Of a DNA stretch of 35,814 nucleotides, positions 1-35,814 are shown piece by piece. The DNA is from Roseburia sp. (GTDB lineage: Bacteria > Bacillota > Clostridia > Lachnospirales > Lachnospiraceae): contig JAMPIG010000034.1 of assembly GCA_023662875.1 (NCBI GenBank), forward strand, positions 1 to 35,814. The letters run 5' to 3'. The first letter of the stretch is position 1. Each line of letters starts with the position of its first letter. Both the position numbers and the translations under genes were made by a program. Below the pieces are notes generated by a model that was given only the letters and a program-made list of their open reading frames with translations, was not told where the DNA came from and searched no databases.

Positions 1-1
1 T

Positions 2-106
2 ATCTAATTTTAAAAAATCATCCGTTGAAATGTTATGCTTTTTACAATAATTTTCAGTCACTAAACACATAAGAAATATCGTATTATTCAATCTTTTTTC
101 TGACAT
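2..106 (-). CDS. Partial small ORF at window edge, hypothetical
   Basis: The minus strand has an ATG at 106 preceded by AAAGGA at a spacing of 8 nt. The frame is then open for 35 codons to the window edge, so the C-terminus lies outside. The visible peptide starts MSEKRLNNTIFLMCL and continues as a mixed amphipathic sequence. It recalls the small DUF3791-type proteins of Firmicutes accessory regions, but that resemblance is weak and not a firm assignment. The same frame is open further upstream, back to about 180, so it may instead be the tail of a larger decayed gene. It lies just downstream of the AlbA_2 fragment, in the AT-rich accessory segment. Confidence 0.35.
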   Translation of the reverse strand, partial: MSEKRLNNTIFLMCLVTENYCKKHNISTDDFLKLD

Positions 107-129
107 ATTTTCTATCCTTTCCATAGCTT

Positions 130-726
130 TTACATACGAATCAAATGCCGTCGGCAATCTACCAGCTTCTTTTCAATTCTCTTTGTATTAGTCACTTTCG
201 CTTTCGTAATATTTTCTATTTTCATCTTTTCCAGAACATGGTTGGTTGCCTTAATCAAAGAACAATATCCATATTCCTCGTTTTCGATCAAATCTACTTT
301 ATCTGTTCCTGCATACTTGGCAACCTTGATGGACACCCCGTTTTCATCTGCCAACAAATATGCAATGTAATTATACTTCCCATCCGGCGTCAGCAATTCA
401 AGACTGTCGGCAAACTTTGTGTTCAGCTCAAATCCACGCTCCTGATAATAAATTTTAAGCTGGGCAAAAGTAAGATTCTGCCGGGGCGATGGTATATTAC
501 GTAAAGTTGTATGAATTCTTTTGGCATACAACTCATCTAGCAACGCCATAGACATAGGCTGTGTTGACGTTCCCAGCCTCATATAACACCCATTGGGCGA
601 CATTCCTTTGCTTTTTATATAGTACGGCTTTTCCAGACCACTGGATACCACAATTTTAGTCACCGGAATATCATTCATGTACTCAGTCACAATATCAAAC
701 AGGCCAAACGTGGATGGTAAAATTAT
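130..726 (-). pseudogene. Truncated AlbA_2/RecG-like ATP-binding regulator fragment
   Basis: About 195 residues resemble the middle part of the AlbA_2 (Schlafen-like) DNA-binding/ATP-dependent helicase-related family. Recognisable pieces are the KPYYIKSKG strand and the YMRLGTST motif, followed by the linker with PSPRQNLTF. The family normally has an AlbA_2 core before this point and a divergent ATPase part beginning after an RIEKKLVD-type segment. Here the frame ends nine codons after that segment, with CRRHLIRM and a stop. At the 5' side the open frame runs into sequence that is out-of-frame M23 peptidase DNA, so the apparent start near 786 is not a native start. Both ends are therefore missing and the gene is probably dead. 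The family assignment rests on pattern recognition. Confidence 0.6.
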
Positions 727-842
727 TATTCCCTTCCTTCTGCGACTTATCAAAAATAAGCTGCCGCCTTCAGTGGAGATGCACAATCTTGATATTATTC
801 ACATTCTCCGTGGCACTGTAGCCCGTGTGACCCATGTAGGGT
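724..842 (-). pseudogene. Decayed fragment of an M23 peptidase gene
   Basis: The minus-strand translation reads YMGHTGYSATENVNNIKIV, then HLH, an in-frame TGA, and RRQLIFDKSQKEGNN. This matches residues about 275-318 of the intact M23 peptidase encoded at 2949-4091. There the same stretch continues HLHWGLQ, so the tryptophan codon TGG has become TGA here. At nucleotide level the match to about 3154-3271 is high, with long identical stretches, and it stops abruptly on both sides. It is a nonfunctional remnant of a paralogue or of a partial duplication, on the same strand as the intact gene and on the far side of the ATPase/TOPRIM pair. Confidence 0.8.
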
Positions 843-868
843 TGTGTCAAGTTAGGACTAAAAGATTT

Positions 869-1501
869 TCAGCCATTCAATGTATTGTTCATTAATTCTA
901 TCCAACTACTGTCATCCATCGAGAAATAATCCAGAAACTTCCCAAAATTAGTACTCCCCTCCAAAGTATCATCAGATGGCAGCTTTTTTATCCGTTCTCT
1001 CATTTCCTGATAATTCTCCTTAGTTATTCCAGAAAACAGTTCCTGACGCTGTTCTCTCTTTCCTTTATATCCTTCCACCCCGGTCAAATCAAAAATAACT
1101 GGCGCATTCCTCTTTTTACTATTAGAACTAAGCGTCACATCGCCCCAATGTTCAATGATAATCTGCATAGTGCATGGATTTCCGAATATAACAACCTGGT
1201 CTGCCGCATTTTCAATCCCATGAAATTCATTAACCTTCCGCTTAATATCCACATACTGCTCATAAGGCTTCCGGTCTGTATCGCAAAATATCAAAACCAG
1301 ATCATATGTGCCATTCTGATACTTATCTTGATACCGCGCAGGAATATTACCATTTCCCTCTGCATTTTCCAACTGAAAACGATATGCTTTGCTCCATACG
1401 TCCAGTGATATCAATTTCTCCAAGTACCCATACTCCTCATCCCCTTCGCATATGATACATATCCTGCTGCCTGTAAAAATCTCAGGTATCCTATTCCTCA
1501 T
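869..1501 (-). CDS. RloB-like TOPRIM-family protein (candidate defence effector)
   Basis: This is a 210-residue protein. Near the N-terminus it has ICEGDEEYGYL, the glutamate-bearing strand typical of RloB/TOPRIM-like proteins. A second acidic motif, IFCDTDRKP (DxD), follows about 55 residues later. Downstream, IFGNPCTMQIIIEHWG corresponds to the conserved NP...E.W region of RloB. TOPRIM-like folds of this kind cut or bind nucleic acid. The start overlaps the 3' end of the upstream ATPase gene by 11 bp, so the two are co-translated and very likely work together. RloB was first described inside type I restriction loci, and ATPase + TOPRIM pairs include the PARIS antiphage system. Which subfamily this belongs to cannot be settled by eye. 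Confidence 0.75.
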   Translation of the reverse strand: MRNRIPEIFTGSRICIICEGDEEYGYLEKLISLDVWSKAYRFQLENAEGNGNIPARYQDKYQNGTYDLVLIFCDTDRKPYEQYVDIKRKVNEFHGIENAADQVVIFGNPCTMQIIIEHWGDVTLSSNSKKRNAPVIFDLTGVEGYKGKREQRQELFSGITKENYQEMRERIKKLPSDDTLEGSTNFGKFLDYFSMDDSSWIELMNNTLNG

Positions 1502-2768
1502 AGGCAGACGCCTCCCTGCGATTTCCTTTCATGCTGAGCAGTGATTGTATCAATTCCGGATCCGGCAAGGCTCCCAATGCTCCCTTTCGATATTTCTCCA
1601 TAATATCCGTCGTATCCCTCACACCTTCCTGTGCCGTAAAATCCCCCAAAGAATATACATATACTCCTCTTTCATCTTTATGAACAAACCAAATCTGCTC
1701 CTTTCGGAACATTTTTTTGCAGTCCATCAGGTTGATATCATGAATTGTAAAAATCAATTGTGCATCCTGATTCAGTTCATTGTTAAACATGGCAACAATT
1801 GCTCTGGTCAGCTTAAAATGAAGACTGCTGTCCAATTCATCCACTACCAAGACCCTGCCCTGTTCTATTCCTTCGATGATATAGCTTGCCAGTGCTGCTA
1901 TCTTCTTTGTGCCCGTAGAATCAAATAATATGCTCGGTACATGAACCCCTTTGTATACAGATACCAAACGAATCTGATCCATAATCTGCTCTGGGATATC
2001 AAGTACTTTTTCCTCCGGCTTCTCAATCTCTGAATCTGACTTTATACGAACTTTATCCATATCCACATACTCAAAGTCCTCCATATAAAGATCAGCATTC
2101 TTGATAAAGTCCACTACTTTTTTCTGAAGGTCACCCGGTGCCTTCATCAGTTCTATAGTACGTTTCAAAGGGATATTATTCATATCAATAATATCAATCC
2201 TTGAAGCAAATGCTGTGACAATTCTTTTCATTTCTGCTAGCTTCTCAAATTTTGTAACGTCCACTAAATAAAACAAAAGATTGCTCTGTGATACAATCGA
2301 AATCAGCTTTTGTAGTTCTGTATCCTCATACTGGTAATTCTCATGGATACTGTCTTTCAACAGCCAGACTGTCTCTTTCTCGTTTCCATATTGGTCTTTG
2401 GAGATTTCCGAAAATCTTTCATACGGATATTCTTCTTTTTCTGTATCATAGGAAAAATCATAGGAAAACGCTCTCCCATCCTCCAAAAAGGAAATACCCA
2501 ATTCACAGATAGAATCTTTCTGAAAAATATTCCCCATCAACTTTGGCGCGCGATTCAGCAAAATATTCCTTGCGCTGCGGATACATTTAACCAAACAAGT
2601 TTTTCCTGCATTATTCGGTCCGTAGATTCCTACCGTCTTTAAAACGTTAAAATAATTTTTGCTGTACACATTAGAAGCAAATTTTTTATTTCTCATATCA
2701 GCCTTCGCTGAAAATACTATCTGTTCAGAAAAGGAAAAGCAGTTTTTTGCCCTTAATTCTATCAACAT
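1491..2768 (-). CDS. AAA_15/RloA-like ABC-type ATPase (candidate defence sensor)
   Basis: This is a 425-residue SMC/ABC-like ATPase. The N-terminal MLIELRAKNCFSFSEQIVF is typical of AAA_15/RloA/OLD-type ATPases. Walker A is GPNNAGKT, the signature-like segment is DSTGTKKIAAL, Walker B is VLVVDELDSSLH and the H-loop is FTIHD. The open frame extends to 2861, but the likely start is the ATG at 2768, with GGAGG 8 nt upstream; the longer N-terminus is not family-like. It is the first gene of a two-gene unit with the overlapping RloB/TOPRIM gene. In RloAB- and PARIS-type pairs the ATPase is thought to sense infection and control the TOPRIM partner. The region is AT-rich compared with the rest of the window, suggesting horizontal acquisition. 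Confidence 0.8.
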   Translation of the reverse strand: MLIELRAKNCFSFSEQIVFSAKADMRNKKFASNVYSKNYFNVLKTVGIYGPNNAGKTCLVKCIRSARNILLNRAPKLMGNIFQKDSICELGISFLEDGRAFSYDFSYDTEKEEYPYERFSEISKDQYGNEKETVWLLKDSIHENYQYEDTELQKLISIVSQSNLLFYLVDVTKFEKLAEMKRIVTAFASRIDIIDMNNIPLKRTIELMKAPGDLQKKVVDFIKNADLYMEDFEYVDMDKVRIKSDSEIEKPEEKVLDIPEQIMDQIRLVSVYKGVHVPSILFDSTGTKKIAALASYIIEGIEQGRVLVVDELDSSLHFKLTRAIVAMFNNELNQDAQLIFTIHDINLMDCKKMFRKEQIWFVHKDERGVYVYSLGDFTAQEGVRDTTDIMEKYRKGALGALPDPELIQSLLSMKGNRREASAYEE

Positions 2769-2908
2769 GTTCATTTCCTCCGAAAGCCACAATAGTCTTC
2801 TTCGTTTTCTTCTTCCGTTATAATATACCATACTGTTATTTTTAATGCAACATTTTTTCATAAAAAATTTTATATGCTATGCGGCAGCTTCGTTATGCAG
2901 CAATAAAA

Positions 2909-2938
2909 TAGGCACTTACCATGAAAGGAAAATGCCTA
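2909..2938 (-). terminator. Weak stem-loop after M23 gene
   Basis: Just after the M23 stop codon, the minus strand has TAGGCA ... TGCCTA with an 18-nt interior that can add a short CC/GG pairing. It is followed by TATTTTATT. The stem is short, so this is only a possible intrinsic terminator separating the M23 gene from the ATPase/TOPRIM pair. Confidence 0.35.
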
Positions 2939-2948
2939 CATAAATACC

Positions 2949-4091
2949 TTAATTTGATTCCGGCTGCTCCTCGCTTGAGGAATCCTCCCCCACAGATTTT
3001 CTCACCCCTTCAGACTTCCCTTCCATATACTCCTCCACCGCCGGATCCACAATCCCCGTCGTCCTCTTCCACTCCTTCGTTCCCTCCACCTTCTCCGCCG
3101 CCTGGGTATGCTTCGCCAGAAATCTGGTCAGCGGATACAGATCAATCCAAATCTCATTGTTCCCTTCCTTCTGCGACTCGTCAAAAATCAGCTGCAGCCC
3201 CCAGTGGAGGTGCACGATCTTGATATTATTCACATTCTCCGTGGTACTGTACCCCGTATGCCCCATATACCCGATCACATCCCCGGCCGTGACCACGCTG
3301 CCCTCCGCCAGTCCTTCCGCGTAAGGGTAATTCTGCCGCAGATGCGCATAGTAATAATACCGCTTCCCATCGAAGCTGGTAATCCCAATCCGCCAGCCGC
3401 CGTACTGGTTCCACCCCAAAGCGGTCACAACGCCGGACTCCACCGCCATGATCGGCGTGCCCACCAGTCCCATCATATCATGGCCCAAATGCTGCCTCTT
3501 ATACCCATAGCTTCGGCTGACTCCAAAATCGTCATAGTGCGTATAGTCAAAGCCTCTCGCCAGAGGAAAATATCCCTTCAAACCATACTTATCGACATAG
3601 CTGACATTTCCCGCCTCGTCCGTCTGTTCCTCCCGGTATTCTCCCACCAGACCGCCCAGGGCGGCAGCGTAGGCCTCCCGGTAATAGGGAAAGTATTTCA
3701 GATCCTCTGTCAGCTCCTCCAATGTTTTATCGCCGTCCACAAGGGACTTTGCCGCCTTCTCCATCGTTTTCAGCGCGTCCTTATCAAAGGTTCCGCCTGT
3801 TCTGGCCGCTGTATAGGCCAGCAGGTCAATCCAGTGGATCTCATGCTCCGCGCCGTGGGTCTCTACGTCCCATTCATAGGCGCTGCAAAGGGCTTCGTAA
3901 GACACTGTGAAATCCACCCATTTTATGTAATCCCCTTCCACGGACAGCACGGCATGGTTCACCGTTCTGCTCTCCGCCCGGCGAATCTGCTGTCCCGCCG
4001 TCAATGCCGCCAGCGCTATTACCAGGATACATTCCATGAGAATACCCTTTCGGATTCTGCTGAGGTAACGCCCTCTCCGTTCTCCGTCCAT
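2949..4091 (-). CDS. Membrane-anchored M23 (LytM) peptidase, zinc ligands intact
   Basis: This is a 380-residue protein with an N-terminal hydrophobic segment at about 17-33 and an extracytoplasmic remainder. The C-terminal half is a peptidase M23 domain. It carries H201-L-G-H-D205 (the HxxxD zinc motif), YYAH250L and HLHWGLQ (HxH at 294-296), so all zinc and catalytic positions are present. M23 enzymes cut peptide cross-links of peptidoglycan. About 150 residues of unassigned sequence sit between the membrane segment and the peptidase domain, and an acidic Ser/Glu-rich tail ends the protein. The ATG at 4091 has TGGAG 5 nt upstream. A decayed partial copy of this gene lies at 724-842. Confidence 0.85.
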   Translation of the reverse strand: MDGERRGRYLSRIRKGILMECILVIALAALTAGQQIRRAESRTVNHAVLSVEGDYIKWVDFTVSYEALCSAYEWDVETHGAEHEIHWIDLLAYTAARTGGTFDKDALKTMEKAAKSLVDGDKTLEELTEDLKYFPYYREAYAAALGGLVGEYREEQTDEAGNVSYVDKYGLKGYFPLARGFDYTHYDDFGVSRSYGYKRQHLGHDMMGLVGTPIMAVESGVVTALGWNQYGGWRIGITSFDGKRYYYYAHLRQNYPYAEGLAEGSVVTAGDVIGYMGHTGYSTTENVNNIKIVHLHWGLQLIFDESQKEGNNEIWIDLYPLTRFLAKHTQAAEKVEGTKEWKRTTGIVDPAVEEYMEGKSEGVRKSVGEDSSSEEQPESN

Positions 4092-4146
4092 TGCCGCTCC
4101 AGATACCGTTTCTCACTGGAATATATGAATAAAACGAAACAGGTAT

Positions 4147-4190
4147 GCGAAAAACGCCGGAAAGAAACAGTTTCCTTTCCGGCGCATTTT
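4147..4190 (-). terminator. Intrinsic terminator of hpf
   Basis: CGCCGGAAAG at 4155-4164 pairs perfectly with CTTTCCGGCG at 4175-4184, and the interior AAAC/GTTT extends the stem. On the minus strand, downstream of hpf, it is followed by a run of five T. The plus side also has a T-run, so it could work in both directions. Confidence 0.85.
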
Positions 4191-4198
4191 TCATAAAT

Positions 4199-4237
4199 GA
4201 AATTTCCTCTTCGCGGAAATTCTATCGTTATAAATCA
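4199..4237. repeat. Dispersed hairpin element, copy 1
   Basis: AATTTCC, then TCTTCGC, then GGAAATT forms a small stem-loop, followed by TCTATCGTTATAAATCA. About 31 of 39 aligned positions match a second copy at 30703-30741, including the shared TTCGCG loop and an AAATTCTAT..ATAAAT tail. Both copies lie next to gene ends. Confidence 0.45.
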
Positions 4238-4270
4238 CAACGACAATTCTCAGCCGCGGCTTCCCCTCGC

Positions 4271-4798
4271 TTATACCTCCGGCTCAATCAGCCCGTAAGT
4301 ATCGCCCTTCCTCTTGTACACTACGTTGACCTGATCCGTCTCCGCATTGATAAATACATAGAAATTATGTCCCAGAAGCTCCATCTGGATGCAGGCATCC
4401 TCCGGATACATGGGCTTGATGTCAAACCTTTTGGTACGGACGATCTTAACCTCCTCATCGCCCAGATAATCGTTTTCCACGTACATTCTACTGAAGTCGC
4501 CCGCCGTCTGCTGCTTGTCCACAATCTTATTTTTGTATTTCTTCAACTGCCTCTCGATGATCTCTTCCACCAGGTCGATGGATACATACATGTCGTTGCT
4601 TACCTGCTCGGAACGAATGATGTTGCCCTTGACCGGAATTGTCACTTCGATTTTCTGACGCTCCTTTTCTACGCTCAGCGTCACATGTACCTCCGTATCA
4701 GGGTTGAAGTATTTTTCCAGCTTACCGATCTTTTCTTCCACGGCCGCCTTCAGAGCAGGCGTAACTTCGATGTTTCTTCCTACAATAGTAAATTTCAT
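4271..4798 (-). CDS. hpf: Ribosome hibernation promoting factor, long form
   Basis: This is a 175-residue long-type HPF (YvyD/RaiA family). The N-terminal beta-alpha-beta domain (about 1-100) starts MKFTIVGRNIEVTPALK and carries the EKIGKLEKYF helix. A linker leads to a C-terminal dimerisation domain (about 120-175) with IVRTKRFDIKPMYPEDA and ending near DTYGLIEPE. Long HPF binds the 30S subunit and pairs ribosomes into inactive 100S dimers in stationary phase or stress. The ATG at 4798 has AAAGGGA upstream and a clear sigma-A promoter. A strong terminator follows, so the gene is monocistronic. Confidence 0.95.
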   Translation of the reverse strand: MKFTIVGRNIEVTPALKAAVEEKIGKLEKYFNPDTEVHVTLSVEKERQKIEVTIPVKGNIIRSEQVSNDMYVSIDLVEEIIERQLKKYKNKIVDKQQTAGDFSRMYVENDYLGDEEVKIVRTKRFDIKPMYPEDACIQMELLGHNFYVFINAETDQVNVVYKRKGDTYGLIEPEV

Positions 4799-4832
4799 GC
4801 TATCATCCCTTTCGGTTATTTATTGTATGAAC

Positions 4833-4862
4833 ATTATAACATATTTCGTCTGGGTTTTGCAA
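4833..4862 (-). promoter_or_regulatory. Sigma-A promoter of hpf
   Basis: On the minus strand, TTGCAA (4857-4862) and TATAAT (4833-4838) are separated by 18 bp, about 35 nt upstream of the hpf start. Confidence 0.75.
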
Positions 4863-5011
4863 CAATTTGGCAAATTATTTCCTTATTTTTGACATCGAAT
4901 CTGTCAAGCCTAATTTTTCCTTTTCCCGTCCAAAAAAGAAATTTATCACTTCTTCACAAAACAAGCGTTCTTTCTTTATTTCTTTGTCAATTTGATTTCT
5001 GCTCGAAAAAA

Positions 5012-5210
5012 TGTGGAAACTGTGTATAACTTAGTGTATAAACCGCCGATGTCGGGTTTTCACAATTTTAAAATGTGGATAACTTTTCTTTCAAAGCAAG
5101 GTCTTTCTGCCTGTTTCCCGCCCCATGTTTTTTTCTTTGTCTATTTTGTACAAGCTGCCTTGCTTTTTGATCCTGTTTTCCACGGCGGAACATTTTGACA
5201 ATTTCCACAT
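5012..5210. promoter_or_regulatory. Cluster of DnaA-box-like 9-mers in a noncoding spacer
   Basis: The spacer between hpf and the NlpC/P60 gene holds one exact DnaA box, TGTGGATAA at 5074-5082. A one-mismatch box, TGTGTATAA, lies at 5021-5029. Weaker two-mismatch sites are at 5012-5020, 5176-5184 and 5201-5209. The first half is AT-rich. No dnaA or dnaN gene is nearby, so this may be a DnaA-titrating or regulatory site, or coincidence. Confidence 0.35.
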
Positions 5211-5245
5211 TTGTCAGACGCCTGGACGGAGAGTTCGCGTTGCTC

Positions 5246-5308
5246 GTCCGAAACCCGGCCCGGCGGAAACTCATGCAAGCATGGTTTCCGCCGGGCCGGG
5301 TTCCGGAC
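5246..5308. repeat. 63-nt near-perfect inverted repeat (long hairpin)
   Basis: AACCCGGCCCGGCGGAAAC at 5252-5270 is exactly complementary to 5284-5302. The stem extends outward with GTCCG/CGGAC after one mismatch, and inward with CATG/CATG closing a CAAG loop and leaving one bulged T. About 28 base pairs form in total. No T-run follows on either side, so it is not a typical terminator. Confidence 0.8.
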
Positions 5309-5322
5309 TCTGCTGATTAGCG

Positions 5323-5364
5323 AAAAAAGGCAGCCCGGGCTCTGTGCCCGAAGCTGCCTTTTTT
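5323..5364 (-). terminator. Terminator of the NlpC/P60 gene
   Basis: GGCAGC (5329-5334) pairs with GCTGCC (5353-5358), with an inner CGGGC/GCCCG stem. It is flanked by A6 and T6, so it is an intrinsic, probably bidirectional, terminator just after the stop codon at 5374. Confidence 0.9.
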
Positions 5365-5373
5365 ATCGTGGTC

Positions 5374-6576
5374 TTAGAAAATTCTTCTGATCGCGCGAAT
5401 CTTTCTGTAATCCGCCCTCGAAACGATGATTCCGACTCTCTTGTTGGAGGCATGTACGATCTGTCCGTCTCCGATGTACAGCGCCACATGGCCGGAATAG
5501 CAGATCAGGTCGCCGGGCTGCGCATTCTCCAGTCCGTCTACCTTAGAGCCCTGAGACCGATCCGCGGAGGACGAATGAGGAAGACTGACACCGAAGTTCG
5601 CATATACGCTCATGACAAACCCGGAGCAATCCGCGCCGTTCGTCAGGCTGGTGCCGCCGTATACATAAGGATTTCCCACAAACTGCAGCGCATATTCCGC
5701 AACCGCCTTGCCCATCTCGCTTCCTTCTCCCACCGAATAGGTAACGGGAGCTTCCTGGGTCTGTTGTTCTGTCGTCTTCTTGCTGGAATTGGCGGCAGCC
5801 TTTGCAGCGGCGGCTTCTCTGGCCTTTCTCCGCTCCTCCGCCTCCTTGGCAAGACGCGCCTCCTCTTCTTCTCTGGACTCAGCCTGGACAAATTCGCTGC
5901 GAAGAAGAACATAGTCCTTGGAGACCCATCCGATACCTTCCTCTACGTCTACCTTCACCCAGCCCTCTACATCCTCCAGCACGAGAAGCTCTTCCGCCTC
6001 CGGCACCATTCCAATGATAGCAGACTCCGTAGTAGGCTCCTTCCGCACAAACAACGTCTGGGTATCTACCGTCGCGGTACGCGTACCTACCTTCTTGGCA
6101 AGCTCTACCGCCTCTTCTCCGGTAACGCAATACTCACCCTTCACATATCCCGTCACGCTGCCGGACGTAATCTGATACCATCCGTTCGTCTCGGAGACAA
6201 AGGTTCCCACCGAATTATTATAGAGCTTACCCAGAATTTCTCCCTCTTCGCTGGGAAGACTCCTGACATTTACATAATGATTCACCTGAGCGATAACTAA
6301 ATTGCGGAACAATTCCTCCTCCGCCTCTTCCGCAGAAACTGACTCCTCTTCGTTTTCCGTTTTATCCGTCCGGATCCATTCCATAATCGAAGAAATCGGA
6401 ATTGTCGTATGATCCGAAACCTCCGCCAGGCTGCTCCCCCCGTTTACCGCCACACCGATTCCGCCGCTGGGCAGCACCGAACCGCCGGAAAAAGCCTCGG
6501 CGGTCAAACCCGTACAGGATATCGATATAGCCGCTGTAAAAACACATATTGTCGTCTTTATTGCTTTGTATCTCAT
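5374..6576 (-). CDS. Secreted SH3b-SH3b-NlpC/P60 peptidoglycan hydrolase
   Basis: This 400-residue exported protein has a signal peptide at about 1-28. Two bacterial SH3 domains follow at about 97-153 (HYVNVRSLPSEEGEILG) and 166-225 (TLFVRKEPTTESAIIG). An Ala/Glu/Lys-rich linker or coiled coil runs from about 231 to 266, and a C-terminal NlpC/P60 domain from 287. The catalytic Cys is in ADC317SGF, with histidines in GH363VALYIG and IVH375AS. The family cuts gamma-D-Glu-diaminopimelate bonds in stem peptides, and SH3b domains bind the wall. It is a single-gene unit with its own promoter and terminator. A role in cell separation or wall turnover is inferred. Confidence 0.92.
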   Translation of the reverse strand: MRYKAIKTTICVFTAAISISCTGLTAEAFSGGSVLPSGGIGVAVNGGSSLAEVSDHTTIPISSIMEWIRTDKTENEEESVSAEEAEEELFRNLVIAQVNHYVNVRSLPSEEGEILGKLYNNSVGTFVSETNGWYQITSGSVTGYVKGEYCVTGEEAVELAKKVGTRTATVDTQTLFVRKEPTTESAIIGMVPEAEELLVLEDVEGWVKVDVEEGIGWVSKDYVLLRSEFVQAESREEEEARLAKEAEERRKAREAAAAKAAANSSKKTTEQQTQEAPVTYSVGEGSEMGKAVAEYALQFVGNPYVYGGTSLTNGADCSGFVMSVYANFGVSLPHSSSADRSQGSKVDGLENAQPGDLICYSGHVALYIGDGQIVHASNKRVGIIVSRADYRKIRAIRRIF

Positions 6577-6648
6577 ATCATTCCCCTTGTTTTCTTTCGC
6601 GGGCGCTACTTTTTATTCATATATTACAAAATTATTACATCCTTAATA

Positions 6649-6677
6649 AATATAACACCCCTTCTCCCTTTTGTCAA
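6649..6677 (-). promoter_or_regulatory. Sigma-A promoter of the NlpC/P60 gene
   Basis: On the minus strand, a perfect TTGACA (6672-6677) and TATATT (6649-6654) are spaced by 17 bp, about 70 nt upstream of the start codon. Confidence 0.85.
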
Positions 6678-6751
6678 CATAGAAAAGCGTTTTTCTCAAA
6701 ATCTCTATTTTCCTTGATTTTCCAGCCTTTTTTCGGTTCCGCGTCAACAGC

Positions 6752-6791
6752 GGGAAAAAGGGATCATCTGATCGGATGATCCCTTTTTCCC
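6752..6791. terminator. Perfect 17-bp stem, bidirectional terminator
   Basis: GGGAAAAAGGGATCATC and its exact complement flank the 6-nt loop TGATCG. The A5/T5 tracts inside the stem make it terminator-like. It lies upstream of the NlpC/P60 promoter and downstream of trxB, so it probably ends transcripts from the trxB side. Confidence 0.7.
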
Positions 6792-6854
6792 AAGAAATAT
6801 TTCGTTTTTCTTAATAAATTTGCCGGCGTCCGCCCGGCGCTGTTATACTCGATA

Positions 6855-6914
6855 ACGCCAGAATTTACCCTTTTGCAAAGCGCCTACGCAGCAGGCTGGC
6901 GTTATCTCGTTATT
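6855..6914. repeat. 11-bp inverted repeat in the trxB downstream spacer
   Basis: GATAACGCCAG and CTGGCGTTATC are exact inverted copies about 35-40 nt apart, in the roughly 280-bp stretch between trxB and the terminator at 6752-6791. A 61-codon minus-strand frame (6843-7028) covers the repeat. It has no recognisable domain or clear ribosome binding site and is not called as a gene. The spacer may be a small repeat element. Confidence 0.4.
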
Positions 6915-7070
6915 GGTCGCGGCAAATGAAATCGTCAGCAAGTAAGTATATCTGCCCGGAAACATGAGCCAAACGCTCTTCCGTAAAAATCGAACAATTT
7001 CACAAAGCCAGTAAATCGACTTTGCCACAACGAAATTTCCTCTCAGGCATACGTCGAAAATGCCAAAGCT

Positions 7071-7982
7071 TCAGCGGCTTTCCACATACCTCGCGGCAGC
7101 CGTCGCCGCGTTCGCCCCATCCGCTGCCGCCGTGACAATCTGGCGCAGAGGCTTTTTCCGAACATCCCCGGCGGCATAAAGTCCCGGAAGGCTTGTGGCG
7201 CAGTCCTCTCCCGCCAGTACATACCCGTCCTCATCGCAGACCGCCAGCTCCCGTACCAGCTCTGTGTTCGGCCGGATGCCCACCGCTACAAAGAGACCGG
7301 AAATGCTCAGTTCCTCGCTCTCCCCCGTCTTCAGCTTTTGAATTCGAAGACCTTCTACCGCCTCCGTTCCCAAAACCTCTTCCACCCTGCAGCTGTACAG
7401 GATTTCCACATTCTCCTGCTTTTTCACTTCCTCCTGCAGGATCTTCGCTCCCCGCAGCTCATCGCGCCTGTGGATCAGGTATACCTTATCGCAGAGCCTG
7501 GCGAGATAAACGGCGTCCTCCAGCGCCACGTCCCCGCCGCCGACTACCGCCACGGTCTTTCCCCGGAAAAAAGCTCCGTCGCAGGTAGCGCAGTAGGAGA
7601 CTCCCTTTCCGGACAGCTCCTCTTCCCCTGGCACACCAAGCAACGCGTGCTTTGCGCCGGAAGCCAGGATTACCGTTTTCGCCTCCAGCTCCTCCTCATC
7701 TGTCCTGACAATTTTCTTCCCGTCCCGTTCTTCCAGCTCCAAAACCTGTGCCTCACGGAACTCCACTCCCAGCCTGTCCGCATGCTCCCGGAACAGCATC
7801 CCCAGATCAAAGCCGTTCATCCCCGGCGTCCCGAGATAATTGTCTACCTCATAGGTATTCAATACCTGCCCGCCGCTCATGGGTGCCTTCTCCAGTACTA
7901 AAAGCTTCAGCCCGGCCCTCTTTCCGTAGACAGCCGCTGAAAGCCCTGCCGGCCCGGAGCCTATTATAATCAGATCGTACAT
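7071..7982 (-). CDS. trxB: Thioredoxin reductase
   Basis: This is a 303-residue flavoprotein. It has the N-terminal FAD-binding motif IIGSGPAGLSAA, the redox-active CATC in SYCATCDGAFF, the NADPH-binding motif VVGGGDVALEDA with HRRDELRG, and the C-terminal FAD motif AAGDVRKKPLRQ. Length and motif order are those of low-molecular-weight thioredoxin reductase, which uses NADPH to reduce thioredoxin in the cytoplasm. The ATG at 7982 follows AAGGGG. No thioredoxin gene is adjacent. Confidence 0.93.
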   Translation of the reverse strand: MYDLIIIGSGPAGLSAAVYGKRAGLKLLVLEKAPMSGGQVLNTYEVDNYLGTPGMNGFDLGMLFREHADRLGVEFREAQVLELEERDGKKIVRTDEEELEAKTVILASGAKHALLGVPGEEELSGKGVSYCATCDGAFFRGKTVAVVGGGDVALEDAVYLARLCDKVYLIHRRDELRGAKILQEEVKKQENVEILYSCRVEEVLGTEAVEGLRIQKLKTGESEELSISGLFVAVGIRPNTELVRELAVCDEDGYVLAGEDCATSLPGLYAAGDVRKKPLRQIVTAAADGANAATAAARYVESR

Positions 7983-8075
7983 ACCGTTTTCCCCTTCCCC
8001 GTATGGAAAGACCTGTCCGCTTTCCGTTATCTCAGCTCTATGCTTCAGGTTCTATCAAAGAATCAAAATGAGGTT

Positions 8076-8567
8076 CTATAATCCAAATTCGATCGCGATC
8101 CCATAGTCCAAAATCACATTTCCCTTTTCGTCCGGCGTCGTAAAACGCGGGCAATTATATCTTTCAAAGCACCAGTCATCCTCCCTGCGCTTAAAACCGC
8201 GCGCCTTTATTTCCTCCAGACATCGGTTATGAGTCTCCATCGTATAAAATTCCCCGCTGTTCTCCTTATCATACAGATAACATACCGCATATTCCAACGG
8301 CTCGATATCGACCGCTTCAAATCCCACCGGGATCTCCGTATCCGTCGGAAAAAACATGCCGATCCAATGCTCCGGTCTGCCGTCCACAATATGTACCGCG
8401 CCGATATACGCGTCTCCGTTGATCGGAAGCCGCGGACTCTCCTCCAATTTTGTAAACCAATCGTTTTCCCACCACTCGCCCCATTTCGGGCCGTCTTCAT
8501 ACCTCTTTCCGATCAGCCTCGCCGCCGGACAGCTTTCCCGCTTTACCTCCAGAATCTGGACTGCCAT
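8076..8567 (-). CDS. GyrI-like / effector-binding domain protein
   Basis: This 163-residue protein resembles the GyrI-like small-molecule-binding domain (SOUL/effector-binding fold) found in AraC- and MerR-type regulators. Here it stands alone without a DNA-binding domain. Recognisable parts are PAARLIGKRYEDGPKWGEWW near the start, the strand HIVDGRPEHWIGMFFP, and the glutamate-rich end PDEKGNVILDYGIAIEF. Stand-alone members may bind or hydrolyse small ligands. AGGGG precedes the ATG at 8567. It is co-directional with trxB, about 90 bp away, but a functional link is not evident. Confidence 0.7.
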   Translation of the reverse strand: MAVQILEVKRESCPAARLIGKRYEDGPKWGEWWENDWFTKLEESPRLPINGDAYIGAVHIVDGRPEHWIGMFFPTDTEIPVGFEAVDIEPLEYAVCYLYDKENSGEFYTMETHNRCLEEIKARGFKRREDDWCFERYNCPRFTTPDEKGNVILDYGIAIEFGL

Positions 8568-8764
8568 CAGGATACCCCCTCTGCATGTTGAATTATTTTC
8601 CTGATTTTAACATTTTTCTTCCTGTTCTTCAAGTCCTGGCCGTCTGACTTTTTCATTCATCTATAACGATTCCAAACTCCCCTATAGAATAAATTCGTTT
8701 TTAATCTTTTGTCCACGATCAGCTATGATAATTGAATCTCTTCTATCCTTTCAAATTGTTTTGC

Positions 8765-9493
8765 TTAAATTTCCCATATTATTTCCTTTTCTTCTAAATT
8801 TACATATATAATTATATAATCCTTTCCTCCTCCTTCAGTCGGCCATGCAATAAGCCCAATTCCCTTTTCCCATATAAAAAAATCGGTTAAGTTATCAGTA
8901 ATATTTATATCTTCAATCGCCCTTCTCAGAACGCCTTCAAAAAAAGAGTTTTTTTCACTTCTCAATAATTCTACAACTACATCTGAAGACACATATTGCC
9001 CTATTTTTATCTCCTCACCTGTTTCAAGATTATAATTAACACCATAACATTCATTATCATTTTTAAACAAGATAGAAATCGCACTGTCACTGACATATGT
9101 AACTTCATAATCCAGATAGTAATTAAATCTGGTATCGTGCCACACTGCAATATCATCATCTACCGCTTTTTTATATATTTGTGAATTAATTACCGAGGCC
9201 ATATCTATATCATACGAAATTTGGGGATAATTTATCTCAACATCAATAAGCCCCCCTATCTCATACCTCGTTATTTTACAATGAAATATTTTAAAATTAT
9301 CTTCTACATTAATTTCTTCGTATAAACTGCCATCATTATATGCCGCATCATTTTCTTTCCCCTCTTTATCACTGGTTGATTCTTCTGCATCAGCTGCCAA
9401 GCTTCCGCCTTGCTCTGTCATTCCAACTTCCTGTCTGCATGAAGATAATATTACACAGCAAATACATACCAAAAATAAAATTTTACTTTTCAT
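8765..9493 (-). CDS. AT-rich lipoprotein, possibly RsiV/DUF3298-like
   Basis: This 242-residue lipoprotein has signal peptide MKSKILFLVCICCVILSSC with lipobox LSSC. The frame is open to 9556, but GGTGG at 9501-9505 lies 7 nt from the ATG at 9493, which also begins a standard lipoprotein signal. After an acidic linker (about 25-65), the mature part contains INYPQISYDIDMASVINSQI and ends in a strand-rich region with WEKGIGLIAWPTEGGGKDYI. This layout recalls DUF4163/DUF3298 (RsiV/PdaC-type) extracellular domains, but the match is weak. The gene and its flanks are far more AT-rich than their neighbours, suggesting recent transfer. Confidence 0.65.
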   Translation of the reverse strand: MKSKILFLVCICCVILSSCRQEVGMTEQGGSLAADAEESTSDKEGKENDAAYNDGSLYEEINVEDNFKIFHCKITRYEIGGLIDVEINYPQISYDIDMASVINSQIYKKAVDDDIAVWHDTRFNYYLDYEVTYVSDSAISILFKNDNECYGVNYNLETGEEIKIGQYVSSDVVVELLRSEKNSFFEGVLRRAIEDINITDNLTDFFIWEKGIGLIAWPTEGGGKDYIIIYVNLEEKEIIWEI

Positions 9494-9509
9494 ACTCATG
9501 CCACCTTTG

Positions 9510-9550
9510 TGCGCTCCATAAGAGGGCGTGCAAACACCCCTCTTTGCGCA
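9510..9550 (-). promoter_or_regulatory. Leader hairpin upstream of the lipoprotein RBS
   Basis: TGCGC (9510-9514) pairs with GCGCA (9546-9550), and AGAGGG (9521-9526) with CCCTCT (9538-9543), giving a two-part stem 5 nt upstream of the GGTGG ribosome binding site. It could modulate translation; function unknown. Confidence 0.4.
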
Positions 9551-9618
9551 TACCAATCAATATTTGCCCTATGTCCGCTTCAGCAAAAGTTTATCCTGGC
9601 CTATCCATGAAATGCAGG

Positions 9619-9648
9619 TTGTAAGCGAACGCTCCTCCGTGGTATAAT
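9619..9648 (+). promoter_or_regulatory. Sigma-A promoter of the SDR gene
   Basis: TTGTAA (9619-9624) and TATAAT (9643-9648) are separated by 18 bp, 29 nt upstream of the start codon. Confidence 0.7.
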
Positions 9649-9677
9649 GATTCTGCATTCGCAGAAGGAGATTTCCT

Positions 9678-10406
9678 ATGGATACGACACGAAAAACAGC
9701 TTTGATCACCGGCGCTTCCCGGGGCATCGGCCGCGAGACCGCGGTACTGTTTGCCGCCGCTGGCTACAACCTGTTCCTCACCTGCTCCAAAACCCCCGAA
9801 GACCTGAACCGCCTCTGTACGGAGCTGGAAAACCGTTACTCCGTCCGCTGCCTGCCCTTTCAGACGGACATGGGCTGCGAGGCGGAGGTACTGCGGCTTT
9901 TTGAGAAAATAGATCGTCTGGACGTTCTGGTAAACAACGCCGGAATCTCTTATGTCGGCCTGCTGAGCCAGATGACCTCCCAGGACTGGCATCGCATCCT
10001 GTCCGTTAATCTGGACTCCTGCTTTTACACCTGCCGGGCCGCCATCCCTCTGATGCTGCAGCGTCATAGCGGAAGAATCGTCAATGTCTCTTCCGTCTGG
10101 GGTGCACAGGGCGCTTCTATGGAGGTTGCCTACTCCGCCTCCAAGGGCGGCATGAACGCCTTTACCCGGGCCCTGGCGAAGGAACTGGCCCCCAGCAATA
10201 TCCAGGTAAACGCCGTAGCCTGCGGCGTGATCGATACCCGGATGAACAGCGCCCTCTCCCCGGAGGAGCTTCAGGCTCTGAAGGAAGAAATCCCCGCCGA
10301 CCGGCTGGGTACGGCGGGCGAAGCCGCCCGGCTGATTCTGCAGGTCGCGGAAGCCCCCGCTTATATGACCGGCCAGATTATAACGATCGACGGCGGATGG
10401 TACTGA
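9678..10406 (+). CDS. SDR family oxidoreductase (FabG-like)
   Basis: This is a 242-residue classical short-chain dehydrogenase/reductase. It has cofactor motif TGASRGIG at about 11-18, NNAG in the central sheet, catalytic Ser in VNVSSVWG, the YSASKGG catalytic Tyr-Lys pair, and a C-terminal MTGQIITIDGGWY typical of the FabG group. It should reduce or oxidise a carbonyl/alcohol using NAD(P)H. The substrate is unknown; a lone gene outside a fatty-acid cluster need not be 3-oxoacyl-ACP reductase. AGAAGGAG precedes the ATG. A terminator overlaps the stop codon, so it is monocistronic and one of few plus-strand genes here. Confidence 0.88.
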   Translation: MDTTRKTALITGASRGIGRETAVLFAAAGYNLFLTCSKTPEDLNRLCTELENRYSVRCLPFQTDMGCEAEVLRLFEKIDRLDVLVNNAGISYVGLLSQMTSQDWHRILSVNLDSCFYTCRAAIPLMLQRHSGRIVNVSSVWGAQGASMEVAYSASKGGMNAFTRALAKELAPSNIQVNAVACGVIDTRMNSALSPEELQALKEEIPADRLGTAGEAARLILQVAEAPAYMTGQIITIDGGWY

Positions 10407-10421
10407 CCTTCCGCCGTTTTT
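10391..10421 (+). terminator. Terminator overlapping the SDR stop codon
   Basis: CGGCGGA (10391-10397) pairs with TCCGCCG (10410-10416) and is followed by TTTTT. The stem begins inside the last codons of the SDR gene. Confidence 0.85.
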
Positions 10422-10422
10422 A

Positions 10423-10695
10423 TCACATCAGTTTTTCCTTTTCGCTTTCCTCCTTCAAGACAGCGTCTACATCCGTGTCGGGCACAAGAGAGTCCACAAT
10501 TTTCTGCATTTCCGCCTTGCTTCCGGCGTCCCTGCACCGCATCAGCAGATGCTCCTTATCCGTCTCACTCAGCGACGCGTAGGTTCGCATGGCCGGTTCG
10601 TTCATCGCCAGCGCGAAACCGAAGCCCGCCGGTACATCCTGCAGGCCGAAGCTCTCCCCGGCCATACCGCTGATATTCAATCCATCCATATCCAT
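10423..10695 (-). CDS. Small conserved-looking hypothetical protein
   Basis: This is a 90-residue protein of unknown function, starting MDMDGLNISGMAGESFGLQD. The central segment DVPAGFGFALAMNEPAMR is followed by a helical part (SLSETDKEHLLMRCRDAGS) and a charged C-terminal tail. A GTG at 10704 is possible, but AGGAG lies 8 nt before the ATG at 10695, which is preferred. No membrane segment, signal peptide or metal-binding motif is seen. It converges on the SDR gene, with their ends 16 bp apart. Confidence 0.6.
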   Translation of the reverse strand: MDMDGLNISGMAGESFGLQDVPAGFGFALAMNEPAMRTYASLSETDKEHLLMRCRDAGSKAEMQKIVDSLVPDTDVDAVLKEESEKEKLM

Positions 10696-10790
10696 TCCGC
10701 ACACTCCTCTTCTCGTTTCCTTTTCTCAGGTCTCGAAACGAAATCCGATTCCCCGAAACAAAAATCATTGTGCGCAGAGTGGGACAATTT

Positions 10791-10876
10791 TATACCTTGA
10801 TTGCCCTGCAATCAAGGTATGGATGGCCATCCGGCCGTCTCCAGCCGGGAATAAGGTCTCTTATACCTTGATTGCC
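10791..10876 (-). repeat. Duplicated gene end plus 13-bp hairpin
   Basis: The last codons of the TPR/DUF4125 gene (TTATACCTTGATTGCC at 10861-10876 on the plus strand) recur about 71 bp downstream at 10791-10806. The second copy forms the first arm of a perfect hairpin: ATACCTTGATTGC (10792-10804), CCT, and GCAATCAAGGTAT (10808-10820). Two direct copies and one inverted copy are thus present. The perfect 12-bp palindrome GGATGGCCATCC follows at 10821-10832. Confidence 0.7.
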
Positions 10877-13224
10877 TGCCCCGTCTTCTCCTCCGCCTCG
10901 TCGATATCCCGGTAGCCGTACATCCGCGCGCTGTTGCTCATAATATCATAGGCGGGATTCTTCCCCTGTCTCCCGTAGCTTACGATATATCGTCCGTAAA
11001 GCTCCAGCATCTTATCGGAATAAGTCCCCAGCTCTCCCCGAAGATAGGTCTCGTAGGAGGTATCGAAGGGATTGTCTTCGTAGGTATGGATGCTTCTGGC
11101 GTTGTCCGCCAGCGCCGGATACTGCTCCGCAAATTCCTCCATCCACTTTACCTGCATACTGCAGATCTGCTCGATAATCGCCTGCTTTTCCTCTGAAAGC
11201 TCCGGGAAATGAGCCTTGATCTCCTCGTACTTCTCCGGCGCGGTACTCTTCATCATCCTGCCGTACTTTTCCTCGATCAGGTTATGTCCCCTGGCATATT
11301 CCCTGCGGAAATCATAAAGATACTGCAAAAGCATAGCCCTGTCCCAGGTCAGATACTGGCTCTTCCGCATCACGGAAAAGGTCGGCCAGTCGTTCTGGCA
11401 GCTGGCCCGGCCGCCCTCATTTTTCACCTTATCAAAGGCCTCAAATTCCAGACGGGCTATCTCCTCTACCAGCTCCTCGCCGCTCTTTCCCTCCAGGGAA
11501 GCCTTGTAGATCAGCTCTTCGCTGTGGGCGTCCAAATAAGGATCGATGTCGCTGATCAGATCCCTCTGATACATTTCAGTTGCAAAAAGCTGCCCCACCT
11601 TCTCCATCAGCTCACTGATTTCCGCTATGGGATATTCCTGCGAGGCCAGCCGATCCTGTACCCGTCCCAGAAGCCGCAGAGTCTCCTGCCCCGCCGGGGT
11701 TTCACCCGCCCTGCGGCACAGCCACTTCTCATGAGGCGGATACTTACCGTCCAGATAAATCCGCAGGCGCATCGCATCCCGGATTCCGTTCCAAACCATC
11801 AGCCCGGCCGTCAGCCGATCTCCCCGCCGGTACATCCGCTGAAAATTGTACTGCGCAGCCTGAGAAAAACCGGCCGCCGCCTCCGCCAGCTTCAGATTCA
11901 GGATATCACGGGGATAGCCCTGTTCCAGACGATTCCGGAAAGCGGTAAAAACCCCCTCGTCGTCCCGGAATACCTCTCCGTTCACCGCCGCCGCAAGAGA
12001 AGCGTCGCTCACGCTCCTCCAGTCGATCTCTTCATAGCGCTCCGTCCCCAAGAGGCTCTTATAAAACTCACTGATGCGCATAACGCCTCTCCGGTTCCGG
12101 CCGTTGACCTTAGGCGCGCGCCGATATCCCTGAAACTCCTCCGGCAGCTCCTCGTAAGCCTGCTGCAGCGCCGCCCCGATCTCCCGGTAGGTCTCCTCCG
12201 TCAGCCACATACAAAAACCCGGCCCCCAGTCATGATCTCCCGAGACAAAATCGTCGTAACCGAAGCAGTCGGAGCCGCGCCCCGCCAGCCCCACGGCGAT
12301 TCTGTTTTCGTATTTGCCGAATTTATCCCGTATCATGGGCGCTCCCAGAGCCTCATAATAAGCCCTGCAAAGGGCGAGACCCATACGCTCCTGCGTTTCG
12401 CTCTCCCGTTCCCCTGCTTGCTCCCTTTGCACCCTTTCTTCCTCTCTTCTGCAGGCTTCCAGATTTTCCTGCAGCCGATAATAAGCCTGATTTTTCCCGA
12501 TGCCCCGTTCTACGATCCCCATCGCCTGCTCATAGCATTCCCCAGCTTCCCGGTACTCTTTCCTGTAAAAATGCCACGCCCCCAGGGCGGACAGCGCCGC
12601 GCCAAAATGGCTGTCCCTGTTTCCGATTCCGTCAAAGGTCTGTATGGAGCGCTCCGCGTACTCCCTGGCCTCCTCCATCTGCCCCAGCTGTACGCAGGTC
12701 GCCGCCAGATTGGCGTAAGTCACCCCCAGCTCATAGTCCGCCCTTTTATCCTTTACGATCTGCAGCGCCTTGAGCTGGCATTCCTTCGCCTCCTCAAACC
12801 GCCCCATCTCCTGATAGAGCAGGCTGATGTTGTTCTGAAGCCCCGCTGACAGCATACTGTTCCGGGAAAGCCTTTGCCGGTATATCTCCTGTACCAGAAG
12901 ATACTTCTCCAGCGACTCCTGCAGCCTTCCCCCGGCCCGATAGACGTTCGCCACATTCAACAGTGTCGTGGCATAGGGAATTGTTCCCTCCAGTCCCATT
13001 TTCTCCGCCTGCTCCACCGCACGATCTGCGACCCGATAGGCCTCCTCATATCGGCTGGCCTCCCGGTAATATCCCAGAAGCTCGTTCAAGAGCGAGAGCA
13101 GGCTCTCGTCGTCCTGCTCCTCTGCTGCCCGGGCCGCGCTCTCCCTCAGAAGCCGCTCCGCCTCTTCCCCCTTATTTTCTTCAAACAAAGCGTCCGCCTG
13201 CGCTAAAATCTGTTGAATCTCCAT
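10861..13224 (-). CDS. TPR + DUF4037 nucleotidyltransferase-like + DUF4125 protein
   Basis: This is a 787-residue cytoplasmic protein. Residues about 1-260 are tetratricopeptide-like helical repeats such as LLNVANVYRAGGRLQESLEKY. A charged Glu/Arg stretch leads to a domain from about 300 with GRGSDCFGYDD (317-325) and DHDWGPGF. That GS..(C/S)FG.DD...DHDxGP pattern is characteristic of DUF4037 proteins, which belong to the nucleotidyltransferase superfamily. The C-terminal part (about 590-780), with CQNDWPTFSVMRKSQYLTW, matches what I know of DUF4125. The ATG at 13224 has AGGAG 4 nt upstream and is preferred over 13287. Its substrate is unknown; TPRs suggest a protein partner. Confidence 0.75.
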   Translation of the reverse strand: MEIQQILAQADALFEENKGEEAERLLRESAARAAEEQDDESLLSLLNELLGYYREASRYEEAYRVADRAVEQAEKMGLEGTIPYATTLLNVANVYRAGGRLQESLEKYLLVQEIYRQRLSRNSMLSAGLQNNISLLYQEMGRFEEAKECQLKALQIVKDKRADYELGVTYANLAATCVQLGQMEEAREYAERSIQTFDGIGNRDSHFGAALSALGAWHFYRKEYREAGECYEQAMGIVERGIGKNQAYYRLQENLEACRREEERVQREQAGERESETQERMGLALCRAYYEALGAPMIRDKFGKYENRIAVGLAGRGSDCFGYDDFVSGDHDWGPGFCMWLTEETYREIGAALQQAYEELPEEFQGYRRAPKVNGRNRRGVMRISEFYKSLLGTERYEEIDWRSVSDASLAAAVNGEVFRDDEGVFTAFRNRLEQGYPRDILNLKLAEAAAGFSQAAQYNFQRMYRRGDRLTAGLMVWNGIRDAMRLRIYLDGKYPPHEKWLCRRAGETPAGQETLRLLGRVQDRLASQEYPIAEISELMEKVGQLFATEMYQRDLISDIDPYLDAHSEELIYKASLEGKSGEELVEEIARLEFEAFDKVKNEGGRASCQNDWPTFSVMRKSQYLTWDRAMLLQYLYDFRREYARGHNLIEEKYGRMMKSTAPEKYEEIKAHFPELSEEKQAIIEQICSMQVKWMEEFAEQYPALADNARSIHTYEDNPFDTSYETYLRGELGTYSDKMLELYGRYIVSYGRQGKNPAYDIMSNSARMYGYRDIDEAEEKTGQAIKV

Positions 13225-13294
13225 GCTGCTCCTACCTTCTCTGCTTTCTTTCTTCCGCCCGCAGACGCTCTCCGGGTTGCATCGCAACCTGACT

Positions 13295-13442
13295 GCGACC
13301 GGATCACCTCCGCGTCCCGCTCAAACCGATTGCGACCAATTCGCCCCTGCGTCCCGCTCATACCGATTGCGACCGGATCGCCTCCGCGTCCCGCTCAAAC
13401 CGATTGCGACCAGTTCGCCCCTGCGTCCCGCTCATACCGATT
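13295..13442. repeat. Four 37-bp tandem repeats, alternating A-B-A-B
   Basis: Units start at 13295, 13332, 13369 and 13406, exactly 37 bp apart. All share GCGTCCCGCTCA and ACCGATT, and begin GCGACC. Units 1 and 3 carry GGATC(A/G)CCTCC and CTCAAACC. Units 2 and 4 carry A(A/G)TTCGCCCCT and CTCATACC, so the higher-order period is 74 bp. The array lies in the 234-bp noncoding spacer between exonuclease III and the TPR/DUF4125 gene. No spacers are present. Confidence 0.9.
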
Positions 13443-13458
13443 GCACCTGACCGATCGC

Positions 13459-14214
13459 TCAAAAATTCATCGTCAATTCCACCGGACAGTGGTCGGAGCC
13501 AAAAATCTCCGTATGGATCGCCGCCCCGGCCATCCTCTCCTTCAGGCTCTCCGATACCAGAAAATAGTCGATACGCCAGCCGATATTCTTCTGCCGCGCC
13601 TGAAACCGATAAGACCACCAGCTGTAAACGCCCTCCGCATCCGGATAAAAATATCGGTAGCTGTCCAGAAAGCCGCTCCCCAGCAGCGCCGTCATCTTTT
13701 CCCGCTCCTGATCCGTGAAACCCGGATTATTATGGTTTGTCTTCGGGTTCTTCAGGTCGATCTCCCTGTGCGCCACATTCATATCGCCGCAGACCATGAC
13801 TCCCTTTTTCTTTGCCAGCTGATTCAAGTATACCCGGAAATCGTCCTCCCATTTCATGCGGTACTCCAGACGCCGCAGTTCGTCCTGGGAATTCGGCGTA
13901 TAAACCGTAACCAGATAAAAATCCGGGTACTCCAGCGTTATCACCCGGCCCTCCTTGTCATGCTCCTCGATTCCCAGCCCGTAGAATACGCTTTCCGGCT
14001 CTTTCCTGGCAAAGATTGCCGTGCCGGAATAGCCCTTCTTCTCGGCATAATTCCAATACTGATGATAGCCGGGCAGCTCCATTTCGATCTGTCCCGCCTG
14101 CAGCTTTGTCTCCTGCAGACAGAAGAAATCCGCGTCCAGCCGGTGAAATTCCTCCATAAAATTTTTCCCCATAACTGCTCTCAGGCCGTTCACATTCCAG
14201 GAAATCAGCTTCAT
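13459..14214 (-). CDS. xth: Exodeoxyribonuclease III (AP endonuclease)
   Basis: This is a 251-residue EEP-fold nuclease, starting MKLISWNVNGLRA. Metal-binding Glu is in CLQETKL, active-site Asp/Asn in CGDMNVAH, and the C-terminal GWRIDYFLVS and GSDHCPVEL give the remaining catalytic Asp and His. All family motifs are present at standard spacing and length. The enzyme cuts DNA at abasic sites and removes 3' blocks in base excision repair. AGGGAGG lies 6 nt from the ATG. In Gram-positives the gene is often named exoA. Confidence 0.93.
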   Translation of the reverse strand: MKLISWNVNGLRAVMGKNFMEEFHRLDADFFCLQETKLQAGQIEMELPGYHQYWNYAEKKGYSGTAIFARKEPESVFYGLGIEEHDKEGRVITLEYPDFYLVTVYTPNSQDELRRLEYRMKWEDDFRVYLNQLAKKKGVMVCGDMNVAHREIDLKNPKTNHNNPGFTDQEREKMTALLGSGFLDSYRYFYPDAEGVYSWWSYRFQARQKNIGWRIDYFLVSESLKERMAGAAIHTEIFGSDHCPVELTMNF

Positions 14215-14304
14215 TGTAATCCTCCCTAATTTTCATAGCATTAATTCGAAAGTGTAATTAATAGAGATATTTCCAACTCGATATCCGGTAAATATTCAAT
14301 ATCT

Positions 14305-15846
14305 TCATCTATCCCCCTTGATCAGCAGGAGATAATTCCCAAACAGATAAGCTCCCGTTTCCTCCCCCTCCTCAAGCCCTAACAACTCCAGCATAGCCTC
14401 CTTCTGCCATCCATAGCATAACACTGCACCTACCCTTTCCAGATCGAACGAATCCCCTGCGCCGCCCGCCAGCTGCACCTTATTCTCAACCGCACCATTC
14501 GTCCAGCTGTACGCCACAGAGCGTCCATGCACCTCCAGCCAGCATTCAGAAGACAGATTCAATTCATCATCGTAAAACGCACATAATATCTCATCGTCTT
14601 CTACAGTCTGGGCGCACACTTCCTCGAAAAACAAGGAAACGTTTCTTCCGTCCTCCGCATACCGCACAGCTCCATCATAAGCCGTCCTCACACCGCTTCC
14701 CACCAACCATAGCATGGCTGCATAAAAAACCATTCTATGAACCTGATCCTTTTCAAATAGCGGATACAGCGCAAATATGAAAAGAAACACGTATAGCACC
14801 GTGTATGGTATCATATATCTTTCCCACATGCCGCTCTTTGCATGACCTACGAGCTGCACCGCCATAGCGCAGCCGCTGATCAAGATCAATCCGCCGTACT
14901 TCCTCAGCCATGCCCTATTCACATTCCTGTAACACATAACCGCCAGCAAAAGAAGCAAAATTCCTATATCTGTATATGTCTTCGTATGCTGGAATACGCT
15001 GGACAGAATTCCCCGTTTATATTCCCACAAAGCGGTTTCGCTGTTAAATCCGGCATAGCTTACCTTATCCACACCGACCCGAAATAAAATCATTCCCACG
15101 TTGACCAGCATAGCCAGGGAAATCAGCCCGCACGGGATAAGATTTCCCTTCAAACAACGCAAAAAATGTCCTTTTTCCGGCGTTTTTCTCTCATCGCAGT
15201 ATTCCAGCCAAAATTTCAGCAGGATAAATACCGGCATAATCAATGTAAAACTCTCTTTTACGAGCCCGCAGGATACCCCCCCCCAAACAATGAACAGATT
15301 GTAAGGCCAGCTTCTGAATTTACCGTAATATGCCTGGGCAGCGATCAGCCAGAACGTAAACGCCGCCAGCAGCAATCCGGTATTTTCCTGATTAGCGCTG
15401 CGAAACCATGGCGTAAATTGTGCTCCCAGCATAATCACACACGGCACCAGTGCGCTGATAATTCTGTTATACCTCATACGCCTGGACATCCAATATAAAA
15501 GACAGAACGCCAGAATTCCCTTAAGCATGGTATAACAGTTCCAAGGATAAAGGTCGCTTCCAAAAAAATATGTAACGATAACTCGTTCCGCCCAATATAA
15601 CGGACGGTATCTCCAGTGCAGGTCGTTCCGCATATATGCCACAACGGCCTGTCCCAGCGTTGTCGTACCGTCCTGAAATGCTTTTTCGATTCGGATCAAT
15701 TCATGATCGTCCGCAAAATGGTAGCCGGAAGCCAGCGTTCCAGCCCGGCTCAATATGCCGTACATAACGATAATCGCAAAAAAGAGGATTAGTATACCCT
15801 CCAGCCATTCCGGTATTCGCAAGTTGAGCTCTTTTATTTTCTTCAT
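14305..15846 (-). CDS. Polytopic membrane protein, GT-C glycosyltransferase-like
   Basis: This 513-residue protein has about ten hydrophobic segments in its first 385 residues, followed by a soluble C-terminal domain of about 125 residues. The first extracytoplasmic loop contains HFADDHELIRIEKAF. An acidic pair at this position is the hallmark of GT-C fold glycosyltransferases, which use lipid-linked sugar donors at the outer membrane face. No specific family is recognised and the substrate is unknown. The only plausible ATG (15846) has AAAAGG immediately next to it, an unusually tight spacing, so translation may be weak. The gene is moderately AT-richer than its neighbours and stands alone, which is compatible with transfer. 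Confidence 0.6.
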   Translation of the reverse strand: MKKIKELNLRIPEWLEGILILFFAIIVMYGILSRAGTLASGYHFADDHELIRIEKAFQDGTTTLGQAVVAYMRNDLHWRYRPLYWAERVIVTYFFGSDLYPWNCYTMLKGILAFCLLYWMSRRMRYNRIISALVPCVIMLGAQFTPWFRSANQENTGLLLAAFTFWLIAAQAYYGKFRSWPYNLFIVWGGVSCGLVKESFTLIMPVFILLKFWLEYCDERKTPEKGHFLRCLKGNLIPCGLISLAMLVNVGMILFRVGVDKVSYAGFNSETALWEYKRGILSSVFQHTKTYTDIGILLLLLAVMCYRNVNRAWLRKYGGLILISGCAMAVQLVGHAKSGMWERYMIPYTVLYVFLFIFALYPLFEKDQVHRMVFYAAMLWLVGSGVRTAYDGAVRYAEDGRNVSLFFEEVCAQTVEDDEILCAFYDDELNLSSECWLEVHGRSVAYSWTNGAVENKVQLAGGAGDSFDLERVGAVLCYGWQKEAMLELLGLEEGEETGAYLFGNYLLLIKGDR

Positions 15847-16029
15847 CCTTTTCTTATCAGCAGATTTACTCCACCGCCTCCTGCTTCTCTATTCTACCTT
15901 AGCCGAGGGCATTTCGCAATTCTTTTTATTCCCAGCCAAAATTTTTGCTGCTTCTCTCAGACGGAATTGTAATGAACCAAAAGATCCCGTATACGACGGT
16001 TCGTCATAGCGAAATTGCCGATAGTAAAG

Positions 16030-16068
16030 TAAATTGCACATATCAAAAAAGCCGCCGCCCGCCTCAGG
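16030..16068 (-). terminator. Possible terminator at the end of the XRE regulator
   Basis: On the minus strand, AAGCC ... GGCTT encloses a GC-rich interior overlapping the stop codon and is followed by TTTTTT. The stem is short, so this is tentative. The rest of the 15847-16063 spacer shows no gene. Confidence 0.4.
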
Positions 16069-17128
16069 CTTCCAGACTCCTCCGCAGCCTGTATACCAGC
16101 GCCTGAAATCGCATTTCTTCCCGCATGGGCTCCAGCGCCTCGTCCGTCTCCAGCGCGCGGAGAATCGCCAGCCGCAGCTCCCGGCTTACCTCCAGCTTCT
16201 CCGGTTCGGGCGAGACGCCCGGACGGAATAACAGCGGATTCGGCGGCATCGCCGGGCTTGTGACACGGTCGGTCAGCTCCTCCAGATACTCCAGCGCCTT
16301 TTCCCGCTCTCCCTGACGCAGCGAAACCTCCGCAAACACTCCGGCCTCCATGCATCCGCCTACCCGGAAAATCCGGCTCACCTTCCGCAACACGTTGCAG
16401 ATTTCCTCCGTCCGCTCCGGGTCTGTGGCAAACTCCTCTCCCAGCATACTCATCAGGCAGGTCTGCACCTTGCCCACCAGCTCATAAAGCTGCCTCTGCG
16501 CCGTCTCCAGAGCCTTTTCCCGCTCCCCCTTCTTCCGATAAAGCTGAATCCAAAGAGAGGTAAAGTCTCCCGCTGTCCGGTTTTCCCGCAGCAGCTCCTC
16601 CGCCTTTTCCAGCCGTCCGTCCGCAAGCTCCAGAGAGACCAGCATCGATACTGCCTGAAGGTAAAAAGCCGGATCGCCGCTGTCCAGAACCGCCTGGCAG
16701 AGCTCCTTCTTTTTCTTCCTCCAGCGCTCCCTGTCCTCCCCGCTTCCGGAGTCCGTCATCTCAAAAATACTCAATACCGCTGTGACCTGGAATTTCAGCG
16801 GAATACTCGATGGATAATCCCGCAGGAGGCCGTTCACCTTCTCCTCTGCCTCCGCCAGATGTCCCTCCCGCTCCAGCCCCACAATCTCCTCCATACAGAC
16901 GCCCAGTCTCTCCTCTGACAGTTCCTCCTCGAAGGACAGCAGAAAGTCCACATCCGTCCCCAACGCCTTTGCCAGCGGACAGAGCAGCATAATATCCGGA
17001 TACGATCTGTCCGTCTCCCACTTGCTCACAGCCGGAGCCGATACGCCAAGCGCCTCCGCCAGCTGCTCCTGAGTTATCCCTTTCCCCCTGCGCAGCTCCG
17101 CTATCTTCTCTCCAATCTTTAACTCCAT
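16064..17128 (-). CDS. XRE-family transcriptional regulator with helical C-terminal domain
   Basis: This is a 354-residue protein. Residues about 1-65 form a classic XRE/Cro helix-turn-helix: IAELRRGKGITQEQLAEALG, then VSAPAVSKWETDRSYPD. The remainder is alpha-helical and TPR-like (for example GRLEKAEELLRENRTAGD), resembling regulators that bind a peptide or protein through a helical solenoid. The frame is open to 17254, but the ATG at 17128 starts the HTH and has AAAGGAA upstream, and the promoter lies within the longer frame. Targets are unknown. The promoter -10 region contains a short ACTATAGT palindrome that could be an autoregulatory site. Confidence 0.82.
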   Translation of the reverse strand: MELKIGEKIAELRRGKGITQEQLAEALGVSAPAVSKWETDRSYPDIMLLCPLAKALGTDVDFLLSFEEELSEERLGVCMEEIVGLEREGHLAEAEEKVNGLLRDYPSSIPLKFQVTAVLSIFEMTDSGSGEDRERWRKKKKELCQAVLDSGDPAFYLQAVSMLVSLELADGRLEKAEELLRENRTAGDFTSLWIQLYRKKGEREKALETAQRQLYELVGKVQTCLMSMLGEEFATDPERTEEICNVLRKVSRIFRVGGCMEAGVFAEVSLRQGEREKALEYLEELTDRVTSPAMPPNPLLFRPGVSPEPEKLEVSRELRLAILRALETDEALEPMREEMRFQALVYRLRRSLEA

Positions 17129-17167
17129 CTTTTTTCGTTCCTTTCCCGTTTTCCGGCCGGTAACTAT

Positions 17168-17196
17168 AGTATAGCCAAAGCAGCTCCGTCCCGCAA
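17168..17196 (-). promoter_or_regulatory. Sigma-A promoter of the XRE gene
   Basis: On the minus strand, TTGCGG (17191-17196) and TATACT (17168-17173) are spaced by 17 bp, about 40 nt upstream of the ATG at 17128. Confidence 0.65.
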
Positions 17197-17259
17197 TGGA
17201 GGGAAAGTTAATCGGAAGGAAGATTTTCTTAACCGGCAGGAATCCTGACATCATTTTAC

Positions 17260-18927
17260 CTACGGCACCGCCAGCACCGCCACCGAGTACTCCGGCAGGG
17301 TAAGGCTCTGCCCGTCCAACGAAACCGGCGTATCTCCGGATACCAGCGTAGCCTCCAGCATTTCCGCCTTCAGAGCCGTCCCGTCCTCCAGGGCAATCTG
17401 ACTTAAATCCACCGTCCTCACGGTAGAGGAAATATTGTAAATCAGTACCGCCCGCTCCCCTTCCCAGGTCTTCAGCAGGCCGCAGAGCTCCTTGTCGCAG
17501 AGGCTGCCGATCTGCTCCGTCGTCCCCTTCCGGATCGCCGGAAACTGATTTCGCAGGCGGATCAGATTCTTATACCAGGTATAGAGAGAGGCTTCGTCCG
17601 TTATCTGCTCCTCCAGCGCGGGATAGGTCTGTTTTATGCTCCCGTCCGCGTCCGCGGGGCCCTTGCACATTCCGTCGCTCTTTTCCGCCGTCCAGCGCAT
17701 CCCGATCCGCTTGTTCTCATCCTTGCCGCTGCCCAGCATCCCGATTTCGTCCCCGTAATACAGGAAGGCGTTGCCGCTCATGGTCATATTCAACGCCCCG
17801 GCCATCTTGACCTGCTGTTCGGCCCATTCGCCCGTAAAATAGCCCGCGGAGCGATCCATGTCATGATTGCTGTAGAAGGGCGCGTTGACATAATCCGGGT
17901 TCTGCTCCGCAAAACGCTGCTCGCCCCGCACGACGAAGGCGGCGTAATCCCCCGCGGCCTTCTGTCCCGATGCAAACTTGCTGATATTGCCGGTGCTGTC
18001 CGCGAAGGAAAAGTCGAACAGGCTGTCTATCCCGCTGGCGTAATAGGGCGCGTATTCCGTCTGGGCAAGCCAGGCCTCCCCCACCAGATAGGCGTTCGGC
18101 TCGATTCCCTTGACCATATCGTTAAACCAGGTCAGAATCTCTACGTTGGCCGCCGTGTCACCGCTCACAAACTCCTTCACCGCGTCCAGCCGAAAACCGG
18201 AAACCCCTTTCTCCAGCCAGAAGCGGCAGATCTCCTCGAACTCCGCCCGCACCCTCTCGTTATTCAGGTTCAAATCCGGCATCTCCGACCAGAAGCCCGC
18301 CTCGTAATACCAGTCCGTATTGCCCAGCCGGGAGTATCCGGACTGGATTCCCTTGTGGAAATGATAATAATCCACATAAGGACAAGCCTCCGGATCCGGC
18401 TCCCCGTCCCCCAGCTCCTTCAGATAGTCGCAGGCCGCCACAAACCAGGGATGCTTCGAGGAGGTATGATTCATCACCAGGTCGATGATCAGATTGATAT
18501 TCCGCTCCCTGCAGGCGGCGACCAGGCTCTCGAAATCCTCCATAGTCCCGTAGGCCGGATCGATTGCCAGATAATCCGTCACGTCATATTTATGGTAGGT
18601 GGGCGAGGGCATGATCGGCATCAGCCAGATTCCCGTAATCCCCAGATCAGAGTCCGTCGTATTGTCCCCGTCGTTCAGGTAGTCCAGCTTCTGCTCCACC
18701 CCGGCGAGATCCCCGATCCCGTCGCCGTCACTGTCCCAAAAAGAGTACACAAAAATTTCATAGAAGGTGCGGTATTTATCCTCCGGCGCAAGGGTCTGTA
18801 CTTCTCTGGAGGACACCAGACTCCCTCCGGAATAGATCTCCGCCTTCTTCCCGCAGCCGGTCAGCAGCGCGGCAATTAAAAGCCCTGTGATCAGGCAGAC
18901 TGCCTGTTTTCTGTTTTTTCTTTTCAT
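17260..18927 (-). CDS. Lipoprotein alpha-amylase family enzyme (GH13)
   Basis: This is a 555-residue surface lipoprotein with signal LITGLLIAALLTGC. The GH13 catalytic barrel contains FVYSFWDSDGDGIGDL, DLVMNHTS (region I), GFRLDAVK with the nucleophile Asp (region II), VGEAW with the acid/base Glu (region III) and YSNHDMDR (region IV). A beta-sandwich C-domain follows. It should hydrolyse alpha-1,4 linkages of malto-oligosaccharides or starch outside the cell; exact specificity is unknown. The ATG at 18927 has AGGAG 7 nt upstream and overlaps the preceding stop codon as ATGA, so it is translationally coupled to the debranching enzyme. It is the last gene of the alpha-glucan operon. Confidence 0.88.
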   Translation of the reverse strand: MKRKNRKQAVCLITGLLIAALLTGCGKKAEIYSGGSLVSSREVQTLAPEDKYRTFYEIFVYSFWDSDGDGIGDLAGVEQKLDYLNDGDNTTDSDLGITGIWLMPIMPSPTYHKYDVTDYLAIDPAYGTMEDFESLVAACRERNINLIIDLVMNHTSSKHPWFVAACDYLKELGDGEPDPEACPYVDYYHFHKGIQSGYSRLGNTDWYYEAGFWSEMPDLNLNNERVRAEFEEICRFWLEKGVSGFRLDAVKEFVSGDTAANVEILTWFNDMVKGIEPNAYLVGEAWLAQTEYAPYYASGIDSLFDFSFADSTGNISKFASGQKAAGDYAAFVVRGEQRFAEQNPDYVNAPFYSNHDMDRSAGYFTGEWAEQQVKMAGALNMTMSGNAFLYYGDEIGMLGSGKDENKRIGMRWTAEKSDGMCKGPADADGSIKQTYPALEEQITDEASLYTWYKNLIRLRNQFPAIRKGTTEQIGSLCDKELCGLLKTWEGERAVLIYNISSTVRTVDLSQIALEDGTALKAEMLEATLVSGDTPVSLDGQSLTLPEYSVAVLAVP

Positions 18928-21062
18928 CTTTCTACTCCTTTGCACGCATCGTAAACCCGCAGGATCTCGCCCACGCTCCAGGCCTGGGCCAAGCACCCCT
19001 TCGAGGAGACCGGCCGTCCGCCGTCGTAAATCTCCGGGAGCTGGCCGATACAGCCCTCCCGCAGCACGGCGGCAACGCTCTCCAGCTGCTCCCTGACCCG
19101 CCGCACCGCCTCCGGCTTATAATCGTTGACCTTCAGATAGGCCAGGTAATATCCTCCCAGCGGGAAGGTCCAGACCGTCCCCTGATGATAAGCCAGATCC
19201 CGTTTCATCAGCTCCCCGCCGTAAAAGGGCTGAAACTGAGGATCCTCCGGCGCAAGGCTCCGCAGCCCCAGGGGCGTGTAGAGCTTGCGGTATACCGTTT
19301 CCACCACCCTTTTCTCCTGCTCCCGATCCAGCAGGGAGAAGGGCAGGGACACCGCCCAGATCTGATTGCAGCGAATCTGGTTTTCCGGAGAGCCTTTTCC
19401 GGAATCCTCTTCTATCTCCGACTTCCCGCCGCTCGGCCCTCTTCCCACCTCAGACCTTTCGCCGCTGATTTTGTCTTTCATTTCCGACTTCCCGCCGCTC
19501 AGCTCCTCTCCGTCGCCGAGATCAAAGCTTACTTCCGACTTGCCCGTGGCAGCTCCCCGCGTCCCCGTCGTCAGCACATCCTTCAGGCAGCCCGCCTCCC
19601 CGTTCCAGAACTTCTCCCGGAAGCTCCTTCTTGTCCGCTCCGCCAGCTCCCGGTATTCCCGCTGCCGTTTCCCATCCTCCGGCGCAAGCCTTCCTGCGAA
19701 CTGTTCCATGATGCGGAGCGCATTATACCAATAGGCATTGATCTCCACGGGCTTCCCGTGGCGGGGCGTAGGGAGAATGTCCCCGATCCGCACGTCCATC
19801 CAGGTCACCTGGTCAAAGCCCTCCCCCGCGTAAATCAGCCCGTCCTCGTCCATACCGATGTGAAACAGCGTTCCCCCGCGGTACTTTTCGATAATCTCTT
19901 CCATCACCGGCCAGGCTTTTTTTAAAAATTCCAGGTCTTCCGTTTTCCGCTCGTACTCATATACCGCCAGGATAAAGAGCAGCGCAGCGTCCGCCGTATT
20001 GTACCGGGGTTCCTGGGTTCCCTCCGGGAAGAGATTCGGCATCAGCCCCTCTCTGCAATAGCCCAGAAAGGTTTGCAGGATGCTCTTCGCCGTCTCATAC
20101 TGCCCCGTACTGATACAGCAGCCTGTCAGCGCGATCATGGTATCCCGCCCCCAGTCCTCAAAAAAGGGGAAGCCCGCCAGGATTGTCAGCCCCTCCGTAG
20201 AGGCCCGGCGGGAAATAAACTGCGCCGCCGCGGCCGCCAGCTCCCCCGCGGTCTCATCCCCAAATCCCGCCTTCCGCCGAACCGCCTCCCTCTCCGCGGT
20301 CAGCCGCTCCCGAATCTGAAGACAGGATACCCGGATGGGTTCTGTGCCGTAGATCATCTCGCCCTCCAGCTCCCGGCCGGGCTCGACCCGGAAGGTAACG
20401 CTGTGGTTTACGGCGGTGCAGCCGGTCTCCGCCCTGCCGTCGCAGACGTCGTAAGCGTACCGCAGCCCTTCCTCCAGCCGCAGCGGCAGCTCCTCGGCTT
20501 CTCCGTTGGTACAAAAAAAGAGGATTCTTCCCTTGGAGGTAATCCGCCCCGGCTCGAACCGGAAGGACTGCTCCCGGGAAAGGGTTCGTCCCTTCGGCAC
20601 AAACTCCAGATGCGGCAGCACCTGCAGCCTGACCGGCCTCCCGGAGCGATTCCGGATTTCATAAGAGATTCCGACAATATTGGCCCCCGGCATCAGCGCG
20701 ATCCGCTTATCGATCGCGACCCCCTCCGCCTCATAGCGCCAGAGGGGATAATCCTGATAGACAAAGGAGGAGAGGTAAAGGTATCCCTCCTCCCTTTTCT
20801 CCCGCTCCGTAAAGTCCTGGGAGGACAGTCGGAGCTGCTGGTCTCCCACCGTCAGGATTTCCTCCAGCCGATGGATCATGTTATAACGATGATTCGGCGC
20901 TTCCTCCGCCTGACAGCTCATCAGCACCGCGTGATCGTTCCGGCTGCAGGAGCCGATCATGGTGAGGGAGGAAAAACCGCCCAGCCCGTTCGTCATAAGA
21001 TAGCAGTTTTCCTCTCCCCGCTCAAAGGTCTTAAAGTCCTGTCTGCCGTAGACAAATCTCAT
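18924..21062 (-). CDS. Glycogen debranching enzyme (amylo-alpha-1,6-glucosidase)
   Basis: This is a 712-residue protein. The N-terminal domain begins with YLMTNGLGGFSSLT and has SCSRNDHAVL, typical of bacterial debranching enzymes of the GDE family (GH133-like). The (alpha/alpha)6 catalytic domain has GFPFFEDWGRDTMIAL, FPEGTQEPRYNTADA and the C-terminal YHQGTVWTFPLG. No signal peptide is seen, so it is cytoplasmic and likely removes alpha-1,6 branch stubs. A repetitive hydrophilic insertion of roughly 55 residues (about 500-560) splits the catalytic domain between CLKDVL and IRCNQIWAVS. Its start lies 32 nt inside the 3' end of the pullulanase gene, and its stop overlaps the GH13 start. Confidence 0.85.
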   Translation of the reverse strand: MRFVYGRQDFKTFERGEENCYLMTNGLGGFSSLTMIGSCSRNDHAVLMSCQAEEAPNHRYNMIHRLEEILTVGDQQLRLSSQDFTEREKREEGYLYLSSFVYQDYPLWRYEAEGVAIDKRIALMPGANIVGISYEIRNRSGRPVRLQVLPHLEFVPKGRTLSREQSFRFEPGRITSKGRILFFCTNGEAEELPLRLEEGLRYAYDVCDGRAETGCTAVNHSVTFRVEPGRELEGEMIYGTEPIRVSCLQIRERLTAEREAVRRKAGFGDETAGELAAAAAQFISRRASTEGLTILAGFPFFEDWGRDTMIALTGCCISTGQYETAKSILQTFLGYCREGLMPNLFPEGTQEPRYNTADAALLFILAVYEYERKTEDLEFLKKAWPVMEEIIEKYRGGTLFHIGMDEDGLIYAGEGFDQVTWMDVRIGDILPTPRHGKPVEINAYWYNALRIMEQFAGRLAPEDGKRQREYRELAERTRRSFREKFWNGEAGCLKDVLTTGTRGAATGKSEVSFDLGDGEELSGGKSEMKDKISGERSEVGRGPSGGKSEIEEDSGKGSPENQIRCNQIWAVSLPFSLLDREQEKRVVETVYRKLYTPLGLRSLAPEDPQFQPFYGGELMKRDLAYHQGTVWTFPLGGYYLAYLKVNDYKPEAVRRVREQLESVAAVLREGCIGQLPEIYDGGRPVSSKGCLAQAWSVGEILRVYDACKGVER

Positions 21063-23184
21063 CTCTCCCGCCGCTCCTTCCTGATTCCCCGGCTCCCTGC
21101 GGGCATTCGCTTACGATTGCTTCCGGTTCTCCGCCTCTAAAGCCCTTTCTGCTCCGCCCTTTTTCCGTCCCCCTGCGGGAGTCTGTTCTTTGCTTCTCCT
21201 CCGTCCCGGAGCCCTTCCTGCCCAGTATCATCCCGCTGTGGGGCGGCAGCGTCACGCTGTCCCGGGCTTCCTTTCTGCAGTCCGCCTCCGCGCCGTCGGC
21301 CAGGATCTCCCAGTCTCCCGAGGGAAGCTCCAGCCGTCCGGGATCCGCCGACGCGTTATAGATAATGAAGAGTCGGCTCCACTCCGAGCCCTGCCCTCCG
21401 CCGTTCTCCACAAAGAACGATACCAGGCCTTCCCTGTGGACGGTTCTGCCGCCGATCCGTCGAACCGCCTCCGCCGATTTATCGCAGAGCCCCGGCAGCT
21501 TCTTGCGCAGGGCGATCAGTCCCTTATAGTAATCCAACAGCTCCCGGAACCTGACCGTTCTTTTCCAGTCCAGCATATTAATCTCCGGCGCGGAGCGGAA
21601 GCTGTTATCCTCCCCCAGCTTCGTCCTGCCGAACTCCTCCCCCGCCTGGAAAAAAATGTGTCCCTGGCAGGTAAAGTAAATCAGCGCTACCAGCTTATTC
21701 CGGGCGAGAAGATCGGGGTAAGGCTCCTCAAAAACCGCCCTGTCCTCCAGCTCGCTCTCCTCCCGCATCGTACAGAGCAGCTTATCCCAGAGGGTATGAT
21801 TGTCGTGGGCGGAGACATAGTTCATCACCTGGCTGCAGCTTCTGGGGCTAAAGCCTTCCGCGTTCTCCCGCCAGCCCGTCACCGCCTCCAGAATCTGATT
21901 TTCCAGTCCCCGTCCGCCGTTGGCAAAGCCGGGAGCCCGGCGCAGGAAGACTCCTCCCTTGATCGCGTCCCTGGTGTCGTCGCAGAAAACCGCGATATTC
22001 TCATCCAGCCGCCCGATATTATCCTTCAGAGCCGCGTGGGTTCCCTCCTCCATGGGGGATTCCTTCGCGCGCCAGGGCTCCCCGTACATCAGCTTCTCCC
22101 CCGGGCCAAAGGCCTCGTCCAGCTCCCGCCGGATCCGGTTCATCAGCTCCGTCGTCAGCAGACCCATCAGATCGAAGCGGAAGCCGTCGATATGATATTC
22201 CCTGGCCCAATACATCACAGAGTCCGCGATATAGTTATCCACCATGGCCCTGCCCACCGCCAGATCGCTGCCGCAGGCCGAGCCGTCGGACAGGGAGCCG
22301 TCCTCGTATCTCCTGACATAGTAGCCGGGTGCCGTGCGCTCCAGCCAGGAGTCCGCCTCGTGGGTATGGTTATATACAACGTCCATCACCACCCGGATCC
22401 CGGCTCTGTGCAGCGCCTGCACCATCTCCTTACATTCCCGGATACGGACGGTTCCGTCCCGGGTATCCGTGGCAAAAGACCCCTCCGGCACATTGTAATT
22501 CACCGGGTCATACCCCCAGTTAAACTGTCCGTCGTCCGCCTCGTCCAGACAGCCGAAGTCAAAAAAAGGCAGAAGGTGGACGTGAGTAATCCCCAGCTCC
22601 TTCAGGTAGGCGACGCAGGTCGCCCCGCCCTCCCGCAGCCGGGAAGTCTCTACGGTAAACGCCTTGTATTTTCCCCGATATTCCCTCGGAACCCCGCTTT
22701 CCGGGTCATAGGAAAAATCCTTGATATGAACCTCATAGACCACATTCTCCGCCTGGTTCTCCGGCGGTCTGTCCTCCCGAAAGCCCTCCGGATCCGTCCG
22801 GGAGAGATCCACCGCCATACTCCTGCAGCCGTTCCTGCTGCAGGCCTTCGCATAGGGATCTGCCGTGCGCACCGTCTCCCCGCCGCGGTGGATCAGGTAA
22901 TCATAATAAATCCCGTGCAGATCTTCCGACAGCGTAACGCTCCAGGTTCCCTTTTCCCCCGCCGCCAGCGGTATCCTGCGGCATTCCTCCTCCGGCAGGC
23001 TGTCCCCTGGAAGTCTGCTGACGTCCGTCCCCTCCCGATAAAGACAGACCTCCGCCCCGTCCGCAAAAGGTGCCCAGATTCGAAAGGACGCGCTTCCGCC
23101 CCGGCACTCCGCTCCCAGATCCTTTCCCCGGTACTCGTACTCCCGATCAAATTCCTTCGTATACCGAAAACGACGACTGTTCAC
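21031..23184 (-). CDS. pulA: Type I pullulanase
   Basis: This is a 717-residue GH13 pullulanase. An N-terminal CBM48-like domain (SFRIWAPFADGAEVCLY) precedes the type I marker FNWGYDPVNYNVPEG. Catalytic regions are DVVYNHTH, GFRFDLMG (nucleophile), YGEPW (acid/base) and SAHDNHTLWD. It hydrolyses alpha-1,6 bonds in pullulan, amylopectin or limit dextrins. No signal peptide is visible, so it is probably intracellular. GTG at 23184 is the likely start, with AAAGGAG 10 nt upstream; the open frame reaches 23247 but without a good site. The last roughly 60 residues are a low-complexity Gly/Arg/Glu tail overlapping the debranching enzyme start. First gene of the operon. Confidence 0.88.
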   Translation of the reverse strand: MNSRRFRYTKEFDREYEYRGKDLGAECRGGSASFRIWAPFADGAEVCLYREGTDVSRLPGDSLPEEECRRIPLAAGEKGTWSVTLSEDLHGIYYDYLIHRGGETVRTADPYAKACSRNGCRSMAVDLSRTDPEGFREDRPPENQAENVVYEVHIKDFSYDPESGVPREYRGKYKAFTVETSRLREGGATCVAYLKELGITHVHLLPFFDFGCLDEADDGQFNWGYDPVNYNVPEGSFATDTRDGTVRIRECKEMVQALHRAGIRVVMDVVYNHTHEADSWLERTAPGYYVRRYEDGSLSDGSACGSDLAVGRAMVDNYIADSVMYWAREYHIDGFRFDLMGLLTTELMNRIRRELDEAFGPGEKLMYGEPWRAKESPMEEGTHAALKDNIGRLDENIAVFCDDTRDAIKGGVFLRRAPGFANGGRGLENQILEAVTGWRENAEGFSPRSCSQVMNYVSAHDNHTLWDKLLCTMREESELEDRAVFEEPYPDLLARNKLVALIYFTCQGHIFFQAGEEFGRTKLGEDNSFRSAPEINMLDWKRTVRFRELLDYYKGLIALRKKLPGLCDKSAEAVRRIGGRTVHREGLVSFFVENGGGQGSEWSRLFIIYNASADPGRLELPSGDWEILADGAEADCRKEARDSVTLPPHSGMILGRKGSGTEEKQRTDSRRGTEKGRSRKGFRGGEPEAIVSECPQGAGESGRSGGRDEICLRQTGL

Positions 23185-23204
23185 GCTATGGCTTCTCCTT
23201 TCTC

Positions 23205-23219
23205 GCAAATCGGTTTCGC
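23205..23219. promoter_or_regulatory. LacI-type operator candidate O1
   Basis: GCAAATCGGTTTCGC is a near-palindrome around a central CG, the usual form of LacI/MalR-family operators. It lies between the pulA promoter and its ribosome binding site, where bound repressor would block elongation. Confidence 0.55.
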
Positions 23220-23237
23220 AACATTTCCGATAACGTG

Positions 23238-23266
23238 ATAGTAACACACCGTCAACCTGCCGTCAA
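23238..23266 (-). promoter_or_regulatory. Promoter of the pulA operon
   Basis: On the minus strand, TTGACG (23261-23266) and TACTAT (23238-23243) are spaced by 17 bp. The predicted start of transcription is about 45 nt upstream of the GTG, with operator O1 in the leader. Confidence 0.65.
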
Positions 23267-23358
23267 TGATTCCAGTTGTGCATTCTATACAGTTTTAGCC
23301 TGTTACATTTTTGTTTTTGTGCATTTTGTCTTTCCAGACGAATCATTTTCCCTTCACA

Positions 23359-23368
23359 GTTTCGAAAC
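23359..23368. promoter_or_regulatory. LacI-type operator candidate O2
   Basis: GTTTCGAAAC is a perfect 10-bp palindrome with a central CG, located between the two divergent promoters. Confidence 0.4.
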
Positions 23369-23443
23369 CACCCGTTTGTTTTTTTCGTGGTGCCCGCCGT
23401 TTGAACAGCGAATTCATCGGACTTTTTCCTTCCTCCGACTTTC

Positions 23444-23457
23444 CGAAAACCGATTCG
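23444..23457. promoter_or_regulatory. LacI-type operator candidate O3
   Basis: CGAAAACCGATTCG resembles O1 read on the other strand (AAACCGATTT core). It sits just upstream of the regulator promoter, consistent with autoregulation. Confidence 0.4.
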
Positions 23458-23470
23458 TTTAGTGATTTCC

Positions 23471-23499
23471 TTGTCTTTTCAGGTTTTTCCTGTTATAAT
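23471..23499 (+). promoter_or_regulatory. Promoter of the LacI-family regulator
   Basis: TTGTCT (23471-23476) and a perfect TATAAT (23494-23499) are spaced by 17 bp. The transcript leader carries the small hairpin GTGCGC-TTTA-GCGCAC at 23557-23572. Confidence 0.7.
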
Positions 23500-23615
23500 A
23501 TAGCATATCTTTTCTCTCTGGTTCTGTCATGTTTCATAAAATTTTGCCATAATCTCGTGCGCTTTAGCGCACATGGAATCAGAAGTTGACACACCTTGAA
23601 AGGGGGCTTCCTTCG

Positions 23616-24632
23616 ATGGTTACCATGAATGACATCGCGCTCCGGCTGGGAGTATCCAAGAGCACCGTATCCAAGGGGCTGAACAACGCCACCGATATCA
23701 GCGAGGAAATGCGTCGGAAAATTCTGGAGACCGCCGTAGAGCTGGGCTACAGCAACCGACGCCAGATGAACCGTGAAAAGAAGCTCTGTATTATTGTGGA
23801 AAACATGGAATACAATACGCCGAATCAGTTCGGACATGACATCATTCTGGGCTTTAAGCAGATGGCGGAGCCGGACGGCTGGACGGTGGATATCGTCCCG
23901 ATCGACAAGGATTTCCAGCGCAATAATCCCTACAGCGTCTTTCTGCTGTCTAACGGATACATGGGCGCTTTCCTGCTGGGGGCCTCCCTGATCGATCCCT
24001 GGATGTCCGAGTTCCGCTCCTGTAAGATTCCCACCGTCCTCTACGATAATTATGTAGCGAGCAACCCCCGGATCGCCTCCGTAGGCTGCGACAGTCAGGA
24101 CGGCTTCGACCAGGCCGTAAAGCATCTCATCGAGCTGGGACATAAAAAAATCGGTCTCATCTCCGGCCCCCTGGAGTCCTATATCGTAAAGGCGAGGTAT
24201 AACGCCTACATCAACGCCCTGTCAAAATACCACCTGGAGCTCAACGAGGACTACATCGGCCTGGGGTATTATATATCGGATTCCACGAAGGATCACGTAC
24301 AGCGCATGTATGATCTGGGCGTCACCGCCATCATCTGCTCCCACGATATCCGCGCGATCTCCGCCATGACGGAATGCATGGATAAAAATCTGCGGGTTCC
24401 GGAGGATATCAGTATCGTTGGCTTTGACGATCTTCCCATGACCGCCTACACCGACCCGCCCCTGACAACAATCCGCCAGGATCGTATCGCCCTGGGGAAG
24501 GCCGGTTACTACGCCATGTCCTGTCTTCAGAACGACCTGCCGATCTGCTCGATCCTGCTGCGCGCCCCTCTGATCGTCCGGGGTTCCACAGGCCCGGCGC
24601 GCCCATGCCCTGCCGTCGAGGCGGCCGACTGA
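23616..24632 (+). CDS. LacI-family transcriptional regulator of the alpha-glucan operon
   Basis: This is a 338-residue LacI/GalR regulator. The N-terminal HTH is MNDIALRLGVSKSTVSKGLN with the hinge helix near GYSNRRQMN. The periplasmic-binding-protein-like sensor domain includes HLIELGHKKIGLISGP and the C-terminal SIVGFDDLPMTAYTDPPLTT. It binds operator DNA in the absence or presence of a sugar effector. The start at 23616 has AAAGGGGG at good spacing; the ATG at 23625 is an alternative. Because it is divergent from the pulA operon and shares a region with LacI-like operator candidates, it probably controls that operon and itself. The effector may be a malto-oligosaccharide, by inference. Confidence 0.9.
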   Translation: MVTMNDIALRLGVSKSTVSKGLNNATDISEEMRRKILETAVELGYSNRRQMNREKKLCIIVENMEYNTPNQFGHDIILGFKQMAEPDGWTVDIVPIDKDFQRNNPYSVFLLSNGYMGAFLLGASLIDPWMSEFRSCKIPTVLYDNYVASNPRIASVGCDSQDGFDQAVKHLIELGHKKIGLISGPLESYIVKARYNAYINALSKYHLELNEDYIGLGYYISDSTKDHVQRMYDLGVTAIICSHDIRAISAMTECMDKNLRVPEDISIVGFDDLPMTAYTDPPLTTIRQDRIALGKAGYYAMSCLQNDLPICSILLRAPLIVRGSTGPARPCPAVEAAD

Positions 24633-24748
24633 CACGGCGTATCCACCCGGTGCTGCCCGCCCCATAGGATGCCGACGCGCCCTGCAGCCAAGCCGCCCGG
24701 TACTGCGTCGTTGCAGCGCCATCTCGAAAAGATAGGAGGAATTCTTTC

Positions 24749-25441
24749 ATGTACGCCAATTATATTTTCGACCTTTACGGTACTCTTGTGGATATCCATA
24801 CGAACGAGACGAAAGTCTCCCTCTGGAAGAACATGTCCCGGTATATGACCCTTCAGGGGGCCGCCTACGAAGCCGGGGAGCTGCAAAGGGCTTACCGACT
24901 CTCCATCCGTAAGCTGCGGACAACGCCGGAGACGGAGGTCGATCTCGCCCCGGTGATCCGAGGGCTCTATACGGAGAAGGGCGTCTCTCCTTCCGAGGAA
25001 GCAATCCGGTACTGGGCCCTGGCCTTCCGCGCCCTGTCCCTGGAATATGTACGGCTGTTTGACGGAGCGGCGGAGCTGCTCCGGGAGCTTTACAGGCAGG
25101 AAAGGGGCGTCTATCTCCTCTCCAACGCGCAGCGGCTGTTCACCGAGCCGGAGATGCGATCTCTCGGGATCTACGACTTGTTCGACGATGTGTTCCTCTC
25201 CTCCGATATCGGTTTTCTAAAGCCGTCCCGCCGCTTTTATAACGCCCTGCTGACAAAGCGCAGCCTGGATCCCAGATCCTGCGTTATGGTGGGAAACGAC
25301 TGGCGGGCGGACGCCTGGGGCGCGCATGACAATGGAATCGCCAGCTTCTATCTCCGCACTCCCCAGTCCCCCCGGGACGAAGGCGCTCTCCCGCCGGACT
25401 GCAGGCGGCTGGAGCGGATTTCCGATGTGCTGAGCTGCTGA
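24749..25441 (+). CDS. HAD-superfamily hydrolase (phosphatase-like)
   Basis: This is a 230-residue HAD protein. Motif I is DLYGTLVD (nucleophile Asp, with the general acid Asp replaced by Tyr at +2), motif II LLSNAQ, motif III Lys in FLKPS, and motif IV GNDWRADAWGA. The helical cap between motifs I and II fits subclass I. DxD is the usual motif I, and DLYGTL variants are known in this family, so activity is still plausible. The substrate is unknown. AGGAGG precedes the ATG. It follows the LacI-type regulator on the same strand at 116 bp and may be co-transcribed; the intervening stretch holds no other gene. Confidence 0.85.
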   Translation: MYANYIFDLYGTLVDIHTNETKVSLWKNMSRYMTLQGAAYEAGELQRAYRLSIRKLRTTPETEVDLAPVIRGLYTEKGVSPSEEAIRYWALAFRALSLEYVRLFDGAAELLRELYRQERGVYLLSNAQRLFTEPEMRSLGIYDLFDDVFLSSDIGFLKPSRRFYNALLTKRSLDPRSCVMVGNDWRADAWGAHDNGIASFYLRTPQSPRDEGALPPDCRRLERISDVLSC

Positions 25442-25550
25442 GGAAGAGCCTTTCCTGTATCGATCCCGCAGGCTCTGCCGACCGCAAAATCAATTGACGC
25501 TGCCTTCGGCTGACTGCCTCCGCTGACATCCGGCCGAGCGGGCGTCCATC

Positions 25551-25796
25551 CTACAGCTTCAGCCAGTTCCGCATGGCGTTGACGCCCTTCGCCTCCTTCA
25601 GAAACTGATCCCGGTTTTCCCGCACATACCGGTACAGCTCCATAATCTCTTCCTCAGAAAACCCCTTGTGACGATCCATTCTGCCCTCCGGCACCAGAAA
25701 CTCGGCGTAATCCTCTCCCCGGCTGAAGCAGACCCGGGCGAACTTCCTGCCTTCCTTCACTAAAACTCCCGAAACCAAAACCTGTACTTCCTCCAT
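25551..25796 (-). CDS. Small hypothetical protein
   Basis: This 81-residue protein starts MEEVQVLVSGVLVKEGRKFA. A beta-rich N-terminal half (VSGVLVKEGRKFARVCFSRG, then AEFLVPEG) is followed by a helical C-terminal half with FSEEEIMELYRYVRENRDQF. AAGGAG lies 7 nt before the ATG at 25796, so the longer open frame to 25859 is not used. No known domain is recognised. It is a lone minus-strand gene, convergent with the HAD gene. Confidence 0.6.
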   Translation of the reverse strand: MEEVQVLVSGVLVKEGRKFARVCFSRGEDYAEFLVPEGRMDRHKGFSEEEIMELYRYVRENRDQFLKEAKGVNAMRNWLKL

Positions 25797-26008
25797 AACG
25801 AAGCTCCTTTCCGCAATCCATCCTACCGCAATCGTAGCATGGAAGACCCGGCTCGTCAACCGGAGGAACCGAGATCAAGCGGATAAACGGCAGTATTTGT
25901 GCCTGTGACGGACATAATCCGGTAAAGCGTCCTGTCAAAGCAGACAGTCTCTCCTGCCGACGCCAGGGCGGATTCAGAACCTTCACCCGTTAGAAAAGTA
26001 CATTCCCA

Positions 26009-26050
26009 GGCGCTCCCGCAGAAAAAGGAGCGCCGCTCCCGACGCCCCTT
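26009..26050 (-). terminator. Terminator after the four-helix-type protein gene
   Basis: On the minus strand, GGAGC-GGC-GCTCC is followed by TTTTT. An alternative larger pairing GGCGCTCC (26009-26016) with GGAGCGCC (26027-26034) spans the T-run, so two mutually exclusive stems are possible. Confidence 0.65.
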
Positions 26051-26055
26051 TCGTT

Positions 26056-26487
26056 CTACAGAAACTCTCTCAGATCCTTTACCAGCGTTTCCTCGGCTCC
26101 CGCCACATCCTTCGCCAGCTTCCTTACCTTTTCCTCCGCCGCCGGATATTGGTTCAGATAGCGGTAAAGGCTTTTGACTCCCATATTGCAGCCGTCCGTG
26201 ACCAGATCCGCAGCCGTGCTGTCCGGCCCCTCGTCGTCCAGCTTCATATTCGTCTTCAGCTTGGACATCATCTTCGCCATGGCCGCGGGCTCCTTGCCCT
26301 CGTCATGGTATTCCTTCAGGTACTCGTGAGTTCTGTTCCCCAGCTTTGTATGGGTCTCCTTGCTCGCCGCCAGCAGATTGCGCAGGCTCTCGCTCTGCAC
26401 ATGCTCCATCACGTCGTCCAGGGTAGAAACCCCCATCTTGATTCCCGCGTTGCATTCCCGCAGCAGCCGGATTGTATCGTCTTCCAT
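26056..26487 (-). CDS. Helical-bundle hypothetical protein
   Basis: This is a 143-residue, entirely helical, acidic/basic mixed protein, starting MEDDTIRLLRECNAGIKMG and containing THTKLGNRTHEYLKEYHDEG. The pattern of four long amphipathic helices resembles small ferritin-like bundle proteins of Firmicutes, but no complete di-iron motif is clear. AAGGAGG is 7 nt before the ATG at 26487, which is preferred over the longer frame to 26520. Function unknown. It lies downstream of the Zn-ribbon gene and is followed by a terminator. Confidence 0.65.
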   Translation of the reverse strand: MEDDTIRLLRECNAGIKMGVSTLDDVMEHVQSESLRNLLAASKETHTKLGNRTHEYLKEYHDEGKEPAAMAKMMSKLKTNMKLDDEGPDSTAADLVTDGCNMGVKSLYRYLNQYPAAEEKVRKLAKDVAGAEETLVKDLREFL

Positions 26488-26536
26488 AAGATAACCTCCT
26501 TTTTGAGATAAGTTTCCCAAAAAGGAGGCGCCTTAT

Positions 26537-26746
26537 TCAGCCGTTCTTTTCAAACAGCGTGCAGCCCATATCTTTGAACTGCCGTATTTTCTTTTCCAAA
26601 AGCCCGACGGTGACGTCGAAATACGCCGCGCAGCAATCGATACAGAAAAAGGAATCCGCGGCACGGTTCAAAAGCTTTCTGTGGAGACCGATCTCGTCCG
26701 CGGTCAGCTTCCTCCCGCAGTTTTTACAAAACCGCTCCTCAGCCAT
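26537..26746 (-). CDS. Small zinc-ribbon protein
   Basis: This 69-residue protein has two cysteine pairs, FCKNCGRKL and FCIDCC, about 25 residues apart. This is a zinc-ribbon arrangement, followed by a helix (VTVGLLEKKIRQFKDMG). It probably binds one zinc ion; the role is unknown. GGGGAG sits 7 nt upstream of the ATG, inside the end of the GH27 gene, and the two reading frames overlap by 8 nt. It is therefore translationally coupled to the alpha-galactosidase. Confidence 0.7.
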   Translation of the reverse strand: MAEERFCKNCGRKLTADEIGLHRKLLNRAADSFFCIDCCAAYFDVTVGLLEKKIRQFKDMGCTLFEKNG

Positions 26747-27869
26747 GAACCAGCTCCCCGACCAGCACGCGGCACTCGTCCTTTTTGACCGCGCAGCGAT
26801 AGCCGTCCCGGTAAACGCCCAGCTCTTCGCCTGTCACCGCGTCCGTAAGCCTCAGCGCCGCGCCGGACTCGGAATGGATTCCCAGGTCGTCGAAGCAGAC
26901 GCTCAGGTTCGTCTCCCAGTCGTTATCGCATTCCAGGTTGAAAAATCCTACGGCAATCCGGTTTCCGCTCAGGATTTTCGCCATGATATAGCTCTTCTCC
27001 CCGTTGTGATTTACCAGAAAGGCCGGCCTGCACTCCTCGTCCTGATGAATGGCAATCAGACCCCTGCAGAGCAGCGTCTTCTTATTTTCCTCATCCAGCT
27101 TCCGCAGATCCGCCCCGATGATCAGCGGCGAACCCAAGAACGCCCAGAGGGCGAAATGCTGCAGGTATTGTAGATTGCTGCAGCCGTCCAGCCCCACGTT
27201 TCCCTTCCCGTGCATCCCGACAATCAGCATATCCATATCATTGAAGCAGCCCGGCGCGTTATTCTCAATGTTTTCCGCCTGGCTCCGGAAAATATCCTTG
27301 TAGCTCTTAGGCACGTCAAAAATATCTCCCGTCGAACGGTAGCTGTGAGCTCCTCTGGAGCGCATCCAGCCGGAAGGGTTCTCCACGCCCCAGTTACAGG
27401 CGGCGAAAAAGATCTCCCTGCCGCTGTTTCGCAGAGCCATCGCCATCGTCAGGTACGCGTTGCGGGCGTTGCCGCTGGCGGGAAAATTGCAGAAATCATA
27501 TTTCAGATAATCCACCCCCCACTCCGCAAACTGCTTCGCGTCCTGATATTCGTAGCCGTAGCTGCTGGGATAACCCGCGCAGGTCAAAAATCCCGCGCAG
27601 GAGTACATTCCGAATTTCAGCCCCTTAGAATGAATATAGTCGGAGAGATATTTCATCCCGTGGGGGAAGAGCTTCGGATCCGCCGTCAGCTTCCCGTCCA
27701 CTCTCTCCTTCAGCGACCAGCAGTCGTCGATGATTACGTACTCATAGCCCGCGTCCCGGTAGCCCTCCTCTACCATCTTATCCGCCATCTCCATAATCAG
27801 CTGCTCATTGATATTGCTCCCGAACGTATTCCAGGAATTCCATCCCATAGGTGATTTTTCTGCAAGCAT
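26739..27869 (-). CDS. Alpha-galactosidase (GH27)
   Basis: This 376-residue enzyme starts close to the family signature PMGWNSWNTFG and EYVIIDDCW. The catalytic nucleophile is D125 in YLKYDFCN, and the likely acid/base is D182 in YRSTGDIFD. FNDMDMLIVG and the C-terminal beta domain complete the usual architecture. GH27 members release terminal alpha-galactosyl residues (melibiose, raffinose, galactomannan side chains); some act on alpha-N-acetylgalactosamine. There is no signal peptide, so it is cytoplasmic. AGGAGG precedes the ATG. It lies directly downstream of an amino-acid, not sugar, ABC transporter, an unexpected partner. Confidence 0.9.
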   Translation of the reverse strand: MLAEKSPMGWNSWNTFGSNINEQLIMEMADKMVEEGYRDAGYEYVIIDDCWSLKERVDGKLTADPKLFPHGMKYLSDYIHSKGLKFGMYSCAGFLTCAGYPSSYGYEYQDAKQFAEWGVDYLKYDFCNFPASGNARNAYLTMAMALRNSGREIFFAACNWGVENPSGWMRSRGAHSYRSTGDIFDVPKSYKDIFRSQAENIENNAPGCFNDMDMLIVGMHGKGNVGLDGCSNLQYLQHFALWAFLGSPLIIGADLRKLDEENKKTLLCRGLIAIHQDEECRPAFLVNHNGEKSYIMAKILSGNRIAVGFFNLECDNDWETNLSVCFDDLGIHSESGAALRLTDAVTGEELGVYRDGYRCAVKKDECRVLVGELVHG

Positions 27870-27919
27870 AGGTTCCTCCTCATCGTACCATAACGCACAC
27901 TTCCGACAATACCTCTGTT

Positions 27920-28696
27920 TTACTCGTTCTCGGCGTACTCCGCGGACAGGCTGGAAATCGTGCCGTCCGCCAGCATCTCCTCGATCGCCTTGTTGATCAT
28001 CTCCAGAAGCTCTGTGTTTCCCTTCTTTACAGCGATGGCATACTCCTCGCCCTCGAAGGCCGACTCATCCTCCACGATCTTCAGGCCGGGATTATCGCTG
28101 ATGTACTTTTTTGCGGTGGCGGAATCGATTACCACGACGTCGCACTTGCCGTTTACCAGCTCCATGATTGCGTCCGTGCCCTTCTTAAAGGAGCTGTACT
28201 CATAATTCATCTCCTGGACGCAGATCTCGCCTGTATAACCCTGGATCACGCTGATCCTCTTGCCCGCCATATCCGCGGCGCTGGCGATATCGGAATCCTC
28301 CGGTACAATCATCACCTGGGTCGCCGCGTAGTAAGGCGTGGAAAAGTCCGCCTCCTCTTTTCTCTCCTCCGTCACCGTCATCCCGGCGATCACCGCGTCG
28401 ATCTGTCCGTTGCCCAGCGCTAACAGCAGGGAATCAAACTCCAGATTCTCCATCTTTGCGGTCATACCGTTCTTCTCCGCAATCTGCTTCGCGATAGCCA
28501 TATCGATTCCGTCATACTGGTCGATCACCCCGGACGAGCTCACAAACTCAAAGGGCGGGAACTCCGCATTGGTTCCGAAGGTAATCGTCTTCCCCTCTCC
28601 CGCGCCTGACGCGGGCTGACCGCCGCAGGCCGCCAGACTGCAAACCAGTATGACCGCCATCAATAATGTTACCGCTTTCTTTCCTGTCTTTTTCAT
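27920..28696 (-). CDS. Amino-acid ABC transporter substrate-binding lipoprotein
   Basis: This 258-residue lipoprotein has signal and lipobox VILVCSLAAC. The mature protein is a family 3 solute-binding protein. It has FGTNAEFPPFEF, the signature-like GIDMAIAKQIAEK, the D-A-V-I-A-G-M-T segment with ERKEEADFSTPYY, and VIQGYTGE. These features fit polar amino acid binders (Gln/Glu/His/Cys group); the ligand cannot be assigned. It completes the transporter encoded by the two upstream genes. A 328-bp spacer with tandem repeats separates it from the ATPase gene, so it may have separate regulation to reach the excess of binding protein usual in such systems. Confidence 0.9.
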   Translation of the reverse strand: MKKTGKKAVTLLMAVILVCSLAACGGQPASGAGEGKTITFGTNAEFPPFEFVSSSGVIDQYDGIDMAIAKQIAEKNGMTAKMENLEFDSLLLALGNGQIDAVIAGMTVTEERKEEADFSTPYYAATQVMIVPEDSDIASAADMAGKRISVIQGYTGEICVQEMNYEYSSFKKGTDAIMELVNGKCDVVVIDSATAKKYISDNPGLKIVEDESAFEGEEYAIAVKKGNTELLEMINKAIEEMLADGTISSLSAEYAENE

Positions 28697-28711
28697 AATT
28701 CTCCTCCATTT

Positions 28712-28801
28712 CGCCGTGCCCCCGTTCTCCCGGGAGCCTCCCGGCTCTTCCGCCGTGCCCCCGTTTTCCGAAGGCCTCCCGGCTTTTCCGCCGTGCCCCC
28801 A
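28712..28801. repeat. 2.3 copies of a 38-39 bp tandem repeat
   Basis: Units beginning CGCCGTGCCCCCGTT start at 28712 and 28751, and a partial unit at 28789. The shared CCTCCCGGCT segment occurs in the full units. The array lies just upstream of the substrate-binding protein gene, in the spacer of its operon. Confidence 0.8.
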
Positions 28802-29024
28802 GCGGCACGACCTCCTCCTGCGGAACCCCTGTTCCGCGAAAGATACTTCCCTTTCTGTATGTCATGCGGGGTTCTAACTTATCCCGCCTCATACCTGAAA
28901 ACAACGCTTCCGCCAGCTCCGGCGCAATCCCGCGACCGGGTCGGCTGTAAAGCCTGTCTCACCGGCTGCGATGCAATCTCTCAGCAGCGCCATCTCACCG
29001 CCTGCGAAGTCACCCTGCCTGAAT

Positions 29025-29747
29025 TTACAGCACCTTGCTCAGAAAGCTCTGTGTCCGCTCATTCCGGGGATGCTCGAAGATCTCCTCCGGACTTCCCTTC
29101 TCCAGAATCACGCCCTGATCCATAAACAGTACCCTGGTCGCCACCTCCCGCGCGAAGCCCATCTCATGGGTCACGATCACCATCGTCATGCCGGAATCCG
29201 CCAGATCCTTCATCACGTCCAGAACCTCGCCCACCATCTCCGGATCCAGTGCGGAGGTGGGCTCGTCGAAGAGCATGATCTCCGGATCCATGGCCAGGGC
29301 CCTGGCGATCGCCACCCGCTGCTTCTGCCCTCCCGAGAGCTGCGCCGGATAAGCCTCCGCCTTCTCCGCCAGACCTACCCGCTCCAGAAGCTCCTGTCCC
29401 CGCCGCACAGCCTGCTCCTTCGTCATCTTTTTCAGAAGCACCGGGGCCAGCGTGATATTTTCCAGAATCGTCAGGTGCGGGAAGAGATTAAACTGCTGGA
29501 ATACCATACCCATCTTCTGACGGATCCGGTTCACATCCACCTTAGGGTCGTTGATGAGCTCGTCGTCCACATAGACCTCGCCCTCCGTCACTGTCTCCAG
29601 GAGATTCAGGCAGCGCAGGAAAGTACTCTTCCCGGATCCGGAGGGTCCGATTACCACGACAACCTCGCCCTGCTCGATATGCTCGTCGATTCCGTTCAGC
29701 ACCTGCAGCTCGCCGAAATGCTTTTTCAGATTCTTTACCTTGATCAT
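29025..29747 (-). CDS. glnQ: Amino-acid ABC transporter ATP-binding protein
   Basis: This is a 240-residue ABC ATPase of the GlnQ/HisP type. It has Walker [11 protein letters not shown]-loop FQQFNLFPH, signature LSGGQKQR, Walker [13 protein letters not shown] and H-loop VTHEMGFA. It energises import with the adjacent permease. AAAGGAG precedes the ATG, and the gap to the permease gene is only 24 bp. The symbol denotes the family; the amino acid transported is not known. Confidence 0.92.
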
Positions 29748-29771
29748 CGCTCTACTCCTTTTCCATCCGCT

Positions 29772-30470
29772 CTAACGGATTTCCGACTTTCTCAGCCTCT
29801 CCTCAATCTTTCGGAAGAAAAGCGTCAGAAGCTTAATCAAGACGTAATAGATGACAGCCGTTCCGATCAACGGCATAAAACGTGCGAAGGTTGCGCTTCG
29901 GATAAAGTCGCCCGCTTTCTGAATATCCATCAATCCCACATATCCCACCACCGCCGTCTCCTTGATCAGTACGATAAACTCGTTGCAAAGCGCCGGAAAA
30001 ATATTTTTCACCGCCTGGGGTGCCACAATATGTATCATGGTCTGCCTTCCGTTCAGCCCCAGCGACCTTCCGGCCTCCGTCTGTCCCCTGTCGATGGAAA
30101 GGATCCCCGCCCGGATAATCTCCGACACATAAGCGCCGGAATTGATTCCAAAGGCGATAGCGGCGATAATCCATTTCGGAATATCGATGGACGCGAACAC
30201 CACAAAATAAATAATCATCAGCTGGGTTACGGAGGGCGTTCCCCGGATCACGTCCGTATATACGCCGCCGATCGCTCTCAGCGGCTTCTTATTGGAAAGG
30301 TTGCACAGAGCGATCAGGAACCCGATCAGGATTCCCAGCGCCACCGCCAGCAACGAAATCTGGATCGTCACGCCGATACCCTTCAGCAAGAGCATGTAAC
30401 GGTTCTCTCTGATAAAGCATTTCTGGAAGGTCTCCGCGAAATCATACGCCCAAGCCATGAATCCTGCCAT
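29772..30470 (-). CDS. Amino-acid ABC transporter permease
   Basis: This 232-residue inner-membrane permease of the HisM/GlnP family has about five membrane segments. The first hydrophobic region is LLLKGIGVTIQISLLAVALG. The EAA-type loop for ATPase contact is TEAGRSLGLNGRQTMIHIVA. VIRGTPSVTQLMIIYFV is a family hallmark. AAAGGAG lies 9 nt before the ATG at 30470. As the first gene of the transporter operon it is preceded by a leader of about 150 nt with a TATAAT box at 30626-30631. Confidence 0.9.
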   Translation of the reverse strand: MAGFMAWAYDFAETFQKCFIRENRYMLLLKGIGVTIQISLLAVALGILIGFLIALCNLSNKKPLRAIGGVYTDVIRGTPSVTQLMIIYFVVFASIDIPKWIIAAIAFGINSGAYVSEIIRAGILSIDRGQTEAGRSLGLNGRQTMIHIVAPQAVKNIFPALCNEFIVLIKETAVVGYVGLMDIQKAGDFIRSATFARFMPLIGTAVIYYVLIKLLTLFFRKIEERLRKSEIR

Positions 30471-30625
30471 CCGTCCCTCTCCTTTCGTATACGTTTCTAT
30501 GTATTTTTATACAATCCGGATCGCTCTCGCAGTCTATAAAACCGGATATTCTCCGCAAGGCAGGCTGATTTGCGGGTGGTTTTTCAACCTTCTTGCGCTT
30601 TTCGGAAAGTACGCCCATACACGGC

Positions 30626-30631
30626 ATTATA
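30626..30631 (-). promoter_or_regulatory. -10 box upstream of the amino-acid transporter operon
   Basis: TATAAT on the minus strand lies within GTGTTATAATGCC. No good -35 is seen at 17-18 bp, so the promoter may need an activator. The leader of about 150 nt shows no recognised riboswitch. Confidence 0.4.
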
Positions 30632-30702
30632 ACACACTGTCCTCCGAAAGGGAAGACTAAATATACATTTTTTTGCATATCAAAATAGAAAGCTATCAAA
30701 AT

Positions 30703-30741
30703 GGAATTCTCGCTTCGCGAAAATTCTATTGCCATAAATTA
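30703..30741. repeat. Dispersed hairpin element, copy 2
   Basis: GAATTCTCGC-TTC-GCGAAAATTC forms a 10-bp stem with one mismatch. Together with its tail (TATTGCCATAAATT) it aligns with the copy at 4199-4237 at about 31 of 39 positions. Confidence 0.45.
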
Positions 30742-30824
30742 AGGATGCGAACCCCCTCAGGCCAACGCCAGGCGGATCCGCATCCTTTTTTTAATATAAT
30801 CCCATGCCCCGCTGAGGCAGCGGG
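30741..30824. terminator. Double hairpin downstream of the FliD-like gene
   Basis: AAGGATGCG (30741-30749) pairs with CGCATCCTT (30779-30787), followed on the plus side by a T-run. CCCGCTG-AGG-CAGCGGG (30808-30824) forms a second stem closer to the FliD-like stop. Together they likely end minus-strand transcription and shield against the other direction. Confidence 0.65.
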
Positions 30825-30855
30825 AGGATCGACTTTCTGAAAAATAATAACAGGT

Positions 30856-32070
30856 TTACACAGCACCCGTATACCCGGAACCGCCTCCTACATTATAGGA
30901 TCCGCTGGCGGTATAGCCGGTAGCAGCGTTCGCCTGCGTAGACATATAATAATCTACCAGAGAAGCGTTGCTGGCGACAGAAGCGCCATAGTCCTGGAAG
31001 AACTTCTGCACCTCGGACATGTCGGACTTCTTGAAGGCGCTCTCGCTGATCGTCATCCTGCCCTTTGTATCCACGCTGATACCGAATTGTTTCAGCGCGT
31101 CCGTGTTCGCAGCCGTCTTGCTCCTGATATAAGACAGGTTTGCCACCACGCCGGAAATGGAACTGGATTCCGCAGTATCCATCATGCGGTTGTAATTGCT
31201 TACAAAGCTCTTTGCCGTAGCAAAAATCTTCTCCACATCATAGTCCGCCTTGCCGTCCTCGTCCTCTACCTTTTCATACAATTTCGAGGAAGCCAGCGTA
31301 TTGCCGTCCGCCTTGACCCCCGCCGCGCCGGAAACAGTGGTTTTGTCCGTCTCCGTGCCGGTGCTGTCCGTCTTAGCCGCCGAGCCGGTACTGCTGGAGC
31401 TTGCAAACTGAACGCGGGACGCAAGCTTGGAGCCATAACTCATGATATCCTCAGAGGAAAACAAATCCTGCACCTTAGAGAGATCCGCCGCTTTCAGCTT
31501 GCTCTCATTGATCTCAAGCGTGCCCTTTGAGTTGACCGTGATACCAAGCTCCGCGAGCTGGCTGGCGTTCGCTGCCGTAGCGCTGATCATATTCGCCACA
31601 TACGCCGTCTGCCTTGTCAGGGTAGAATCCTTGGAGGCGGTCACTACATCGTTATAATTTGACACAAAGTTCTTCACGGCGGAGACCACCTTGTCCGCAG
31701 CGCTGCTGCCATTCTCCGTGTCCGTGTAGGTCGTGCTGTTCTGCAGCGCCGAAATAGAACTCTTCAAGCTCGAAAGACCGGATGTCAGCTTGGAATTTGC
31801 CTCCTGTACATCCTTGGAAACCTTGGGATTCCGCTTTTCCTCCTCAAGCTTTTCCAGAATATTATAAGTACTGCTCTTGCTGCCGGAGGATGCGCTTGAA
31901 TACTGCCCTGTCCCATAATAGGCTTTCATGAGCTTTGTATAACTGCCGTTCTTGATGCTGGCGTAATCTGAGAGGAAATTCAGATTGCCCATTCCGCTGC
32001 CGCTTGAAGAAAGGCCCTGGAACAGATAAGAATAATTCTGACCTCCGTCTACGTTGATACTGATACCCAT
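30856..32070 (-). CDS. FliD-like protein with duplicated C-terminal-type domain
   Basis: This 404-residue protein has two related segments, about 127-220 and 279-375. Each has a VSNYN motif (NFVSNYNDVV; SFVSNYNRMM), then an ALKQFGISVDTKG-like stretch (LAELGITVNSKGTLEI; FGISVDTKGRMTI), and then (A/S)DLSKVQDLF or SDMSEVQKFF. This is the pattern of the FliD (flagellar cap) C-terminal domain. A Ser/Thr-rich linker (about 222-262) joins them, and the N-terminus lacks a clear signal peptide. AAAGGAG precedes the ATG at 32070. No flagellar gene is nearby. It may be a surface or secreted protein using a non-flagellar route. Function unknown. Confidence 0.65.
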   Translation of the reverse strand: MGISINVDGGQNYSYLFQGLSSSGSGMGNLNFLSDYASIKNGSYTKLMKAYYGTGQYSSASSGSKSSTYNILEKLEEEKRNPKVSKDVQEANSKLTSGLSSLKSSISALQNSTTYTDTENGSSAADKVVSAVKNFVSNYNDVVTASKDSTLTRQTAYVANMISATAANASQLAELGITVNSKGTLEINESKLKAADLSKVQDLFSSEDIMSYGSKLASRVQFASSSSTGSAAKTDSTGTETDKTTVSGAAGVKADGNTLASSKLYEKVEDEDGKADYDVEKIFATAKSFVSNYNRMMDTAESSSISGVVANLSYIRSKTAANTDALKQFGISVDTKGRMTISESAFKKSDMSEVQKFFQDYGASVASNASLVDYYMSTQANAATGYTASGSYNVGGGSGYTGAV

Positions 32071-32264
32071 TGTCGTCGCTCCTTTACTAAAATAATGCCG
32101 CTCCTATTACATATTGTATATCGTCATAAAGTCCCTTACAGTTAATACTAATGTAACACAAGAATTTCAAATATGCAAGAATTTCCCCTGATTTCAACGG
32201 CAGTTTTGTCCCTTTTATAAGAGAATGTACGCTCTGCGAAAAATTCAGGGAAAGCACACCGGAC

Positions 32265-33848
32265 TTACAGGATCCTCTCGATGACGCAGCTGTGCTCCTT
32301 CGTTTTTGCGTCATAATTGACTCCAACCAACACGACTTCGCCGCCGTAATCCTTCCATACCGCGGGGTAATTCCTGTCCCTGATCTGCCGGATTGCCCCC
32401 TCCGCCGACTGATTCCACTTCAGCTCGACGACCAGTACCGGAAGCCTGGATTTCCGCTTCGGCAGGTACACCACATCCGCGATCCCCTTCCCCGACGGAA
32501 GCTCCTCTACCCTCAGATACTGGTCCACCGCGGCGATATACGCAAACTTAATGACGTACCGCAGCGCCTGCTCGTTATTGTAGTAAGCCGGAGCATACTG
32601 CGTGTCGCGTATCTCTTCTATGGCTCTGACCACAGCCTCCTCGTCTCCCGCAAGCGTATCCTCCAAAAGCTTCCGGGAACGGCCGATCAGCTCCATCCAC
32701 TTAGGACTTACTCCCGTCCCTTCCAGAATCTTCTCAAACTCCGTTCTCACTTCTTCATTGGGAATACGCGCCGTCTCGTCCTCCTCATTCCAGGTAAGAT
32801 AGCCCAGATGGATCATCAGCGTCAAAACATCGTCCCTGCTCTTAAATGTCGCAAAATCGTTTTCAAACCTGTCTGTCCGGACTTCCACCTCTTCCCCGGC
32901 GATCAGACGTGCGATCAATTCCCGCATCCCTTCAAAATCCATATTGATATACGCCATCAGCGACTCCGCAGCGGAGGTCTTCCGCCAGTAGGAGCGGCAC
33001 TTCTGATTCTGCATGGCGCACATCACGGAGTAAGGATTGTATACCGCCCCATATCCGGGAAAATCGTATCCGTCGTACCACTTCCTGACTTCCTCGAAAG
33101 CCATCCCGTATTTCCCGCACAGCGAGCGAACCTCCCCTTCCGTAAAGCCCGTAAACTCCACGAATTTACCGGGATCCAGGATAGTATATTCCCGGAAATC
33201 CGAAATAGCCGACTGGGAGCCGTCCTTCTTGATGGGCAGGATCCCCGTCATATAAGCCGCGGCCACTACCTTTGGGGTAAAGCTGCTGTTCTTAAACCAT
33301 CCCCTGAGAAGATTCAGGTATTTCTTCTGCGCCGTCTCGTCATCCTTCGCCTCGCGGATCAGCGCGTCCCACTCGTCAAGGATGAACACAAACTCTCTCC
33401 CCGTTTTTTCCACGCAGGTGATCATAGCGTCCGTAAGGCTTTTCCCCGCCAGCTCCGGATAACTTTCCACCAGCTCCCGGTAAACCGCGTCCGCGATCCG
33501 GTTCGGCACGTCCGCAAGCGGTATATCCAGCCTTACCGCCTCCGACAGGAAGCCTGTGATATCGAGGTTGATCACATGATACCGGTTCAGGTGCGTCAGA
33601 TACCCTTCCGTCCCTGCGATTTCCTTGTCGTCAAAAAGCCCGCGGGAATCGCAGGAGCAGTCGTAATATGCGCACAGCATCTTTGCCGCGTAGGACTTGC
33701 CAAAGCGTCTGGGCCTGCTGATACAGATCAGCTTCCCCATCGTCTCCACAGACTTATTGATTACCGCGATCAATCCTGTCTTGTCTACATATTCCGCCTG
33801 AATAATTTCCTGAAACCCTTTATTTCCCGGATTCAAATAGATCCCCAT
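32265..33848 (-). CDS. AAA-ATPase-like / PD-(D/E)XK nuclease-like protein
   Basis: This is a 527-residue protein. The N-terminal AAA-ATPase-like domain begins YLNPGNKGFQEI with ISRPRRFGKS, a variant P-loop typical of this family, and FVFILDEWDALI as Walker B. The C-terminal part contains GKGIADVVYLPKR, then LPVLVVELKWNQSAEGAI. This is the D...ExK core of PD-(D/E)XK nuclease-like domains. These proteins are abundant, often multicopy, in gut Clostridia and Bacteroidetes. Their role is unproven, with defence or DNA processing suggested. The ATG at 33848 has GGGAGG 9 nt upstream. Its promoter overlaps the end of the upstream M23-like gene. Confidence 0.85.
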   Translation of the reverse strand: MGIYLNPGNKGFQEIIQAEYVDKTGLIAVINKSVETMGKLICISRPRRFGKSYAAKMLCAYYDCSCDSRGLFDDKEIAGTEGYLTHLNRYHVINLDITGFLSEAVRLDIPLADVPNRIADAVYRELVESYPELAGKSLTDAMITCVEKTGREFVFILDEWDALIREAKDDETAQKKYLNLLRGWFKNSSFTPKVVAAAYMTGILPIKKDGSQSAISDFREYTILDPGKFVEFTGFTEGEVRSLCGKYGMAFEEVRKWYDGYDFPGYGAVYNPYSVMCAMQNQKCRSYWRKTSAAESLMAYINMDFEGMRELIARLIAGEEVEVRTDRFENDFATFKSRDDVLTLMIHLGYLTWNEEDETARIPNEEVRTEFEKILEGTGVSPKWMELIGRSRKLLEDTLAGDEEAVVRAIEEIRDTQYAPAYYNNEQALRYVIKFAYIAAVDQYLRVEELPSGKGIADVVYLPKRKSRLPVLVVELKWNQSAEGAIRQIRDRNYPAVWKDYGGEVVLVGVNYDAKTKEHSCVIERIL

Positions 33849-33893
33849 GGCAATCGCCCTCCCTATACTGCAACAACGCTGCCGCTTTGTTCC

Positions 33894-33922
33894 AGTATAC
33901 GCCCTGCGCGCAGAAAAGTCAA
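33894..33922 (-). promoter_or_regulatory. Promoter of the AAA/PD-(D/E)XK gene, overlapping a stop codon
   Basis: On the minus strand, TTGACT (33917-33922) and TATACT (33894-33899) are spaced by 17 bp. The -35 covers the stop codon of the upstream M23-like gene, so the AAA gene has its own transcription. Confidence 0.7.
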
Positions 33923-35256
33923 TGTTCCCCCTGCTCCGCCAGCGGGTTGACCGCCTCCCCGTTGACGCTTACCGCAAACAGCAGGTTCGGGCCTGTGGCC
34001 ATTCCGCTCCGGCCCATTGTCGCGATGACCTGTCCCTGCTTTATCTCCTCGCCCTCGGATACCTTTCTTTCCTTTAGATGGCCGTATTTCACCGTAACGC
34101 CGTCTCCCAGATCCACCAGGATGAAGTTCCCTACAGGGCTGTCATAGCCCGCCTCCATGACCACTCCGTCCGCGACCGCATAGATTTCATCGCCGGCCGT
34201 TCCGACAATATTCACATGATCCGAAAAAATCCCGTTTTCATGACTGCCGTAGCTTCCCGATATCTCCCGGCTGACCGTCGGCCAGATCCAGCCCGAAAAG
34301 GCCAGCTCTTCCGCTTCATGCCTCTTTTCCTCCTCCGTCCCTTGTCTCTCTCTTCTTTGCTCCATAGAAGCAGCCGTCCTTGCCCTGACCTCCTCCGTCC
34401 GCTCGATCTCGAAATCGAAGAAACACATCCATGTCTGCCCGAAGGCAAACCGATCGTTCGTCAGGATAAAATAGTAGTCTCCCTCCGGCAGATTCTCTTC
34501 CATCGCCGCCACATCATAGCCCTCTGACAGGTCGATGGTTACAATTCCCTGGGCGCAGGGCGGTATCGAAAGTCCCGTCATCCGGATCTTTCCGCTGTCC
34601 CCTTCTACTTCCTCCCCGGTTGACCACTGCATAACCTTTACGCTGTCCTGCAGCCTTAATTCCTTGTCGGATTCATTAAAAACAACAATCTCAAATTTCC
34701 CGTCGCCCTGATAGGCCGGTGCAAATGCCGCATCGTCCCCGTTCAGCTCTGAAAACCTCGCGTAAGTGAAGGCGCATAACAGGAAGAAGCACAGCAGACT
34801 ACCCGCCGCAAGCGCCAGCCGCCCGATTCTCTGTCTGACGGGCTTTCTGACCGGGCTTTCCCGCCCGATCGATTCGGTCGGTTTTCTGACCGGACTTTCC
34901 TGCCCGATCGATTCGGTCGGCTTTCCAGCCAGGCTTTCCGGCCTGATCGATTCGGTCGGCTTTCCAGCCAGGCTTTCCGGCCTGATCGATTCGGTCGGCT
35001 TTCCAGCCAGGCTTTCCGGCCTGATCGATTCGGTCGGCTTTCTGACCGAAATAATAGCCGCGCCGGTTTTCTCCTGTACGATAGCCTGTATCGCCTTAAG
35101 ATTTTTTCTGCGGTATTTCTTCACGGAATACTCTCCTTCTTTTTTTGAAATCCCTTTTCCCATGGAAATTTTCCTTTCCATGGAAGTCTCTCTCTCCGCG
35201 GAAATCTCTTTTTCCGCAAAGGTCTCTCCTTTCCTGAAATGCCCTTTTTCCATCAT
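33919..35256 (-). CDS. Transmembrane protein with degenerate M23 (LytM) domain, coupled to a sigma factor
   Basis: This is a 445-residue single-pass protein. The cytoplasmic part (about 1-146) carries five 13-residue tandem repeats of type KPTESIRPESLAG (about 73-137), then a membrane segment at 147-166. A beta-rich extracellular domain follows (about 185-285), then a Glu/Arg helix and an M23 domain (about 320-438). In the M23 domain the zinc and catalytic positions are changed: the HxxxD motif reads S345...N349, and the HxH motif reads N424-L-L426. YGH392L remains. It should not be an active peptidase. The start overlaps the sigma factor stop as ATGA. The topology fits a membrane regulator (anti-sigma-like) with a wall-sensing pseudo-enzyme, by inference. 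Confidence 0.82.
   Translation of the reverse strand: MMEKGHFRKGETFAEKEISAERETSMERKISMGKGISKKEGEYSVKKYRRKNLKAIQAIVQEKTGAAIISVRKPTESIRPESLAGKPTESIRPESLAGKPTESIRPESLAGKPTESIGQESPVRKPTESIGRESPVRKPVRQRIGRLALAAGSLLCFFLLCAFTYARFSELNGDDAAFAPAYQGDGKFEIVVFNESDKELRLQDSVKVMQWSTGEEVEGDSGKIRMTGLSIPPCAQGIVTIDLSEGYDVAAMEENLPEGDYYFILTNDRFAFGQTWMCFFDFEIERTEEVRARTAASMEQRRERQGTEEEKRHEAEELAFSGWIWPTVSREISGSYGSHENGIFSDHVNIVGTAGDEIYAVADGVVMEAGYDSPVGNFILVDLGDGVTVKYGHLKERKVSEGEEIKQGQVIATMGRSGMATGPNLLFAVSVNGEAVNPLAEQGEH
34841..35048. repeat. Five 39-bp in-frame tandem repeats
   Basis: Units start at 34841, 34880, 34919, 34958 and 34997, with a partial sixth at 35036. The last three full units are identical, and the first two differ at several positions. 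They encode the 13-residue repeats in the cytoplasmic part of the M23-like protein. Confidence 0.95.
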
Positions 35257-35783
35257 ACCCGGTCTCCTTCCCGCTGCTCCATCCTCTTTTTCAGCTTCTG
35301 TCTCACATAATACAATCGATTCTCCACCTGTTTCTTTGGCAGTTCCATTGCGACCGCGATCTCCGCCGGTTTCTGCTCATAGTAATACCGCCTTAAGATC
35401 AGCTCCCTTTCCTTTTCATCCAGCTCCTCCACACAGCGCCTTAATTTCTCCGCGGATGTCCCTGCTTCTATGGAAGTCCCCATTTCCATGTCTCGCATCT
35501 CATCCCGGGAACATCCTTTTTTGAAAAAAGGCTTTCCCCTCACAGCATATCCCTGTTCCATATAACATCCATCTTCGTCCGCCACGCTATTTCCCGCGTA
35601 CCCCAGACTCTCCATCACGATTTCTTCCATGGATATCTCCCTTCGCCCGGCAATCCGGCGGTAGCGGTCAACCGCCCTCGACCTTGCGATAATGGAAAGC
35701 CAGGAGGATAGCTTCGCCTTGTCAGGGTTATACTTTTCCGGATGCTGCCATAGATAAATAAACTCAAACTTCGCACGTGAATT
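35253..35783 (-). CDS. Sigma-70 family (ECF-type) sigma factor, 5' end lost
   Basis: The minus-strand frame encodes region 2 remnants (EFIYLWQHPEKYNPDKAKLS, then SWLSIIARSRAVDRYRR) and a region 4 helix-turn-helix (LDEKERELILRRYYYEQKPA, then EIAVAMELPKKQVENRL). A Met-rich acidic linker separates them. The family would begin 40-60 residues earlier, but upstream of about 35765 the sequence is no longer sigma-like and a TAA occurs in frame at 35784-35786. No start with a good ribosome binding site lies before region 2; the internal ATG at 35630 would give region 4 only. The gene is therefore 5'-truncated, by insertion or assembly break. Its stop overlaps the start of the M23-like partner. Confidence 0.78.
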   Translation of the reverse strand, partial: NSRAKFEFIYLWQHPEKYNPDKAKLSSWLSIIARSRAVDRYRRIAGRREISMEEIVMESLGYAGNSVADEDGCYMEQGYAVRGKPFFKKGCSRDEMRDMEMGTSIEAGTSAEKLRRCVEELDEKERELILRRYYYEQKPAEIAVAMELPKKQVENRLYYVRQKLKKRMEQREGDRV

Positions 35784-35814
35784 TTAGCTATGCACCTTGA
35801 AAATTCAATATCTG

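Follow-up and report, generated by a model that had tools for sequence, protein, structure and literature searches.

To our knowledge, transmembrane anti-sigma factors are common, and for most of them the sensed signal is not known. Those of the RsgI type join a cytoplasmic anti-sigma segment to varied extracytoplasmic domains. RsiV, the regulator of sigma-V, has a receptor domain that is not M23-like; and for SpoIVFA we are not aware of any binding to an ECF sigma factor from a neighbouring gene. RsiV binds lysozyme, with release by regulated intramembrane proteolysis (available portions of PMC4183432, PMC5014341 and PMC9044953). SpoIVFA, of the sigma-K pathway, consists of an N-terminal domain, one membrane helix, a linker and an outer LytM-like C-terminal domain, and controls its sigma factor via proteolysis, by inhibiting the protease SpoIVFB (PMC3808539, in the portion available). 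SpoIIQ is a membrane protein with a LytM domain in which the first zinc His is replaced by Ser in B. subtilis, and its partner, in the part of the source at hand, is SpoIIIAH, not an ECF sigma factor (PMC4982068).

Here, we analyse a locus at the end of a 35,814-nucleotide stretch of DNA (the window), which encodes the C-terminal part of a predicted ECF sigma factor (P0001) and a predicted transmembrane anti-sigma factor (P0002) with an M23/LytM-like outer domain. By analogy, its proposed working would resemble that of RsiV, RsgI and SpoIVFA, membrane regulators with a receptor or a LytM-like outer part. As in RsiV/sigma-V, an ECF sigma factor would be paired with an anti-sigma factor that carries an extracytoplasmic receptor for a wall-active protein; unlike RsiV, P0002 has a cytoplasmic part without a Pfam family. 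With SpoIVFA, P0002 shares the domain order, the position of the LytM-like part outside the membrane and, putatively, sigma control, and with SpoIIQ the Ser in place of the first zinc His. Assignment of P0002 to SpoIIQ itself was rejected, its NCBIfam score being 42.1 bits against a cut-off of 250. P0002 differs from the RsgI type in having no RsgI domain (Pfam), although a related membrane protein of the same genome does carry the Pfam domain RsgI_M (see below). In the open-licence literature, as represented by titles and the beginnings of abstracts, we recognised no publication describing a pair of anti-sigma factor and M23/LytM domain, which may still have been published. Our preferred reading, to which we give a probability of roughly 0.8, is that the locus belongs to a modular family of ECF sigma/anti-sigma pairs with a pseudo-M23 domain as putative sensor. 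Support comes from conserved gene pairing, hydropathy topology, loss of the zinc site, purifying selection, domain swaps and a promoter motif.

Gene layout and the interrupted sigma gene

The locus is made up of the following features:

35763..35814, minus strand: end of a mobile element, repeated in the genome, that splits the sigma gene (repeat copies and a match on contig C10)
35253..35762, minus strand: sigma factor gene, C-terminal part, ECF-type by Sigma70 region hits (P0001)
33919..35256, minus strand: predicted transmembrane anti-sigma factor with pseudo-M23 ectodomain (P0002), 445 aa from ATG 35256 (Pfam)

P0001 gives a partial region 2 hit and a region 4 hit in Pfam, and scores 62 bits against the NCBIfam family TIGR02937 (sigma70-ECF; cut-off 43). 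The sigma factor of an intact relative (L074, 186 aa) has Sigma70_r2 and Sigma70_r4 hits and no region 3 hit. Judged by regions 2 and 4, the lack of region 3 and small size, the relative thus looks like an ECF sigma factor in full and P0001 in part. In the stretch that separates region 2 from region 4, the P0001 fragment is longer than its relatives by about 36 residues (window 35253-35630). The end of the sigma ORF and the start of P0002 share an ATGA (35253-35256), the overlap that the preliminary description of this DNA had reported. A purine-rich stretch lies upstream of both start candidates of P0002, ATG 35256 and the alternative GTG 35124, from which the protein would be 401 aa long.

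The extent first given for the sigma gene holds for 35253-35762, but not beyond: the final 52 bases of the window (35763-35814) form the end of a repeat that the source genome contains at eight sites. Seven of these sites are ends of contigs, and the eighth adjoins a run of N. By alignment, P0001 is cut after the position equivalent to residue 56 of the relatives' sigma factors. The N-terminal 56 residues of a sigma factor, 77% identical to those of a relative, are found on another contig of the same genome (C10:51-218), adjoining a similar, inverted end of the repeat. The sequence TTTATTTA flanks both the element end in the window (at 35755-35762) and its other end on C10; this duplication, read by eye, is as expected for an 8-base target duplication. 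Because the N-terminal part lies on C10 beside the inverted repeat end, with TTTATTTA at both ends, we conclude that the sigma gene is interrupted by an insertion in the source assembly. A partial sigma match in another region of the genome (C114) was considered as the missing part and rejected, since the ORF concerned is another one and does not lie at the end of its contig.

With the sigma gene split, the window's own genome probably has the system switched off. The P0002 gene is under normal constraint (see below), and the insertion is therefore probably recent.

Domains of P0002 and the zinc site of its M23 part

P0002 can be divided into the following parts:

35047..35124, minus strand: conserved cytoplasmic motif, residues 45-70, proposed sigma-binding segment (relatives' alignments)
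34841..35042, minus strand: 39-bp tandem repeat, 5.2 copies, encoding PTESIRPESLAGK-like repeats, residues 73-139
34762..34818, minus strand: single transmembrane segment, residues 147-165 (hydropathy scan and charge)
34387..34761, minus strand: membrane-proximal extracytoplasmic domain of about 120 residues, no Pfam family
33931..34290, minus strand: M23/LytM-like domain, zinc site lost (Pfam Peptidase_M23)
34222-34224 and 34210-34212, minus strand: S345 and N349, in place of HxxxD
34216-34218, minus strand: H347, new conserved His
34078-34080, minus strand: H393, kept active-site His
33985-33987 and 33979-33981, minus strand: N424 and L426, in place of HxH

The single hydrophobic stretch at residues 147-165 agrees with the one membrane segment described earlier. 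It is preceded by six K/R in 15 residues and followed by one in 15, so that hydropathy and charge, applied to P0002 alone, predict an N-terminus inside the cell and one membrane helix. The cytoplasmic part had been put at roughly 146 residues. This stands for the stretch before the membrane segment, but the conserved core, which begins at residue 45, has a length of just about 30; the tandem array takes up residues 73-139, and residues 1-44 exist only if translation starts at ATG 35256, not GTG 35124. The array is absent from six aligned relatives and is possibly a linker of variable length. In relatives of the same cytoplasmic class (class I), the core reads NLxxIxxIFxxKTGVxL. A search for known anti-sigma domains in the cytoplasmic part gave no Pfam hit in P0002 or in the relatives scanned.

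Between the membrane segment and M23 sits the membrane-proximal domain, which defines the family and is common to members with an M23 domain (M23-type) and to those with another distal domain (type B). Its motif is FGQDWMC in most relatives and FGQTWMC in P0002. The preliminary description, partly confirmed as a whole, had missed this domain as well as the splitting of the sigma gene by a mobile element.

Its placement of an M23 domain outside the membrane segment is upheld by a Pfam Peptidase_M23 hit to residues 348-438 (E 6.7e-25), and the replacements that it listed at the zinc and catalytic positions (Ser and Asn; Asn and Leu) are all present: the HxxxD position reads S345-D-H-V-N349 and the HxH position N424-L-L426, and H393 is kept within YGHL. 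In an alignment of the window and 28 of the 29 M23-type loci (A4), neither HxxxD nor HxH is present in any of the 29 rows; five further members (L209-L213) have lost HxxxD and, as read from their sequences, HxH too. The preliminary description had asked whether the zinc sites are always lost, and in this survey the site is gone from 34/34 M23-type members compared. Ser stands at the first His position in 30 of the 34 and Asn at the Asp position in 28. A new His at i+2 is found in 32/34, the same number as keep the YGHL His. The nearest M23 genes outside the family (L045-L072) have HxxxD and HxH intact in 28/28 cases and, under a control pattern that accepted only Gly or Ala at i+2 and that all 28 fitted, carry Gly (27) or Ala (1) there; no sigma ORF was seen near them within fetched flanks of up to 1.5 kb.

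Likewise, no sigma ORF flanks any of the five other M23 hits of the source genome. Two of these (L001, L002) are intact in the alignment; in a third (L004), HxH falls outside the aligned part and HLHW is present in the ORF; and two (L005, L006) are degenerate. Since the latter two lie outside the family, loss of the zinc site is universal in the family yet not unique to it. The degenerate M23 domain of L005 (C118) is part of a 357-aa protein whose gene precedes an amidohydrolase-like one; for L006 (C81), the protein has 252 aa and the gene that follows is bactofilin-like. Both neighbours were named by reading.

Without its zinc ligands, P0002 is, judged by sequence, not an active M23 endopeptidase. 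Such a domain could be a decaying relic, the membrane-proximal domain sensing alone, and type-B members do have the same membrane-proximal domain without an M23 match. Against decay, dN/dS in 12 pairs of related members, some of them shared between pairs, is 0.07-0.24 for the M23 part, near the 0.02-0.18 of the membrane-proximal domain, and is lower than that of the short linker in 11/12 pairs; the replacement residues themselves are also conserved, Ser at the first His and His at i+2 above all. We consider a relic very improbable. Given the conserved replacements and the low dN/dS, the pseudo-M23 domain is under purifying selection and in use.

It is also possible that the M23 domain is not simply dead, and that a site for a metal or ligand has been rebuilt from the i+2 His and the YGHL His. 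Provided that the fold is retained, the i+2 His would lie on the same strand face as the old ligands, and its prevalence in the family, set against Gly or Ala in the intact outside genes, would fit such a site, as would the kept YGHL His. However, replacement of the Asp and of both HxH positions should make a poor zinc site, and the i+2 contrast is drawn against a control pattern that admitted only those two residues. We hold a rebuilt site of this kind to be unlikely, and favour a non-catalytic sensor domain.

Family survey, sigma pairing and domain swaps

A family profile of nine rows (A2), covering the cytoplasmic part, the membrane helix and the membrane-proximal domain, was used to scan the genomes of 84,980 species, and yielded 78 loci; the scan was seeded by two short patterns (FGQDWMC; YYFVLTNN-like), and members without them were missed. 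At 75 of the 78 loci, a sigma ORF directly precedes the membrane-protein gene in the same orientation, the distance to the latter's estimated start being -29 to +159 nt, so that the membrane protein is encoded directly downstream of its sigma factor, as is an anti-sigma factor. Of the three loci without a sigma ORF, L172 is cut by a contig edge, and L173 and L175 resemble remnants. In the genus of the source, 33/138 genomes have profile matches, that of G740 being confined to the cytoplasmic part and the membrane segment; in a sample of the taxonomic family 2/397 do, one being the window's own. The cytoplasmic motif alone matches in 10/295 genomes of the order, four of them strongly: the window's own, a member of the same genus that the family set already included (L105), L180 (G657) and L181 (G641). 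L180 and L181 have the class I cytoplasmic motif in another family of the same order.

A distal M23 domain is present at 29/78 loci (L101-L128, L138). Type B, with a distal domain of about 240 residues without an M23 match, accounts for 42 of the other 49, and four loci (L132, L145, L163, L178) have no distal domain owing to a stop or a contig end; L172, L173 and L175 make up the remaining three. The type-B distal domain gave no Pfam hit above cut-off in three members scanned, no PDB match in a profile search and, across the 38 of the 42 loci that were aligned (A5), just two weak NCBIfam matches, one each in two members. Some pseudo-M23 members (L113:3501-5432 and L209-L211) have long extra C-terminal parts, and no Pfam match was found for these in L113 and L209. 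On a tree of the membrane-proximal domain, distal architectures need one change and cytoplasmic classes three; this tree (76 rows, 122 columns) was made by a quick method, and the SH-aLRT of the branch separating the types, 84, is too low to earn the programme's star.

The membrane-proximal domain is found on five cytoplasmic classes, M23-type members on classes I, II, IV and V and type-B members on I, II and III. To compare the kinship of sigma factors with these classes, we scored 19 sigma/partner pairs: class I and classes II-V contributed eight each, the latter without L171 and L209, and the source genome supplied three comparators. Sigma kinship tracks the cytoplasmic class, whichever ectodomain is attached: the 45 within-class pairs have sigma-to-sigma bit scores of at least 134, and none of the 126 between-class pairs exceeds 70.1, in a set of swap cases that we chose ourselves and classed by eye before scoring, and in which class IV has one member. 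The cytoplasmic peptides alone give the same split, at least 34 within and at most 30 between classes; shuffled peptides score a median of 18 and a 95% value of 25, the top of 171 being 39, above the lowest within-class score of 34. For example, L212 combines a pseudo-M23 domain with a cytoplasmic part and a sigma factor that are both of class V, and in L209-L211 a pseudo-M23 domain is found on class II cytoplasm. L217 is a reverse swap, with the sigma factor, peptide and promoter of class I but a PepSY ectodomain. In the window's own genome, each of six class II-like sigma genes (L029, L030, L031, L033, L091, L095) precedes a partner whose peptide looks like class II and whose ectodomain is of another kind, an assignment made by eye in which L029 and L033 were the ones scored.

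Other sigma-coupled membrane proteins of the source genome also carry folds of enzymes or inhibitors. The class II partner at L029 bears RsgI_M, a Pfam anti-sigma domain, together with PepSY, and in this respect recalls the RsgI type; that at L030 bears a serpin; and L022 is a class V pair with NlpC/P60.

Because sigma class follows cytoplasmic class and not the ectodomain, we propose the cytoplasmic part as the candidate sigma-binding part, for which the swaps are indirect but strong support. Across the 19 chosen pairs, this part also appears, on the same indirect grounds, to be specific to its sigma factor. An alternative explanation is that the membrane protein is an activator or scaffold for wall enzymes, in the manner of EnvC, NlpD or SpoIIQ, merely co-transcribed with the sigma gene and exerting no control over it. 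EnvC and NlpD are indeed known examples of LytM domains that are inactive and work through partner proteins, and the NCBIfam families of EnvC, NlpD and SpoIIQ were matched, all far below cut-off. In SpoIIQ of B. subtilis, Ser likewise takes the place of the corresponding His (PMC4982068, portion available). A mere passenger is, however, hard to reconcile with ectodomains that are swapped while sigma class and cytoplasmic peptide stay paired, and 38 aligned members bear another distal domain at the same place; we regard this explanation as quite improbable. The view of P0002 as a membrane anti-sigma factor with a dead M23 sensor, put forward in the preliminary description, is thus supported by the swaps, by the sigma pairing at 75/78 loci and by the 34/34 losses of the zinc site. 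The case named at the outset as speaking against it, an intact zinc site with no sigma neighbour, did not occur inside the family.

The class I promoter and a proposed mechanism

Class I operons carry the motif AGTGTTTT-N12-CGTAYTATA, or a near variant, upstream of their sigma genes. Among 67 class I upstream regions, from 66 loci and the source genome's copy on C10, 40 contain the strict motif; 200 single-base shuffles gave 0.0 occurrences per set. With near variants, which were picked after viewing the regions, it is found in 63/67, with a spacing of 12 in 56 of the 63. The source genome's own promoter copy is intact on C10. When a pattern of middle strictness was run over whole loci, it matched 54/69 of class I and 0/10 of classes II-V (L124, L168-L171, L174, L209-L212). 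A -10 element with CGT is a known feature of ECF promoters. The CGTA in the -10-like part, present in 63/67 class I regions when near variants are counted, suggests an ECF-type promoter through which the sigma factor would act on its own operon.

At genome scale, the strict pattern is found in 9/13 genomes, once each and always at the sigma operon, with no match in the reversed control. Allowing two mismatches, across 19 genomes, gives 32 matches against 56 in the reversed control, and hence no excess; 14 of the 32 have at most one mismatch, and 13 of these are at the sigma operon. The single match in G176 is not at a known operon of the family. A candidate for a further site, ahead of a gene for a secreted protein in the sister genomes of L237 and L244, was considered and set aside, as it has two mismatches and is not above control. 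Because the additional matches do not exceed control, we claim no regulon beyond the own operon.

Directly after the -10-like part, 33 of 55 distinct regions have a palindrome of at least 8 bases, against a mean of 2.9 and a maximum of 8 in 500 shuffles, kinship among the regions being uncontrolled. Eight different cores are seen (e.g., GACCGGTC, CTGGCCAG, CTGATCAG and GTCCGGAC). It looks as though a dimeric DNA-binding protein occupied the start site. The copy in the source genome is as follows:

contig C10 (L179), about 245-293, minus strand: palindrome

How might such a system work? On the mechanism that we infer, the short cytoplasmic N-terminus would bind the sigma factor and keep it inactive. 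One membrane helix would link it to the family-specific membrane-proximal domain, which bears the M23 domain. Because its zinc ligands are lost, the latter should not cut peptidoglycan, and may have been kept as a binding module. In its role as putative sensor, the pseudo-M23 domain would meet a ligand, most likely peptidoglycan or a wall enzyme, and the signal would travel via the membrane-proximal domain, so that the anti-sigma factor is cleaved or rearranged. The sigma factor thus freed, possibly by regulated proteolysis, would then transcribe its own operon from the dedicated promoter. One M50 protease was found, and 14/14 control genomes also have one, which hence lends no special support.

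The family offers several points of entry. A recognisable wall-enzyme fold without its catalytic site suggests the type of ligand, the domain swaps provide an internal control for the sigma-binding part, and the conserved promoter motif is a ready reporter. The M23-type ectodomain is seen on 4/5 cytoplasmic classes, and we tentatively suggest, at somewhat less than even odds, that Clostridia, many of them from guts by their record titles, may possess a modular kit of retired wall-enzyme domains on anti-sigma factors. The membrane-proximal domain and a rebuilt, non-catalytic M23 pocket (new His, Ser, Asn) would have been swapped among unrelated sigma/anti-sigma pairs, and may read the state of peptidoglycan or of its hydrolases directly.
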